A model generated the notes under the pieces. It made no database searches. It was not told where the DNA came from and saw nothing but the letters and a program-made list of their open reading frames with translations. From Actinophytocola xanthii (lineage in GTDB: Bacteria; Actinomycetota; Actinomycetes; Mycobacteriales; Pseudonocardiaceae): 64,000 bases of DNA. Of this stretch, positions 1-64,000 are shown in pieces. The stretch covers positions 124,001 through 188,000 of the forward strand of contig NZ_MSIE01000001.1 of the NCBI RefSeq assembly GCF_001921205.1. Direction: 5' to 3'. The position numbers and the translations under genes are program-made. Position 1 is the first letter of the stretch. Every line of letters starts with the position of its first letter.

Positions 1-469
1 GCACCAGCAGCAGCATCCAGGGCCCGCAGAGCAGGGTGACCAGGGCCGCCGCTCCCCCGGCGACGGAGGCGTGTACGGACACCTTCCACCAGCGGGTGAT
101 CACCAGGCAGGCGACCAGCGTGCCGATCATCGCCCAGGCCAGCGCCACCAGCGCGCCCGGAGCGTCGCCGAGCAGCATCACCGCCATCCCGGCCAGGGCC
201 GACACCAGGCACATCACCAGCGGCAGGGTCCGGTGCTCGCGGTCGCGCACCCAGTGCCCGTCCCACCGGCCCCGGCGCGCGCCGAGGACGAGGAACGCCA
301 TCGGCAGCACGCCGTAGAACACCGCCAGCAGCAGCGCCCAGCCCAGCGTCGCGGCGACGTCGTAGTCGGTGGCCTGCCAGGACACCGACAGCAGCAGCAC
401 GACGACCACGACGGCGGGTGACAGCACCTCGGTCACGATCCTGGCCGCCCGAAGGCCGATAGGGTCCAT
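1..469 (-). CDS. PAP2-like membrane phosphatase, partial
   Basis: The frame reads leftwards from an ATG at 467-469 and is still open at base 1, so about 156 N-terminal residues are seen and the C-terminus lies outside the window. Hydrophobic stretches at about residues 10-30, 38-62, 82-100 and 105-125 suggest a polytopic membrane protein. The loop HWVRDREHR (72-80) and WKVSVHASVAGG (128-139) resemble conserved loops of actinobacterial phosphatidic-acid-phosphatase-like (PAP2) proteins, in which the K/S/H region is part of the phosphatase signature. The substrate is unknown. It diverges from the peroxiredoxin gene, with 30 bp between starts. The family call rests on these motifs only. Confidence 0.55.
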   Translation of the reverse strand, partial: MDPIGLRAARIVTEVLSPAVVVVVLLLSVSWQATDYDVAATLGWALLLAVFYGVLPMAFLVLGARRGRWDGHWVRDREHRTLPLVMCLVSALAGMAVMLLGDAPGALVALAWAMIGTLVACLVITRWWKVSVHASVAGGAAALVTLLCGPWMLLLV

Positions 470-499
470 GGCGGAGGATTCTTCCAGCCGAGGAGGGCC

Positions 500-949
500 A
501 TGAAAGCCGGCGACCCCGCACCCGAGTTCGAGCTGCCGGACGAGACCGGCAGCCCCCGCACGCTCACCGGCCTGCTCGCCGACGGACCGCTGGTGCTGTT
601 CTTCTACCCGGCGGCGATGACCAAGGGCTGCACGGTGGAGAGCTGCCACTTCCGTGACCTCGCCGCCGAGTTCGCCGCGGTCGGCGCGACCCGGGTGGGC
701 ATCAGCCCGGACGCGGTCGACAAGCAGCAGGCCTTCAGCGAGAAGCACTCGTTCGACTTCCCGCTGCTCTCCGACCCCGACGGCGCGGTCGCCACCCGCT
801 ACGGCGTGCGGCGCAGCTTCGGTCCGCTGCTCACCAAGCGGCAGACGTTCGTCATCGACACCGACCGCACGGTGCTCGAGGTCATCCGCAGCGAGCTCCG
901 GATGGCCGTGCACGCCGACCGCGCGCTGGAGGTCCTCAGGGGACGGTGA
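500..949 (+). CDS. bcp: Peroxiredoxin of the BCP/PrxQ type
   Basis: A cytoplasmic thiol peroxidase of 149 residues, the usual size of the bacterioferritin-comigratory-protein family, which reduces hydroperoxides with thioredoxin-like donors. The peroxidatic Cys is C44 in the active-site loop FFYPAAMTKGCTVESC, and C49, five residues on, is the resolving Cys of an atypical 2-Cys PrxQ. Trp or Tyr is often found in the PAxxTPGC loop; here it reads MTKGC, a mild variant. ATG 500 follows a GAGGAGG ribosome site at a normal distance. The 3' end overlaps the convergent LCP gene by 14 bp, so the two transcripts would be antisense at their ends. Confidence 0.88.
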   Translation: MKAGDPAPEFELPDETGSPRTLTGLLADGPLVLFFYPAAMTKGCTVESCHFRDLAAEFAAVGATRVGISPDAVDKQQAFSEKHSFDFPLLSDPDGAVATRYGVRRSFGPLLTKRQTFVIDTDRTVLEVIRSELRMAVHADRALEVLRGR

Positions 950-2177
950 CGATCGTGTCCTCGGGGACCGGCTGGTCGGTGCGCAGGGCCTCGAACATGC
1001 GGCTCGCCTTGTCCTCGTCCCACACAACGACCGACCCCACGTCCGTGCGCTCGGAGCCCCCGAGCGGCACCGTCGTCGAGAGCGTGCTCCCGTCGCTCGC
1101 GCCGCCGATCGCGAACGCGAGGCTGGGCAGGTGGTGCAGGTGGTCGCCCTCGTCGACGGTCACCGCGTCCGGGGCGTTGGCCAGCACCGGCACCAGCTTG
1201 AACGGGTTGAGGATGGTCCCGGGGCTGGCGATCTTGTCGGTCAGCGCGCCGACGAACTCCCGCTGGTGCACCACCCGGTCCAGGTCGGCGCGCGGGGTGG
1301 CCCGGGTGCGGACGTAGCCGAGCGCCTGGGCGCCGTTGAGCTCCTGGCACCCGGCCTTGAGGTTGATCCCGGCGAGCGGGTCGTTGATCGGCTCCTTGAT
1401 GCACATGTCCACGCCGCCGACCGCGTCGACCACGTCGGCGAAGCCACCGAGGCCGACCTCGACGTAGTGGTCCAGCCGCAGGCCGGTGTTGACCTCGACG
1501 GTCCGTGCGAGCAGCGCCGGGCCGCCGAACGCGTAGGCGGCGTTGAGCTTGTTGCGGCCCCGGTCGGGGATCTCGACGTAGGAGTCGCGCAGCAGGCTGA
1601 CCAGGGTGGGCTTGGTGTCGTTGTCCGGGATGTGCAGCAGCATCATGGTGTCGGTGCGCTTGCCGGCCGCGTCGCCGGTGGCCAGCTCGCCCTTCTGCTC
1701 GTCGGAGAGGTCCTCCCGGCTGTCCGAGCCGACGATCAGCCAGTTCGTGCCCTCGGCCTCGGCCGGCCGGCCGGGGTAGTCCGCGAGCGCGGCCACCCGG
1801 TTGAGCGACAGGTCCAGCCACAGCCAGACCCCGCCCAGCGCGACGACCAGCACGATGAAGAAGATCAGCAGCTTGCGTCCGAAGCGGCGCGGGCGGGGCG
1901 GCCGAGGTGCCCGGGGCGGCGGGCCGTAGCCCTCCGGCGGCTGCCCGTCGAACCCCCGGTGGTCGCGCTGGTCCCGGCCGGGAGGCGGACCCGCGGGGCG
2001 GCGCGGCGGCTGCTCGGTCGGCGGGAACGGCAGCGCCCGGGTCTCGTGGTAGGCCGGGCGCCGGGAAGGCGGACGCGGCCCCTGCGGCGGCTGGCCGTAG
2101 CCCGGCCCGCGGCCGTACTCGGGCCCTCTGCCGTGCTCGGGTCGTCGCGGTGCGCCGTGCTGGTGGCCGTAGCTCAT
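936..2177 (-). CDS. LytR-CpsA-Psr (LCP) family cell-wall glycopolymer ligase
   Basis: LCP proteins transfer polyprenyl-phosphate-linked glycopolymers (arabinogalactan, teichoic acid or capsule) to peptidoglycan outside the membrane. This 413-residue protein has a Gly/Pro/Tyr-rich cytoplasmic N-terminus (about 1-100), one membrane helix (about 102-121) and an extracellular LCP domain with the NWLIVGSDSR strand (about 145-154), RTDTMMLLHI and SLLRDSY motifs, whose Asp and Arg residues bind the pyrophosphate of the lipid donor in this family. The start is the ATG at 2175-2177, with GGAAGG eight bases upstream; the frame stays open further upstream but has no better start. The long Pro-rich N-tail is common in actinobacterial members. 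Confidence 0.85.
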   Translation of the reverse strand: MSYGHQHGAPRRPEHGRGPEYGRGPGYGQPPQGPRPPSRRPAYHETRALPFPPTEQPPRRPAGPPPGRDQRDHRGFDGQPPEGYGPPPRAPRPPRPRRFGRKLLIFFIVLVVALGGVWLWLDLSLNRVAALADYPGRPAEAEGTNWLIVGSDSREDLSDEQKGELATGDAAGKRTDTMMLLHIPDNDTKPTLVSLLRDSYVEIPDRGRNKLNAAYAFGGPALLARTVEVNTGLRLDHYVEVGLGGFADVVDAVGGVDMCIKEPINDPLAGINLKAGCQELNGAQALGYVRTRATPRADLDRVVHQREFVGALTDKIASPGTILNPFKLVPVLANAPDAVTVDEGDHLHHLPSLAFAIGGASDGSTLSTTVPLGGSERTDVGSVVVWDEDKASRMFEALRTDQPVPEDTIVTVP

Positions 2178-2251
2178 CTCCCCAACCTTCCGTCGACTAA
2201 CCAGGACGTGGCGACCGCCATGGAGGTTGCGAACACCGTACGAGACGACCC

Positions 2252-2938
2252 TTACAGTGCGACGCTCAACCCGCTCGGCGGCGGCGCGGCCAGGGCCGCG
2301 GCGATGAGCTGGTCGGGTTCGGAGATACCCAGCACGCCGAGCGTGAACCGTCGCACGAGCAGCCGCCACTCCCCGGCCCGGCGCAGCAGGGCGTGGGACT
2401 CCCCACGCACGTCGAAGCGGCAGACCGCCTCGCTCACCCGCCTGGCCCGCAGCGCGTAGGCGTGGGAGAGGCGCGGGTCGGTCACCGTGTCCCGGTCGCC
2501 GTGCGCGATCAGCACGGTCCGCCCGGCCAGCTGCTCGACAGGGTCGCCCGCGGGTGTCCAGGGCGCCAGCGCGCACACCCCGGTCACCGCCTCGTCCCCG
2601 GCCACGTGCAGGGCGACGCGGCCGCCCATCGAGTGCCCGACCAGCACCACCGGCGCACCGGGGTGACGGTGGCGGAGCTGCTGGAGCGCCCACCTCGCGT
2701 CCACGACCGGGTCCAGCTCGGGGCTGTTCCAGCCGCGGTGGCGGTAGCGCAGCAGCCCCACGGCCAGCCCGCCGCGCCGGCCGGCGCGGGCCAGGTCGAG
2801 GGCGAACGGGAGCATCCGCAGGTAGGCCGGCCGGAACCGGTGGACCAACTCGGTGCTCCGCTCCTCACCGCCGTGCAGCACGAGCGCCACCGCGCTCGCC
2901 GCCGCGGGTCCGAGAACCCGGAGCTGGGGCTCGGTCAC
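2252..2938 (-). CDS. Alpha/beta hydrolase
   Basis: A 228-residue protein with an alpha/beta-hydrolase core: nucleophile elbow GHSMGG with S103, an acidic residue in HGDRD (D148 or D150) and H182 in GESH, which together make a plausible catalytic triad. The opening LHGGEE near residue 21 would form the oxyanion region. No signal peptide is seen, so it is probably a cytoplasmic esterase or thioesterase-like enzyme; the substrate cannot be told. The GTG start (2936-2938) overlaps the stop of the upstream TetR gene in GTGA, so the two are co-transcribed and probably translationally coupled. Confidence 0.75.
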   Translation of the reverse strand: MTEPQLRVLGPAAASAVALVLHGGEERSTELVHRFRPAYLRMLPFALDLARAGRRGGLAVGLLRYRHRGWNSPELDPVVDARWALQQLRHRHPGAPVVLVGHSMGGRVALHVAGDEAVTGVCALAPWTPAGDPVEQLAGRTVLIAHGDRDTVTDPRLSHAYALRARRVSEAVCRFDVRGESHALLRRAGEWRLLVRRFTLGVLGISEPDQLIAAALAAPPPSGLSVAL

Positions 2939-3696
2939 CGGGCGGCCACCAGGCGCTCGATGCCGTCGAGGACCCGGGCCAGGCCGAACTCGAAGGAGTC
3001 CACCCAGTCCAGCTCCGTCTTGCGCCAGAGCCGGGTGAGTGCCGGGAAGCGCTCCGGGCTGAGGTGCGCGTCGAGCAGCGGCGCGAACTGGGTCCAGAAC
3101 TGCTCCTCGGACAGCCCGCTGCCGCGCTGGGCGGCGAGCGCCTCGGCCTCCCGCTGGGCCGCGCCCCGCACGTACCCGGCCACCAGCTCGACCACCGCCA
3201 TCCGCTCCCCGCCGGGCAGACCGGTCTCCTCGAGAACGGCGAGCAGGGCCTCCAACGCGGCGGCCTGGTTGGGTCCGATGGCGCCCCGGGTGAGCGAGGC
3301 ACGCAGCAGCCACGGGTGGGCGCGGTAGCCCTCGAGGCTCCCCCGGGCGAACCGCTCCAGCCCCGCCCGCCAGCCGTCCGCTCCCAGCTCCGAGGGGGAG
3401 TCCTGGCCCAGCACCGAGTCCAGCATGAGGTCGTGCAGCTCGGCCTTGGACGGCACGTACCGGTAGAGCGACATCGTGCCGACTCCGAGCGCGTCGGCGA
3501 CCCGCCGCATCGACAGGCCGTCCAGCCCTTCGGCGTCGGCGACCTCGATCGCCGCGGCCACGATGGCCTCCAGCGTCATGCCGGGCTTGCGGCCGCGGCG
3601 CGGGCGGGGCCTGGTCCCCCACAACAGCTCCATGCTCCGCGCCGCGGGGGCCGTCCCGCCGAAGCTCGCCGAGGTCTCGTCTTCCGAAGTGCTCAT
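2935..3696 (-). CDS. TetR/AcrR-family repressor
   Basis: A 253-residue repressor with an N-terminal helix-turn-helix (about residues 35-80; recognition helix in GVGTMSLYRYVPSKAEL) and a C-terminal ligand domain of the TetR_C_1 kind. A basic stretch TRPRPRRGRKPG precedes the DNA-binding domain. It diverges from the NmrA-type gene across an 88-bp spacer that holds two 19-bp direct repeats, so it most likely represses both itself and that gene. The ATG at 3694-3696 has no clear ribosome site, and a -10-like TACGAT lies just upstream, so the mRNA may be leaderless or nearly so. The hydrolase gene follows with a GTGA overlap. Confidence 0.82.
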   Translation of the reverse strand: MSTSEDETSASFGGTAPAARSMELLWGTRPRPRRGRKPGMTLEAIVAAAIEVADAEGLDGLSMRRVADALGVGTMSLYRYVPSKAELHDLMLDSVLGQDSPSELGADGWRAGLERFARGSLEGYRAHPWLLRASLTRGAIGPNQAAALEALLAVLEETGLPGGERMAVVELVAGYVRGAAQREAEALAAQRGSGLSEEQFWTQFAPLLDAHLSPERFPALTRLWRKTELDWVDSFEFGLARVLDGIERLVAAR

Positions 3697-3720
3697 CGTG
3701 CGCCAATCGTAGGGACCGTG

Positions 3721-3769
3721 ATTTGCGTACGCCGCACCCCTATCGCTAGCATTCGCGTACATCGTACCC
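3721..3769. promoter_or_regulatory. Divergent TetR/NmrA control region with two direct repeats
   Basis: Two 19-bp direct repeats (ATTTGCGTACGCCGCACCC at 3721 and ATTCGCGTACATCGTACCC at 3751) match at 15 of 19 bases and start 30 bp apart, close to three helical turns. TTGCGT (3723-3728) and TAGCAT (3747-3752), 18 bp apart, would serve as -35 and -10 for the rightward gene, so a protein bound here would block it. The likely binder is the adjacent TetR protein; this is inference from position. Confidence 0.5.
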
Positions 3770-3784
3770 ATAAAGGAGCACAAC

Positions 3785-4648
3785 ATGACGATCTTGGTGA
3801 CCGGCGCGACGGGGTTCGTCGGGCGGCACGTGGTCGCCCAGCTCGCCGACGCGGGCCACCCGGTCCGGGCGATGACCAGGAACCCGGCGGCGGCACGCTT
3901 CCCCGACGGTGTGGAGGTGGTGCGCGGGGACCTGCTCGATCCGCCGTCGGTGGCGGCGGTCCTGACCGACGTGGACCGGATGTACCTGTTCCCCGAGCCG
4001 CGCACCGCCGAGGAGGTCGTGGGGCTGGCGGTCAGGGCCGGGGTGGAGCGGATCGTGACGCTCTCCTCCGGCGCGGTCGGCGCGGGCCTGGACACCGACT
4101 ACCAGCTGCCCGTCGAGCAGGCCGTCGAACGGTCCGGCTGCGCCTGGACGCACCTGCGCCCCGGCGAGTTCGCCTCGAACACGCTGCGGCTGTGGGGGCC
4201 CTCGATCCGGGCCGAGCGGGTGGTCCACCACCACATGCCGGACTGGCGCGGGCTGCCCATCCACGAGGCCGACATCGCGGCGGTGGGGGTGGCCGCCCTG
4301 CTCGGCGAGGGCCACCACGGGCGCGCCTACGACCTGACCGGCCCGGAGCGGCTGAGCGCACGCGAGCAGGTGGCCGCCATCGCCGAGGCGCTCGGCGAGG
4401 AGGTCCGGCTGGTGGAGGTGAGCCAGGAGAAGGCGCGGGACCTGCTGCTCGCGCAGGGCGGCTGGGCGGCGGACAACGCCAACTTCATCACCGGGTTCGA
4501 GTCCTACTCCCCGACCGAGATGCCGGAGCTCACCGCCGAGGAGTGGGACGCGGCCATCGTGCCCCTGCCCACCGTCGAGGAGGTGACCGGACGGCCGCCG
4601 CGCACGTTCGCCCAGTGGGCCCGCGAGCACGCCGAGGACTTCCGGTGA
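3785..4648 (+). CDS. NmrA-like NAD(P)-binding oxidoreductase
   Basis: A 287-residue Rossmann protein of the atypical short-chain dehydrogenase (NmrA/QOR2-like) group. The N-terminal TGATGFVG motif (about 6-13) binds NAD(P); MTRNP near residue 31 is placed to select NADP by contact with the 2'-phosphate. The C-terminal half (LPIHEADIAAV, AYDLTGPERLSA) matches family members that act as quinone or aldehyde reductases or as redox-sensing regulators. Classical Tyr-x-x-x-Lys catalysis is not evident. ATG 3785 has AAAGGAG upstream. It is divergent from, and probably repressed by, the TetR protein, a common pair in which the repressor ligand is an electrophile. Confidence 0.8.
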   Translation: MTILVTGATGFVGRHVVAQLADAGHPVRAMTRNPAAARFPDGVEVVRGDLLDPPSVAAVLTDVDRMYLFPEPRTAEEVVGLAVRAGVERIVTLSSGAVGAGLDTDYQLPVEQAVERSGCAWTHLRPGEFASNTLRLWGPSIRAERVVHHHMPDWRGLPIHEADIAAVGVAALLGEGHHGRAYDLTGPERLSAREQVAAIAEALGEEVRLVEVSQEKARDLLLAQGGWAADNANFITGFESYSPTEMPELTAEEWDAAIVPLPTVEEVTGRPPRTFAQWAREHAEDFR

Positions 4649-4677
4649 GCTGGTGACCGGTGACACCCCCGCCGCAC

Positions 4678-4683
4678 TACCCT
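4678..4683 (+). promoter_or_regulatory. -10 box of the nucleotidyltransferase gene (leaderless)
   Basis: TACCCT ends seven bases before the GTG at 4691, which puts the expected transcription start at the start codon. There is no ribosome site. Confidence 0.45.
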
Positions 4684-4690
4684 CGCCCGG

Positions 4691-5257
4691 GTGGGTGTGG
4701 CGGGGCTGGTGCTGGCGGCGGGGGCCGGGCGCCGGTTCGGCATGCCCAAGGCGCTGGTGCGCCACCGGGGCTCGCTGTTCGTCGAGCATGCCGCGGCGGT
4801 GCTGCGCGCGGCCGGGTGCCACCCTGTGGTGGTCGTGCTCGGTGCGTCGGCCGACCGGGTGCGGGCCGAGGCGGGCCTGGCCGGGGCCGCGGTCGTCGAC
4901 AACCCGGGGTGGGCCGGCGGGATGGGCTCCTCGCTGCGGGTGGGGCTCGCCGAGCTGGCCGACAGCGACGCCGAGGCGGTCGTGGTCCTGCCCGTGGACA
5001 CCCCGGGGGTCACCGCGGCGGCCGTCGGGCGGGTCGCGGCCCTGAGCGGACCGCACGCGCTCGCCCGGGCGACCTACCACGGCGAGCCGGGCCACCCCGT
5101 GCTGATCGGCCGGGCGCGCTGGGCCGAGGTCGCCGAGCAGGCGACCGGGGACGCCGGGGCCCGGCCCTATCTCGCCGCACACGGCCCGCTGGGGGTGCCG
5201 TGCGAGGACGTCGCCGCCGGGGAGGACGTGGACCGCCCGGAGGACCTGCCGCGCTGA
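4691..5257 (+). CDS. MobA-like NTP transferase (molybdenum cofactor nucleotidyltransferase type)
   Basis: A 188-residue nucleotidyltransferase whose N-terminus carries the family signature LVLAAGAGRRFGMPKAL (GxGxRxGxPK), with a metal-binding Asp in VVLPVDTPGV (about 95-104). This class (MobA/MocA, also CoxC-like proteins) moves CMP or GMP onto molybdopterin or matures molybdenum hydroxylases; which it does here cannot be told, since no molybdoenzyme gene lies nearby. GTG 4691 has no ribosome site and is preceded by a -10 box; GTG 4697 is the alternative start. It ends 29 bp before the convergent ABC exporter gene. Confidence 0.72.
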   Translation: MGVAGLVLAAGAGRRFGMPKALVRHRGSLFVEHAAAVLRAAGCHPVVVVLGASADRVRAEAGLAGAAVVDNPGWAGGMGSSLRVGLAELADSDAEAVVVLPVDTPGVTAAAVGRVAALSGPHALARATYHGEPGHPVLIGRARWAEVAEQATGDAGARPYLAAHGPLGVPCEDVAAGEDVDRPEDLPR

Positions 5258-5261
5258 GCGC

Positions 5262-5294
5262 CAGGCCGAGACGTCAGGCCGAGACGTCAGGCCG
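5262..5294. repeat. 13-bp tandem repeat carrying the ABC exporter stop codon
   Basis: The unit CAGGCCGAGACGT occurs at 5262-5274 and 5275-5287 and begins again at 5288. On the minus strand the stop codon of the exporter (5287-5289) lies in the repeat, and a second TGA occurs 13 bases on. Confidence 0.8.
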
Positions 5295-7152
5295 CCGCGG
5301 GCTGGTCGGCGAACTGGGTCCGGTACAGGTCCGCGTACCTGCCCTTGACCGCGAGCAGCGACTCGTGGTCGCCGCGCTCCACGATCCGGCCGTCCTCCAC
5401 GACCAGGATCTGGTGTGCCGCGCGCACCGTGGACAGCCGGTGTGCGATGACGATCGCGGTCCGCCCGGCCAGCGCGCCGGTGAGCGCCTCCTGCACGGCC
5501 ACCTCCGACTCCGAGTCCAGGTGCGCGGTCGCCTCGTCGAGGATCACCACCCGCGGCTGGGCCAGCAGCAGCCGGGCGATCGTCAGCCGCTGCCGCTCAC
5601 CCCCGGACAGCCGGTAGCCGCGCTCGCCGACCACGGTGTCCAGCTCGTCGGGCAGCGAGCGCACCAGGTCGGCGAGCTTCGCCCGGGACAGCGCGTCCCA
5701 GATCTCCTCGTCGGTCGCCTCCGGCCGGGGGTAGGCGAGGTTGGCCCGGATCGTGTCGTGGAACAGGTGCCCGTCCTGGGTCACCACCCCCACCGTCGCC
5801 CGCAGGGCATCGAACGACAGCTCCCGCACGTCCACGCCGGCCAGCCGCACCGTGCCCTCGTCGACGTCGTAGAGCCGGGGAACGAGCGCGGCGACCGTCG
5901 ACTTGCCCGCACCGGACGAGCCCACCAACGCCACCATCTGCCCGGCGTCGGCACGGAAGGAGACCCCGTGCAGCACCTCCTCGCCGCCGCGCCGGTCGAG
6001 CACCGCGACCTCCTCCAGTGAGGCCAGCGACACCTTCTCCGCCGGGGGGTAGGCGAACCGGACGTCGGAGAACTCGACGCTCACCCCGCCGGCCGGCACG
6101 TCCTTCGGCGCGTCCGACTCGGTGATCATGGGCTTCAGGTCCAGCACCTCGAAGACCCGCTCGAACGAGACGAGCGCGGTCATCACGTCCACACGCACGT
6201 TCGCGAGCGCGGTGAGCGGCGTGTAGAGCCGGGTCAGCAGCAGCGCGAGCGCCACCACGGTGCCCGGGGCCAGCGCCCCCGTGATCGCGAGGTAGCCGCC
6301 GAGCCCGTAGACGAGCGCCTGGGCGAGCGCCGACACCAGCGTGAGGCCGGTCATGAACCACCGGGTGAGCATGGCGGTGCGCACGCCGATGTCGCGGACG
6401 CGGGCGGCGCGGCCGCCGAACTCCTGCGCCTCGGCCCGCGGGTGGCCGAACAGCTTGACCAGCGTCGCGCCCGGGGCGGAGAACCGCTCGGTCATCTGGG
6501 TGGTCATCGACGCGTTGAGCCCCGACGCCTCCCGCTGCAGGTCGGCCATCCGCCTGCCCATCCGCCGCGCGGGCAGCACGAAGACCGGCAGCAGCAGCAA
6601 CGCCAGCGCGGTCACCTGCCAGGACAGCGTCATCATCACCGCGACCGAGAGCACCAGCTGGATCACGTTGGTGACCAGGCCAGCCAGGGTCGAGGTGAAC
6701 GCCCGCTGCGCCCCCATCACGTCGTTGTTGAGCCGGCTGACCAGGGCACCGGTCCGGGTACGGGTGAAGAACGCCACCGGCATGCGCTGCACGTGCTCGA
6801 ACACCGCGCGGCGCAGGTCGTAGATCAGGCCCTCGCCGATCCGGGAGGACTGCCAGCGCTCGGCCAGGCCCAGCGCGGCGTCCAGCACGGCGACCCCCGC
6901 GATCGCCACCGCGAGCCACACCACCGTCGACACCTCGCGGCCGCCGACGATGACGTCGACGACCCGTCCGGCGAGCAGGGGCGTCGACACCGCGAGCACG
7001 GCCGAGACCACCGTCAGCGCGAGGAAGACGACGAGCTTGCCGCGGTGCGGCCGGGAGAACCGGAACACCCGGCGGATCGTTCCCTTGTGCAGTCCCCTCG
7101 GCGCGTCCGCGGCGCGCATCGCGCCGCGCATGAAGTTCCAGCTGCCTTCCAC
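5287..7152 (-). CDS. ABC exporter, fused membrane and ATPase domains
   Basis: A 621-residue half-transporter of the multidrug/lipid exporter class. The membrane domain (about 35-330, six helices) is followed by a complete ATPase: Walker A GSSGAGKS (411-418), Q-loop Q459, signature LSGGERQ (515-521), Walker B VVILDE (535-540) and switch H571. It would act as a homodimer, as no partner half-transporter is adjacent. The GTG start at 7150-7152 follows AGAGGGA at six bases; an in-frame ATG at codon 8 lacks a ribosome site. The 3' end sits in a 13-bp tandem repeat. The substrate cannot be predicted. Confidence 0.9.
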   Translation of the reverse strand: MEGSWNFMRGAMRAADAPRGLHKGTIRRVFRFSRPHRGKLVVFLALTVVSAVLAVSTPLLAGRVVDVIVGGREVSTVVWLAVAIAGVAVLDAALGLAERWQSSRIGEGLIYDLRRAVFEHVQRMPVAFFTRTRTGALVSRLNNDVMGAQRAFTSTLAGLVTNVIQLVLSVAVMMTLSWQVTALALLLLPVFVLPARRMGRRMADLQREASGLNASMTTQMTERFSAPGATLVKLFGHPRAEAQEFGGRAARVRDIGVRTAMLTRWFMTGLTLVSALAQALVYGLGGYLAITGALAPGTVVALALLLTRLYTPLTALANVRVDVMTALVSFERVFEVLDLKPMITESDAPKDVPAGGVSVEFSDVRFAYPPAEKVSLASLEEVAVLDRRGGEEVLHGVSFRADAGQMVALVGSSGAGKSTVAALVPRLYDVDEGTVRLAGVDVRELSFDALRATVGVVTQDGHLFHDTIRANLAYPRPEATDEEIWDALSRAKLADLVRSLPDELDTVVGERGYRLSGGERQRLTIARLLLAQPRVVILDEATAHLDSESEVAVQEALTGALAGRTAIVIAHRLSTVRAAHQILVVEDGRIVERGDHESLLAVKGRYADLYRTQFADQPAAA

Positions 7153-7272
7153 GTCGTCCCTCTTCCTCCCCCGGCCCCGCGTCGACGTCCCTGTCGACCC
7201 GCCTCACCCAACGCCGGCGGATGCGCCCGGCTTCCCCGTTACCCGCTGAGCGAACAACGCGACCTGGGTCGG

Positions 7273-7278
7273 TAACCT
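7273..7278 (+). promoter_or_regulatory. -10 box of the GT87-like gene (leaderless)
   Basis: TAACCT lies six bases before the GTG start at 7285, with no ribosome site between. Confidence 0.5.
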
Positions 7279-7284
7279 GCCCGC

Positions 7285-8610
7285 GTGGACCGGACCGGGC
7301 AGCGAGCACGCCGGCTCGACCTGGTCTTCTACCTGGTGAGCCTGCTCTTCGCGGCCGGAACGGCGTTCTTCTCGGAGTTCTACGGGTATCGGGTCTGGGG
7401 CAACTTCGCGTCGGTCGGCTACCTGCTGGCCGCCGTGCTCACCTGCCTCGTCCTATTCTCCAGCACCGGTCCGACAGTCACCTCGAACGCGCTGGTCAGG
7501 GCCGCCTGGTCGCGCTGGACACCGATCGCGGTCGTCGGCCTGCTCGCCGGCGTGGTGCCGCTGATCGTGCTGGTCCTGCGGCGCTCGCCGAGCTTCGTGT
7601 GGGGGAACTGGCCGTGGTCGTTCCCCTCCCAGCCGGAGGTCTGGGTCGTCGAACGCTCCGCGCGGCTGCTGTTGGAGCACGGCACGCCCTACCCGGACCT
7701 GACGGCGCTGGACCGCCCGCCGCACCCGGACGACTACACGCCCTACGGGCCCTCCATGACGCTGTTCGGCCTCCCGCGGGCGCTGCTGGGCGACGGCGCG
7801 TTCACCGACGCCCGGATCTGGTTCGCGCTCGGCACGGTCCTGGTCATCGCGCTCGCGCTGTACCTGCTCGGGCGCCAGAAGGTGCCGGTGCGCGCGGCGC
7901 AGCTCGCCGCGGTCAGCCCGCTCACGCTGTTGACCGTCGTCGTCGCCGGCGACGACATCCCGGTCATCGCGCTGGTCGTGCTGGCGACCGTGCTCGCCTT
8001 CCGTGTCGGACCGGTCTGGACCGGCGTGGTGTGCGCGGTGATGGTCACGATGAAGCTGACCGCGCTGCCGGCGGTGGTCGTGCTCGCCGTGGCGGTGGCC
8101 GCCAGCGGAGGCGCGCGGCGGCTCGCGGCGTTCCTCGGGGCGCTGGTGGCGACGTGTGCGGTCGTCACGGTGCCCGTGTTCCTCGTCGACCCGACGTCGT
8201 TCGTGGAGCACGTGATCCTCTACCCGGCCGGCCTCGGCATGGCGAGCTCACCGGCCGCGAGCCCGCTTCCCGGCCACCTGGTCGCGCAGCTGGGTACGGT
8301 GGGGCACGCCGCGGCGCTGGTGCTGCTCGCCGCGGCGGCGGTGGTGATCGCCGGCTGGCTCGTCCTGCGCCCGCCCAGGGACCCCGCCGACGTGATGCTG
8401 CGGATCGCCACCGGACTCGGCGCAGCCATCACCCTCGCGCCGGCGACCCGCTGGGGATACCTGGTGTACCCGCTGGCGCTGCTCGGCGCGATGCTCGGCT
8501 TCGCTTCCCTCGGTGGTTCGCCCGGCGGAACGACGAGACCAACCTGGACGACCGCGGGCACGACCGACGAACTGGTCGCGGACCCCGACTCCCGCGGCAT
8601 CCGGCCCTGA
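7285..8610 (+). CDS. Polytopic membrane glycosyltransferase-like protein (GT87/DUF2029 type)
   Basis: A 441-residue integral membrane protein with about ten or more hydrophobic segments. An early extracytoplasmic stretch contains PSQPEVWVVERSARLLLEHG and TPYPDLTALDRPPHPDDYTPYGPS, typical of actinobacterial GT-C polyprenol-phosphate-mannose-dependent enzymes of the GT87 group, which add mannose or arabinose to cell-envelope glycans. The TPYGPS motif is shared with the MptB family. The hydrophilic tail (last 35 residues) is not conserved-looking. The GTG start is leaderless. Function beyond a probable envelope glycosyltransferase is unproven. Confidence 0.6.
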   Translation: MDRTGQRARRLDLVFYLVSLLFAAGTAFFSEFYGYRVWGNFASVGYLLAAVLTCLVLFSSTGPTVTSNALVRAAWSRWTPIAVVGLLAGVVPLIVLVLRRSPSFVWGNWPWSFPSQPEVWVVERSARLLLEHGTPYPDLTALDRPPHPDDYTPYGPSMTLFGLPRALLGDGAFTDARIWFALGTVLVIALALYLLGRQKVPVRAAQLAAVSPLTLLTVVVAGDDIPVIALVVLATVLAFRVGPVWTGVVCAVMVTMKLTALPAVVVLAVAVAASGGARRLAAFLGALVATCAVVTVPVFLVDPTSFVEHVILYPAGLGMASSPAASPLPGHLVAQLGTVGHAAALVLLAAAAVVIAGWLVLRPPRDPADVMLRIATGLGAAITLAPATRWGYLVYPLALLGAMLGFASLGGSPGGTTRPTWTTAGTTDELVADPDSRGIRP

Positions 8611-8618
8611 CGGGTCCT

Positions 8619-8828
8619 CTACTTCTTCTTCGTGCGCGTCGCCCCGCCGCGGCCGCGCAACGTCACGCCGGATTCCGACAGCACGCGGTGTACGAATCCG
8701 TACGAACGGCCCGTCGACTCGGCGAGCGCGCGAATGCTGGCGCCCTTCTCGTATTTCTTCTTGAGGTCAGCGGCCAGCTTGTCGCGCGTGGTGCCGGTGA
8801 TCCGCGCGCCCTTCTTCAGATCAGCCAC
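8619..8828 (-). CDS. Small helix-turn-helix protein
   Basis: A basic 69-residue protein with a single helix-turn-helix of the Sin/resolvase type (KYEKGASIRALAESTGRSYGFVHRVL, about 28-53) and a Lys/Arg-rich C-terminus (RGRGGATRTKKK) likely to add DNA backbone contacts. Such stand-alone HTH proteins are widespread in actinobacteria and have no clear function. GTG 8826-8828 is chosen because GGAAGG lies eight bases upstream and the mature N-terminus ADLKKG suits the family; the frame is open further upstream. A plausible promoter (TTCGAT and TATCAG, 17 bp apart) lies upstream. It sits 131 bp downstream of the ABC-F gene on the same strand. Confidence 0.72.
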   Translation of the reverse strand: MADLKKGARITGTTRDKLAADLKKKYEKGASIRALAESTGRSYGFVHRVLSESGVTLRGRGGATRTKKK

Positions 8829-8959
8829 GTCGTCCGCCTTCCGTAACGTGTGACGGAGGTTTCTGATACATCTGCCGTGGCAATGATCGAACACCGCGGC
8901 GTGGAATGCCAGGCGAGATCGAAAATAGCTATGAACTCGCTCACCCCGTCCGGGGCGCA

Positions 8960-10588
<1,629 letters not shown>

Positions 10589-10631
10589 CGTGTGACAGAC
10601 TCCGGGATCTGGTGTTGGGCAGGCCTCGTCC

Positions 10632-10655
10632 GCTCGCCGGTCGCGACCGGCGAGC
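10632..10655. promoter_or_regulatory. 24-bp perfect palindrome in the ABC-F upstream region
   Basis: Left arm GCTCGCCGGTCG is followed at once by its reverse complement. It lies 44 bp upstream of the ABC-F start on the minus strand and 113 bp upstream of the SDR gene on the plus strand. It could be a dimeric operator or, in RNA, a leader hairpin. Confidence 0.5.
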
Positions 10656-10737
10656 CCACCTGCGGCCTAGTCCGTCCGCACCACCACGTCGTCGAGTGTA
10701 CGGGTCGGCGGCAACCGCTTTACCGGCCACTCGTGCC

Positions 10738-10760
10738 CTAAGCAGTCGCTTAGCTAGAGT
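10738..10760 (+). promoter_or_regulatory. SDR gene promoter with inverted-repeat operator
   Basis: CTAAGC-N4-GCTTAG (10738-10753) abuts the -10 box TAGAGT (10755-10760), which ends eight bases before ATG 10769. The half-site AAGC/GCTT resembles operators of TetR-family lipid regulators. No ribosome site is present. Confidence 0.5.
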
Positions 10761-10768
10761 CTGGACCC

Positions 10769-11536
10769 ATGACATCGGACTTCACGGGCAGGGTCGCACT
10801 GGTCACGGGCGCGAGCCGCGGAATCGGGCACGCGATCGCGGTGGAGCTCGCCCGGGGCGGCGCGGCCGTGACGATCTCCTCCCGCAAGGCGGACCAGCTC
10901 GAGGCTGCGGCGCAGGAGCTGCGGGCCGCGGTGCCCGGCGCCAGGGTGCTCGCGGTGCCGGCGAACACAGGCGACGACGAGCACCGCGCCGAGGTCGTGC
11001 GGCGCACGGTCGAGGAGTTCGGCCGGCTGGACGTCCTGGTCAACAACACCGGGATCAACCCGACCTTCGGGCCGCTCGCCGACGCCGACCTGGGCGCGGT
11101 GCGCAAGCTCTTCGACGTCAACGTGGTGGGGGCGCTGGGCTACGTCCAGCTCGCGCTCAAGGCGTGGATGGCCGAGCACGGCGGCGCGATCGTGAACATC
11201 GCCTCGGTGGCCGGGCTGCGCTCCTCCGGGGTGATCGCCGCGTACGGGGCGAGCAAGGCGGCGCTGATTCGGCTGACCGAGGAGCTCGCCTGGCAGCTCG
11301 GCCCCGGCGTCCGGGTGAACGCGGTGGCGCCCGCGGTGGTGAAGACGAAGTTCGCCGAGGCGCTCTACACCGACCGCGAGGAGCAGGCCGCCGCCGCGTA
11401 CCCGATGAAGCGGCTCGGCACCCCCGAGGACGTGGCCGAGCTGGTCGCCTTCCTCGCCTCCGACCGGGCTCCCTGGATCACCGGCGAGACCGTCCGCGTC
11501 GACGGCGGCCTGCTCGCCACCGGCACCCTCGGCTGA
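10769..11536 (+). CDS. Short-chain dehydrogenase/reductase (FabG-like)
   Basis: A 255-residue classical SDR. Cofactor motif TGASRGIG (13-20), structural NNTG (92-95) and catalytic Ser146, Tyr159 and Lys163 (Y-G-A-S-K) are all present. ISSRK (36-40) places a basic residue where NADP-preferring members have one. The C-terminal RVDGGLLATGTLG is typical of the beta-ketoacyl-ACP reductase-like subgroup, so a 3-hydroxyacyl or hydroxysteroid-type substrate is plausible but not shown. The mRNA is probably leaderless. The gene ends at a strong hairpin shared with the convergent protease gene. Confidence 0.85.
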   Translation: MTSDFTGRVALVTGASRGIGHAIAVELARGGAAVTISSRKADQLEAAAQELRAAVPGARVLAVPANTGDDEHRAEVVRRTVEEFGRLDVLVNNTGINPTFGPLADADLGAVRKLFDVNVVGALGYVQLALKAWMAEHGGAIVNIASVAGLRSSGVIAAYGASKAALIRLTEELAWQLGPGVRVNAVAPAVVKTKFAEALYTDREEQAAAAYPMKRLGTPEDVAELVAFLASDRAPWITGETVRVDGGLLATGTLG

Positions 11537-11555
11537 CCGGTCCCCGCACGCGAAA

Positions 11556-11588
11556 GGGCCGCCGCCGGCGTGCTGCCGGCGGCGGCCC
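11556..11588. terminator. Bidirectional terminator hairpin
   Basis: A perfect 14-bp stem (GGGCCGCCGCCGGC / reverse complement) with a 5-base loop lies between the convergent SDR and protease genes and is followed by GTTTCG on the plus strand and TTTCG on the minus strand. Confidence 0.85.
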
Positions 11589-11607
11589 GTTTCGTTGCGG
11601 TCAACGC

Positions 11608-14439
11608 CTACGGCGTGACGTACCCGTTGATGTGCAGCGAGACCGCGCGGATCGAACCGGTGTCGGCCCGCGCGACGTCGAACGCGCTGAACGTCCACGC
11701 GCCGTCGACAGCCTCACCACGCAGCCCGGCGAACGGGTCGATCGGGCGGTAGGTGCCGGTGAACGGCGCGTCGCCCGAGCCCACCGAGGAGAACGGCGCC
11801 TCGGCCGCGTCGTCGAACACGACCTGGCAGAGGTTGTTCCCCCCGGCGCCGGCCCCGCCGAACACCTGCGCCGTCGCCCCGGACGGCGCGGTGAGCACGC
11901 CGACCAGGTCACCGACGTAGGTGTGGTCGATGCCGACGGTGGTCGCGCCGATCGCGGTCGAGCAGGTCGTGCCGTCGATCGAGAACGTCAGCTTCGACGC
12001 CCGACCGACCCCGCTGACCGGGATCTGCACGCTCGCACCCACGGTGCTCGCGTCCGGGATCGCCACCGGCGCGCCGGTGTAGGCGAAGTCGACGGTCACG
12101 TCGGAGGGCCGGCCGACCTCGAGGCTGAAGGTCGTGGTGTTCGGCGAGAAGGCACCCGCGAAGGTGACCCGCGCGTTGAGCACCACCGGCACTCCCACCG
12201 GGTGCGACGTCGGCACCCTGACCTCGAAGGACCGGACGGCGGTCTCGCCCTTCTCGAGCGTCCCGTAGGAGCGCGAGCGCGGCGTGATGGTCACGCCCGG
12301 GGTGGGCGAGGTCAGCACGACGCTGGTGGACACCGCGGTGGCGTCACCGACGTTGGTGACCGGCAGCTCCACCGCCACCGTGTCGCCCGGGTCGATGTAC
12401 TGGCCACCGTCGCTGGGCCGGATCTTCGGACCGCGGGCCTGGGCCAGCGGCTGCGGGCTCGCCCCGGTGTAGTCCAGCACCCGGTCGGCCAGCACCACGC
12501 CGTGGCCGCTGCGCCCGTCGACACCCTCCTCGACGATGTCGATCGCCGTCGAGGTCAGCGCCTCCCGGACCTCCGCCGGGTCGATGCCGGGGTTGCCGGA
12601 CAGGACCAGGCCGGCGATCGCCGCGGCATGCGGTGCGGCCGCCGAGGTGCCGAAGAACGGGTCGAAGCCGTCCACGCTTGTCATGACGCCGTCCGCCGCG
12701 GTGATGTCCGGCTTCTGCCGCACCTCGCCGCCGGTGGAGCTGACGTTGCCCGGCGTGATCGGCGTGCCGTCGGCCTCGTAGAAGACCCGGCGCGGTCCGT
12801 CGGAGGTGAACCGCTCGACGGCGGAGTCCTCGTTGAAGGCGTCGGGGTAGGGCCCGCTCGGGTTCGGCGGGTCGCCCGGCTCCAGATCGAACGGCAGCGG
12901 CTCGTCCGCCGGTGCCGCGGCGACGCTGTACGCGCCCCGGGCGGCCGAGTGGCCGAACGTGACGCCGGGGGTGTTGAACGCCTTGAGCCCGTCGGCCGAG
13001 TCCGAGAACCGGCCGCGGAGCGCCGTCAGCGACAGGTACCGGTCGGCCCCGGCGAACTTGACCACCGCCAGCCGCAGGCCCGTGCCGCCGAAGACCGGGG
13101 TGTTCACCCGCTCGTAGGCGTCCTGGGTACCGGTCTGGTAGTCCTGGCTCGCGGCCAGCACGTTGCCCGCCGCGTCCAGCATGTACAGGTCGTAGTCGTT
13201 GCCGGACCGGCCGATCGGGTCGGACCAGTTCAGCAGCACCGGCACGCCCGCGGAGGACGCGTCGGAGATCGGCTGCAGCACCTGGGTGTTCGCCGAGGGG
13301 TCGAAGTCGTGGGCGTAGCCGGCGAACTTGCCGATCACCTGGCCGGAGTTGACGTAGTCACCCTCCCAGTGGCCCGCGGTGCCGTCGACGACGTTGCCCT
13401 CGTTGCCGGCCGAGGAGAAGTACAGGGCACCGTCGGCGATCACGTCGTTCACGGCCTGGGCGATGATCCAGTCCTGGAACGGCGCTTCCTTGAAGTAGAT
13501 GATGTCGTCGACGATGATGTCGCAGTCCAGCTCGAACCGGAGCGCGCGGATGTTGTCCGCGAAGCTCGCGTCGCCGTTGAACGCGGTGGCGAAGCCCAGC
13601 TCGGCGGTCGGCGCGACGTCGTGGATGATCTCGAGCATCGCCGTGCCCTCGTCACCCGCTCCGGCCTGGGTCGGCAGCACGTCGACGGCCGGCAGTTCGC
13701 CGGCGGCCTGCGAGGTGCCCAGCGAGTCGATGCCGTCGGACAGCGCGCAGATCTTCACGCCGACACCGGTGACGCCGATGTCCCGGCGGACGCTGTCGGC
13801 GTTGTGGGTGCGGTCCCCAGCGCTGTTGACCGGTCCGGCCCGGTCGGCCAGGGCCGCGCGGGTGTTCTTCTCGATCCGGGCGCGCTTGGCCTCCTTGGAC
13901 TCCGGCGCGGCCGGCTTGGCGTCCGGGTTGAGCTGACGCGCTGTCATCGCCCCGTCGGCGACCTCGACCTTGCGCACGTCGGCGCGGGCGGCGGTGCGGG
14001 CGATCGCGGACAGCGGCAGTTCCGCCCGGACAGTTCCGTAGCGTGTGGACACCGACTTCAGGGTGGCCCCCGAAGTGGTGAGCGCCTTGAGCAGGTCGTC
14101 ACTCACGGTGGCACGGATGTCCACCAACGTCTTGTTGCCCGAGACCTCGACGCCGTTCTGCAGGCGCGGCAGTGCCGCGGTCGCGGCCCGGTTGCTTCGC
14201 GCCTTCAGCTCGACCAGCAGCTTGCTGTCTACTTTGGCTTCGGTGCTGGTCGCCGCCTTCTTCAGGTCCTGCAGAGCGCCAATCTGGCGGGCCGCGTTCT
14301 CCATCGCCTGTGAGGCCTTGCTGTCCTCGTCAGGCGGAGCGGCGACCGCCGGGCTGGCCAGCCCGACCACGGCGAGCAGGCACGCCGCGGCCGTCAGCAG
14401 GCCTCGGGATCTTCGTGATGCGTGTGCAGGTGTGCGCAC
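11608..14439 (-). CDS. Secreted S8-like serine protease with P domain and atypical triad
   Basis: A 943-residue exported protein. The GTG at 14437-14439 is chosen because GGAGGG precedes it and it gives a clean signal peptide (RRSR, hydrophobic 13-31, AVA-A cleavage near 33). A propeptide-like region (about 35-200) precedes the subtilase domain: Asp in LSDGID (D235), oxyanion Asn in SSAGNEG (N346) and nucleophile S599 in GTSAAAPH. At the usual catalytic His the motif reads GDEGTAMLE, with E264 instead of His, as in sedolisin-like Glu/Asp/Ser enzymes. A CARDB-like beta domain (about 690-790) and a C-terminal proprotein-convertase P domain (about 825-943) follow. Substrate unknown; activity is unproven given the triad. 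Confidence 0.8.
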   Translation of the reverse strand: MRTPAHASRRSRGLLTAAACLLAVVGLASPAVAAPPDEDSKASQAMENAARQIGALQDLKKAATSTEAKVDSKLLVELKARSNRAATAALPRLQNGVEVSGNKTLVDIRATVSDDLLKALTTSGATLKSVSTRYGTVRAELPLSAIARTAARADVRKVEVADGAMTARQLNPDAKPAAPESKEAKRARIEKNTRAALADRAGPVNSAGDRTHNADSVRRDIGVTGVGVKICALSDGIDSLGTSQAAGELPAVDVLPTQAGAGDEGTAMLEIIHDVAPTAELGFATAFNGDASFADNIRALRFELDCDIIVDDIIYFKEAPFQDWIIAQAVNDVIADGALYFSSAGNEGNVVDGTAGHWEGDYVNSGQVIGKFAGYAHDFDPSANTQVLQPISDASSAGVPVLLNWSDPIGRSGNDYDLYMLDAAGNVLAASQDYQTGTQDAYERVNTPVFGGTGLRLAVVKFAGADRYLSLTALRGRFSDSADGLKAFNTPGVTFGHSAARGAYSVAAAPADEPLPFDLEPGDPPNPSGPYPDAFNEDSAVERFTSDGPRRVFYEADGTPITPGNVSSTGGEVRQKPDITAADGVMTSVDGFDPFFGTSAAAPHAAAIAGLVLSGNPGIDPAEVREALTSTAIDIVEEGVDGRSGHGVVLADRVLDYTGASPQPLAQARGPKIRPSDGGQYIDPGDTVAVELPVTNVGDATAVSTSVVLTSPTPGVTITPRSRSYGTLEKGETAVRSFEVRVPTSHPVGVPVVLNARVTFAGAFSPNTTTFSLEVGRPSDVTVDFAYTGAPVAIPDASTVGASVQIPVSGVGRASKLTFSIDGTTCSTAIGATTVGIDHTYVGDLVGVLTAPSGATAQVFGGAGAGGNNLCQVVFDDAAEAPFSSVGSGDAPFTGTYRPIDPFAGLRGEAVDGAWTFSAFDVARADTGSIRAVSLHINGYVTP

Positions 14440-14597
14440 GGATTCCCTCCGCGAATCCTCTGCCGTGCCCCGACACACGACAACCGACACCGGGTACCCC
14501 CCGGCTGGCTAAACGTATGGTCCGAAGCTTTCTCACACAGCGGCCATTCGGCTGAACCACACTCCGGGTACGTTACCAATTGCCGAGTGTTAACGAA

Positions 14598-16151
14598 CTA
14601 CAGAACGAAGGCGTCTGACCACGGTTGCGCACTACGCCCGGACAGCGCGTCCAACAGGGTCGCGGCCTGACTGTCCGTGAGCGACGCAACGAAATCGATC
14701 ACTGCGCGTCCCCGTGCCAGCTCACGGATTCCGGCCTCACCCTCCGGTGCCTCGCCGACCGCGCCGACCAAAGTAGACATATCGGTCGCGGCCAGTTCTG
14801 CGTACTCGTGCTCGGCCAGCTCGACCAGGTCCTGCAGCCGGCGCGGCAGCCGGTCCGCCTCGTACCGGTCGGTAAGCCACTGCTCGAGGGCCTCCACCAG
14901 CGAGGTGAGCAGCCTGGCCTGGCCGCGCTGGTGCAGGGCGAGGTCGGGGCGGAGCAGGACGAACCGCCGGTGCACGAACTTGAGCACCTGGACCTCGTGC
15001 CACTGGGCCGGCCCGAGCAGGACGTGCCCCGAGCGGGTGGGCGGGTCCAGCACCACCCCCATGCCGGTGACCAGCCGTACCGTCCACCCGGAGGAGAACC
15101 GGGCTACCGCCTGCTCGGCCTCCACCGACCCGTCGAACGGCGCGACCAGGAGCCCGTCGACCAGCTCGTTGCGCACCCGCCGGACGGCCGCGACGAAGGC
15201 CTCGTCGTCGACGATCCACGCGTCGCGGCGGTGCAGCCGGCGGCGCAGCAGCTCGAGCGAGTAACCGGGCCGCCGGGCGTGAGCGGCGAGCAGCCCATCG
15301 TCCAGTTCGGCCAGTTCGAGCACGCCGGAGAGCCAGCGCCCCAGCTCGGCGGCCACCGGCGCGTGCTGGAGCACACCGATCCGGTGGAAGTCCTCGAGGT
15401 CGTGGATGGCGTAGGCGATGTCGTCGGCGGTGTCCATAACGGACGCCTCGACGGTCTGCTGCCAACTCTCCAGGCGGGCCGCGAACGGCTCGCGTGCCTG
15501 GGCCATGTCGTCGAGCTCGGTGACGTAGACGGAGAACTTGGCCGAGCCGGTGCCCCGCTCGCCCGGCGGCTCGGAGGCGCCGCGGGGCGGGCTGTCGAGG
15601 TGGCGCGGGTGCGGGTCGGGGTGGGTCAGCCGCGTCCAGGGGTACTTGAGCATCGCGGCGCGGACCGCGGCGGTCAGGTCGAGCCCGACCGCGCTCGGCC
15701 CGCCGGTGTCGGTCGTGGTGACGATGCGCAGGCTCTGCGCGTTGCCCTCGAACCCGTCCGGCAGCCCGAACCGGTGTCGGGCGAGGCGGTCCAGCACCTG
15801 CTCGCCGAGGTGGCCGAACGGCGGGTGGCCGAGGTCGTGGGCGAGACCGGCCGCGTCGACGACGTCCGGGTCGCACCCGCCCAGCTCGTCGAGCACCGGC
15901 GCGAGCCGCGGGTCCGCGCTCAGCTGCTCGGCGATGGCGCGCCCGACCTGGGCGACCTTGAGGCTGTGGGTGAGCCGGTTGTGCAGGAGCCCGGAGCCGC
16001 TGGCGCTGACGACCTGGGTGACCCCGCCGAGGCGGGCGAAGAAGGGCGAGGTCGCGACCCGGTCCCGGTCGGCGCGGAACGGGCTGGCGGCGAGGTCGCC
16101 GGCGGCGCTGCCCGATCGCCTTGCCGCTCGCTGCTCCGCGTGATCTCCCAT
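14598..16151 (-). CDS. dgt: Deoxyguanosinetriphosphate triphosphohydrolase-like HD protein
   Basis: A 517-residue HD-domain dNTP triphosphohydrolase, which removes triphosphate from dNTPs to balance precursor pools. The metal site is built from H62 (NRLTH), H105-D106 (HDLGHPPFGH) and Asp in VMDTADDIAYAIHDLED. The N-terminus RVATSPFFARLGGVTQV fits the family. The start is set at ATG 16149-16151, six bases from a -10 box TAGGGT; a GTG two codons upstream would fall within the promoter spacing. There is no ribosome site, so it is probably leaderless. It diverges from the MerR gene through overlapping -10 boxes, and the protease gene follows after 158 bp. Confidence 0.87.
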   Translation of the reverse strand: MGDHAEQRAARRSGSAAGDLAASPFRADRDRVATSPFFARLGGVTQVVSASGSGLLHNRLTHSLKVAQVGRAIAEQLSADPRLAPVLDELGGCDPDVVDAAGLAHDLGHPPFGHLGEQVLDRLARHRFGLPDGFEGNAQSLRIVTTTDTGGPSAVGLDLTAAVRAAMLKYPWTRLTHPDPHPRHLDSPPRGASEPPGERGTGSAKFSVYVTELDDMAQAREPFAARLESWQQTVEASVMDTADDIAYAIHDLEDFHRIGVLQHAPVAAELGRWLSGVLELAELDDGLLAAHARRPGYSLELLRRRLHRRDAWIVDDEAFVAAVRRVRNELVDGLLVAPFDGSVEAEQAVARFSSGWTVRLVTGMGVVLDPPTRSGHVLLGPAQWHEVQVLKFVHRRFVLLRPDLALHQRGQARLLTSLVEALEQWLTDRYEADRLPRRLQDLVELAEHEYAELAATDMSTLVGAVGEAPEGEAGIRELARGRAVIDFVASLTDSQAATLLDALSGRSAQPWSDAFVL

Positions 16152-16157
16152 GGTCAC

Positions 16158-16167
16158 ACCCTAGGAT
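16158..16167. promoter_or_regulatory. Overlapping divergent -10 boxes of dgt and merR-type gene
   Basis: The 10 bases ACCCTAGGAT hold TAGGAT (16162-16167, plus) and TAGGGT (16158-16163, minus), which share the central TA. Each ends six bases from its start codon (GTG 16174; ATG 16151), so both transcripts would be leaderless, starting about 23 bp apart. Confidence 0.6.
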
Positions 16168-16173
16168 CAGCAC

Positions 16174-16578
16174 GTGCGGCGCTTCACGCCCGGCCAGGTG
16201 GCCGAACAGACGGGGTTCACTCTCGACACGCTCCGTTACTACGAGCGCATCGGGTTGCTCGACGGCATCGAGCGCAACTCCGGTGGTCAACGTGTGTTCA
16301 GCGAGGCCGACATCGCCTGGCTGCGGATCCTGCGGTGCCTGCGCGACACCGGGATGCCGATCTCCAGGATGGTCCGGTACGCCGAGCTCGCGCGCGGCGG
16401 CGACGAGACTGTCGCCGAACGGCTGGCCGTGCTCGAGGAGCACGACGAGGACATCGACCGCAGGATCGCCCTGCTGCGTGAGGAGCAGGACCACATCCGC
16501 GCCAAGATCGACTACTACCGCCGGGCCATGGCGGAGCCCGCCCCCGCGGACGAGGAGACCGCGGTCAGCCAGGGGTGA
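16174..16578 (+). CDS. MerR-family transcription regulator
   Basis: A 134-residue MerR protein: winged HTH (about 4-40, FTPGQVAEQTGFTLDTLRYYERIGLL), the LRYYERIGLL signature, and a dimer helix (about 80-120). No conserved Cys is present in the C-terminus, so it is not a metal or thiol sensor of the classical sort; it looks like the MerR group that pairs with small-molecule or redox enzymes. It is divergent from dgt with a shared promoter core, so its binding could affect both. The GTG start is leaderless. The 3' end overlaps the response-regulator gene by 14 bp in convergent orientation. Confidence 0.85.
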   Translation: MRRFTPGQVAEQTGFTLDTLRYYERIGLLDGIERNSGGQRVFSEADIAWLRILRCLRDTGMPISRMVRYAELARGGDETVAERLAVLEEHDEDIDRRIALLREEQDHIRAKIDYYRRAMAEPAPADEETAVSQG

Positions 16579-17230
16579 CGAACCCGGTCTCGTAGGCCGT
16601 GATCACCGCCTGCGTGCGGTCCCGGGCCCCGAGCTTGGCCAGCACGTTCCCCACGTGGGTCTTGACCGTCTGCACGCTCACGAACAGCCGCTCGGAGATC
16701 TCGACGTTGGACAGGCCGCTGGCCACCAGGCGCAGGACCTCGGCCTCGCGGTCGGTCAGACCGGCATGTGCGAGCCCGCGGTGCGGTTCTGGCCCGCGGT
16801 GGGCGGCGGCGAGGCGCCGGATGGCCGCCGGGAACAGCAGTGACTCCCCGCTGACGACAAGCCGGATGGCCCGCACGATGTCGTCGGGGCGGGTGCGCTT
16901 GAGCAGGAAGCCGTTGGCACCGGCACGCAGGGCGTCGTAGACGTAGTCGTCGTTCTCGAACGTGGTGACCACCAGGATCTTCGGCGGCTCGGCGAGGGTC
17001 TCGAGCATGTGCCGGGTGGCCTGGATGCCGTCCACGGCCGGCATGCGGACGTCCATCAGGACCACGGCGGGGCTCAGGCGGCGCACCAGCGGCAGCACCT
17101 CGGCGCCGTCGCCTGCCTCGCCGGCCACCACGAGGTCGGGCTCGGCGTCGATGATCGCGCGCAGACCGGCGCGGATCAGCTCCTCGTCGTCGACGAGCAG
17201 AACGGTCGTCTTGCCGCTCTCCGCGCTCAT
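16565..17230 (-). CDS. NarL/FixJ-type response regulator
   Basis: A 221-residue response regulator. Receiver domain (about 8-125) with acidic pair D14-D15, phospho-acceptor D60 in VVLMDVRMP, Thr in VVTTFE and Lys in FLLKR; then a LuxR-type HTH (about 155-210, LTDREAEVLRLVASGLSNVEISERL). It is the partner of the sensor kinase encoded just upstream: the ATG start overlaps the kinase stop in ATGA. Targets are unknown, though the divergent Pro/Thr-rich membrane gene is a candidate by position. Confidence 0.92.
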   Translation of the reverse strand: MSAESGKTTVLLVDDEELIRAGLRAIIDAEPDLVVAGEAGDGAEVLPLVRRLSPAVVLMDVRMPAVDGIQATRHMLETLAEPPKILVVTTFENDDYVYDALRAGANGFLLKRTRPDDIVRAIRLVVSGESLLFPAAIRRLAAAHRGPEPHRGLAHAGLTDREAEVLRLVASGLSNVEISERLFVSVQTVKTHVGNVLAKLGARDRTQAVITAYETGFVTPG

Positions 17231-18471
17231 CCCCGGGCCGCCCTCTGGGTAGTCCGAAGTGGAATGCTGACCCGAACCGCCCACCGGTCGCGCTCCGGGC
17301 CGGCCGACATCTCCCCGCGCAGCACGGCCACCCGCTCGCGCATGCCCCGAAGCCCGTGCCCGCCGCCGTTCCTGGTCGCCGCCCCGAGGCCGAGCGGGTT
17401 GCTCAGGTCAAGCTCGAACCGGTCGGCGTCGGCGGCAAGGCGCAGTTCGGCCGGCACCTTCCCGGCGTGCCTCAACACGTTGGTCAACCCCTCCTGCACG
17501 ATCCGGTACGCCTCCCGCGACACGACGGGCGGCAGGTCGGCAACCGAACCCTCCACAGTAGAGCTGACAACCACCCCAGCGAGCCGGGTCTTGTCCAGCA
17601 ACACGTTCAGGTCCGCCAACGTCCATTGTGGATCATCTGGTGTCCGCTCCTCGCGGAGCAGCCCGAGTACGTGGTCGAGATCCTCGAGTGCGGTGCGCGC
17701 GGACTCCTCGATCGCGCCGAGCGCCCGCCGCGCGAAGGCGGGATCGCTGTCGATCACCCGCCTGGCGGCGCTGGCCTGGATGGTGACCACGCTCAGCGCG
17801 TGGCCGACCGAGTCGTGCAGCTCGCGCGCGAGCCGGTTGCGCTCGGTGAGCCGCTCGGTGCGCCGCGACAGCTCGGCCAGCCGCTCGGCGGTGGTCGGGC
17901 CGAGCAGCGGCGCCGCGAGCCGCGCGAGCACCGCCCCGCTCGCGGCGACCAGGTAGACCAGCAGGACCAGGCTGAGCAGGCTCACCGCCGGCACCCAGGC
18001 CGACGCCCAGCCCGTGGGGAAGCGGAGCGGGATGTCCAGCAGTCGCATCGACCCGGTGAACGGCACCGCCACCGAGAGCGCCACGGCGGGTGGGAGGGCG
18101 AGCGTGAGTGCGCCGACCAGGCCGCCCACCACCAGATGGACGACAAACCAGGTGGCGGAGCGCCACCGCTCGGACCAGCTGGTGGCGCGCCGGGCGGCGT
18201 GCTCGGGGACGCGGTCGCCGAGCAGCTCCCGCGCGGCGGTGCCCTCGATGACCCGGACCGCCGGGATGAACGACATGGGGACCATCAGCCCGAGCACGAG
18301 CAGCACCGTGGTCAGCACGACCAGCCCCGGCTCCCGCTGCACGGCGACGGGGAGCACGGAGGGCAGGACCATGGCCGCGAGCAGCATGAACGGGACGAGC
18401 ACCGCCCCGCCGAGGATCAGGTACACCCACCGCCGGTAGGTGGAGGGGCGGACGAGCGGGTCGAGCAGCAC
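17227..18471 (-). CDS. NarL-partner sensor histidine kinase
   Basis: A 414-residue membrane kinase with about five or six helices (within 15-190) and almost no extracellular loop, so it probably senses a membrane or intramembrane signal. HisKA_3 box LARELHDSVGHALS with phospho-acceptor H219, then a HATPase_c domain with GHGLRGMRERV. GTG 18469-18471 is chosen since GAGGAT lies eight bases upstream; the frame is open for 42 more codons with no good start. Operon with the downstream response regulator (4-base overlap). Divergent from the Pro/Thr-rich membrane protein. Confidence 0.88.
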   Translation of the reverse strand: MLLDPLVRPSTYRRWVYLILGGAVLVPFMLLAAMVLPSVLPVAVQREPGLVVLTTVLLVLGLMVPMSFIPAVRVIEGTAARELLGDRVPEHAARRATSWSERWRSATWFVVHLVVGGLVGALTLALPPAVALSVAVPFTGSMRLLDIPLRFPTGWASAWVPAVSLLSLVLLVYLVAASGAVLARLAAPLLGPTTAERLAELSRRTERLTERNRLARELHDSVGHALSVVTIQASAARRVIDSDPAFARRALGAIEESARTALEDLDHVLGLLREERTPDDPQWTLADLNVLLDKTRLAGVVVSSTVEGSVADLPPVVSREAYRIVQEGLTNVLRHAGKVPAELRLAADADRFELDLSNPLGLGAATRNGGGHGLRGMRERVAVLRGEMSAGPERDRWAVRVSIPLRTTQRAARG

Positions 18472-18551
18472 GCCCCGATCCTCGCAGACGGGCGCGTGGT
18501 CGGCGCTCCCCCGGCGGAGCCGGACAACTCCCTCGGAGGAGTGATGCGGGT

Positions 18552-18557
18552 TACGCT
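18552..18557 (+). promoter_or_regulatory. -10 box of the Pro/Thr-rich membrane protein gene
   Basis: TACGCT lies 25 bases before ATG 18583, giving a short leader that includes GTGAGGGG as ribosome site. Confidence 0.4.
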
Positions 18558-18582
18558 CCTGGCAGCGGAGAGTGAGGGGTGG

Positions 18583-20184
18583 ATGACACACCAGCACACA
18601 CCAGGCGGCGGTGGCGCCGAGGAACCTCCCGTGCCCCCGCCCACCCCCAACGAGCCCACGGCCGCACAGCCCACCCCCTGGGACCCGTTCACCCCCCGGG
18701 CCACCGACCCCTCCCCGCCGAGCAGGCCGGCCGCGCCCAGCCCGTGGGAGCCGTTCACCCCACCGCCCCCCGACCCAGCCACCGCCGCGGAGCCAGCGAC
18801 CTCACCCGGCACCGCTCCCCCCACCCCGCCCACGCCCACGGCCAGAGAGCCAGCCCTGTCGGCCACCGACCCAGCCACGGCCGCGGAGCCAGCGACGTCA
18901 CCCGGCGCTCCCCCCACCTTCCCGCACCCCACCGACCCGCCCACGCCCGGAGAGCCAGCCACACCAGCCAACCCCCACGACCCCACCACCCCACCGCCCA
19001 CGACCTGGGAGCCGACCTCACCCCCCAGCGCCGACCGGCACACCGTGTGGGAGCCGGCCCTCGCGCCGCCACCCTCACCCGAAGGTCGGGAACCAGCCAC
19101 CGTCGAGAACCTCGACCCGCCCACGGTCGCCGAACGCCGCGCCCCCGCCACCCTCGACCCGCCGACGATCAGCGCCCCACCCACCGACCCGGCGGTCGAC
19201 CCGACCGGCCCCGCCACCGACAGTTGGCCGCTCACCGACCTCCTCGACGACTCCCCCGCCCCGCCCGAACCCCGGCGCACCCGCCCGCCCCTCGAGCCGC
19301 CCCCGCCCAGGCCACCGGTGTACTACATCTCCCTCACCGTCGCCGTGATGTTGGCGCTCGGCCTGGTCACCGGGCTCGCCGTGCTCGCGGCCAACCCCCC
19401 GGTCAGCCGCCTCACCGGCACGCCGCTCGCCCTGAACATCCCGGAGCTGCCCTCGCCCACGCAGCCCACCCCACCCGGCGAACCGACCACGACGACGACC
19501 ACGACGACCACCACCACGGCCGCGCCGAACGGCGCCTTCGCCGACCTGGCCGGCCACCCGCTGTCCACCTCGACCACCGTCATGCCGGAGTCGACCTGCG
19601 ACCTGCCCACCTTCGCCATCGAGGACGAGGCGCAGGCCGCCTTCTACGAGGCCACGGAGGTCTGTGCGGACGCGGCGTTCGGCGGGCTGTTCGCGGAGGC
19701 CGGTTTCGACACGGTTCCGGTCGAGGTGCGCACGGTCACCGGCACACCCGTCGACACCCCGTGCGGCGAGATCGGGCCCGCCGCGCCGGCGACCCAGTGC
19801 GCGGGGACGGTCTACATGACCCCGGCCCACCTGCGCGACGTCGAGGGCAACGGCCGCTACCCCGGCCGGTACTTCGGCGTGTTCCTGCGCGAGTACGCGC
19901 GGGCGCTCCAGGAGGCCTCCGGGTTCGCCGAGCTCTACGACGCGGCCACGGCCGCCGGTGCCACCGAGGAGGACGTCGCCACGCGCGCGAGCCAGCAGGC
20001 GGTCTGCCTCGCCGGCGTCGCCGCGGGTGCCATGGCCGAGCGCGGCTCGGTGGACGCCAACATCTTCGTCGAGATCGGGCAGCGCCTCATCGAGGTGGAC
20101 GCGCCGGCGGCGGCCGCGGACTGGCTGGAGCGCGGCGCCGGGAGCAGACAGCTGTCCGCGTGCAACTCCTGGGCCGGGCCCTGA
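18583..20184 (+). CDS. Pro/Thr-rich membrane protein with inactive metallopeptidase-like ectodomain
   Basis: A 533-residue type II membrane protein. Residues 1-245 are a low-complexity cytoplasmic region rich in Pro, Thr and Ala with repeated PWDPFTP/PWEPFTP and PATAAEPATSPG blocks; one helix at about 247-268; an 11-Thr run near 310; then a Cys-containing outer domain. That domain tracks the neutral zinc metallopeptidase (YpfJ) fold: a PCG...QCAGTVYMTPAHL strand, then LREYARALQEASG where active members have HExGHHxQ, and SQQAVCLAGVAAG where they have QADCxAG. All zinc ligands are lost (REYAR at 436-440, V for D near 473), so it should bind rather than cut. It is divergent from a two-component pair. 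Function unknown. Confidence 0.7.
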   Translation: MTHQHTPGGGGAEEPPVPPPTPNEPTAAQPTPWDPFTPRATDPSPPSRPAAPSPWEPFTPPPPDPATAAEPATSPGTAPPTPPTPTAREPALSATDPATAAEPATSPGAPPTFPHPTDPPTPGEPATPANPHDPTTPPPTTWEPTSPPSADRHTVWEPALAPPPSPEGREPATVENLDPPTVAERRAPATLDPPTISAPPTDPAVDPTGPATDSWPLTDLLDDSPAPPEPRRTRPPLEPPPPRPPVYYISLTVAVMLALGLVTGLAVLAANPPVSRLTGTPLALNIPELPSPTQPTPPGEPTTTTTTTTTTTAAPNGAFADLAGHPLSTSTTVMPESTCDLPTFAIEDEAQAAFYEATEVCADAAFGGLFAEAGFDTVPVEVRTVTGTPVDTPCGEIGPAAPATQCAGTVYMTPAHLRDVEGNGRYPGRYFGVFLREYARALQEASGFAELYDAATAAGATEEDVATRASQQAVCLAGVAAGAMAERGSVDANIFVEIGQRLIEVDAPAAAADWLERGAGSRQLSACNSWAGP

Positions 20185-20191
20185 CCAGGAC

Positions 20192-20581
20192 TCAGAGGGT
20201 GAAGCCGAGCGCCCGCAGCTGCTCGCGGCCGTCGTCGGTGATCTTCTCCGGACCCCACGGGGGCATCCACACCCAGTTGATCCGGAAGTCGTCCACCAGC
20301 CCGCCGCCGGGGCCCGAGGTGAGGGCCGCGCGCGTCTGGTCCTCGATCACGTCGGTCAGCGGGCAGGCGGCCGAGGTCAGCGTCATGTCCAGGGTGGCGG
20401 TGTTGTCCTCCTCCACCCGGATGTCGTAGACCAGGCCGAGGTCGACGACGTTGATGCCCAGCTCGGGGTCGACCACGTCGCGCATGGCCTCCTCGAGGTC
20501 CTCGATCGCGGCCACGTCCGCCCTGGGGGCCGGGGGCTCGGGGAGCGACTCTACGCCGCGGGCGACTTCCTCGGTGCTCAT
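20192..20581 (-). CDS. sufT: SufT-like Fe-S maturation factor (MIP18/DUF59)
   Basis: A 129-residue protein with a MIP18/PaaD-type domain (about 25-129): VDPELGINVVDLGLVYDI and LTSAACPLTDVIEDQ with the conserved Cys used in cluster handling. SufT-type proteins help load 4Fe-4S clusters under high demand. It is the last gene of the suf operon; its ATG overlaps the sufU stop in ATGA. It lies 8 bp from the convergent Pro/Thr-rich membrane gene. Confidence 0.88.
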   Translation of the reverse strand: MSTEEVARGVESLPEPPAPRADVAAIEDLEEAMRDVVDPELGINVVDLGLVYDIRVEEDNTATLDMTLTSAACPLTDVIEDQTRAALTSGPGGGLVDDFRINWVWMPPWGPEKITDDGREQLRALGFTL

Positions 20582-21021
20582 CGGGCAGCTCCTTCGACTC
20601 GCGACACCGCGTCCTTGAACGCCATCCATCCCAGCAGCGCGCACTTCACGCGCGCCGGGTACTTCGCCACCCCGGCGAAGGCCACCCCGTCCTCGAGGAC
20701 GTCCTCGTCCGGTTCGACCTTGCCCCGGCCCTGCACCATCTCGACGAAGGCGTCCATCGTGGTCAGGGCCTCGTCCACGCTGCGGCCGGTGACCAGGTCG
20801 GTCAGCACGCTCGTCGAGGCCTGGCTGATCGAGCAGCCCTGCCCCTCGTAGGAGACGTCGCCGATCCGGTCCTGCTCCACCGCGACGCGCAGGGTCACCT
20901 CGTCCCCGCAGGTCGGGTTGACCTGGAAGGACTCCGCGTCGTACGGGTCGCGCAGCCCTCGCCCGTGCGGGTTCTTGTAGTGGTCCAGGATGATCTCCTG
21001 GTACATCGACTCGATGTTCAT
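20578..21021 (-). CDS. sufU: SufU sulfur-transfer protein
   Basis: A 147-residue IscU-like protein with C38 (NPTCGD), D40, C63 (GQGCSIS) and C127 (RVKCALLGW), the zinc/sulfur-binding set of SufU. SufU accepts persulfide from SufS and passes sulfur to the SufBCD scaffold. The extra insert between the second and third Cys (about 95-118) marks the SufU rather than IscU branch. Its ATG overlaps the sufS stop by 4 bp. Confidence 0.95.
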   Translation of the reverse strand: MNIESMYQEIILDHYKNPHGRGLRDPYDAESFQVNPTCGDEVTLRVAVEQDRIGDVSYEGQGCSISQASTSVLTDLVTGRSVDEALTTMDAFVEMVQGRGKVEPDEDVLEDGVAFAGVAKYPARVKCALLGWMAFKDAVSRVEGAAR

Positions 21022-22274
21022 CCGAAGACCTTCCTCACCTGCGCCAGTCCTGCCACCAGCGCGTCGACCTCGGCGCGCGTGTTGTACAGGTAGAACGACG
21101 CTCTGGTGGTCGCCGGAATTCCGTACCGGAGCACGGCCGGCCGGGCGCAGTGGTGACCCACCCGGACGGCCACGCCCTGCGCGTCGAGGAGCTGGCCCAC
21201 GTCGTGCGGGTGGATGTCACCGAAGGTGAACGACACCTCGGCGACGCGGTCCTGGGCCGTCGGCGGCCCAACGATCCGCACACCCTCCACTGAGGACAAC
21301 GCCTCGAGCACGTACTCGGTCAGCCCGTGCTCGTGCGCGGCGATCGCCGGCATGCCCACCGCCGTCAGGTAGTCCACGGCCGCGCCGAGGCCGACCGCCT
21401 CGGCGATCGGCGGGGTGCCGGCCTCGAACTTGTGCGGCGGCTCGGCGTAGGTGGACCGCTCCATGGTCACCGCGGCGATCATCTCGCCGCCACCGAGGAA
21501 CGGCGGCAGCTCCTGGAGCAGGGGCAGCCGGCCCCACAGCACGCCGATCCCGGTCGGGCCGAGCATCTTGTGCCCGGTGAACGCGACGAAGTCGGCGCCG
21601 AGCGCGGCGACGTCGACCGGCATGTGCGGCACGGACTGCGACGCGTCGAGCAGCACCAGCGCACCGACCTCGCGGGCGCGGGCGATGACCCGCTCGACGG
21701 GGTTGATCGTGCCGAGCAGGTTCGACACGTGCACCATCGAGACGATCTTCGTCCGCTCGGTGATCACACTGTCCAGGTCGGACAGGTCGAGCCGGCCCTC
21801 GTCGGTGATCCGGAACCACTTCAGGGTCGCGCCGGTCCGCTCCGCGAGCTGGTGCCAGGGCACGATGTTGGAGTGGTGCTCCATCTCGGTGATGACGATC
21901 TCGTCGCCGGCACCGACCCGGTAGCCGGGGCCCGCCTCGCCGAGCACGCGGGCGACCAGGTTCATCGCCTCGGAGGAGTTCTTGGTGAAGACCACCTCGT
22001 CGCGGCTCGGCGCGTTGACGAACGCGGCGACCTTGTCCCGGGCGCCCTCGTACAGCGCCGTGGCCTCCTCGGCCAGCGAGTGGACGCCGCGGTGCACGTT
22101 GGCGTTGGACGTCTCGTAGTAGCGGACGATCGCGTCGAGGACCTGGCGCGGTTTCTGCGACGTCGCCGCGTTGTCCAGGTACACCAGCGGCCGGTCGCCG
22201 TGCACGGTCCGGGACAGGATCGGGAAGTCCTTGCGGATCGTCTCGACGTCCAGGGGTGCGACTGTGGTGGTCAC
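21018..22274 (-). CDS. sufS: Cysteine desulfurase SufS
   Basis: A 418-residue group II cysteine desulfurase: PLP-binding K236 in FTGHKMLGPTG, H133 near EMEHHSN, and persulfide-forming C376 in VRVGHHCARP. It takes sulfur from cysteine for Fe-S assembly, activated by SufU. The start ATG is 29 bp after sufC. Length and motifs are standard. Confidence 0.96.
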   Translation of the reverse strand: MTTTVAPLDVETIRKDFPILSRTVHGDRPLVYLDNAATSQKPRQVLDAIVRYYETSNANVHRGVHSLAEEATALYEGARDKVAAFVNAPSRDEVVFTKNSSEAMNLVARVLGEAGPGYRVGAGDEIVITEMEHHSNIVPWHQLAERTGATLKWFRITDEGRLDLSDLDSVITERTKIVSMVHVSNLLGTINPVERVIARAREVGALVLLDASQSVPHMPVDVAALGADFVAFTGHKMLGPTGIGVLWGRLPLLQELPPFLGGGEMIAAVTMERSTYAEPPHKFEAGTPPIAEAVGLGAAVDYLTAVGMPAIAAHEHGLTEYVLEALSSVEGVRIVGPPTAQDRVAEVSFTFGDIHPHDVGQLLDAQGVAVRVGHHCARPAVLRYGIPATTRASFYLYNTRAEVDALVAGLAQVRKVFG

Positions 22275-22303
22275 CTCGGGAACCTCGTTTCGAAGAATGC
22301 GCG

Positions 22304-23077
22304 TCAGCCGATCGCGGCCGGCTCCTGCTTTCCGGTGAACCGGACGTAGCCGTGCTCCTCGAGCTGGTCGGCGAGCTCGGACCCACCCGACTCGACGATC
22401 CGGCCGCCGGCGAACACGTGCACGAAGTCCGGGGTGATGTGGCGCAGGATGCGGGTGTAGTGGGTGATCAGCATGACGCCGACCTCGCCACCGGCCTTGA
22501 CCCGGTTGATGCCCTCGCTGACCACCCGCAGCGCGTCCACGTCGAGGCCGGAGTCCGTCTCGTCCAGGATGGCGATCTTCGGGCGCAGCAGCGCCAGCTG
22601 CAGGATCTCGTGGCGCTTCTTCTCACCGCCGGAGAAGCCCTCGTTCACCGAGCGCTCGGCGAACGCCGGGTCGATGTCGAGGTCGGCCATGGCCTCCTTG
22701 ACCTCCTTGACCCAGTGGCGCAGCTTCGGCGCCTCGCCGCGGACCGCGGTGGCCGCGGTGCGCAGGAAGTTCGACATGGACACGCCCGGCACCTCGACCG
22801 GGTACTGCATGGCGAGGAACAGGCCGGCCCTGGCCCGCTCGTCGACGCTCATCGACAGCACGTCCTCGCCGTCGAGCAGCACCTCACCGGAGGTCACCTC
22901 GTACTTGGGGTGGCCGGCGACCGCGTAGGACAGGGTGGACTTGCCGGACCCGTTCGGGCCCATGATCGCGTGCGTCTCACCCGCGTTGATCGTCAGGTTG
23001 ACCCCGGACAGGATCTCCTTCGCGCTCTCGTCCGCGGTGACCGAGACGTGCAGATCCTTGATCTCCAGCGTGGCCAT
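22304..23077 (-). CDS. sufC: SufC ATPase of the SufBCD scaffold
   Basis: A 257-residue ABC-type ATPase: Walker A GPNGSGKS (40-47), signature FSGGEKKR, Walker [12 protein letters not shown]. It drives the conformational change of the SufBCD complex in the cytoplasm and has no membrane partner. ATG 23075-23077 follows AAGGAG. It is separated from the upstream Rieske gene by 25 bp. Confidence 0.96.
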
Positions 23078-23102
23078 GTCGTGCGTTCTCCTTGGTGATA
23101 AG

Positions 23103-23417
23103 TCAGTTCGTGGTGGTGGTGACGTCCACATGGACCTCACCGTCGCGGATCTCGACCGGGAAGACGTCCACCGGTTCGGTGGCCGGGGGCGAGGACGGAG
23201 CACCGGTCCGCAGGTCGAAGCAGGACCCGTGCAGCCAGCACTCGACGCCCTTGCGCGTCACCTCGCCCTCGGACAGGGCGAGCGTCGCGTGCGAGCACTC
23301 GTCGCGCAGCGCGTGCACGGTGTCGCCCTGCCGCACGAGCACGACCGGCTCGCCGTCGACCTCGACGCCGAGCGGCTTGCCCTCGTCCAGCTCCGACAGC
23401 GCGCAGGCCCTGCTCAC
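23103..23417 (-). CDS. Rieske-type ferredoxin in the suf operon
   Basis: A 104-residue stand-alone Rieske protein: C41-S-H43 and C60-WL-H63 bind a 2Fe-2S cluster. It resembles small non-heme-oxygenase ferredoxins (NirD-like length and fold). Such a gene between sufD and sufC is usual in Streptomyces and relatives, where it may supply electrons during cluster assembly; that role is inferred from position only. GTG 23415-23417 is the first suitable start, with a weak ribosome site; gaps of 25 bp to sufD and to sufC indicate one operon. Confidence 0.9.
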
Positions 23418-23442
23418 CGGGCGCCCCCGGGGGTGCGCCCGG

Positions 23443-24600
23443 TCATGCCCCGACCGCCTCCAGCTCCGCCTCGATCGCTGCCTCGAGCCGTTCCCGGATC
23501 TCCGGGACGGTGATCTTCATCAGCAGCTCGTGGAAGAAGCCGCGCACCACCAGCCGGCGCGCGACGCCCTCCGGGATGCCGCGAGCCTGCAGGTAGAACA
23601 GCTGCTCGTCGTCGAAGCGGCCGGTCGCGCTGGCATGCCCGGCGCCCGCGATCTCGCCGGTCTCGATCTCCAGGTTCGGCACCGAGTCGGCGCGCGCGCC
23701 CTCGGTCAGCACCAGGTTGCGGTTCAGCTCGAAGGTCTCGGTGCCCTCGGCCGCGGCGCGGATCAACACGTCACCGATCCAGACCGTCCGCGCGTCCTCG
23801 CCCTGCAGCGCGCCCTTGTAGACCACGTTGGACCGGCAGTTGGGCTGGGCGTGGTCGGCGAACGTGCGCAGCTCGATGTGCTGACCCGCGTCGGCGAAGT
23901 ACAGGCCGTTGAGCTCAGCGTCGCCGCCGGGGCCGGCGTAGGTCACCGTCGGGCTGATCCGGACGAGGTCGCCACCCAGTGCCACGAGGTGGTGGCGCAG
24001 GATCGCGTCCCGGCCGAGCCGCGCGTGGTGCGCGGAGACCTGCACCGCGTCGTCGGCCCAGTCGTGCACGCTGACCACGGTGAGCTTGGCGCCATCCTCG
24101 ACGACGAGCTCCACGTTGTCGGCGACCGTGCCGCCGCCGCGGTGGTCGAGCACGACGACGCCCTCGGCGAACCGCTCGGCCCGCACCTGCAGGTGCCCGT
24201 AGGCGACCTGGCCCTCGCCCGGACCGGTGATCGTCACCGTGGTGACGCCGGCCCGGACCTCCTTGGGCACGGTCACGACCGTGGCGCGGGTGAACGACGA
24301 GTAGGCCTGGGCCGCGATCCGGTCGGCCGGGGTCCCGCCCTGGCCGAGCCGCTCGTCGTCGCGGCCGACGGTCTCGACCCGGACGTCGTCGCCGGCGACC
24401 TCGACGGACAGCTCGCCGGCGGCGACCGCGGTGCCGTCGTGCAGACCGCGCAGCCGCTTCATCGGCGTGAAGCGCCAGATCTCCTCACGGCCGCCCGGGA
24501 CCTCGAACGCCTCGACGTCGAACGAGGCGAACTGCTCGGCCCGGGACGCGGCGGGGACCACCGCCCCGTGCGAGTGCGGTGTCTGTGTTGCCTGGCTCAT
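23443..24600 (-). CDS. sufD: SufD scaffold subunit
   Basis: A 385-residue SufD, partner of SufB and SufC in the cluster scaffold. It shows the beta-helix core and the C-terminal block FDDEQLFYLQARGIPEGVARRLVVRGFFHEL, shared with SufB. The His-containing NLEIETGEIAGAGHASATG segment matches the SufB-SufD interface where clusters form. The ATG (24598-24600) abuts the sufB stop with no gap. Confidence 0.95.
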   Translation of the reverse strand: MSQATQTPHSHGAVVPAASRAEQFASFDVEAFEVPGGREEIWRFTPMKRLRGLHDGTAVAAGELSVEVAGDDVRVETVGRDDERLGQGGTPADRIAAQAYSSFTRATVVTVPKEVRAGVTTVTITGPGEGQVAYGHLQVRAERFAEGVVVLDHRGGGTVADNVELVVEDGAKLTVVSVHDWADDAVQVSAHHARLGRDAILRHHLVALGGDLVRISPTVTYAGPGGDAELNGLYFADAGQHIELRTFADHAQPNCRSNVVYKGALQGEDARTVWIGDVLIRAAAEGTETFELNRNLVLTEGARADSVPNLEIETGEIAGAGHASATGRFDDEQLFYLQARGIPEGVARRLVVRGFFHELLMKITVPEIRERLEAAIEAELEAVGA

Positions 24601-26043
24601 CTATCCGACGGCCCCTTCCATCTGCAGCTCGATGAGCCGGTTCAGCTCCAGCGCGTACTCCATCGGCAGCTCGCGCGCGATCGGCTCGACGAAGCCGCGC
24701 ACGACCATCGCCATCGCCTCGTCCTCGGTCAGGCCGCGGGACATCAGGTAGAACAGCTGGTCCTCGCTGACCTTGGAGACCGTGGCCTCGTGGCCCATCG
24801 ACACGTCGTCGGTGCGGATGTCGACGTACGGGTAGGTGTCGCTGCGGCTGATCTGGTCGACCAGCAGCGCGTCGCACTTGACCGTGGACTTCGAGTGGTG
24901 GGCGCGCTTGGCGACCTTCACCAGACCCCGGTAGGAGGTCCGGCCGCCGCCGCGCGCCACCGACTTCGACACGATCGTCGAGGAGGTGTGCGGCGCGAGG
25001 TGCTCCATCTTGGCGCCCGCGTCCTGGTGCTGGCCCTCGCCGGCGAAGGCGATCGAGAGCACCTCGCCCTTGGCGTGCTCGCCCATGAGGAACACCGACG
25101 GGTACTTCATCGTGACCTTGGAGCCGATGTTGCCGTCGATCCACTCCATGGTCGCGCCCTCTTCGGCCTTGGCGCGCTTGGTGACCAGGTTGTAGACGTT
25201 GTTCGACCAGTTCTGGATCGTGGTGTAGCGGCAGCGGCCGCCCTTCTTCACGATGATCTCGACGACCGCGGAGTGCAGCGAGTCCGACGAGTAGATCGGC
25301 GCGGTGCAGCCCTCGACGTAGTGCACGTAGGCACCCTCGTCGACGATGATCAGCGTCCGCTCGAACTGGCCCATGTTCTCGGTGTTGATCCGGAAGTAGG
25401 CCTGCAGCGGGATCTCGACGTGCACGCCCTTGGGGACGTAGATGAACGAGCCGCCGGACCACACGGCGCCGTTGAGCGCCGAGAACTTGTTGTCACCGTG
25501 CGGGATGACCGAGCCGAAGTACTCCTCGAACAGCTCGGGGTGCTCCTTGAGACCGGTGTCGGTGTCGAGGAAGATCACGCCCTGCTTCTCGAGCTCCTCG
25601 TTGATCTTGTGGTAGACCACCTCGGACTCGTACTGCGCGGCGACACCGGACACCAGGCGAGCCTTCTCGGCCTCCGGGATGCCCAGCTTGTCGTAGGTGT
25701 TCTTGATGTCCTCGGGCAGGTCCTCCCAGCTCTGGGCCTGCTTCTCGGTCGAGCGCACGAAGTACTTGATCGTGTCGAAGTCGATGCCGGACAGGTCGGC
25801 GCCCCAGTTCGGCATCGGCTTGCGGTCGAAGAGCTGGAGCCCCTTGAGCCGGGACTCGAGCATCCACTCCGGCTCGCCCTTCTTGGCCGAGATGTCCCTG
25901 ACGACGGCCTCGGACAGGCCGCGCTGCGCGGAGGCACCGGCGACGTCGGAGTCGGCCCAGCCGAACTGGTAGCGGCCGAGGGAGGCGAGCGTCTCCTCCT
26001 GCGTCAGCGGCGGTGATCCTGCGCGCTCCGGGGCGGTGGTCAT
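24601..26043 (-). CDS. sufB: SufB scaffold subunit, no intein
   Basis: A 480-residue SufB with the family core [43 protein letters not shown] and C-terminal [24 protein letters not shown]. It scaffolds nascent Fe-S clusters with SufC and SufD. The M. tuberculosis orthologue carries a large intein; this one is continuous at family length, so no intein is present. ATG 26041-26043 overlaps the sufR stop in ATGA. The frame is open upstream but lacks homology-like sequence there. Confidence 0.96.
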
Positions 26044-26750
26044 GAAGGCGTCCCTTCGGTCGTGGTGGGAGCGGTCGGGTGTGGCCGCGCAGCGAGTTCG
26101 GTGCCGCTGAGCGGTACGTGTGTGGTGCACGCGGCGTCGCCGCGCGCGATGGTCGAGAGGCGTTGGACGTGGGTGCCCAGCAGGTCGGCGAACATCTCCG
26201 TCTCGACCTCGCACAGCTGGGGGAACTCGGCCGCGACGTGCGCGACCGGGCAGTGGTGCTGGCAGAGCTGCTCCCCGGTCCCGACCCGCCGCGTCGACGC
26301 AGCGTAACCCTCCCTGGTGAGCGCGGCCGCGAGGGCCTTGGCCCGCTCGGCCAGCTCCGTCTTGTCGGTGACCGACGGACGGTGCGGGTCGACCAACGAG
26401 GCCACCCGACGCTCGGCGAACTGCCGGACCGCCGACTCACCCCCGCCCTCGGCGACGAACCTGATCGCCGCGATGGCGAGGTCGTCGTAGGCGTGGCCGA
26501 ACCTGGCCCGTCCGGTCTCGGTGAGCAGCCAGAGCTTGGCCGGCCGCCCGCGACCCCGCTGACCGCGGCGTGGGGCGTCGCGGAACTCCGCCTCGCCGTT
26601 CGCGACCAGCGTGTCGAGGTGCCGGCGCACCGCCGCCGGACTGAGCCCGAGGGTCTCGGCGACCGCGGCCGCCGTGATCGGGCCCTCCTCCAGCAGCAGG
26701 CGCGCCACACCATGCCTGGTGCGGCCCTCGGCCAGCTGCTCGTTTTTCAC
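26040..26750 (-). CDS. sufR: SufR, Fe-S-sensing repressor of the suf operon
   Basis: A 236-residue ArsR/DeoR-like winged-HTH protein (HTH about 26-55, [24 protein letters not shown]) with C-terminal cysteines C163, C167, C180 and C208, the cluster ligand region of SufR. Cluster-loaded SufR represses suf; loss of the cluster relieves repression. It is the first gene of the operon. The start is GTG 26748-26750, within a palindrome-like operator (26747-26761), so autoregulation is likely. No ribosome site is evident and the mRNA leader must be very short. Confidence 0.93.
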
Positions 26751-26767
26751 AACACCAGTGTGTCCTA
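26747..26767 (-). promoter_or_regulatory. SufR operator and -10 box over the sufR start
   Basis: On the minus strand ACACT-N5-TGTGA (26747-26761) matches the inverted repeat I recall for mycobacterial SufR. The GTG start lies within its right half, and a -10-like TAGGAC (26762-26767) directly precedes it, so bound protein would cover the transcription start. Confidence 0.6.
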
Positions 26768-26833
26768 TTTCGCGGGGTGGAGCAAAGCCGCCCCGACCCA
26801 GAGGTGAGCGGGCTCACCCCGACCGGCCCTCGC

Positions 26834-26839
26834 TACGCT
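26834..26839 (+). promoter_or_regulatory. -10 box of mptB (leaderless)
   Basis: TACGCT ends six bases before the GTG at 26846. Confidence 0.5.
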
Positions 26840-26845
26840 TCGCAC

Positions 26846-28444
26846 GTGGTGGCGGGAGACACGGTGCGCGAGAACACCGATCGGCGCTCGCCCGGCGCCC
26901 TGGACGCCCGCGAGCGCCGTCAGCTCGACGTCATCCGCCGGTTCGGCACGGTCGGCGCCCTCCTGCTGGCCGTCGGCTCGCTGGGTGCCGGCGCGGCGCC
27001 CGTGTTCAACCCGGTCTGGCGGATCCCGGTCTTCGGCATGTTCAGCCGGATGACGACGGTGTCGCTGACCATCGCGTTCGTCGGCGTGTTCATGATCGTA
27101 CTCGCCTGGCTCGGTCTCGGTCGGCTCTCGCTGCCCGGCCGCGACCGCATGGTCTCGCTGCCGCAGATGGCGCGGACGCTGCTGATGTGGACCGCGCCGC
27201 TGGTGTTCACCGTGCCGATGTTCTCCAAGGACGTCTACAGCTACCTGGCGCAGAGCGAGATCGCGGCCCGGGGGCTCGACCCCTACACGGTGGGCCCGGC
27301 CGAGGCCCTTGGCGTCGGCGACCCGCTCACCCAGGGCGTGCCGACCATGTGGCGGGACACGCCCTCGCCGTACGGACCGCTGTTCATCGTGGTCGGGAAG
27401 GCCATCAACTGGGTCACCGGCGACCACGTGGTGATGGGCGTGGCATTCCACCGGCTGCTCGCGCTGGTCGGCTTCGCGATGATCGTGTGGGCGCTGCCGC
27501 GGCTGGCCCGGTGCTTCGGGATCAACCCGGTGAGCGCACTCTGGCTCGGCGCCGCCAACCCGCTCGTGCTGTTCCACCTGGTCGTCGGCGTGCACAACGA
27601 GGCGCTGGCGATCGGGCTGATGCTGGTCGGCATCGAGCTGGCGCTGCGCCGGATGCCCCGGTGCGGGCCGGACGGCCCGTTCCCGCCCTGGCGGCGCGGC
27701 GAGCTGCTCTGGTACGGCATCGGGGCCACCGTGATCACCCTGGGCGCGGCGGTGAAGATCCCCGCCGCGCTGGCCCTCGGCTTCCTGGGCGTGATGATCG
27801 CCCGCCGGCTCGGCGGGCAGTGGAAGCACCTGTTCGCGACCGGGGCCGCGCTGATGGTGATCTTCCTCGGCGTGCTGACGATCGCCTCGCTCGGCAGCGG
27901 GCTCGGCTACGGCTGGACGATGACGCTGAACACGGCGAACGCGATCAAGTCCTGGATGGCACCGATGACCGCGCTCGGCTTCGGCGCGGGCGGTCTCGGG
28001 ATCCTGCTCGGACTGGGCAACCACATCGACGCGGCGATCACGGTCAGCCGGATGGTCGGCACGCTGCTCGGACCGCTGCTCGCGGCGAAGCTGCTGCTCG
28101 ACGGCTTCCGGTGGCGGCTGCGCCCGATGATCGGCCTGGGTGCCGCGCTCGGCGCGGTGCTGGTGTTCGGCGCGACGGTGCAGCCCTGGTACCTGCTGTG
28201 GGCGGCGCTGCCGCTCGCGGTGGCCGCGGGCAACATCCGCTTCCGGACCATGGCGACGGCCATCAGCGCGGGCTTCGCGGTCGCCCTGCCGCCGACCGGC
28301 AGCACCTTCGACGGGCGCACCTACCAGCTCCCCTACGCCTACGCGGGTGCGTTGATCGTCGTCGCCATGGCGTTGTTGCTGGTGAGACGGTATGTCCCCA
28401 CCAGCCCGCGCCGGCGGCCGGAAACTGTCGGTGCCCCCGCCTAG
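26846..28444 (+). CDS. mptB: Alpha-1,6-mannosyltransferase MptB-like (GT-C)
   Basis: A 532-residue polytopic enzyme with about 12 or more membrane segments. The first outer loop has FSKDVYSYLAQSEIAARGLDPY, the GT-C acidic motif, then DTPSPYGPLF, both characteristic of the MptA/MptB family that extends the alpha-1,6-mannan core of lipomannan with decaprenyl-phosphomannose. Position next to sufR matches Rv1459c in M. tuberculosis. GTG 26846 (or 26849) fits a leaderless promoter; the frame is open upstream but has no good start. Whether the host makes lipomannan cannot be seen here. Confidence 0.87.
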   Translation: MVAGDTVRENTDRRSPGALDARERRQLDVIRRFGTVGALLLAVGSLGAGAAPVFNPVWRIPVFGMFSRMTTVSLTIAFVGVFMIVLAWLGLGRLSLPGRDRMVSLPQMARTLLMWTAPLVFTVPMFSKDVYSYLAQSEIAARGLDPYTVGPAEALGVGDPLTQGVPTMWRDTPSPYGPLFIVVGKAINWVTGDHVVMGVAFHRLLALVGFAMIVWALPRLARCFGINPVSALWLGAANPLVLFHLVVGVHNEALAIGLMLVGIELALRRMPRCGPDGPFPPWRRGELLWYGIGATVITLGAAVKIPAALALGFLGVMIARRLGGQWKHLFATGAALMVIFLGVLTIASLGSGLGYGWTMTLNTANAIKSWMAPMTALGFGAGGLGILLGLGNHIDAAITVSRMVGTLLGPLLAAKLLLDGFRWRLRPMIGLGAALGAVLVFGATVQPWYLLWAALPLAVAAGNIRFRTMATAISAGFAVALPPTGSTFDGRTYQLPYAYAGALIVVAMALLLVRRYVPTSPRRRPETVGAPA

Positions 28445-28447
28445 CGT
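28442..28447 (+). promoter_or_regulatory. -10 box of the DUF6058-like gene, made with the mptB stop codon
   Basis: TAGCGT starts with the TAG stop of mptB and ends seven bases before ATG 28455. Confidence 0.45.
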
Positions 28448-28454
28448 CGCACGC

Positions 28455-29033
28455 ATGGCCACCCCACCCACCTTCACCGAGTCGGACATCCGCTACGTGA
28501 TCGCCGAGTACCGCACGCTCGGCGAGCTGTGCCACGGCCGCGCGGAGAGCGTCGTGGAGGTGAGCCGGCTGATCGAGGCCGGCCGGTTACCCCGGGCCAC
28601 CTACGTCCTGCCCTCCGGCGAGGCGCGGTTCCCGCCGGACTACTTCGCCCTGCTCGACGCCGCGGGCTCGGTCGAGGAGCTGCCGGCGCACTTCCGCTCG
28701 CGGTGCCTGGCGGCGGGTTCGGCGCAGGACGTGGACGAGGCCTGGGCGGGCTACCTGTCCGGGGAGTTCGGCGTGTGCCTGCGTGAGGTGACGCCCGAGG
28801 CCATCGTGGCGAAGGGCCGCCTGCTCGACACGATCGAGCGGCTGCTCGCCGAGCCGTCGCCGGAGGACCGCGGCTGGCAGGCGGAGTTACGCGGCGCGGT
28901 CGACGAGCTGGACGGGCTCGAGCGCCCGTTCACCGACTACGACCGCCAGCGCTGGGGCGACACCACGCGTGACCGCTGCATCACCCGCGTCCGGGCGCGC
29001 TTCCCGGACGCCTTCACCCTCCAGGGAGCATGA
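28455..29033 (+). CDS. DUF6058-like protein of unknown function
   Basis: A 192-residue soluble, acidic protein with no signal or membrane segment. The sequence begins TFTESDIRYVIAEYRTLGELCHGR, includes LPSGEARFPPDYFALLDAAG and ends with RDRCITRVRARFPDAF. It fits the actinobacterial DUF6058 family in memory, for which no function is known. ATG 28455 has no ribosome site but a -10 box seven bases upstream, so it is probably its own leaderless unit rather than a strict co-transcript of mptB, only 10 bp away. Confidence 0.6.
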   Translation: MATPPTFTESDIRYVIAEYRTLGELCHGRAESVVEVSRLIEAGRLPRATYVLPSGEARFPPDYFALLDAAGSVEELPAHFRSRCLAAGSAQDVDEAWAGYLSGEFGVCLREVTPEAIVAKGRLLDTIERLLAEPSPEDRGWQAELRGAVDELDGLERPFTDYDRQRWGDTTRDRCITRVRARFPDAFTLQGA

Positions 29034-29080
29034 GCTTGGACGATTCACGGGGCTTCGTTCGTCACCGAAGGGGCACGTCC

Positions 29081-29086
29081 TAGCCT
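29081..29086 (+). promoter_or_regulatory. -10 box of the ABC ATPase gene (leaderless)
   Basis: TAGCCT ends seven bases before the GTG at 29094. Confidence 0.45.
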
Positions 29087-29093
29087 TACCGTC

Positions 29094-30029
29094 GTGAGCG
29101 CACGCACCTCCGCCCCCGCGGTGGACGTCTCCGGACTGGTCAAGCGCTTCGGCCAGACCACCGCTGTCGACGGCCTGAGCCTGCGCCTCGACCAGGGCAC
29201 GGTGCTCGCGCTGCTCGGCCCGAACGGCGCTGGCAAGACCACGACCGTCGAGATCTGCGAGGGCTTCCAGCGGCGCGACGCCGGCTCGGTCAGCGTGCTC
29301 GGCCTCGACCCGGCCACCCACGCCGAGGCCCTGCGCCCGCGGGTCGGCGTGATGCCCCAGGGCGGCGGGGCCTACCCCGGGGTGCGGGCCGAGGAGATGC
29401 TCGCGCTGGTCGCGGCGTGCGCGGCGAACCCGCTGTCGCCGGCGTGGCTGTTGGACGTGCTCGGGTTGACCTCCGCCCGGCGCACGCCGTTCAAGCGGCT
29501 CTCCGGCGGCCAGCAGCAGCGCCTGTCGCTGGCCTGCGCGCTGGTGGGCCGCCCGGAGCTGGTGTTCCTGGACGAGCCGACGGCGGGAATGGACCCCCAG
29601 GCCCGGCGGCTGGTGTGGGAGCTGGTGGGGGCGCTGCGGGCGGACGGGGTGAGCGTGCTGCTGACCACGCACGCGATGGAGGAGGCCGAGGAGCTCGCCG
29701 ACCAGGTGGTGATCGTCGACCGCGGCCGGGTGGTGGCCGAGGGCACCCCCCGCCAGCTGACGGCGGAGACGGAGGACGCCGCCCAGCTCCGCTTCCGGGC
29801 ACGCCCCCACATGGACACGAGCCAACTGTGCGCCGCCCTTCCCGACGGCTGCCGGGTCCACGAGCCCACACCCGGCGCCTACCTCCTGTCGGGGCGCATC
29901 GACCCCCAGGTGGTGTCGGCGGTGACCGCGTGGTGCGCCCAACAAGGCGTCCTGGCCGAGGAGCTCCACGTCGGCCGCCGCAGCCTGGAAGACGTCTTCC
30001 TGGACCTGACAGGCCGCGAACTCCGATGA
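29094..30029 (+). CDS. ABC-2 type transporter ATPase
   Basis: A 311-residue ATPase: Walker A GPNGAGKT (42-49), signature LSGGQQQR, Walker B LVFLDEPTAGMD and switch His in LTTHAMEE, followed by a C-terminal regulatory extension (about 225-311) typical of drug- or lipid-export ABC-2 systems. It corresponds in position to Rv1458c. Its partner is the permease at 30205, but a 60-codon ORF lies between, overlapping both by 4 bases. The substrate is unknown; a link to cytochrome oxidase or heme A biogenesis is sometimes suggested by its place next to ctaA but is unproven. Confidence 0.88.
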   Translation: MSARTSAPAVDVSGLVKRFGQTTAVDGLSLRLDQGTVLALLGPNGAGKTTTVEICEGFQRRDAGSVSVLGLDPATHAEALRPRVGVMPQGGGAYPGVRAEEMLALVAACAANPLSPAWLLDVLGLTSARRTPFKRLSGGQQQRLSLACALVGRPELVFLDEPTAGMDPQARRLVWELVGALRADGVSVLLTTHAMEEAEELADQVVIVDRGRVVAEGTPRQLTAETEDAAQLRFRARPHMDTSQLCAALPDGCRVHEPTPGAYLLSGRIDPQVVSAVTAWCAQQGVLAEELHVGRRSLEDVFLDLTGRELR

Positions 30030-30208
30030 GGGTGCCTGCCCAGACCGCGCCCACGGCGACCACACCCGCCACAACCGCGCCCGCCACAACCGCGCCCGCC
30101 ACAACCGCGCCCGCCACGACGAAGCCCATCCAGACCCCGCACGCCCCGACCGCGCACCCCCACACCGCGCCCACCACGACGGCGCCCGCACCGACGGTGT
30201 TGCCATGA
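30026..30208 (+). CDS. 60-residue Ala/Pro/Thr-rich ORF tiled between ABC genes
   Basis: An unrecognised ORF of 60 residues made almost only of Ala, Pro and Thr (motif ATTAP repeated). Its ATG (30026) overlaps the stop of the ATPase gene in ATGA, and its TGA (30206-30208) overlaps the ATG of the permease in the same way, so ribosomes could pass through all three genes by coupling. The middle is a 15-bp repeat (30071-30115). No membrane segment, signal or charged domain is seen. It may be a real linker-like peptide or a frame kept open by a minisatellite; the double exact overlap favours translation. Confidence 0.5.
   Translation: MRVPAQTAPTATTPATTAPATTAPATTAPATTKPIQTPHAPTAHPHTAPTTTAPAPTVLP
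30071..30115. repeat. 15-bp tandem repeat, three perfect copies
   Basis: ACAACCGCGCCCGCC occurs three times in a row; a degenerate copy precedes (30056-30070) and another follows. The unit length keeps the reading frame and encodes TTAPA. Confidence 0.95.
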
Positions 30209-30984
30209 CGACGACGTTCCCCGCCGGCACGTTCCGGCCCGCCCCCGGCCGAGGCCGGGTCGCCCACATGCTCGCGACCCACGCCCGCACCGAGGCGATG
30301 CTGACCCTGCGCAACGGCGAGCAGATCCTGCTCACGCTGCTGATCCCGCTGGCCCTGCTGGTGGGCTTGACCGTGCTGGACGTCTTCACCCTCCCCGAGC
30401 CGAGGGTCGACTCGGTGACCCCGCGGATCTTCGCCCTCGCGGTCATGTCCTCGGCCTTCACCGGGCAGGCCATCGCCCTCGGGTTCGACCGCCGCTACGG
30501 CGTCCTCAAACGCCTCGCCGCTACGGCGCTGCCCCGCTGGCTCCTCCTGGCCGGCCGCACCGCCGCGGCCCTCGTGGTGGTGGCCGTCCAGCTGGTGGTG
30601 CTCGGCGTGGTGGCCGCGCTCCTGGGTTGGTCCCCGTCCCCCGCCGGCCTGCTCTGGGCGGTGCTCCTGGTCCTGCTGGGCACTCTCGCCTTCGGCGCCC
30701 TGGGCGTCCTGCTGGGCGGCGCCCTCAAAGCCGAGATCGTCCTGGCCCTGGCCAACCTGGTCTGGTTCGCCCTCGTCCTGGCCGGCGGCCTCGCCGTCCC
30801 CGCCACCTCCCTACCCGACGCCTGGGCCGACGTGGTCACCCTCCTCCCGTCGGGCGCCCTGGCCGAGGGACTCCACGCCACCCTGACCGCCGGGACCGCC
30901 CCCCACTGGTCGATCGTCGCCACCCTCCTCGCCTGGACGGCAGCCGCCTCGGCCCTCGCCACCCGCACCACCAAGCTCTCCTGA
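30205..30984 (+). CDS. ABC-2 type transporter permease
   Basis: A 259-residue permease with six predicted helices (about 45-65, 78-95, 110-140, 145-165, 175-195, 232-252) and the conserved RRYGVLKRLAATALPRW loop that contacts the ATPase. Forms a transporter with the ATPase at 29094 (position of Rv1457c). ATG overlaps the stop of the small ORF. The hydrophilic N-terminus (about 1-40) is Pro/Arg-rich. Confidence 0.87.
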   Translation: MTTTFPAGTFRPAPGRGRVAHMLATHARTEAMLTLRNGEQILLTLLIPLALLVGLTVLDVFTLPEPRVDSVTPRIFALAVMSSAFTGQAIALGFDRRYGVLKRLAATALPRWLLLAGRTAAALVVVAVQLVVLGVVAALLGWSPSPAGLLWAVLLVLLGTLAFGALGVLLGGALKAEIVLALANLVWFALVLAGGLAVPATSLPDAWADVVTLLPSGALAEGLHATLTAGTAPHWSIVATLLAWTAAASALATRTTKLS

Positions 30985-31031
30985 CCTCCGACCGAGGTGC
31001 GGCCAGGACGAACGCGCGCGAAACCGCGGTA

Positions 31032-31418
31032 TTACCGGTGCGCGCCGTCGTCGAAGGCCTCGCGGGCCGCCGCTACCGCCGTCCGGTGGCGATCGGCCCA
31101 CTGGGTCAGGCCGGCCAGGTGCTCGTAGAGCTCCCGAGCCATCTCCGTCGCCGTGTACTCGACCCTCGGCGGCACCGTGGGATGGACCGTCCGTTCCAGC
31201 AGGCCGTCGCGCTCGAGGTTGCGCAGGGTCAGGGTGAGCATCCGGCGGCTGATGCCCGGCATCGCGCGCTCGAGGCCGGTGAAACGCACCGGGCCGTGCG
31301 CGGTCTCCATCAGGATGCCGATGCTCCACTTGCCGCTCACCCGGCCGAGCACGTCGAGGATCGTGCACGCCTCCGCGCTCCCGACCTGGTCGGGCACACA
31401 GCTGTTCCCCCGTGACAT
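31032..31418 (-). CDS. HxlR-family regulator
   Basis: A 128-residue MarR-like winged-helix protein of the HxlR group: C-T-I-L-DVLGRVSGKWSIGIL then RFTGLERAMPGISRRMLTLTLRNLERDGLLERTVHPTVPPRVEYTAT. HxlR proteins sense aldehydes, quinones or oxidants; Cys residues near the N-terminus (C7, C18) could take part. ATG 31416-31418 is chosen since GAAGAAGG lies seven bases upstream. It is divergent from the F420-type reductase gene and probably controls it. Confidence 0.88.
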   Translation of the reverse strand: MSRGNSCVPDQVGSAEACTILDVLGRVSGKWSIGILMETAHGPVRFTGLERAMPGISRRMLTLTLRNLERDGLLERTVHPTVPPRVEYTATEMARELYEHLAGLTQWADRHRTAVAAAREAFDDGAHR

Positions 31419-31483
31419 GGAAGTGCCTTCTTCCGCTCGCCCCGCACGCTCACCGATCATGGCGACCGTAACAAGGAGGACCC

Positions 31484-31879
31484 ATGGCCATCACGTTCGA
31501 CGAGCGCACCCGCGCGCTGCTCGACGGCAGGAACTTCGCCGTCGTCGCCACGCTCTCCGCCGGCGGCGCACCCCAGACCTCGGTGGTGTGGATCGCGCGC
31601 GACGGGGACACGGTGGTGTTCTCCAGCACCGCCGACCGGCAGAAGACCCGCAACCTCACCCGCGACCCGCGGGTCAGCCTGAGCGTCTTCGACCTCGAGA
31701 ACCCGTACGAGTCGGTCGACATCCGCGGCACCGCCGAGCTGGCCGAGGACCACGACCACGCGGTGCAGAAGGCGGTGTCGCACAAGTACCTGGGCGAGGA
31801 CCCGCCCACCGAACCGGACACCGTCACCCGCGTGGCCGTCCGCGTGGTCCCGCACCGGGTCCACCACTTCTCGGCCTGA
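31484..31879 (+). CDS. PPOX-class flavin/F420-dependent oxidoreductase
   Basis: A 131-residue split-beta-barrel protein of the pyridoxamine-oxidase-like/F420 group: N-terminal FAVVATLSAGGAPQTSVVWIARDGDTVVFSS and DRQKTRNLTRDPRVSLSVFD are standard. Members bind FMN or F420 and reduce quinones or other small compounds. The strong ribosome site AAGGAGG lies six bases before ATG 31484. It is paired with the divergent HxlR gene. It ends 3 bp before the convergent permease gene. Confidence 0.85.
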   Translation: MAITFDERTRALLDGRNFAVVATLSAGGAPQTSVVWIARDGDTVVFSSTADRQKTRNLTRDPRVSLSVFDLENPYESVDIRGTAELAEDHDHAVQKAVSHKYLGEDPPTEPDTVTRVAVRVVPHRVHHFSA

Positions 31880-31882
31880 CGG

Positions 31883-32731
31883 TCAGCTGACCCGCCGCTG
31901 GGCCCGCTCGCGGCGCCGCGCCACCGCCGATCCCGACTCCCGGCGCGCCATCCGCCGGAGGACCACCGGCGCCAGCAGCAGGCCGAGCACCGCCCACGCC
32001 CCCAGTGCGCACACGGTCTCCACGTGCCGCCAGGACTCCCCGATCTCCACGCCCACCGCGCTGTCCGGCAGCAGGGCCGCCCGCATGCCCAGGCCCATCC
32101 AGTAGATCGGGAAGACCTGGGCCGTCCACTGAACCCACTCGGGCATCGAGGTGACCGGGTAGAAGACGCCCGAGATCGCGATCATGCCGAGGATCGGCAG
32201 CGTGAGCAGCCCCTGGTCGCGTGCGCTGGTGAACACCGATCCGAGGACCGCACCGATCGGCAGGGTCGCCGCCAGGCCCAGCGCCAGCAGCCCCGTCAGG
32301 GCGAGCCACGACCCGACGCTGCCGACGGCGAGGCCGGAAATGATGAACAGCCCCGGGACCAGGAAGATCGCGAGGTCGACGACCAGCCCGCCGGACACCG
32401 AGATGATCTTCCCGACCAGGTAGGTCACCATGCCGTTGGGCGTCGACTTCGCCCGCAGCAGGGTTCCGTCCTCGCGGTCGACGGTGAGCAGGTGGCTCAT
32501 GGTGACCAGGGCCATCGCGGCGTTCATGCCGAGGATGCTCGGCAGCACCAACGTGCCGAGCAGGAACCCGCTCTGTCCGAACGAGACGTCCCGCACGAAG
32601 AACAGGGTTACCAACATCAGGACGGGCCAGAGGACGTGGTTGAGCAGTTCGCCGGCGTTGGTCAGGGACTGTCGCAACTCGATCAGCCCCCGGGAGCACC
32701 CTGCCCGCAGCGCGGTCGTGGTCGGGTTCAC
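31883..32731 (-). CDS. ABC-2 type transporter permease (second system)
   Basis: A 282-residue permease with six helices and an ABC-2 membrane domain (DREDGTLLRAKSTPNG loop, VFYPVTSMPEWVQW segment). GTG start 32729-32731 overlaps the ATPase stop in GTGA. It pairs with the ATPase at 32728 and is likely a drug or lipid exporter; it is not the partner of the 29094 ATPase. The C-terminus is Arg-rich. Confidence 0.87.
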   Translation of the reverse strand: MNPTTTALRAGCSRGLIELRQSLTNAGELLNHVLWPVLMLVTLFFVRDVSFGQSGFLLGTLVLPSILGMNAAMALVTMSHLLTVDREDGTLLRAKSTPNGMVTYLVGKIISVSGGLVVDLAIFLVPGLFIISGLAVGSVGSWLALTGLLALGLAATLPIGAVLGSVFTSARDQGLLTLPILGMIAISGVFYPVTSMPEWVQWTAQVFPIYWMGLGMRAALLPDSAVGVEIGESWRHVETVCALGAWAVLGLLLAPVVLRRMARRESGSAVARRRERAQRRVS

Positions 32732-33618
32732 CGGCCCACCCCCGCGGCCTCGGCCTGGCGCACCAGCGCCAGATAGGTGTCCTCCAGCGAGGCTCTCCTG
32801 ATCTCCAGCTCGCTGACCGTCGTGCCGTGCCGGCGGAACAGATCGAAGGCGAACCCGGTGGAGTCCGTGGTCGACCGCGAGAAGCTCCGGCCGTCACGCC
32901 GCCAGCGCACCTCGTCCTCGCCGGCTATCCGCCGGGCGAGCTCGGCCGCCGTTCCGTCCGCGACGACCCGCCCGCGGTCGAGGATCACGATGCGGTGTGC
33001 CAGCTTCTCCGCCTCGTCCAGGTCGTGGGTGGTGAGCAGGATCGTCGTCGCGTCCCGGTCGGCGAGACGCGCGACGAGCTCGTGGAACTCGCGTCGGGCA
33101 CGCGGGTCGAAGCCGGTGGTCGGCTCGTCGAGGAACAGCAGCTCGGGCCGGCCCACGATCCCGACCGCCACGTCAAGGCGGCGCCGTTGCCCGCCGGACA
33201 GCGTGCCGACCGCGGAGCTCGCCTGCTCGGTAAGGCCCACCGCCGCAACGAGCTCGTCGACGTCCCAGGGCCGGGTGACCGTGTCGGTGGAGTAGCAGGC
33301 GTAGCAGGAGCCCAGGTGCGCCAGCAGCTCACGCACCCGCCACCGTCCGTGGTCCCGCCAGGACTGCAGGACTACTCCCACCCGCGCCCGCCACCGTTCG
33401 CTCCCATGGGCGGGATCGGTGCCGAGCACCGTAACCCGGCCCGCCGAGCGCATTCGGAAGCCTTCCAGGATCTCGATCGTCGTGGTCTTGCCCGCCCCGT
33501 TCGGACCAAGCAGGGCCAGCACCTCCCCCTGGTGCGCCCGAAACGTCACCTCGCGCAGGACGTCCCTCGTCCCGTAGCGCATCCCCAGCCCCTCGACCTC
33601 AAGCACGACATCTCGCAT
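32728..33618 (-). CDS. ABC-2 type transporter ATPase (second system)
   Basis: A 296-residue ATPase: Walker A GPNGAGKT near residue 40, signature LSGGQRRR, Walker B LLFLDEPTTGFD, His in LTTHDLDEAEK, plus a C-terminal extension. ATG 33616-33618 (MRDVVLEV) is chosen because a -10 box TATGGT lies seven bases upstream; an ATG four codons earlier lies within that box. An unusual CYACYS pair follows the Q-loop. Expression is probably controlled from two palindromes upstream. Confidence 0.86.
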   Translation of the reverse strand: MRDVVLEVEGLGMRYGTRDVLREVTFRAHQGEVLALLGPNGAGKTTTIEILEGFRMRSAGRVTVLGTDPAHGSERWRARVGVVLQSWRDHGRWRVRELLAHLGSCYACYSTDTVTRPWDVDELVAAVGLTEQASSAVGTLSGGQRRRLDVAVGIVGRPELLFLDEPTTGFDPRARREFHELVARLADRDATTILLTTHDLDEAEKLAHRIVILDRGRVVADGTAAELARRIAGEDEVRWRRDGRSFSRSTTDSTGFAFDLFRRHGTTVSELEIRRASLEDTYLALVRQAEAAGVGR

Positions 33619-33623
33619 ACAAG

Positions 33624-33666
33624 CAACCATAGTTGACTAAAATGCGAATAGGCAACCCAGGTTGCC
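33624..33666 (-). promoter_or_regulatory. Promoter of the second ABC operon inside two palindromes
   Basis: -35 TTGCCT (33650-33655) and -10 TATGGT (33626-33631), 18 bp apart on the minus strand, lie within two inverted repeats: GGCAACC-CA-GGTTGCC (33651-33666) and CAAC-CATA-GTTG (33624-33635). Both share a CAAC/GTTG half-site, as expected of one repressor. Confidence 0.6.
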
Positions 33667-33710
33667 AATTAAGGTCACCACCCCGCACCGCCCACGTGGA
33701 CCGGGTTCCA

Positions 33711-33716
33711 TACCAT
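33711..33716 (+). promoter_or_regulatory. -10 box of ctaA (leaderless)
   Basis: TACCAT ends six bases before the GTG at 33723; no ribosome site. Confidence 0.5.
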
Positions 33717-33722
33717 CGACGC

Positions 33723-34664
33723 GTGTCGCTCGCATCGCTGAAAGCCCGGATCGACCGGCTGCCCCAACCGAGCTACCGACTCCAGGTCGGGGTCGCGATC
33801 GCGGTCGTCGCGACGCAGGCGCTCATCGCGATGACGGGCGCCATCGTCCGGGTCACCGGGTCCGGACTCGGCTGCCCGACCTGGCCGGAGTGCTTCCCGG
33901 GCAGCATGGTGCCGGTCGAGCACCCCGAGTACGCGACGCTCAACCAGTGGATCGAGTACGGGAACCGGCTGTTCACCGGGCTCGTCGGGCTGATCGCCGG
34001 CGCGGCGCTGGTCCTCGCCTACCTGCACCGGCCCCGCGACCGCCGCTACCTCCGGCTCGCGCTCGCCATGCCGGTCGGCGTGGTCATCCAGGCGATCATC
34101 GGCGGCCTCACGGTCCGGATGGAGCTGCTCTGGTGGACCGTCGCCGTGCACCTGCTGGCCTCGACGGTCATGGTCTGGCTCGCCACCCTGCTCGTCCACG
34201 CCATCCCCCGCGACGGCCGGCCGGCGCCCGCCGGCACCCCCCTGCTCTACCTGCCCACCGGGCTCCTCGTCGGCATCCTGCTCACCGGCACGATGGTCAC
34301 CGGCGCCGGGCCCCACGGCGGTGACCCGGACACGCCCAGGCTCGACCTTCCGGTGGAGACCCTGGCCCACCTCCACGCGGCCATGCTCTACACCTTCCTC
34401 GGCTCGCTGGTCCTGATCGGACTGTGGCTGCGCGGCACCACCAACCCGCCCTGGCGCCGGTACCGGGTCCTGCTCGCCGTCGCCCTCGCGCAGGGGGCGA
34501 TCGGGCTCGTGCAGTTCTGGACCGGCGTCCCGGAGCTGCTCGTGTCCCTGCACGTGCTCGGGGCGATGTGCGTCATCATCGCCACCGCCTCGCTCTGGTG
34601 CGGCGTCCGCAGAACCGCTCGAGAAACACAGCCTTCGGTGGCGGAGCAGCCACAGAGCGCATAA
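33723..34664 (+). CDS. ctaA: Heme A synthase CtaA (Cox15)
   Basis: A 313-residue membrane protein with eight helices that oxidises heme O to heme A for cytochrome c oxidase. The CtaA signatures are present: GCPTWPEC with the paired outer-loop C51 and C57, the catalytic Glu in EYGNR (about 78-82), and heme-ligand His in the later helices (AVHLLAST, LAHLHAAM, SLHVLGAM). It works with CtaB (41415). It is probably leaderless from GTG 33723. Same position as Rv1456c. Confidence 0.92.
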   Translation: MSLASLKARIDRLPQPSYRLQVGVAIAVVATQALIAMTGAIVRVTGSGLGCPTWPECFPGSMVPVEHPEYATLNQWIEYGNRLFTGLVGLIAGAALVLAYLHRPRDRRYLRLALAMPVGVVIQAIIGGLTVRMELLWWTVAVHLLASTVMVWLATLLVHAIPRDGRPAPAGTPLLYLPTGLLVGILLTGTMVTGAGPHGGDPDTPRLDLPVETLAHLHAAMLYTFLGSLVLIGLWLRGTTNPPWRRYRVLLAVALAQGAIGLVQFWTGVPELLVSLHVLGAMCVIIATASLWCGVRRTARETQPSVAEQPQSA

Positions 34665-34679
34665 CGTGGAGGACACAGG

Positions 34680-34701
34680 CCTACGGCTACGTAACCGTAG
34701 G
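34680..34701. promoter_or_regulatory. Inverted repeat upstream of the desaturase
   Basis: CCTACGG-N8-CCGTAGG is a perfect 7-bp inverted repeat just upstream of a -35-like TTGTCA (34708). It is a candidate operator for the desaturase gene. Confidence 0.45.
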
Positions 34702-34838
34702 TACGCGTTGTCAGGCCGCGCCCCCGGCCGAGTTACGAGGTTTCCGGACTCATCACTTCCACGCTCTCGCCCTCACGCGACACCCCTCACGCTCCCAAAC
34801 CGCTGATCGGACGCCGGCGCTCGCTGCCGGAGACGTTC

Positions 34839-35705
34839 GTGGTGAAGATGTTCATCCTCATCCCCTTCGCCGCGCTCGTGGCGGCCGTGCCGCTGGCCTG
34901 GGGTTGGGGGCTCGGCTGGGCCGACATCGGCATCGCCGCCGGGTTCTACCTGGTCTCCGCGCTGGGCGTGACCGTCGGCTACCACCGCTACTTCACCCAC
35001 GGCTCGTTCAAGGCGAACCGGCCGCTGCGCATCGCGCTCGCCGTCGCCGGCGGGCTGGCCGCGCAGGGCTCGGTCGTCGACTGGGTCGCCGACCACCGTC
35101 GCCACCACGCTTTCTCCGACCGCGAGGGCGACCCGCACTCCCCCTGGCTGTTCGGCACGAGCGCGCGGGCCCTGGCCAAGGGCTTCTGGCACGCGCACAT
35201 GGGCTGGCTGTTCGAGCGCGACATCACCAACGCCGAGCGCTTCGCCCCCGACCTGCTCGCCGACCGCGACATCCGCCAGGTCGACCGCCTCTTCATCCCG
35301 TTGACCATCACGAGCCTCGTCCTCCCCGGCGTGCTGGGCGGCCTGATCACGATGTCCTGGTGGGGCGCGGTCACCGCGTTCTTCTGGGCCGGCCTGGTCC
35401 GCATCGCTTTCCTGCACCACATCACCTGGTCGGTCAACTCCATCTGCCACATGGTCGGCTCGCGACCGTTCGTCAGCCGGGACCGTGCCGCCAACTTCTG
35501 GCCGCTCGCGATCCTGTCGATGGGCGAGTCCTGGCACAACTCCCACCACGCCGATCCCACCGGCGCCCGGCACGGCGTGCTCCGGGGCCAGCTCGACATC
35601 TCCGCCCGGGTGATCTGGGTCTTCGAGAAGCTCGGCTGGGCCACGCAGGTTCGGTGGCCGCGCCCGGAACGGCTCGCCGCGAAGCGGGTGCCCGCGGAGC
35701 GCTAG
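34839..35705 (+). CDS. Acyl-CoA/fatty-acid delta-9-type desaturase
   Basis: A 288-residue membrane di-iron desaturase: His boxes HRYFTH (49-54), HRRHH (86-90) and HNSHH (233-237), four membrane helices. It introduces a double bond in saturated acyl chains. GTG 34839 is used because CCGGAG precedes it, but the frame continues upstream to 34701 and the residues just ahead (KPLIGRRRSLPETF) look like a typical pre-helix tail; there is no ATG, GTG or TTG there, only a possible ATC at 34752. It lies between ctaA and qor on the same strand, and is absent from the M. tuberculosis order. Confidence 0.85.
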   Translation: MVKMFILIPFAALVAAVPLAWGWGLGWADIGIAAGFYLVSALGVTVGYHRYFTHGSFKANRPLRIALAVAGGLAAQGSVVDWVADHRRHHAFSDREGDPHSPWLFGTSARALAKGFWHAHMGWLFERDITNAERFAPDLLADRDIRQVDRLFIPLTITSLVLPGVLGGLITMSWWGAVTAFFWAGLVRIAFLHHITWSVNSICHMVGSRPFVSRDRAANFWPLAILSMGESWHNSHHADPTGARHGVLRGQLDISARVIWVFEKLGWATQVRWPRPERLAAKRVPAER

Positions 35706-35738
35706 GGTCGACCTCCTGGATCACACGCGGAGGACGAC

Positions 35739-36713
35739 GTGGTTGACGCAGTAGTCGTACGGGCCACCGGCGGGGCGGAAGTACTCGAGCTCACGCAGGT
35801 CGATCCGCCCGAGCCAGGCCCGGGAGACCTGCTCGTCGAGGTGGCGGCCGCGGGCGTCAACTACATCGACACCTACCACCGCCGCGGCATCTACCCCAAG
35901 GACCTGCCGTTCGTCCCCGGCAACGAGGGTGCCGGCGTGGTCCGGGCCGTCGGGACCGAGGTCGAGGGTGTCGACACCGGCGACGTCGTCGCCTGGGCCG
36001 ACGTGGCCGGCTCCTACGCCCAGCAGGTCGTCGTGCCGGCTCGCTCGGCCTACCCGGTGCCCGAGGGCGTCGGGGCGGAGGTCGCGGCCGCGGCGATGTT
36101 GCAGGGCCTCACGGCCCACTACCTCGTGACGTCCACCTACTCGGTCAAGCCGGGGGACACGGTGCTCGTGCACGCCGCCGCGGGCGGGGTCGGCCTGCTG
36201 CTCGTGCAGGCGGCCAAGGCCCGCGGCGGCAGGGTGATCGGCACGGTGTCCACCGCCGAGAAGGAGGAGCTCGCCCGGGAGGCGGGTGCCGACGAGGTCA
36301 TCCGCTACACCGAGAAGGACTTCGCCGACGAGGTCGCCCGGATCACCGACGGCACGGGCGTCGCCGCGGTCTACGACGGCGTCGGCAAGGACACCTTCGA
36401 CCGCAGCCTCTCCTGCCTCGCCCCGCGCGGCATGCTGGCCCTGTTCGGCGCGTCCAGCGGCGCGGTGCCGCCGGTCGACCCCCAGCGGCTCAACGCGGCC
36501 GGCTCGGTGTTCCTCACCCGCCCGACGCTGGCCCACCACATCGCCACCCCCGAGGAGTTCCGGTGGCGCTGTGACGAGCTGTTCGCCGCGATCTCCGCGG
36601 ACCGGCTGCGGGTGCGGATCGGCGGGCGGTACCCGCTGGCGGAGGCCCGCCGCGCCCACGAGGACCTCGAGGGCCGGCGGACCACCGGAAAGCTCCTGCT
36701 GCTCCCGGGCTGA
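35739..36713 (+). CDS. qor: NADPH:quinone oxidoreductase (zeta-crystallin type)
   Basis: A 324-residue zinc-free MDR enzyme: N-terminal GVNYIDTYHRRGIYP, NEGAGVV, and the NADPH motif AAAGGVGLL near residue 150. It reduces quinones by one or two electrons. GTG 35739 has GGAGG five bases upstream. A TAGGGT (35703-35708) overlaps the end of the desaturase gene and may be its own promoter. It matches Rv1454c by position. Confidence 0.9.
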   Translation: MVDAVVVRATGGAEVLELTQVDPPEPGPGDLLVEVAAAGVNYIDTYHRRGIYPKDLPFVPGNEGAGVVRAVGTEVEGVDTGDVVAWADVAGSYAQQVVVPARSAYPVPEGVGAEVAAAAMLQGLTAHYLVTSTYSVKPGDTVLVHAAAGGVGLLLVQAAKARGGRVIGTVSTAEKEELAREAGADEVIRYTEKDFADEVARITDGTGVAAVYDGVGKDTFDRSLSCLAPRGMLALFGASSGAVPPVDPQRLNAAGSVFLTRPTLAHHIATPEEFRWRCDELFAAISADRLRVRIGGRYPLAEARRAHEDLEGRRTTGKLLLLPG

Positions 36714-36757
36714 CCCCGGCTCACGGCCGCGGTCGACCAGGGCTTCGCGGACCCGCT

Positions 36758-37369
36758 CTAGCCGACCTGGACGGCGTCGACCACGAACACCAGGGTCTCG
36801 TCCTGCAGCTCGTTGCCCGAGCCCGCGTAGGCGAACTCCGGCGGGGCGACGATCAGCCGGCGGCCGGCACCGCGCATGCCGACCAGACCCTGGTTCCACG
36901 CCTCGATGAGCCCGCTGCCCACGGTCTCCACCGGCAGTGGGCTCCCCTGGTCGTAGGAGCTCTCGACCAGCTGGCCGTCGGACCACTTGACCAACGTGTA
37001 GTGCGCCTGCATCGACCCGCCCTGGGCGACCTGCGGTCCCGTGCCGGGCGCCAGGTCGGCCACGACCAGCTCGGTCGGCGCGGAGCAGGTGTCCGGCACG
37101 GTGATGGTCGGCTTCGCCCCGGCGGCACCCTCGACCTTGATGTCCTTGGCCGTGCACGCGGCCCCGGCCTGGTCCGGGGCGGGGTCTCCGGACGCGCTCG
37201 ACTCCGTCTCGGCGGACGACTCCGTTTCCGACGGGGACTCCGTCGGCGGCGCGAAGGTCTGGGTGTCCCCCGGCGGTTCGTCGGACGCCTGCTCGTTGGC
37301 GACACAGCCGCTGACGGTCAGCGCCACCGCCGTCGTCACGCCGATGAGGAGCTTGCTCACGTTGCGCAT
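36758..37369 (-). CDS. FKBP-type peptidyl-prolyl isomerase lipoprotein
   Basis: A 203-residue lipoprotein: basic start MRNVSK, hydrophobic stretch, lipobox VSGC (Cys about 22), a Ser/Glu/Thr-rich linker (about 25-70) and an FKBP domain (about 95-203) with SYDQGSPLPVETVGSGLIEAWNQGLVGMRGAGRRLIVAPPEFAY. It would assist protein folding on the outer membrane face. ATG 37367-37369 lies eight bases from TAAGCT, so the mRNA is probably nearly leaderless. Divergent from the unassigned 2-TM gene. Confidence 0.88.
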   Translation of the reverse strand: MRNVSKLLIGVTTAVALTVSGCVANEQASDEPPGDTQTFAPPTESPSETESSAETESSASGDPAPDQAGAACTAKDIKVEGAAGAKPTITVPDTCSAPTELVVADLAPGTGPQVAQGGSMQAHYTLVKWSDGQLVESSYDQGSPLPVETVGSGLIEAWNQGLVGMRGAGRRLIVAPPEFAYAGSGNELQDETLVFVVDAVQVG

Positions 37370-37377
37370 GGTTTGCG

Positions 37378-37383
37378 AGCTTA
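37378..37383 (-). promoter_or_regulatory. -10 box of the FKBP lipoprotein gene
   Basis: TAAGCT on the minus strand ends eight bases before the ATG at 37369. Confidence 0.4.
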
Positions 37384-37412
37384 GAGGGCAGGTCGGAAGG
37401 TGCCCGACGGCG

Positions 37413-37478
37413 CCTGACGGTAACCAGGTCAGGTCACTCTTTTCGCCTATATCTCGGGGCACGGCACGGAGGTAGAGT
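37413..37478 (+). promoter_or_regulatory. Control region of the 2-TM/cupin module
   Basis: An inverted repeat CCTGAC-N9-GTCAGG (37413-37433) is followed by an AT-rich patch and a -10-like TAGAGT (37473-37478). The leader then has a strong ribosome site GAGGTGAT before TTG 37518. Confidence 0.4.
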
Positions 37479-37517
37479 AACTCCCCGCACTCGATCAAAC
37501 ACCCGAGGTGATGCCCG

Positions 37518-38519
37518 TTGTCAGCGGACGGCAAAGGCCTCCGCAAGAACCCGATTCAAGAGATCTTCTGGACTAGAACCGGCCTCCTACTCCTGATCTT
37601 GTTGGTGACATCGGGCCTGACCATGATCGCCTCGAGCGGCATGGCCGCCGGAACCGGGAGGAACCTGGTCACGGCGATGGCGACGGGGACCCTCGTCTCG
37701 GCGATAGTGGGCTTCGGCCAGACGCTGATCACCGCCAGCGCGGCCCAGCGGGCCATGCTCACGCCGCTCATCGAGGAGAGTCGCCAGGCGCTGCGCGACC
37801 TGGCCGACGAGTACCGATCGATGAACCGGGAGTTCTTCCCCACTCACGTGTTCGAGCCCACCGCCGAGCCCAGCCCCGCCTTCAACCGGCTGATGATGCA
37901 GGACCTGGAGAACACGAGGCACTACCTGTTTCGGGGCTTCTCCGGCCGGCATGCCGCCGCCAGGCTGCTGCTGTCGCGTTCGGAGTGGGAGTTCAGGGCC
38001 GTGGTGTCCGACCCGCGCAACCTCTCGGGGGTCGGCGGCCGGGCCAGGTACCTGATCCGGCACTCCGCCGCCGACGTCGACCAGGACACGATCAACGCAC
38101 GGCTGCACGAGGAGATCAGAATCGGCCTGGTGGGCCTGTTCCTGGCTCGGAGCAGGTGCACCAGGATGGAGGTGACCGTGATCTCCGACCCGCCCATCGA
38201 CCGGTTGGAGATCTTCGACGACAGCGTCTGGGTGACGCTCTACAGCGACGCCCGGGCCACCAACGCGTTCCCGCGGACGCTGCGGTTCTCCGAGGGCTCG
38301 TTCGTCTACACGATGGAGCGGGCCGAGTTCTCCCGGATCTCCGCATCCCGCCACGCACACCACCTGGTGATCACGCCGAACACCACGCGCGAGGACTTCA
38401 TCGCGCAGTTCGAGAAGGTCACCGGGAGCAGACTCACCGAGGAGCAGTTCCTTGAGTTGAACGCCGAGTTCTACAACTTCCTCCGAGACTTCTCCGTTAC
38501 CGCCGAGTTGGGGAGCTGA
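37518..38519 (+). CDS. Two-helix membrane protein of unknown function
   Basis: An unrecognised 333-residue protein. Two adjacent membrane helices (about 18-42 and 48-72) at the N-terminus are followed by a cytoplasmic domain: a helical part (73-130), then alternating strands and helices with EWEFRAVVSDPRNL, CTRMEVTVISDPPIDRLEIFDDSVWVTLY and RTLRFSEGSFVYTMERAEF. The pattern recalls membrane-anchored phosphodiesterase/PLD-like or nucleotide-binding effector folds, without a recognisable HKD motif. The TTG start has GAGGTGAT upstream; no other start fits. The cupin gene follows 5 bp after the stop, so the two form an operon. Function cannot be assigned. Confidence 0.7.
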   Translation: MSADGKGLRKNPIQEIFWTRTGLLLLILLVTSGLTMIASSGMAAGTGRNLVTAMATGTLVSAIVGFGQTLITASAAQRAMLTPLIEESRQALRDLADEYRSMNREFFPTHVFEPTAEPSPAFNRLMMQDLENTRHYLFRGFSGRHAAARLLLSRSEWEFRAVVSDPRNLSGVGGRARYLIRHSAADVDQDTINARLHEEIRIGLVGLFLARSRCTRMEVTVISDPPIDRLEIFDDSVWVTLYSDARATNAFPRTLRFSEGSFVYTMERAEFSRISASRHAHHLVITPNTTREDFIAQFEKVTGSRLTEEQFLELNAEFYNFLRDFSVTAELGS

Positions 38520-38524
38520 TAGTC

Positions 38525-39163
38525 GTGCCCTTGCGGGTTTCCGCCGTGGGCGAGCTGGCAGAGCAGCTGTGCGATGCCGATTTCGACCTGGTCGAGCAGT
38601 GGGACCGGGTAGACAAGTACTTCGCGGCCTGGGCCGAGCAGCCGGGTCTGCGGATGAACCTGCGACACCACCTGCTCAACCTGCCCAACGACCGGGCCGA
38701 GGCGATCATCGAGCGCTCCCGCGAGACGACAACCCACTTCGCCTGGTGCCTGCGCGACCGGCCGGAGGAGCCGTTCACGTTCTGGCTGCACGAGTACAAA
38801 CAGCAGCGGGACTGGCGGCAGGGCTACGCGGACTCGGTACACAACCACCGCTACCACTTCTGCACGACGATCCTGCGCGGCGGCTACCTTCACGAACGGT
38901 ACGACGCGCGGCTGGACCCGGACACCGAGCTGATCGGCTCGGCCGAGCTCCTGCAGAGCACGCCGTGCCCGGTCGGCGCGAGCGGCTTCCTGCTGGCCTC
39001 GGACTTCCACCGCATCCCGCGCGCGGCCGACGGGACCATGACGTTCCTGGTCAAGTCCCGCTCGGTCATGCCGTGGAGCCTGTCCTACGACCCGGCCACG
39101 CAGGAAAGCCACCGGCACGTCCCGGTGGAGTCGAGGTTGGAGCAGCTGGCCCACCGGCTTTGA
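38525..39163 (+). CDS. Three-His cupin, thiol-dioxygenase-like
   Basis: A 212-residue soluble protein. H106 and H108 in SVHNHRYHFCTTILRGGYLHERY and H162 in ASDFHRIP are spaced like the 3-His iron site of cysteine dioxygenase-type cupins; W183 and Y188 near the C-terminus are aromatic. It could be a mononuclear-iron dioxygenase or a binding protein. No Gly-rich or metal-binding Cys motif is present. GTG 38525 follows GGGGAG; the gene is coupled to the 2-TM protein gene. It ends 125 bp before the HD gene, which has its own promoter. No family name is claimed. Confidence 0.62.
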   Translation: MPLRVSAVGELAEQLCDADFDLVEQWDRVDKYFAAWAEQPGLRMNLRHHLLNLPNDRAEAIIERSRETTTHFAWCLRDRPEEPFTFWLHEYKQQRDWRQGYADSVHNHRYHFCTTILRGGYLHERYDARLDPDTELIGSAELLQSTPCPVGASGFLLASDFHRIPRAADGTMTFLVKSRSVMPWSLSYDPATQESHRHVPVESRLEQLAHRL

Positions 39164-39237
39164 TCCCACCGGCCCCCTTCGTTATCCGTTCGTGAGGAAG
39201 GAGAGCGCGAAGCAAGACAGCCGCCGCTCTTGGCGTT

Positions 39238-39283
39238 TACCATCTCCCCTACCAACCTGCCGCAAGGCACGTTGGTTGGGGAG
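39238..39283 (+). promoter_or_regulatory. Promoter and 13-bp inverted repeat before the HD gene
   Basis: -10 box TACCAT (39238-39243) is followed at once by CTCCCCTACCAAC (39244-39256), which is matched at 12 of 13 bases by the inverted copy at 39271-39283. The right arm carries the GGGGAG ribosome site of ATG 39289. It could be an operator or a leader hairpin hiding the ribosome site. Confidence 0.5.
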
Positions 39284-39288
39284 GGGTC

Positions 39289-39981
39289 ATGCACACCGAG
39301 GACGCCGCAGCGGTTCGTGCCGCCGTGCCCGCGGTACCGGCCGCCGTGCTCGCGATCGTCGACGCGCAGGTGCGCAAGCTGTGCGCGCGGTACGCCAAGC
39401 GCCTGCCGTTCCACGGGTGGCACCACGTGAGCTTCGTGCGCTCCAAAGCGGTGCAGTTCGCCGGTGCCAACGGCGCCGAGGTGAGCGTCGTCGAGACGGC
39501 GGCCCTCGTGCACGACGTGAACTACCTGGTGCGAAGGAACTCCCCGGCGGCGGCCGGCGGCCGGTTGCGCCAGGACATGCTCGCCCGCGCGGGGGTCGCG
39601 GCGGACACGGCGCGCTGGATCGAGGATGTCGTCGTGGAGGCCGAGATGGCCAACCGCGGCCCGGACATCTCGCTCGAGGCACAAGCACTGTCCGATGCGG
39701 ACACCCTGTTCAAGGCGCTGCCGGTGACGCCGGTGATGCTCTCGCACCGCTACCTCGCTGAGAACGGCATCACCCTGCGCGAGCTGGCGGACAAGATCGT
39801 CGGTGAGCAGCAGGACAAGCACGACGAGGGCTACTACTTCTACAACACCGAGGCGGCGGCGACCTACTCCCGCTGGGCCGCGACGAACCTCATGCTCTGG
39901 CAGCACATCCGCGAGTCCCTGGACGACGACGACGTCACCGACCTGCTCGACGCGGTCAACGCGCACGCGGCCGCGTCCTGA
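39289..39981 (+). CDS. HD-domain phosphohydrolase
   Basis: A 230-residue HD-superfamily protein: H42-G-W-H45-H46, H75-D76 (ALVHDVNY) and a later Asp (LSDADTLF) make the metal site. Such small cytosolic HD proteins cut phosphomonoesters or nucleotides; the substrate is unknown. A C-terminal Tyr/Trp-rich helix region (GYYFYNTEAAATYSRWAATNL) is typical. It may belong functionally with the module upstream but has its own promoter. It ends 19 bp before the convergent SRPBCC gene. Confidence 0.78.
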   Translation: MHTEDAAAVRAAVPAVPAAVLAIVDAQVRKLCARYAKRLPFHGWHHVSFVRSKAVQFAGANGAEVSVVETAALVHDVNYLVRRNSPAAAGGRLRQDMLARAGVAADTARWIEDVVVEAEMANRGPDISLEAQALSDADTLFKALPVTPVMLSHRYLAENGITLRELADKIVGEQQDKHDEGYYFYNTEAAATYSRWAATNLMLWQHIRESLDDDDVTDLLDAVNAHAAAS

Positions 39982-40000
39982 AGCCGACTGAGGACGTGGG

Positions 40001-41029
40001 TCAAGGCGTCCAGTCCGGATCGCGACCGATGAGGCCGAGCAGGCGGTCGTGCGCGGAGGCCTCGGGCGGCACGGGTACCGGCGGGCCGTACACGTAGGGC
40101 AGCCGCAGCACCTCCTCCGGCAGCGCGTCCAGTGCGCGGAACCCCCACTCGACCTCCTCGTCCGGGATCGCATAGTCCTGCCCGGTGGCTCGCGCGACGT
40201 CCCAGCCGTGCAGGGGCAGGTCGGCCGAGACAACCTGGTCGATCGAGACCTCGACCGTGGTTCGACCCGCGTGCGGCGCCTCGAACTCCGTGGCGGCCAG
40301 GGCCGGGTCGGCGAGGACGTCCTGGATGTCCCGACGCGCCGACCGGAACGCCGCGAGCGGGTCCTCGTCCACCGAGGACCCCGGCGACGGCGTCCGCCCG
40401 GCGGACCCGAGCAGCACCCCGTGCATCTCCACGACATGGCGCACGACGTCCCGCACCCGCCAGCCGACACAGGGCGAAGGGCCGTCCCACTGTCCATCGT
40501 GGACGTTCCGGAGCAGGCTCTCGAACCCGTCGGCGCGGCGGCGGTACCGCGCGGCGATCTCCCCCTCCCCGACCAGCACGGCGTCGAGCCGCTCGAAGCC
40601 CTCCGCGACCCCGTGCTCCATACGGGACTCCAGCACGGCGTCCCGGACCCGCCGGGAGGGGAACCGCACGGTGTTGGTCAGCGTGGTGCACCCGTCCCGC
40701 TCCACGAGGACGATCGTGCTCACCGACTCGTGCTCGGCCCGCGCCTCGCAGTCCACATTGGTCTCCGTCGAGACGATCCGCTCGGGCGCGCTGATCTCGA
40801 CGTAGGTGCCGCGCAGGGTCATCTCCGCGCCGGCCGGACCCACCATGAGGTAGTACCAGCTCCCGCCGACCCGCAGGTCGACCTCGCAGACCGTCATCCG
40901 CCACCCGTGTGGGCCGAACCACCGGCGCAGCAGCTCGGGGCGGGTGTGCGCGTCGAAGACCGCACGCCGTGCGGCGGCGAACTCCCGCGTGATCACGATG
41001 TCGGCCTCGCCGACCGGCACCACCTTCAC
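40001..41029 (-). CDS. SRPBCC (AHSA1) domain fused to a DinB/TIGR03086-type domain
   Basis: A 342-residue two-domain protein. Residues 1-150 form an AHSA1-like SRPBCC fold (ITREFAAARRAVFDAHTRPELLRRWFGPHGWRMTVCEVDLRVGGSW), and residues 155-342 form a four-helix DinB/mycothiol-dependent maleylpyruvate isomerase-like domain (SLLRNVHDGQWDGPSPCVGWRVRDVVRHVVEMH, LPLHGWDVARATG) with metal-ligand His. In actinobacteria both domains occur alone; the fusion is less usual. GTG 41027-41029 overlaps the ArsR stop in GTGA, the usual ArsR-SRPBCC pair. Function is unknown. Confidence 0.82.
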   Translation of the reverse strand: MKVVPVGEADIVITREFAAARRAVFDAHTRPELLRRWFGPHGWRMTVCEVDLRVGGSWYYLMVGPAGAEMTLRGTYVEISAPERIVSTETNVDCEARAEHESVSTIVLVERDGCTTLTNTVRFPSRRVRDAVLESRMEHGVAEGFERLDAVLVGEGEIAARYRRRADGFESLLRNVHDGQWDGPSPCVGWRVRDVVRHVVEMHGVLLGSAGRTPSPGSSVDEDPLAAFRSARRDIQDVLADPALAATEFEAPHAGRTTVEVSIDQVVSADLPLHGWDVARATGQDYAIPDEEVEWGFRALDALPEEVLRLPYVYGPPVPVPPEASAHDRLLGLIGRDPDWTP

Positions 41030-41352
41030 GGCAGCTCCTCGAGCAGGGAGTCGAGCCGCTCGTAGCTCTCGGCCCAGAACCGCCGGTAGTCCACGAGCCA
41101 CCGGGTCGCCTCGCGCAGCGGCTCGGCCTCCAGCCGGCACGGCCGGCGCTGGGCGTCCCGGCCCCGGGAGACCAGCCCCGCCCGCTCCAGCACCTTGAGG
41201 TGCTTGGAGATGGCGGGCTGGGTCATCGCGAACGGCTCGGCGAGCTCCTTGACCGAGGCCTCCCCCCTGGCCAGGCGGGCGAGGATGGCCCGGCGCGTGG
41301 GGTCGGCGAGCGCGGCGAACGTGGCGTCGAGCCGCTCGAGGGTGACCGACAT
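41026..41352 (-). CDS. ArsR-family repressor
   Basis: A 108-residue winged-HTH protein: ALADPTRRAILARLARGEASVKELAEPFAMTQPAISKHLKVLERAGLVSR is the ArsR/SmtB core. No metal-binding Cys set is present, so it belongs to the non-metal ArsR branch that is linked to AHSA1/SRPBCC partners. A perfect AGGAGGTGAT ribosome site precedes ATG 41350-41352. It is co-transcribed with the SRPBCC gene. Confidence 0.92.
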   Translation of the reverse strand: MSVTLERLDATFAALADPTRRAILARLARGEASVKELAEPFAMTQPAISKHLKVLERAGLVSRGRDAQRRPCRLEAEPLREATRWLVDYRRFWAESYERLDSLLEELP

Positions 41353-41414
41353 CCATCACCTCCTAGTTCGATAACCGGAAGGTAATGGAGCGGAGTCGCC
41401 CGGTCAAGGAGGCG

Positions 41415-42356
41415 TCAGAACGGGAGACCGAGGACCGGGAGGGACAGGGCCGAGTCGACGGCCAGCGCCACGAACACCAGCGTGAGGTAGGTGTTGGAGA
41501 GGTGGAACACCTTCATCGGCTGGCCCGGCTCGCCACGGCGCACCGCGGCGTACAGCCGGTGGGCGACGACGAGGAACCAGGCTCCCACCCCGACGGCGAA
41601 CGCGGTGTACACCCACCCGGTCGCCGGCACGAGCAGCAGCGTCCACAGCACCATCACCCACGAGTAGGTGACGATCTGCCGGGCGACGCGCTGGGCCGTG
41701 GTCACCACGGGCAGCATCGGCACGCCGGCGCGGGCGTAGTCGTCCCGGAACTTCATCGCCAGCGCCCAGAAGTGGGGCGGCGTCCAGAAGAAGATCACGC
41801 CGAACATCACCAGCGCCGGCCACTCGATGCCGCCGGTCACCGCCGACCAGCCGATCACCACCGGCATACATCCGGCGGCCCCGCCCCACACGATGTTCTG
41901 CGCGGTCCGCCTTTTCAGAACCATTGTGTACACGAGTACGTAGAAGAGGATGGCGGCGACCGACAGGCACGCGGCCAACAGGTTCGTCGTCGGCCACAGC
42001 CAGGCGAACGAGACCACGCCGAGCACGACCCCGAAGACCAGCGCACGACGAGGAGGTACCTGGTGGCGAGGCAACGGCCGGGACGCGGTCCGCTTCATCA
42101 CCGCGTCGATGTCGGCGTCGGCCACGCAGTTCAACGCGTTGGCCGAGCCCGCGGCCAGGGTGCCGCCGAACAGCGTCGCGAACACGAGCCACGGCGACGG
42201 GACGCCGCGCTCGGCGAGCATCATCGCCGGCACCGTGGTCACCAGCAGGAGCTCGATGATCCGCGGCTTCGTCAGCGCCACGTACGCCAGCAGCACGTCC
42301 CTGCGGCGACGCCCCGTGCCCTTCGCGGGATCGAGGGCAGCGCTCACCGGCGGCAT
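41415..42356 (-). CDS. ctaB: Protoheme IX farnesyltransferase CtaB
   Basis: A 313-residue UbiA-family membrane prenyltransferase (about eight or nine helices) that makes heme O from heme b and farnesyl diphosphate. The Asp-rich motif [25 protein letters not shown] and the second motif [16 protein letters not shown] are present. ATG 42354-42356 has GGGGAG upstream; TTG at 42368 is an alternative start. Divergent from tkt, with a -10-like TACCAT (42391-42396, minus). Confidence 0.94.
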
Positions 42357-42435
42357 AAAGCTCCCCAAGGTCGGTTCGGCAACGCTTGGAATGGTAGCCG
42401 CGTGACCATGGACGGCCGTTCCCGGGTGGCTTGGC

Positions 42436-42457
42436 TAGGCTGTCCCTGACGAGGGAC
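42436..42457 (+). promoter_or_regulatory. tkt operon promoter with hairpin at the transcription start
   Basis: -10 box TAGGCT (42436-42441) is followed directly by GTCCCT-GACG-AGGGAC (42442-42457), a perfect 6-bp inverted repeat that would cover the start of the mRNA. The leader to GTG 42541 is about 93 bases. Confidence 0.45.
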
Positions 42458-42540
42458 GACGAGGGAAGACGCCCAGTGGATCATGACGCCAGGTGGGCGG
42501 TCGCACGTTTAGAACGCCGAGGAAATGGGAGCCTGACTCC

Positions 42541-44648
<2,108 letters not shown>

Positions 44649-44652
<4 letters not shown>

Positions 44653-45767
44653 CCGACAAGCTCGCCCAGCTCTCCGACGCCGGCGTCTCCATCTGGCTGG
44701 ACGACGTCTCCCGGCGCCGGCTCACCTCCGGCAACCTCGCCGGGCTCATCCGCGACAAGCACGTCGTGGGTGTCACCAGCAACCCGACGATCTTCGCCAA
44801 GGCCCTCTCCGAGGCCGCGGACTACGACGAGCAGGTCCGCGAGCTCGCCGCCCGCGACGCCTCGCTGGAGTCCGCCATCAAGGAGATCACCACGACCGAC
44901 ATCCGCAACGCCTGCGACGTGTTCCGGGACGTCTTCCAGGCCACCGGCGGCACCGATGGCCGGGTCTCGATCGAGGTCGACCCGCGCTCGGCGCACGACA
45001 CGGACAAGACCGCCGCCGAGGCGCTGGACCTGTGGAAGACCGTCGACCGGCCGAACCTGCTGATCAAGATCCCGGCCACGCAGGACGGCCTGCCGGCGAT
45101 CACCAGCACCCTCGCCGAGGGCGTCAGCGTCAACGTCACGCTGATCTTCTCCGTCGAGCGGTACCGCGCGGTGATGGAGGCCTACGCGTCCGGTCTGGAG
45201 CAGGCCAAGGCCAACGGGCACGACATCGCCAAGATCATCTCGGTCGCTTCGTTCTTCGTGTCCCGGGTGGACACCGAGATCGACAAGCGGCTCGAGGCCA
45301 TCGGCACCGATCAGGCGCTCGCGCTGCGGGGCAAGGCCGCCGTGGCCAACGCACGGCTGGCCTACGCGGCGTTCCAGGAGTTCTGCGCCAGCGACCGCTG
45401 GCAGGCCCTCGCCGCCGACGGCGCCCGGCCGCAGCGTCCACTGTGGGCGTCGACCGGGGTGAAGAACCCCGACTACTCCCCCACGCTGTACGTCGACGAG
45501 CTCGTCGTCGCCGACACGGTGAACACGATGCCGGAGTCCACGCTGGACGCCGTGGCCGAGCACAGCCAGCTGCGCGGCGACACCGTCACCGGCACCGCGG
45601 AGGAGGCGCAGCGGGTCTTCGACCAGCTGACCGAGGTCGGGGTGAACCTGACCGACGTGTTCCTCGTGCTGGAGAACGACGGCGTCGACAAGTTCGAGAA
45701 GTCATGGGAAGAGCTGCTCGAGTCCGTGCGCGGGCAGCTGAAGGCCGCAACCTCGGCAGGGAGCTGA
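44649..45767 (+). CDS. tal: Transaldolase
   Basis: A 372-residue actinobacterial-type transaldolase. Schiff-base K140 in [12 protein letters not shown]; Asp in [18 protein letters not shown] near 200. It exchanges a dihydroxyacetone unit between sugar phosphates. ATG 44649 overlaps the tkt stop (ATGA), and the pgi gene starts 9 bp after its stop. Confidence 0.97.
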
Positions 45768-45776
45768 GCTAAGCAG

Positions 45777-47402
45777 ATGACCGTGGAGAAGCCGGCGGGG
45801 CAACCGGAGTCCGTGCAGGAGCGGTTGCTCGCCGAGACCGCGCCGCTGATCGAGCAGCTGGTCGCGGAGCGGGTCGCCTCCCGGCTGATGGCCCAGGACG
45901 CCACGCTGTGGGGTCCGGAGGCCGAGCCGGAGGCGTCGATCCGGCTGGCCTGGACCACCCTGCACTCGACCTCGCGCCCGCTGGTCGAGGAGATCGAGAA
46001 GCTGCGCGACGAGCTGGCCGCCGAGGGCGTGGACCGGGTCGTGCTCGCGGGCATGGGCGGCTCGTCGCTGGCCCCCGAGGTCATCACGAACACGGCCGGC
46101 GTGCCGCTGGTCGTGCTGGACACCACCGATCCCGGTCAGGTGGCCGACGCCCTCTCCGGCGACCTGACCCGCACGGTGCTGGTCGTCTCGTCCAAGTCGG
46201 GCTCCACCGTGGAGACCGACAGCCACCGCCGGATCTTCGAGGAGGCGTTCGCGGCCAAGGGCATCGACGCCGCCTCGCGCATCGTGGTGGTGACCGACCC
46301 CGAGTCGCCGCTGGCCACGTCGGCCGGTGAGGCCGGGTACCGCAAGGTGTTCCTCGCCGATCCGCACGTCGGCGGCCGCTACTCCGCGCTCACCGCGTTC
46401 GGCCTGGTCCCCTCCGGCCTGGCCGGCGCGGACCTGCGCGAGCTGCTCGCCGACGCCGCCAGGACCGCCCACGACCTCGCCGACGACCGGCCCGACAACC
46501 CGGCGCTGATCCTGGCCGCCGCGCTCGGCGCCGCGCACGTCCGCGGCGCCGAGAAGGTGGTGCTGGCCGACACCGGGTCCGGCATCAAGGGGTTCGGCGA
46601 GTGGGCCGAGCAGCTCATCGCCGAGTCCACCGGCAAGAACGGCACGGGCCTGCTGCCCGTCGTCGTCGAGAGCCCGGACAGCCCCGGCTTCGCCGACGCC
46701 GGGGAGGACGCGACGCCGGTCGCGATCGGCCCGGCCCAGGACGACACGATGCTGTCCACCTCCGGCGACCTGGGCGGGCTGTTCCTGCTCTGGGAGTACG
46801 CGACGGCCATCGTGGGACGGCTGCTCGCGATCAACCCGTTCGACCAGCCGGACGTCGAGGCCGCCAAGAAGGCCGCTCGCTCGCTGCTCGACTCGCCGTC
46901 CACCGACGAGGGCGCTCCCACCCTCGTCGACGGCCCGGTGGAGGTGTTCGCCCCGCCCGGTCTCCTGCCCGAGGGCACCGGCACGCTCGGCGACGCGCTG
47001 CGCGCGCTGCTCGCCTCGGCACCGGAGTTCGGCTACCTCGCGGTCCAGGCCTACCTGGACCGCATCGCCGACGCCTCCGCCGTCGTGCTGCGGGGCGAGC
47101 TCGCCCGTCGTACCGGTCTGCAGACCACCTTCGGCTGGGGCCCGCGGTTCCTGCACTCGACCGGGCAGTACCACAAGGGCGGCCACCAGAACGGCGTCTT
47201 CCTGCAGATCACCGGCGCGGTCGCGGAGGACATGCAGGTTCCCGGCCGTCCCTACACCCTCGGCACGCTGCAGCGCGCGCAGGCCCTCGGCGACGGGCAG
47301 GTGCTCGTCGAGCACGAGCGCCCGGTGCTGCGGCTGCACTTCACCGACCGGGCCGCCGGGTTGGCGCACCTGGTCAAGGCCGTTCAGGAGGTTGGCGCTT
47401 GA
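45777..47402 (+). CDS. pgi: Glucose-6-phosphate isomerase (operonic form)
   Basis: A 541-residue isomerase with two SIS domains: GMGGSSLAPEV, VVSSKSGSTVET and the later STGQYHKGGHQNGVFLQIT. It lacks the classic eukaryote-type signature and belongs to the shorter actinobacterial form found with zwf. It joins glycolysis and the oxidative pentose-phosphate pathway. Its stop overlaps the TTG start of zwf. M. tuberculosis has no pgi at this place; Streptomyces does. Confidence 0.9.
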   Translation: MTVEKPAGQPESVQERLLAETAPLIEQLVAERVASRLMAQDATLWGPEAEPEASIRLAWTTLHSTSRPLVEEIEKLRDELAAEGVDRVVLAGMGGSSLAPEVITNTAGVPLVVLDTTDPGQVADALSGDLTRTVLVVSSKSGSTVETDSHRRIFEEAFAAKGIDAASRIVVVTDPESPLATSAGEAGYRKVFLADPHVGGRYSALTAFGLVPSGLAGADLRELLADAARTAHDLADDRPDNPALILAAALGAAHVRGAEKVVLADTGSGIKGFGEWAEQLIAESTGKNGTGLLPVVVESPDSPGFADAGEDATPVAIGPAQDDTMLSTSGDLGGLFLLWEYATAIVGRLLAINPFDQPDVEAAKKAARSLLDSPSTDEGAPTLVDGPVEVFAPPGLLPEGTGTLGDALRALLASAPEFGYLAVQAYLDRIADASAVVLRGELARRTGLQTTFGWGPRFLHSTGQYHKGGHQNGVFLQITGAVAEDMQVPGRPYTLGTLQRAQALGDGQVLVEHERPVLRLHFTDRAAGLAHLVKAVQEVGA

Positions 47403-48928
47403 CCCGCACGATCCAGAACCCGCTGCGCGACGAGCGGGACAAGAGACTGCCCACGATCGCGGGGCCGTGCGGCCTGGTGATCTTCGGGGTCACCGGTGAC
47501 CTGTCGCGCAAGAAGCTCATGCCGGCGATCTACGACCTGGCCAACCGGGGGCTGCTGCCGCCGGGCTTCTCCCTGGTCGGCTTCGCCCGGCGGGACTGGG
47601 CGGACCAGGACTTCAGCAAGGTCGTGCACGACGCGGTCAAGCAGTACGCCCGCACCCCGTTCCGCGAGTCGGTCTGGGACCGGCTGGCCGAGGGCTGTCG
47701 GTTCGTCCAGGGCGCGTTCGACGACGACGGCGCTTTCGACAACCTGTGCACGACGATCAACGACCTGGACCAGATCCGCGGCACGGCCGGCAACCACGCC
47801 TTCTACCTGTCGATCCCGCCGGCCGCCTTCCCGGTCGTGATCAAGCAGCTGGCCAGGACCGGACTCGCCAAGCCCGGGGCGGACCAGTGGCGCCGGGTGG
47901 TCATCGAGAAGCCCTTCGGCCACGACCTGGCCAGCGCGAAGCAGCTGAACAAGATCGTCAACGACGTCTTCCCCGAGGAGTCGGTGTTCCGCATCGACCA
48001 CTACCTCGGCAAGGAGACCGTGCAGAACATCCTCGCGCTGCGGTTCGCCAACCAGCTGTTCGAGCCGATCTGGAACGGCAACTACGTCGACCACATCCAG
48101 ATCACGATGGCCGAGGACATCGGCCTCGGCGGCCGGGCCGGGTACTACGACGGCATCGGCGCCGCGCGCGACGTCATCCAGAACCACCTGCTCCAGCTGC
48201 TCGCGCTGGTGACGATGGAGGAGCCGGTCTCGTTCGAGCCGAGGGCGGTGCGGGCGGAGAAGGCCAAGGTCCTCGCCGCGACCACGCCGGTCGAGCCGTT
48301 CGCCGAGACCACTGCCCGGGGCCAGTACACCGGCGGTTGGCAGGGCGGGCAGAAGGTGCCCGGCCTGCTGCAGGAGGAGGGCTTCGCCAAGGACTCGATC
48401 ACCGAGACCTTCGCGGCGATCACGCTCGCCGTAGAGACCCGCCGTTGGGCCGGCGTTCCGTTCTACCTGCGCACCGGCAAGCGGCTGGGCCGTCGGGTGA
48501 CCGAGATCGCCGTGGTGTTCAAGCGGGCACCGCACCTGCCCTTCGACGCCACCGCCACCGAGGAGCTCGGCCAGAACGCGCTGGTGTTCCGGGTGCAGCC
48601 GGACGAGGGCGTCACGATGCGGTTCGGCTCGAAGGTCCCCGGTTCCACCATGGAGGTCCGGGACGTCTCGATGGACTTCAGCTACGGCCACTCGTTCACC
48701 GAGTCCTCGCCCGAGGCCTACGAGCGGCTGATCCTGGACATGCTGCTCGGCGAGCCCTCGCTGTTCCCGATGAACGACGAGGTCGAGCGCTCCTGGGAGA
48801 TCCTCGACCCGATCATCAAGGCCTGGCGCTCGTCGGGCCGCCCCGAGCCCTACCAGGCGGGGACCTGGGGCCCCGACTCCGCGACGAGGATGCTGTCGCG
48901 CACCGGTCGACACTGGAGGCGTCCGTGA
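47399..48928 (+). CDS. zwf: Glucose-6-phosphate dehydrogenase
   Basis: A 509-residue enzyme that oxidises glucose 6-phosphate with NADP. Coenzyme motif GVTGDLSRKKL (about 31-41), active-site RIDHYLGKE (about 200-208) and EKPFGHDL. The TTG start (47399) overlaps the pgi stop and follows a perfect AGGAGG; no ATG or GTG is close. OpcA, its activator, is encoded next. Confidence 0.97.
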   Translation: MTRTIQNPLRDERDKRLPTIAGPCGLVIFGVTGDLSRKKLMPAIYDLANRGLLPPGFSLVGFARRDWADQDFSKVVHDAVKQYARTPFRESVWDRLAEGCRFVQGAFDDDGAFDNLCTTINDLDQIRGTAGNHAFYLSIPPAAFPVVIKQLARTGLAKPGADQWRRVVIEKPFGHDLASAKQLNKIVNDVFPEESVFRIDHYLGKETVQNILALRFANQLFEPIWNGNYVDHIQITMAEDIGLGGRAGYYDGIGAARDVIQNHLLQLLALVTMEEPVSFEPRAVRAEKAKVLAATTPVEPFAETTARGQYTGGWQGGQKVPGLLQEEGFAKDSITETFAAITLAVETRRWAGVPFYLRTGKRLGRRVTEIAVVFKRAPHLPFDATATEELGQNALVFRVQPDEGVTMRFGSKVPGSTMEVRDVSMDFSYGHSFTESSPEAYERLILDMLLGEPSLFPMNDEVERSWEILDPIIKAWRSSGRPEPYQAGTWGPDSATRMLSRTGRHWRRP

Positions 48929-50064
48929 TCATCGACCTGCCCGCCACCACCACCTCGCAGGTGAACAGCAAGCTCGTGCACCTGCGCGAGCAGGGCGGCG
49001 CGAACACGATCGGCCGCGTGCTGACGCTGGTCATCGTCACCGACGACAGCGAGCGGACCGAGGAGGTCATCGACGCCGCCAACCACGCGAGCCGCGAGCA
49101 CCCCTGCCGGGTGATCGTGCTGGCGCGGGGCGCGAAGAAGGCCTCCGCCCGGCTCGACGCCCAGATCCGGGTCGGCGGCGACGCCGGCGCGAGCGAGGTC
49201 GTGGTGCTTCGGCTCTACGGCCCGCTCGCCAACGAGGGCGCCTCCTGCGTGGTGCCGCTGCTGCTGCCGGACGCACCGGTCGTCGCGTGGTGGCCGTTCG
49301 AGGCGCCGGCCGTCCCGGCCGACGACCCGATCGGCCAGCTGGCGACCCGCCGGATCACCGACGCGGCCGCCGAGCGCAACCCCACCAGGGCTCTCGAGGC
49401 GCGGGCGAAGGCCTACGCCGACGGCGACACGGACCTGGCCTGGACCCGCCTCACGCTGTGGCGCGCGGTACTGGCCTCGGCCCTGGACCTGCCGCCCTAC
49501 GAGAAGGTCACCGGCGCGACCGTGAGCGGCGAGGCGGACTCCCCCTCGGCCGACCTGCTCGCCGCCTGGCTGGCGGCGCGCCTGCGGATGCCGGTGCACC
49601 GCACCCGCTCGAAGTCCGGCCCCGGCATCGTCCGGGTGGAGCTGGACCGGAAGTCCGGCCCGGTCGTGCTCGAGCGGCCGGACGGCACGGTCGGCGAGCT
49701 CACCCAGCCCGGCCAGCCGGCCCGGCGGGTGGCGTTGCAGCGTCGCCAGGTGCGGGACTGCATTGCCGAGGAGCTGCGCCGCCTCGACGCGGACGAGATC
49801 TACCACTCGGCGCTCAGGGCGCTGGGCAAGGTCGACCGGCGCGCCAAGCCGGCCTCCTCCGGGAAGGCGAGCTCGTCCGGGAAGACGGCCGCCGCCCGGC
49901 GCAAGCCCGCCGCCGAGAAGCCGGCCAACGAGCAGTCGGGCACCGAGCAGCCGGGGGCGGACGGGAGCACGGAGTCGGCGAACACCAAGCAGACGAACAC
50001 CAAGCAGACGGGCCGCAAGGCGACGGCCCGCAGGCAGCCGGCGAAGGCCCGGGCCGGCTCGTGA
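48925..50064 (+). CDS. opcA: OpcA, glucose-6-phosphate dehydrogenase assembly protein, with long basic tail
   Basis: A 379-residue OpcA; the core (about 1-305) has VVPLLLPDAPVVAWWPFEAP and LWRAVLASALDLPPYE, and helps Zwf oligomerise and stay active. The last 75 or so residues are a Lys/Ala/Ser/Thr-rich tail (SSGKASSSGK, AARRKPAAEKPANEQ, KQTNTKQTGRK, RRQPAKARAGS), not found in the 303-residue M. tuberculosis protein as I recall. GTG 48925 overlaps the zwf stop (GTGA); pgl starts in its own stop. The tail resembles nucleoid-associated or disordered basic tails; its function is unknown. Confidence 0.9.
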   Translation: MIIDLPATTTSQVNSKLVHLREQGGANTIGRVLTLVIVTDDSERTEEVIDAANHASREHPCRVIVLARGAKKASARLDAQIRVGGDAGASEVVVLRLYGPLANEGASCVVPLLLPDAPVVAWWPFEAPAVPADDPIGQLATRRITDAAAERNPTRALEARAKAYADGDTDLAWTRLTLWRAVLASALDLPPYEKVTGATVSGEADSPSADLLAAWLAARLRMPVHRTRSKSGPGIVRVELDRKSGPVVLERPDGTVGELTQPGQPARRVALQRRQVRDCIAEELRRLDADEIYHSALRALGKVDRRAKPASSGKASSSGKTAAARRKPAAEKPANEQSGTEQPGADGSTESANTKQTNTKQTGRKATARRQPAKARAGS

Positions 50065-50840
50065 CCGAACCCCAGACGATCGTCCACGGCAGCCCCGAGC
50101 TGTTGGCCGCGGCGACCGCGGCGCGGCTGGTGACCCGGCTGGTCGACGCGCAGGCGGCGCGGGGCACCGCGTCGGTGGTGCTGACCGGCGGACGGACCGG
50201 CACGGCGGTGCTCGAACAGCTGCGCACCGCACCCGCCCGGGACGCCGTGGACTGGTCGCGCGTGGACTTCTACTGGGGCGACGAGCGGTTCCTGCCGGAC
50301 GGGGACCCCGAGCGCAACGAGACGCAGGCCCGCTCGGCGTTGCTGGACCACGTGCCGGTGACACCGGAGCGGGTGCACGCGATGGCGCCCTCCGACGGCG
50401 AGTTCGGCGACGACCCGGAGGCGGCTGCCGAGGCCTACGCCGAGGTGTTGGCGGCCGCCGCCCCGCCGGAGGACCGCTACCCCGTGCCCACCTTCGACGT
50501 GTGCCTGCTCGGGGTGGGCGAGGAGGGCCACACGGCCTCGATCTTCCCGGACTCCCCCGCGGTCCACGAGACCGAGCGCACCGTCGTCGCCGTGCGCGAC
50601 TGCCCGAAGCCGCCGCCGGTCCGGGTCAGCCTGACCCTGCCGGCGATCCGCCGGTCCGCCGAGGTCTGGCTGATGACGACCGGCGCGGGGAAGGCCGCCG
50701 CGGTCGCGATGGCTCTGGGCGGCGCGGGTGAGGTCGCGCTTCCCGCGGCCGGCGCGACGGGGCGGACCAGGACGCTCTGGCTGCTGGACCGGACCGCGGC
50801 GGAGAAGGCCCCGGGGCTGTCCGCCGTCCATCTGGGGTAA
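50061..50840 (+). CDS. pgl: 6-Phosphogluconolactonase
   Basis: A 259-residue enzyme that opens 6-phosphogluconolactone. VLTGGRTGTAVLEQL, FYWGDERFLPDGD and GVGEEGHTASIFPDS are the family blocks, the last with the catalytic His. GTG 50061 overlaps the opcA stop. It ends the pentose-phosphate operon. Confidence 0.94.
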   Translation: MTEPQTIVHGSPELLAAATAARLVTRLVDAQAARGTASVVLTGGRTGTAVLEQLRTAPARDAVDWSRVDFYWGDERFLPDGDPERNETQARSALLDHVPVTPERVHAMAPSDGEFGDDPEAAAEAYAEVLAAAAPPEDRYPVPTFDVCLLGVGEEGHTASIFPDSPAVHETERTVVAVRDCPKPPPVRVSLTLPAIRRSAEVWLMTTGAGKAAAVAMALGGAGEVALPAAGATGRTRTLWLLDRTAAEKAPGLSAVHLG

Positions 50841-50945
50841 CCCCGCCGATTTGCTCCAGCACAGTTATGTGTAATGCAACGTCCCGTCCGGACGATACCT
50901 CTCTCTTTACTGGAGACCGGGGAAACTCCGGAGGGGAGGCCGCGC

Positions 50946-52244
50946 ATGCCAACGGGGCAACAGGAACAACCCGCCGTCGGGGCCGAGCTGCCGTGCCAGC
51001 GCACGCACTCGGTCTCGCCGGCGGAGCACGCCGAACCGGCGGAGGCGATCCCGGTCGCCGTCTCCGGCGCGGAGTTCTCGCTGATCCCACGCCCGGGAGC
51101 GGTCCTGCGTGCGTTACCGAGGTGGGTGGTCGCCCGGCGCGTGAGCCAGCGGTTCAGGAACATCGCCTCCGACGTGTTCGCCCTGGTGCTGGCCGTGCTC
51201 GACGTCTGGCTGGTGATCCCCGAGGACGCGCCGGGCTACAGCCTGTGGCTGTCCGGGGCGGCGGTGGCGGCGATGGTGCTGCGCCGGCACGTCCCGTTCG
51301 TCGCGGTGCTGGTGACCGTGCCCGGGTTCCTCACCGGCTGGTCACAGCTCGCGGCGATGCTCGCGCTGGGCACGCTGGCGAAACGGCGGGGGTGGAACTG
51401 GCAGCTCGTGGTGGGCTCGGTGCTGGTGTTCCTGTGCTACTTCATCCGGTGGCCGCTGGACGAGTTCGCCGCGTTGACCTGGCGGGAGCACGTGCTGCAC
51501 GTGATCTGGGGTGTCATCGTCGCGGGTATGCCGGTGGCGATCGGGCTGCTGATCACCGCCCGGCGCGAGCTCTCCCGCCGGATCCGGGAGCTCGCCACGA
51601 GCCGGGAGCGGGAGAAGGCGCTCTACGCCGAGACCGTGCGTGCCGCGGAGCGGACCAAGCTCGCCCGGGAGATGCACGACGTGGTGTCCCACCAGGTCAC
51701 GTTGATCGCGATGCAGGCGGGCGCGCTCCAGGTGGCCGCCCCGGACGAGTCGTCGAGGACCGCCGCCACGACCATCCGTGAGCTTTCCACCCAGACGCTG
51801 GAGGAGCTGCGGAACCTGGTCGGCGTGCTGCGGTCCGGGGACGCGGCGGAGAGTGGCCAGCCCGGGCTGGACGAGCTGGGGGACCTGGTCCGCAACTTCC
51901 GCTCGGAGTCGGTGCCGGTGGCCCTGGACGTGACGGCCGAGCCCTCGACGCTGCCGAGGCCGGTGTCGCACGCGGTGTACCGGACCGTGCAGGAGGCGCT
52001 GACGAACGTGCGGAAGCACGCGTCGGGTGCACGGGCATCGGTTCGGGTCACCGCCCAGCGGGACACCCTGGTCGTGGAGGTCCGCAACGGCCGGGCCAAC
52101 GACCGCCCCCCGGCGCTGCCCTCCGGTGGACACGGCCTGATCGGCCTGCGGGAACGGGCGGGACTGCTCGGTGGCACGTTCTCCGCCGGGCCGACCGCCG
52201 AAGGCGGTTTCCGGGTCTCGGCGACCTATCCCCTGGCCGGCTGA
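50946..52244 (+). CDS. Orphan sensor histidine kinase
   Basis: A 432-residue membrane kinase: hydrophilic N-terminus (1-72), about five helices (74-203), HisKA_3 box LAREMHDVVSHQVTLIAMQAG with phospho-acceptor H244, and HATPase_c with GGHGLIGLRERAGLLGG. No response regulator gene lies nearby, so its partner is encoded elsewhere. ATG 50946 has a strong GGAGGGGAGG upstream; an ATG at 50874 lacks one. AT-rich sequence at 50851-50875 probably holds its promoter. It follows pgl by 105 bp. Confidence 0.87.
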   Translation: MPTGQQEQPAVGAELPCQRTHSVSPAEHAEPAEAIPVAVSGAEFSLIPRPGAVLRALPRWVVARRVSQRFRNIASDVFALVLAVLDVWLVIPEDAPGYSLWLSGAAVAAMVLRRHVPFVAVLVTVPGFLTGWSQLAAMLALGTLAKRRGWNWQLVVGSVLVFLCYFIRWPLDEFAALTWREHVLHVIWGVIVAGMPVAIGLLITARRELSRRIRELATSREREKALYAETVRAAERTKLAREMHDVVSHQVTLIAMQAGALQVAAPDESSRTAATTIRELSTQTLEELRNLVGVLRSGDAAESGQPGLDELGDLVRNFRSESVPVALDVTAEPSTLPRPVSHAVYRTVQEALTNVRKHASGARASVRVTAQRDTLVVEVRNGRANDRPPALPSGGHGLIGLRERAGLLGGTFSAGPTAEGGFRVSATYPLAG

Positions 52245-52275
52245 CCCCCGGCCGGGAACCGGCGAAAGTAGGTGG

Positions 52276-52617
52276 TCAGCCCTCGCGCTGCTTGCGGAGC
52301 TTGGCCAGGGCCTCGGCGAGGATTGCCTCGCCGTCGGCGTCCGAGCGCCGCTCCTTCACGTAGGCGAGGTGCGTCTTGTAGGGCTCGTTGCGCGGAGCCT
52401 TCGGCGGCTCCTGCTCGTCACGGCCGCCGGGCAGGCCACAGCGCGGGCAGTCCCACGACTCCGGCTCCTCGGCGTCCAGCGCGAACGACGGACGGGACTC
52501 GTGCCCGTTCGCGCACCAGTAGGAAACTCTCCGGCGCGGGGCCGACTCCCCACGCTCCGACTCGCCCATGGGTCCAGCGCCGACTCGAGTACCTCGAATC
52601 GCACTACCACCAGCCAT
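52276..52617 (-). CDS. rbpA: RNA polymerase-binding protein RbpA
   Basis: A 113-residue actinobacterial transcription activator that contacts RNA polymerase and the principal sigma factor. It matches RbpA along its length: GSAIRGTRVGAGPMGESERG start, a zinc-ribbon-like core with WCANGH and CPRCG, and the sigma-interaction tail EPYKTHLAYVKERRSDADGEAILAEAL. It lies 61 bp downstream of secG, separated by a small hairpin, and is convergent with the sensor kinase gene (31 bp gap). Confidence 0.97.
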   Translation of the reverse strand: MAGGSAIRGTRVGAGPMGESERGESAPRRRVSYWCANGHESRPSFALDAEEPESWDCPRCGLPGGRDEQEPPKAPRNEPYKTHLAYVKERRSDADGEAILAEALAKLRKQREG

Positions 52618-52647
52618 TGACTCTCACACCCCAATGCGGAGAAACAG

Positions 52648-52663
52648 GTGCGGACGCCCGCAC
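52648..52663. terminator. Small hairpin between secG and rbpA
   Basis: GTGCGG-ACGC-CCGCAC forms a 6-bp stem without a T-run. It might weaken read-through from secG to rbpA. Confidence 0.3.
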
Positions 52664-52678
52664 CGAGCAGAAGACGGC

Positions 52679-52912
52679 TCAGGCGACCTTGATGAGCAGG
52701 CCGAGGCCGATGACGCAGATCAGCCAGATGGCGCCGATGAACAGCGTGGCCCGGTCGAGGTTCTTCTCCGCCACGCTCGACCCGGACAGGCTGGACTGCA
52801 TACCACCGCCGAACAGCGACGACAGACCGCCACCCCGGCCGCGGTGCAGCAGCACCAGAAGGATCAGCAGCAGGCTGGTGACGATCAGACCAATCTGCAG
52901 AGCTAGAACCAT
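52679..52912 (-). CDS. secG: Protein-export membrane protein SecG
   Basis: A 77-residue protein with two membrane helices (about 5-22 and 54-72) and the loop LLHRGRGGGLSSLFGGGMQSSLSGSSVAEKNLDR typical of SecG, part of the SecYEG channel. ATG 52910-52912 has GAGGAT upstream. A good promoter (TGAAAC and TAACCT, 17 bp apart) lies upstream. Same neighbourhood as in M. tuberculosis, upstream of rbpA here. Confidence 0.95.
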   Translation of the reverse strand: MVLALQIGLIVTSLLLILLVLLHRGRGGGLSSLFGGGMQSSLSGSSVAEKNLDRATLFIGAIWLICVIGLGLLIKVA

Positions 52913-52960
52913 GTCATCCTCGCTGTCGCCCCGTGTCCGCGCGGCACGCGGAGAATACAC

Positions 52961-52989
52961 AGGTTACCTGGTGGTCGGAGATCGTTTCA
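52961..52989 (-). promoter_or_regulatory. secG promoter
   Basis: On the minus strand, TGAAAC (52984-52989) and TAACCT (52961-52966) are 17 bp apart. The leader to ATG 52912 is about 42 bases. Confidence 0.5.
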
Positions 52990-53212
52990 CGCACCCCCGG
53001 CCTCTTCCGGCGCAAATTGTTGCTCACCGGTACAAACGGGTCAACTCTCCGTGCCGACCTGGCGATCCCGCCGCGACAAAGTGCGCGAACGGACGCGTGA
53101 CGTCCAGTTCAGACGCGGCGAAAAATGGCGTCGGATAAGAACGAGGACCAGCGCCCTCGCGGAACCGCAATTTTCCGATGCGCCGAACCACGACCGGGCC
53201 GGTGACCACGGC

Positions 53213-53249
53213 GGCGAGAGTGCCCCGGTGACGAAGGGGCACCCTCGCC
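53213..53249 (-). terminator. Terminator of the gap-pgk-tpiA operon
   Basis: A 14-bp stem with one mismatch (GGCGAGAGTGCCCC / GGGGCACCCTCGCC) and a 9-base loop lies 48 bases after the tpiA stop. Confidence 0.75.
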
Positions 53250-53296
53250 GGCCGTGCCAGGTCAGCTGGCCCGGGTGGGCGGGCTCGGTCGGTCGG

Positions 53297-54082
53297 TCAG
53301 GGCAGCGGCCCGCCGGCGGCCAGCGCACAGAGCTTGGTGAACTCCTCGGCGTCCAGACTGGCGCCGCCGACCAGCGCACCGTCGATGTCGTCCTGCTTGA
53401 CGAGGTCGCCGATGTTGCCGGACTTCACCGAGCCGCCGTAAAGGATCCGCACGTCGCCCGCGATCTGCTCGCCGTACTTCTCCGCGAGCCTGGCGCGCAT
53501 CGCACCGCAGACCTCCTGGGCGTCGGCCGGTGTGGCCACGCGGCCGGTGCCGATCGCCCACACCGGCTCGTAGGCCAGGACGACCTTGGTCACCTGCTCG
53601 GTCTTCAGGCCCTTGAGCCCGGCGATCAGCTGGTCGGTGGTGTGGGCGACGTGGTTGCCCGCCTCCCGCACCTCCAGCGGCTCGCCGACACAGAGGATCG
53701 GGGAGATGTCGTGCTTGAGCGCGGCCTTCACCTTGGCGTTGACCAGGTCGTCGGACTCGCCGTGGTGTTCGCGGCGCTCGCTGTGCCCGACCGTCACGTA
53801 CGTGCAGCCGAGCTTGGCGAGCATCGGACCGGACACGTCGCCGGTGTAGGCGCCGGAGTCGTGCCGGGAGAGGTCCTGCGCACCGTAGCGGATCTTGAGC
53901 TTGTCACCGTCCACGAGCGTCTGGACACTGCGGATGTCGGTGAACGGCGGCAGCACCGCGACCTCGACCTTGGCGAAGTACTTCTCCGGTAAGGCGAAGG
54001 CGATCTTCTGGACGAGGGCGATGGCCTCGAGGTGGTTGAGGTTCATCTTCCAGTTGCCCGCGACCAACACCTGGCGGCTCAT
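53297..54082 (-). CDS. tpiA: Triose-phosphate isomerase
   Basis: A 261-residue TIM barrel: N-terminal AGNWKMN (K12), catalytic His in VGHSERR (about 100), catalytic Glu in [11 protein letters not shown] (about 170) and phosphate loop YGGSVKSGN. It interconverts the triose phosphates. ATG 54080-54082 overlaps the pgk stop (ATGA). Last gene of the operon. Confidence 0.97.
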
Positions 54083-55278
54083 CCGCGCTCCAATACCGCG
54101 ATGCCCGGAAGTTCCTTACCCTCAAGGAACTCCAGCGAGGCGCCGCCTCCGGTCGAAATGTGTGAGAAGCGGTCCTCGGGCAGGCCGAGCGCGCGAACGG
54201 CCGCGGCCGAGTCGCCGCCGCCGACCACGCTGAACGCCTCGGAGTCCACAATGGCCTGCGCAACGCCTCGCGTGCCCTCGGCGAACGGGGCCAGCTCGAA
54301 CACGCCCATCGGGCCGTTCCAGAACACCGTGCCGGCCTCGGCCAGCGCGTCGGCGTAGCGCTCGACGGTGATCGGGCCGATGTCCAGGCCCTTCCAGTTC
54401 TCCCGCATCTGGGCCGCGAGCACCGTCTGGGTGCTGGCGTCGGCCGAGAAGTCGTCCGCCATGACCACGTCAGCCGGCAGCATGATCTTGTCGCCGGCCT
54501 CGGCCAGCAGCCGCTTGCAGGTGTCGATCATGTCGGCCTCGAGCAGCGAGTCGCCGATGCCGAGCCCCTCGGCGGCCATGAACGTGTAGCACATACCGCC
54601 GCCGACGAGCAGCCGGTCGACCCTGGGCAGCAGCGACTCGATCACCGCGAGCTTGTCCGAGACCTTCGCCCCGCCCAGCACGACGACGAACGGCCGGTCC
54701 GGCGTCCCGGTGAGCCGGCGGAGCACCTCGACCTCGGCCAGCACGAGCCCGCCGGCGTAGGCCGGCAGGAGCGACGCGACGTCGTAGACCGACGCCTGCT
54801 TGCGGTGCACGACACCGAAACCGTCGGAGACGAACGCGCCGCCCTCGCCGACCAGCGAGACCAGCTCGCGCGCGAACTCGCCGCGCTCGGTCTCTACTTT
54901 GGAAGTCTCACGGGGATCGAACCGAATGTTCTCCAGCAGCGCGACCTCGCCGTCGCCCAAGCCCTCCACCGTAGACTTGGCGGAGTGACCGACGACATCG
55001 GACGCGAGCTCGACCCGCCCACCGAGCAGCTCGGCGAGCCGTGCTGCGACGGGCCGCAGGGAGTACTTCGGGTCCGGCTCGCCCTTGGGGCGGCCGAGGT
55101 GGGCGGTGACGACCACCCGGGCGCCGCCCTCGGTGAGCCGCCGCAGTGTCGGCAGCGACGCGCGGATGCGCCCGTCGTCGGTGATCGTCTCCCCGTCGAG
55201 CGGCACGTTCAGGTCGGCGCGCACCAACACGCGCCGCCCCGACACACCCTCGCCGAGCAGGTCGTCGAGAGTCCTCAT
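54079..55278 (-). CDS. pgk: Phosphoglycerate kinase
   Basis: A 399-residue kinase making ATP from 1,3-bisphosphoglycerate. [28 protein letters not shown], and the C-terminal nucleotide loop [11 protein letters not shown] and [18 protein letters not shown] are standard. ATG 55276-55278; gap lies 8 bp upstream. The upstream extension of the frame has no homology-like sequence. Confidence 0.97.
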
Positions 55279-55286
55279 CCCGCCGC

Positions 55287-56736
<1,450 letters not shown>

Positions 56737-57723
56737 TCATACCTCGGCCTCGAGCATCTCGGCGGTGACCGCGGACTCGGTGTCCGGCAGGCCCAGCTCC
56801 TTCGCCCGCTTGTCCGCCATCGCCAGCAGGCGGCGGATCCGGCCGGCCACGGCGTCCTTGGTCATCGGCGGGTCCGAGAGCTGACCCAGCTCCTCCAGCG
56901 AGGCCTGGCGGTTGGACAGCCGGAGCTTGCCGGCGGCGCTGAGGTGGTCCGGCGCGGTGTCCCCGAGGATCTCCATCGCGCGCTGCACCCGGGCCGCGGC
57001 CGCGACCGCCGCCCTGGCCGAGCGGCGCAGGTTGGCGTCGTCGAAGTTGGCCAGCCGGTTGGCCGTGGCACGGACCTCGCGGCGCATCCGGCGCTCCTCC
57101 CAGGCCAGCACGCTCGTGTGCGCACCAAGCCTGGTCAGCATCGCCCCGATCGCGTCGCCGTCGCGCACGACCACCCGGTCCGCGCCCCGAACCTCCCGCG
57201 ACTTGGCCTGGATGCCCATCCGCCGGGCCGCGCCGACCAGGGCCAGCGCCGCCTCCGGGCCCGGGCAGGTGATCTCCAGGGCCGAGGAGCGACCCGGCTC
57301 GGTCAGCGAGCCGTGGGCCAGGAACGCCCCCCGCCAGGCGGCCTCGGCGTCGCACACCCCGCCGGAGACCACCGGTGCGGGCAGGCCGCGGACCGGCCGG
57401 CCCCGCGGGTCGAGCAGCCCGGTCTGGCGGGCCAGCCCGTCGCCGTCCTTGACCACCCGGACGACGTAGCGGGTGCCCTTGCGCAGGCCGCTGGAGGCCA
57501 GGACGTGCACGTCGGCGTTGTGCCCGAACAGGTCGTGGATCTCCTTGCGCAGCCGCCGGGCGGCCACGCCGGTGTCGAGCTCGGCCTCCACGACCACCCG
57601 CCCGGCCACGATGTGCAGCCCGCCTGCGAACCGCAGCAGCGACGACACCTCCGCCCGCCGGCAGCAGGTCTTCGACACCGCGAGCCTGCTCAGCTCGTCC
57701 TTGACCGCTGCGGTCATCGCCAC
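56737..57723 (-). CDS. whiA: Sporulation/division regulator WhiA
   Basis: A 328-residue regulator with an N-terminal LAGLIDADG-like fold ([42 protein letters not shown]) and a C-terminal HTH ([29 protein letters not shown]). In actinobacteria it activates division and sporulation genes with WhiB. GTG 57721-57723 is used because GAGGAGGGG lies near; the ATG two codons on is a close alternative. Its 3' end lies in a 15-bp tandem repeat. Confidence 0.95.
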
Positions 57724-57796
57724 GGGAGCCCCTCCTCTACCGAACCGGGACACCGGCGTGCTTCCTCCCACAGAAGCCGCCACCATCCCACCACCA

Positions 57797-58744
57797 TCAC
57801 CGGCGCACCGCCGCCAGGGCGTCCCGGAGGCTCTCGGCGAGGGCCTTCGGATCGTGTCGCTCGCGTGCCTCGCCGGACGCCACCCCGTCCAACCGCATGC
57901 TCGCTCCCAGCGACTCCGCCGCTCGTCGCAGCCGGTCCGGCGTGGACACCGAGTCGGCGTCGGCTATCACCGCGTCGACCCGCAGGCGGGGTGCGTGCTC
58001 GCAGAGTACGTCCAGGTGGCGCTCCGGGGAGAAGCCGGCGGTCTCCCCCGGCTGGGGGACCAGGTTCAGCACCACGATCCGGGCGGCGCTCGTGGTGATC
58101 AACGCCTCATGCAGCTCGGGGACCAGCAGGTGCGGCAGCACGCTCGTGAACCAGGAGCCGGGCCCGAGCAGCACCACGTCGGCGTCCAGCACGGCGCGGA
58201 CCGCGGCCGGGCAGGCGGTCGGCGTCGAGGTGGGGCTGCCCGCGGTGTGCAGCCGGATCCGCTGGACCTGGCCCGGGGTCGTGGCGACCGCGACCTGGCC
58301 GCGGATGCGGCGCACGGCCGCGGCGTCCTCGTCCAGACCGACCACGTCGGCCTCGATGTCGAGCGGTTCGGTGCACATGGGCAGCACCCGGCCGCGCAGC
58401 CCGAGCAGCCGGGCGGCCTCCTCCAGCGCGGTCACCGGGTCGGGGACGACCTCCAGCAGCCCGGCCAGCAGCAGGTTGCCCACGGCATGGCCGGCCAGCG
58501 CGCCGGTGCCGCCGAACCGGTGCTGGAAGACCGCGCGCCACAGCTCGTGCTCCTCGCCGGCGAGCGCCGCGAGCGCCTTGCGCAGGTCGCCGGGCGGCAG
58601 CAGCCCCAGCTCGCGGCGCAGCCGGCCCGAGGACCCGCCGTCGTCGGCGACGGTGACCACGGCGGTCACGTCCGGGGTGATCCGGCGCAACGCGCTCAGC
58701 GTCGCGTGCAGCCCCTGCCCTCCCCCGAGCGCGACAGCCCTCAC
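57797..58744 (-). CDS. yvcK: YvcK/CofD-like gluconeogenesis factor
   Basis: A 315-residue protein of the CofD-like family: [53 protein letters not shown]. YvcK proteins bind UDP-sugars and affect cell-wall precursor flow in Gram-positive bacteria. GTG 58742-58744 overlaps the rapZ stop (GTGA). The upstream part of the long frame is the shadow of rapZ. Confidence 0.92.
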
Positions 58745-59628
58745 TCGCGCCCCAGGTCCCGGTGCACGACCTTGACCGCCATCCGGTCCTCGTCGGCCAG
58801 CCGGCGGGACAGCTCCTCGGAGATGCAGACACTGCGGTGCTTGCCGCCCGTGCAGCCGATCGCGAGCGTCAGGTACCGCTTGCCCTCGCGCCGGTAACCG
58901 GCCCCGATCAGGCGCAGCAGCTCGTGGTAGCGGTCCAGGAACTCCTCGGCACCCTCCTGCGTGAGCACGTAGTTGCGCACGTCGGAGTCCTTGCCGGTGA
59001 GGTCCTTGAGCTCGGGGATCCAGAACGGGTTGGGCAGGAAGCGGCAGTCCATCACCAGGTCGGCGTCCATCGGGATGCCGTACTTGTAGCCGAAGGACAG
59101 CACGGTGACCCGGGTGTTCGTGCTGGACTCGGTGCCGAAGGCGTCCTCGATCTTCGCGCGGAGCTGGTGCACCGACAGCGTGCTGGTGTCCAGGACCAGG
59201 TCGGCTGTCTCGCGCAGCGGGCCGAGCAGGTCGCGCTCGGTCTTGATGCCGTCGATCAGGCGGCCGTCGCCCTGCAGCGGGTGTCCCCGCCGGACCTGCT
59301 CGAACCGGCGGACTAGCACGTCGTCGGTCGCCTCGAGGAACAGCACCCTCGGCTTGTACTCGCTGGAGTCGAGCTCCTTGATGATCGCGGCGAGGTCCTC
59401 GGTGAACGCACGGCTGCGCACGTCCATCACGACCGCCACCTTGGTCACCGCTCCCTGCGCCTTCGCGCCGAGCTCCACCATCGTGTGGATGAGCTCGGGC
59501 GGCAGGTTGTCCACGACGAACCAGCCCAGGTCCTCCAGGCACTTCGCGGCCGTGCTGCGGCCCGCGCCGGACAGACCGGTCACCACCGCCACCTCGACCC
59601 CTGGGGCGTGCTCTTCCTTCTCGCTCAC
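58741..59628 (-). CDS. rapZ: RNase adapter RapZ
   Basis: A 295-residue P-loop protein: Walker A GLSGAGRS (18-25, with Arg in place of the last Lys, as in other actinobacteria), [21 protein letters not shown] and C-terminal [16 protein letters not shown]. In enterobacteria it guides RNase E to the GlmS sRNAs; in actinobacteria the role is unclear but it stays next to yvcK and whiA. GTG 59626-59628 overlaps the uvrC stop and follows GGGGAGG. Confidence 0.94.
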
Positions 59629-61595
59629 TGACCGGTCCTCCCCGTTTCCTTGTCCCCGTCTCCCGCGCCGCTCTCCGCCGTGCCGCGCGCCAGTGCGCTG
59701 TGTACCAGCGCCGCGGTGTGCGCGCCGATTCCCGGCACACCGCTGATGTCGTCCACGCTCGCCTGGCGTAACCGCTTCAGCGAACCGAAGTGTTTGAGCA
59801 GGGCCGACTTGCGGCTCTGGCCCAAGCCCGGGATGTCGTCCAGGGCCGAGGTCGTCATGCGCTTGGAGCGCTTGGAGCGGTGGTAGGCGACGGCGAACCG
59901 GTGCGCCTCGTCCCGGACGCGCTGGAGCAGGTAGAGCCCCTCGCTGGTGCGGGACAGGATGGTGGGCTCCGGGTCGGCCGGCAGCCACACCTCCTCGAGC
60001 CGCTTGGCGAGCCCCACCACGGCCACGTCGGTGATCCCCAGCTCGGCCAGCACGTCCGCGGCGGCGTTGGCCTGCGGGCCGGCACCGTCCACGACCAGCA
60101 GGTTCGGCGCGTAGGCGAACTTCTTGGGCCGGCCCGTCTCCGGGTCGATGCCGGGCGTGTGCTCCGCACCGTCCTTGTTCTCGCTCAGGTACCGGTGGAA
60201 CCGCCGGCGGACGACCTCGGCGATCGAGGCCACGTCGCCCTCCGCGGCGGCCTCCCGGATCGCGAAGCGGCGGTACTCGGACTTGCGCGCGAGCCCGTCC
60301 TCGAACACGACCAGGGACGCGACCACGTCGGCACCCTGGATGTGGCTGATGTCGATGCACTCGATGCGCAGCGGCGCGCTGTCCAGGCCGAGCGCGTCCT
60401 GCAGCTCCTGCAGGGCCGCCGAGCGCGCGGTCAGGTCGCCGGCCCGGCGGAGCTTGTGCTGGGCGAACGCCTCCTTGGCGTTGCGCTGGACCGTCTCCAT
60501 CAGGGCGCGCTTGTCCCCGCGCTGGGGAATGCGGAGCTGGACGCGGGCGCCGCGCAGGCCGGAGAGCCAGTCCGCGACGGCCGGGGCGTCCTCGGGCAGC
60601 GCCGGGACGAGCAGCTCACGCGGGACGGGGCTCCCCTCCCCCTCCTCGGCGAGCTCGGCCTGGTCACCGTAGAACTGGCCGACGAACTGGTCGACCAGGC
60701 CCGCCTCGTCGATCTCGTCGATCTTGTCGATGACCCAGCCGCGCTGGCCCCGCACGCGCCCGCCCCGGACGTGGAAGACCTGGACGGCGGCCTCCAGCTC
60801 GTCGTGGGCGAACGCGACGACGTCGGCGTCGGTGCCGTCGCCGAGCACGACGGCCTGCTTCTCCATGGCCCGGCGCAGCGCGGCGAGGTCGTCCCGCAGG
60901 CGGGCGGCGCGCTCGAACTCGAGCTCGGCGGAGGCGGCGTTCATCTCCCGCTCGAGGCGGCGCATCATCGCGTCGGTGCGCCCGGCGAGGAAGTCGCAGA
61001 AGTCCTCGACGATGCCGCGGTGCTCGTCCTCGGTGACCCGGCCGACGCAGGGCGCGGAGCACTTGCCGATGTAGCCGAGCAGGCACGGCCGGCCGATCTG
61101 GCCGTGCCGCTTGAACACCCCGGCCGAGCAGGTCCGGGCCGGGAACACGCGCAGCAGCAGGTCCAGCGTCTCGCGGATGGCCCAGGCGTGGGCGTAGGGG
61201 CCGAAGTAGCGCACCCCGCGGCGGCGCGGGCCGCGGTAGACGTGCAGCCGGGGGTACTGCTCGTGCAGCGTGACCGCGAGGACCGGGTAGGACTTGTCGT
61301 CCCGGTAGCGAACGTTGAAGCGCGGGTCGAACTCCTTGATCCAGTTGTACTCGAGCTGGAGCGCCTCGACCTCGGTCGTCACGACGGTCCACTCCACGGC
61401 CCCGGCCGTGGTCACCATCTGGCGGGTGCGCGGGTGGAGCAGCGTGAGGTCGGCGAAGTAGGAGTTCAACCGGCTGCGCAGGCTCTTGGCCTTGCCGACA
61501 TAGATGACGCGCCCGTCCGGGTCACGAAACTTGTACACCCCGGGAGCCTCGGGAATCGTGCCCGGCGACGGCCGATATGTCGACGGATCTGCCAC
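59625..61595 (-). CDS. uvrC: Excinuclease ABC subunit C
   Basis: A 656-residue nuclease that makes both incisions in nucleotide-excision repair. GIY-YIG domain (about 18-95, [25 protein letters not shown]), Cys motif [11 protein letters not shown] helix pair (about 215-245), the RNase-H-like C-terminal nuclease ([26 protein letters not shown]) and tandem helix-hairpin-helix (about 590-640). GTG 61593-61595 lies six bases from a -10 box, so it is leaderless. First gene of the uvrC-rapZ-yvcK-whiA operon. Confidence 0.96.
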
Positions 61596-61601
61596 GCGCC
61601 C

Positions 61602-61607
61602 AGCCTA
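61602..61607 (-). promoter_or_regulatory. -10 box of uvrC (leaderless)
   Basis: TAGGCT on the minus strand ends six bases before GTG 61595. Confidence 0.5.
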
Positions 61608-61654
61608 CGGCCGGGCACCGACAGGCGCGGACGCGCCCGCCGATGCGCGGGTGC

Positions 61655-62692
61655 TCAGACGGCGTGCAGGTTGCCGTCCGCGCCGACGACGCAGGCGGCG
61701 CTGCCGCGGCCGGACGCCACGAACTCGGTGACGCAGCGACCGAGCTGGCCGTGGCCGCGGGCGTTGGGGTGGAAGGACTCCTGGGCCATGTGGATGCCGA
61801 TCGCGTCCAGCCCGCCGGTCACCCAGGCCCACGGGTCGACCGTCACCCGGTTCTGCCACTCGGTCGAGGGGTTGTTGTAGCCGCTGCACGCCTCGTGGCC
61901 CTCGGTGCCGCGGGAGAAGTCCAGGAACTTCACCCCGGTGCGGGTGGCGACACCGCGCAGGACCTCGGACAGCTGGGGCACGGCAACGGTGCGCCCGTAC
62001 CGGGCGTCACCGATCTTGAACGGGCAGCCCTGCGGGCCGTGCAGCACCTCGTCCATCCGCTCGGTCAGCGGCGAGGCGTACGAGGTGAGGACGAGGTTGT
62101 AGCTCCCGGCGGCGTACCCGGCCTGGGTCATCGCGGACCGGACGTCGTTGACCGCGGTCTCCACCTTCGGGGCCATGGCGGCCAGCCGGCGCGGCCACTC
62201 GGTCTGCAGGCGCGAGCGGCAGCCGGAGCCGAACGGGTTGAACCAGGCCTCGATGCAGTCGAGCATCGTGTCGGCGAACGCGGGGTCGTCGTTCGCGCCG
62301 ACCTGGACCAGGACCGTCGTGACCCGGTACTGGCGGGCGACGTCGATCAGCCGCCGGGCCTGGGAGCCCTCGGTGTAGTGGGTGGTGTCGGCGAGCGAGA
62401 CGTTCGCGGAGTCGGCGCCGGAGCAGGCGAGGTTGATCGTGCGGTCGGCCACCGCGGTCCGGTGGACCAGCGCGTTGGCCGAGCGGTGGCACCAGTTCCC
62501 GTTCTCGCCGCGAGTGCCGGGCTCGTAGTTGCCGGCGCCCTCCCCGGAGATCGCGCTGTCGCCCAGGGAGACGATGGCCGTCGGGCGCTCGTCCCGCTGG
62601 GCGCCCTCCTGCGCGCTCGCCCCCGGGGCGACGAGCAGGGCCGCGGTCACCAGGGCCGCCGTTCCGACGCCGAAGATCCTCAACCCGCGCAT
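61655..62692 (-). CDS. Secreted SGNH/GDSL hydrolase
   Basis: A 345-residue exported esterase/lipase. Signal peptide (about 1-27, cleavage in ASA-Q), block I SLGDSAISGEG with S46, block III VGANDDP with Asn, and the C-terminal block V SFHPNARGHGQL, whose His completes the site. Six or more Cys in the mature part suggest disulfides. This is the actinobacterial lipase/GDSL class. ATG 62692 has GGGGAGAA upstream. A 13-bp inverted repeat lies in front. A GC-rich hairpin (61624-61637) follows the stop. Confidence 0.85.
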   Translation of the reverse strand: MRGLRIFGVGTAALVTAALLVAPGASAQEGAQRDERPTAIVSLGDSAISGEGAGNYEPGTRGENGNWCHRSANALVHRTAVADRTINLACSGADSANVSLADTTHYTEGSQARRLIDVARQYRVTTVLVQVGANDDPAFADTMLDCIEAWFNPFGSGCRSRLQTEWPRRLAAMAPKVETAVNDVRSAMTQAGYAAGSYNLVLTSYASPLTERMDEVLHGPQGCPFKIGDARYGRTVAVPQLSEVLRGVATRTGVKFLDFSRGTEGHEACSGYNNPSTEWQNRVTVDPWAWVTGGLDAIGIHMAQESFHPNARGHGQLGRCVTEFVASGRGSAACVVGADGNLHAV

Positions 62693-62714
62693 GGCTTCTC
62701 CCCGAAACCGCGGC

Positions 62715-62762
62715 GTTACCGCCTGGTCAATGTTATGTCAGTCACCCTAACCAGGCGGTAAC
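62715..62762. promoter_or_regulatory. 13-bp perfect inverted repeat upstream of the SGNH gene
   Basis: GTTACCGCCTGGT (62715-62727) and its exact reverse complement (62750-62762) are separated by 22 bp, which holds minus-strand -10-like sequences. Two sites for one regulator flanking a promoter, or a leader hairpin, are both possible. Confidence 0.55.
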
Positions 62763-62837
62763 ACACGGGGCTATAAGCCGAATGGCTCTCATATTCGCCG
62801 TTCGGCTCACATTACACGGTGGGCGTGTCGGCGACGC

Positions 62838-63329
62838 TCAGGCCAACGTGACCTGGTCGCCCTCCACCGTCACCGGCAACTCGGCCAGCGGCTTGGTCGC
62901 GGGACCCTTGACCGCGGCGCCGCTGGTGTCGAACTCGCTGCCGTGGCTCGGGCAGACCGAGATGCCGTTCTCCGGCGCCCGGACGATCGTGCCCTGGTGG
63001 GTGCAGGCGGCGTTGAACGCCTTCACCTCCTCGCCGTTGCGCACGAGCAGCGCCTTGCCACCGTCCTCGGTGTCGATGAGGAGGCCGCCCCCGTCGGGGA
63101 TGTCGGCCAGCGGCGTCGAGGTGCTCGCGCCGCCGCTCGCCCCGCTCTGGGAGCTGCCCGAGCCGCCACCGGAGCCACCCGAGCTCCCGCCGGTGTTCCC
63201 CGAGTCATCACTCGAGCACGCCACGGCCAGCGCCCCGGGGGCGACGAGCGCGACAGCCAGGCCGCACAGCATGTCCCGGCGGGTGCGCGGGTGGCTCGGC
63301 TGGGTCGTGGTGGGTTCAACCGCAGTCAC
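62838..63329 (-). CDS. Tat-exported Rieske lipoprotein
   Basis: A 163-residue protein: twin Arg (17-18, RTRRDMLCG), hydrophobic stretch and lipobox LAVAC (C38), then a Gly/Ser-rich linker (about 40-72) and a Rieske domain with C110-T-H112 and C127-PS-H130. It is an outer-face 2Fe-2S electron carrier of unknown partner. GTG 63327-63329 has AAGGAG upstream; the frame is open further upstream without a good start. Confidence 0.88.
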   Translation of the reverse strand: MTAVEPTTTQPSHPRTRRDMLCGLAVALVAPGALAVACSSDDSGNTGGSSGGSGGGSGSSQSGASGGASTSTPLADIPDGGGLLIDTEDGGKALLVRNGEEVKAFNAACTHQGTIVRAPENGISVCPSHGSEFDTSGAAVKGPATKPLAELPVTVEGDQVTLA

Positions 63330-63437
63330 AACGGGCTCCTTGATCTTTCGGTCAGACAGGTACAAGGGGCCTAACGCACGCGCCGGAGAAACGGTTCAAC
63401 AATGAACTACTTTCACAGCGTCTTGCCAGGCGCGGCC

Positions 63438-63785
63438 TCACAGGGCCAGGTGGAGGCGTAGCGCGGCGTCCAACCGGCCCATCACCTCGGCCGGGACCAG
63501 GCCGATCCGCCCGCGAACGCGGTTCGTCGAGATCGTCCGCACCTGCTCGGCCTGGGCCTTCGAGTCGGCGGCCAGACCGCACTCCGCCGCCCGCAGCAGT
63601 ACCTGGAAGGGGTACACGCGTCCTACGTTCGAGGTGACCGGCACGACGGTGACCACGCCGCGGCCCGCGCGGCGCACGGCCCGGTTCGCCGCGTCGTTGG
63701 AGACCACCACCGCGGGCCTGGTCTTGTTGGCCTCCGCGCCCCGCGCTGGCTCGAGCTCGACCCAGTAGAGCTCGCCCCGCCTCAC
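63438..63785 (-). CDS. MazF/PemK-type toxin endoribonuclease
   Basis: A 115-residue toxin: RRGELYWVELEPARGAEANKTRPAVVVSND and VVTVVPVTSNVGRVYPFQVLL are the PemK/MazF core, with the catalytic Arg and Thr expected in RPAVVVSND and VTSN. It would cut RNA unless held by its antitoxin. GTG 63783-63785 overlaps the antitoxin stop (GTGA). Confidence 0.88.
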   Translation of the reverse strand: MRRGELYWVELEPARGAEANKTRPAVVVSNDAANRAVRRAGRGVVTVVPVTSNVGRVYPFQVLLRAAECGLAADSKAQAEQVRTISTNRVRGRIGLVPAEVMGRLDAALRLHLAL

Positions 63786-63994
63786 AGCCCGTCGCCGCTC
63801 GCCCGTTCCCAGGCGGCGGACTCCGCGCGGTCCCACTCGTCGAAGGCGCTGGCGTACTCCTCCTCCAGCTCGGCGGCCCGCAACAGCGCGATCGCGCGCT
63901 GGATGGCCGAGGAACGGGAGGGCTCGCCGGTACGGCGCACGTACTCGTCGACGAAGGCCACGTCCTCGGCGGGCAGGCTGACGCTGAGCTTCAC
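63782..63994 (-). CDS. Ribbon-helix-helix antitoxin (MazE-like)
   Basis: A 70-residue protein with an N-terminal ribbon-helix-helix (KLSVSLPAEDVAFVDEYVRRTGEPSRSSAIQRAI) for dimerisation and DNA binding, and an acidic C-terminus (EEEYASAFDEWDRAESAAW) that would block the toxin. GTG 63992-63994 lies 6 bases from the window end, so upstream control is not visible; a slightly earlier start cannot be excluded. Confidence 0.85.
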   Translation of the reverse strand: MKLSVSLPAEDVAFVDEYVRRTGEPSRSSAIQRAIALLRAAELEEEYASAFDEWDRAESAAWERASGDGL

Positions 63995-64000
63995 ACCGTC

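Follow-up and report, generated by a model that had tools for sequence, protein, structure and literature searches.

Actinophytocola xanthii and its relatives share a probable functional unit of a predicted membrane-anchored PLD-fold protein, a three-histidine cupin and an HD-domain hydrolase

Among the described proteins closest to the locus analyzed here, members of the cysteine dioxygenase family feature a Ser-His-Tyr triad, as stated in PMC10966181, and YpgQ, a name given to the structure 5dqv in the review PMC8177086, is described in that review as hydrolyzing nucleotide triphosphates, with H29, H58, D59, and D124 as the residues concerned. The PLD/HKD superfamily, for its part, carries the catalytic motif HxKxxxxD. 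The locus studied lies in a stretch of 64,000 nucleotides from Actinophytocola xanthii (hereafter, the window) and comprises a gene for a putative membrane protein (P1), a cupin gene (P2), and a gene for an HD-domain hydrolase (HD). In the literature searched, which consisted of open-licence papers, no published description of the P1-P2-HD set was found, and none of the resources Pfam, NCBIfam, PADLOC, and PHROG or the consulted portions of PMC8177086, PMC7159879, and PMC8195603 names it. Each of the parts has a recognizable fold, but the assembly could not be placed in any known class of system.

P1 and P2 are both complete genes residing on the same strand with a gap of 5 nt, in agreement with an earlier reading made from the DNA letters (hereafter, the sequence-only reading), which had described two tightly linked genes (Table 1). 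The TTG start of P1, located 6 nt downstream of its Shine-Dalgarno sequence, lies in a region that is kept in relatives. The HD gene is the next one on this strand, 125 nt beyond P2.

Table 1. Features of the P1-P2-HD locus; positions refer to the window unless residues are indicated.
Feature	Position	Strand	Basis or remark
Conserved upstream block, P1 promoter region	37434..37455	+	Alignment of 30 upstream regions
-10-like box TAGAGT of P1-P2	37473..37478	+	TA[CG]AGT in 24/30 aligned upstream regions
Shine-Dalgarno sequence GAGGTGA of P1	37505..37511	+	Sequence; GGAGGTG-like in most relatives
P1	37518..38519	+	333 aa, TTG start; predicted membrane protein with cytoplasmic PLD-fold domain
Two predicted membrane helices of P1	Residues 20-39 and start of helix 46-106		Model
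PLD-fold domain of P1	37824..38429 (residues 103-304)	+	Span aligned to PLD-superfamily chains by VIA-align
P2	38525..39163	+	212 aa, GTG start; cupin, predicted thiol-dioxygenase fold; H106, H108, H162
-10-like box TACCAT of the HD gene	39238..39243	+	Same place before hairpin in 28 leaders
HD leader hairpin	39244..39283	+	Arms of 18 nt each with 89% complementarity; Shine-Dalgarno sequence overlapped by the 3' arm
HD-domain hydrolase, YpgQ-like	39289..39981	+	Third unit member

Comparison of the locus across genomes revealed 33 locus rows containing P1 and P2 and representing 31 distinct loci, since L083 and L084 are repeat contigs of L052 and L055; a P1 relative standing alone (L067) and a lone cupin (L068) were kept outside this count. 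HD was found downstream of P1 and P2 on the same strand in all 33 rows, the gap between P2 and HD (starts as called) being at most 267 nt in 32 rows and 2866 nt in L082. Within the most divergent copies, L065 and L066 (P1 identity of 36-37%), the genes overlap or abut, with intergenic gaps of -1 and 11 nt, and -4 and 9 nt, respectively. The flanking genes vary between locus groups while the trio stays, and none of the genes located at 28-48 kb of the window was present within about eight genes on either side of L063-L066, L072, L077, L080, and L082. As separate observations, the insertion of about 2.9 kb between cupin and HD in L082 (10186-13051) harbors a regulator-like ORF, the HD leader being kept, and in both gene content and identity the L056 locus is similar to the copies from Kibdelosporangium; the organism name under which its record is filed (JOAA01000015.1, Rhodococcus rhodnii NRRL B-16535) may be wrong.

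Strong matches (E < 1e-49 for P1, < 1e-25 for P2, and < 1e-90 for HD) were detected in 22, 23, and 23 genomes, respectively, out of 100 (the genome of the window and 99 relatives). The genome sets for P2 and HD are identical and contain the set for P1; in the genome without P1 (G016), the contig begins inside the cupin gene. At E 0.001, with weak partial matches included, the corresponding tallies were 23, 24, and 26 of 100. Of 296 genomes sampled from the class, only G000 and G049 had strong matches for P1, P2, and HD, and in an order sample of 397 genomes the cupin profile matched 43 at E 0.001, 34 of them strongly (33 of the own family and G093). Common descent within one family partly explains this co-occurrence and inflates its significance, and no probability is quoted for it. 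P1 and P2 are thus kept together across genomes. The proposal of a two-gene module, for which nothing in the conserved neighborhood offered an explanation, was rejected, because HD, overlooked as a partner there, is the constant third gene; its place is taken by another phosphatase in remote relatives. Judged by this conservation, P1, P2, and HD very probably form one functional unit.

Neither P1 nor P2 achieved a match near the cut-off in Pfam, NCBIfam, or PADLOC, and sequence searches against solved structures using P1, P2, and P2 relatives gave no useful result. By sequence, neither protein could be assigned to an established family for which a joint role is known; since the pair is moreover conserved together, the refuting conditions set in the sequence-only reading did not apply. 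The earlier verdict of 'no recognisable family' therefore holds for these libraries but not for the folds, which are recognizable, P2 moreover matching a PHROG cysteine dioxygenase family. P1 had also been described as a protein with two transmembrane segments. Its model has helices at residues 20-39 and 46-106; by hydropathy, residues 21-39 form a clear hydrophobic segment, and a second, weaker segment lies near residue 53 (Kyte-Doolittle 1.45). Two separate hydrophobic segments were observed for the P1 relatives of L065, L066, L202, and L211, and one only for that of L067 at the same threshold. The eight best Foldseek matches of P1 had low TM-scores, ranging between 0.24 and 0.32 by query length. 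The catalytic motif, scanned as H.K....D, occurred in none of the 24 aligned rows; with the register set by eye, its histidine is replaced by Ile, Leu, or Val, its lysine by Arg (24/24), and its aspartate is retained in 23/24. Due to the absence of the HKD histidine, P1 as a catalytically active PLD enzyme was rejected. P1, the only protein searched for in phages, had no match there; on plasmids, one 26% match was obtained for P1, and none for P2 or for the P1 relative of L067. This plasmid-borne relative (L135; NZ_CP095404.2, 646375-647421) resides on a 691-kb plasmid of Rhodococcus opacus, with no annotated cupin or phosphatase adjoining.

According to comparison of its predicted structure, P2 has the cupin fold of the cysteine dioxygenase type. 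All 50 VIA matches listed were thiol dioxygenases or proteins so named, except YubC, an uncharacterized cysteine-dioxygenase-like protein, and Foldseek also retrieved other cupins (E about 2e-5). The histidines H106, H108, and H162, correctly recognized in the sequence-only reading, are invariant in 24/24 aligned rows, the window included, and in 14/14 rows of a broader set. The triad was scanned as S-x-H-x-Y, with the spacing taken from the residue numbers given in PMC10966181, and was found in 0/24, 0/14, and 0/5 cupin rows. As to Pfam CDO_I, the L065 homologue of P2 reached 17.6 bits against a cut-off of 23, and P2 itself matched no Pfam family. In view of the absent triad, the reaction of P2 may differ from thiol oxidation, or P2 may not be an enzyme.

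HD gave a sub-threshold match to the Pfam HD family (16.7 bits, cut-off 22); its L065 homologue passes (22.8 bits), that of L066 stays below (19.9 bits), and PADLOC returned no match for HD. A profile of 24 HD sequences matched the 5dqv chain with E 4.4e-8 over profile positions 38-138 of 224. As read by eye from the alignment, H29, H58, D59, and D124, the residues named for YpgQ in PMC8177086, correspond to H46, H75, D76, and D138 of HD. These four residues constitute an H...HD...D motif and, like H42, are present in 24/24 rows. Between residues 77 and 137, column 124 contains histidine in 11/24 rows, no other column reaching six rows or more. Since no further well-conserved histidine occurs in this region, where dinuclear HD enzymes have two, HD is expected to be a mononuclear metal phosphohydrolase, and a diiron HD oxygenase was rejected. 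Elsewhere, weaker HD relatives turned up, among others in G035 (E 3.8e-12) and G023.

With respect to control, the pair had been proposed to be preceded by an inverted repeat and by its own promoter. The conserved -10-like box and the upstream block support the promoter, whereas a plain sigma-70 scan detected none, and the accompanying terminator scan was likewise empty. In its own genome, the extended P1 promoter pattern had one exact site, at this locus only, and two sites with two mismatches; four sites were obtained with the reversed pattern as a control. A conserved inverted repeat upstream of P1 was rejected, because its arms measure 6 nt only and folding was no better than that of shuffles (z -0.24).

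The HD gene is preceded by a leader element (39238-39291) in which the hairpin follows the -10-like box at once, in near relatives as well. Altogether, 28 HD leaders were evaluated, namely, those of all 33 rows except L056, L083, L084, and the leaderless L065 and L066; their ends were cut by eye, and a fixed length was used for the control leaders. The median dinucleotide-shuffle z was -1.99 for HD leaders (22/28 at -1 or below), compared to -0.22 for both the P1 leaders of the same loci (5/28) and 101 other leaders (29%). Pairing of the Shine-Dalgarno sequence alone separates the groups less well, four to five of five bases being paired in 20/28 HD leaders, 12/28 P1 leaders, and 48% of the 101 others. 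The HD leaders of Kibdelosporangium mostly fold weakly. When 20 of these 28 sequences were aligned with MAFFT, the alignment was not structural, the leader claim resting on folding compared with shuffles, and Rfam yielded two matches only, far below the gathering score. Since HD has its own box and leader in near relatives, it may be tuned or expressed apart from P1 and P2 although part of the unit; the separate control proposed earlier is in this sense retained for a gene that is nonetheless the constant third member. As a side observation, the leader is changed in sequence but present in most of the 28 relatives' leaders, translational control being possible.

More remote relatives of the pair carry a different enzyme in the place of HD. 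A gene of the inositol-monophosphatase family adjoins the P1 relative and cupin in 5/5 loci (L203, L204, L205, L211, and L212), assigned by library matches in L203 and L211 and by sequence likeness in the remaining ones. L203, L204, and L205 consist of a methyltransferase, the P1 relative, the cupin, and this gene, whereas L211 and L212 consist of the latter three, with ends overlapping in L211. The search that retrieved L203-L205 gave marginal E-values (3.9e-4 to 7.8e-4). Broad-profile comparisons with the inositol-phosphatase type reached probabilities of 88-96 overall (P1: 95.9, E 5.6e-9; P2: 94.2, E 1.1e-7), while narrow profiles failed or were weak (0.15, 10, and 2.6). Separate support for homology is provided by the same gene order and the short overlap, which measures 4 nt in L203 and L211. 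For P1, hhalign comparison with a group linked to HAD-type genes, the alignment of which also includes L165, gave a probability of 99.9 (E 3.1e-31), and for P2 comparison with the L165 and L166 cupins gave 99.6 (E 4.6e-24). The three-gene run of L165 (G399) consists of a P1 relative, a cupin, and an FkbM methyltransferase and contains no phosphatase.

Cupins of this kind that are still more distant adjoin radical-SAM genes in loci lacking P1 (L100, L102, L103, L166, L169, and L172; Pfam run on L166 and L169), and the cupin family as a whole is therefore not tied to P1. The set of cupin and radical-SAM genes recurs, and some of the loci L100, L102, L103, L169, and L172 also have NUDIX-like, P-loop kinase-like, and PfkB-like genes (Pfam on L169 only). 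In L101 and L168, a distant cupin lies beside formyltransferase-like, aminotransferase-like, nucleotide-kinase-like, and endonuclease/phosphatase-fold proteins (Pfam on three L168 proteins, the rest read by eye). The distant cupin of L068 adjoins NDP-kinase-like, ABC transporter, and aldolase-like genes, named by reading their sequences.

That a receptor-like protein and a cupin recur beside phosphatases of unrelated folds suggests an undescribed small-molecule handling system and argues for a phosphorylated substrate shared between these sets, the name of which was not found. The reading we favour, tentatively and with slightly more doubt than belief, is that P1 serves as a membrane protein binding a ligand while the unit processes a metabolite. 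P1 would be anchored in the membrane, its cytoplasmic PLD-fold domain binding an anionic, phosphate-bearing ligand without cleaving it, as proposed because of the fold, the loss of the catalytic histidine, and the retained invariant arginine. P2 would be a mononuclear three-histidine metal protein; its chemistry, as far as fold and ligands indicate, is most likely that of a non-heme oxygenase, presumably with Fe(II), whose substrate would be a small molecule that contains sulfur or is similar to such compounds. HD, with an activity suggested by its motif, would split off phosphate or pyrophosphate, either from that metabolite or from the ligand bound by P1. By a putative complex and with a presumed direction of control from receptor to enzymes, P1 would recruit both enzymes to the membrane and switch them there, which would allow the sensing and the destruction or remodelling of a phosphorylated metabolite. 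The core of the sequence-only reading, namely, a sensor or effector tethered to the membrane and a soluble partner resembling an iron enzyme, agrees with the folds, P1 carrying its degenerate PLD-fold domain on an anchor and P2 being a three-histidine cupin; however, that reading was limited to two genes, whereas HD is the constant third.

An unlikely account, which together with the favoured reading and a non-catalytic cupin overlaps and is not mutually exclusive, assigns the locus to stress or conflict signalling, with P1 receiving a nucleotide-like signal or acting as its membrane effector, HD or its inositol-phosphatase-family or HAD counterpart turning this signal over, and the cupin modifying it. 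P1 relatives adjoin TIR-motif giants of 1922-1979 aa in the Pseudonocardiaceae loci L067, L201, and L202, the L202 giant featuring TIR, a NACHT-associated domain, and WD40 repeats by Pfam, and its TIR part matching PADLOC TIR models (best E 2.7e-8). A methyltransferase accompanies them in L201 and L202 (in L067, only an antisense ORF suggests one), a HAD-type gene overlaps the P1 relative in L067 and L202, none was found in L201, and a TIR-motif protein lies near the L204 set. YpgQ acts on nucleotides according to PMC8177086. However, the TIR motif scan was positive for L067, L201, L202, and L204 only and for 0/33 HD-type rows; P1, P2, and HD had no match in PADLOC-DB 2.0.0, which covers described systems only, and P1 shows the scarcity in phages and on plasmids reported above. 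Beyond this, PADLOC yielded no more than weak matches, of the L203 P1 relative to AbiEii (0.0042) and of the methyltransferases to mad2.

It is doubtful that P2 is a non-enzymatic, metal- or ligand-binding cupin that informs P1 of a metabolite or of oxygen and leaves catalysis to HD alone: the missing triad fits this proposal, against which stand the invariance of the three histidines in both row sets and the thiol-dioxygenase identity of the listed VIA matches other than YubC. A metabolic pathway, e.g., the breakdown of a phosphorylated thiol, with P1 as a mere membrane dock, appears improbable. Mycothiol-, coenzyme A-, and inositol-linked thiols are known actinobacterial metabolites, and a thiol-dioxygenase fold combined with phosphatases of unrelated superfamilies would suit them, but the patchiness of the unit's occurrence, in 22 or 23 of the 100 genomes, is unsuited to a universal thiol, and no pathway gene is constantly adjacent. 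That HD is only an old neighbor of a two-gene unit is very improbable, since its own box and hairpin in near relatives are outweighed by its presence in 33/33 rows and changed surroundings, the overlap or abutment in the two most divergent copies, and the other phosphatase filling its slot in remote relatives.

Returning to the favoured reading of a ligand-binding P1 with metabolite processing, loss of any one of the three genes should change the same compound if it is true. Identifying the substrate would assign a role to protein families that lack annotation, and the part played by small molecules in actinobacterial gene sets linked to TIR may thereby become explicable. A broader version, possible though somewhat unlikely, is a general three-part actinobacterial system that senses and destroys one class of phosphorylated signal metabolite, in which the dead PLD-fold receptor and the cupin would be constant, the phosphatase would be swapped between HD and inositol-monophosphatase (HAD in cupin-less relatives), and the receptor would have been recruited into TIR-NACHT-WD40 conflict islands.

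Compared with known systems, P1 shares the fold of the PLD/HKD superfamily, but has lost the catalytic histidine in all 24 rows and has a predicted membrane anchor. The sugar-binding domain of TrmB, a transcriptional regulator by its entry title, is a structural neighbor of the P1 domain, P1 differing by its membrane anchoring. P2 has the cupin fold and three-histidine site of the cysteine, 3-mercaptopropionate, and mercaptosuccinate dioxygenases and departs from these in lacking the Ser-His-Tyr triad and a Pfam CDO_I match, with 10-16% identity. With the YpgQ-type HD nucleotide pyrophosphohydrolases, HD has the H...HD...D ligands and a profile match in common, whereas its subfamily is found here with P1 and P2, its nucleotide activity being putative. 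Finally, the TIR-NACHT-WD40 gene sets (L067, L201, and L202) share a P1 homologue, with a HAD-type gene in L067 and L202, and no cupin was found in them, whereas the HD-type loci, free of TIR-motif genes, have P2.
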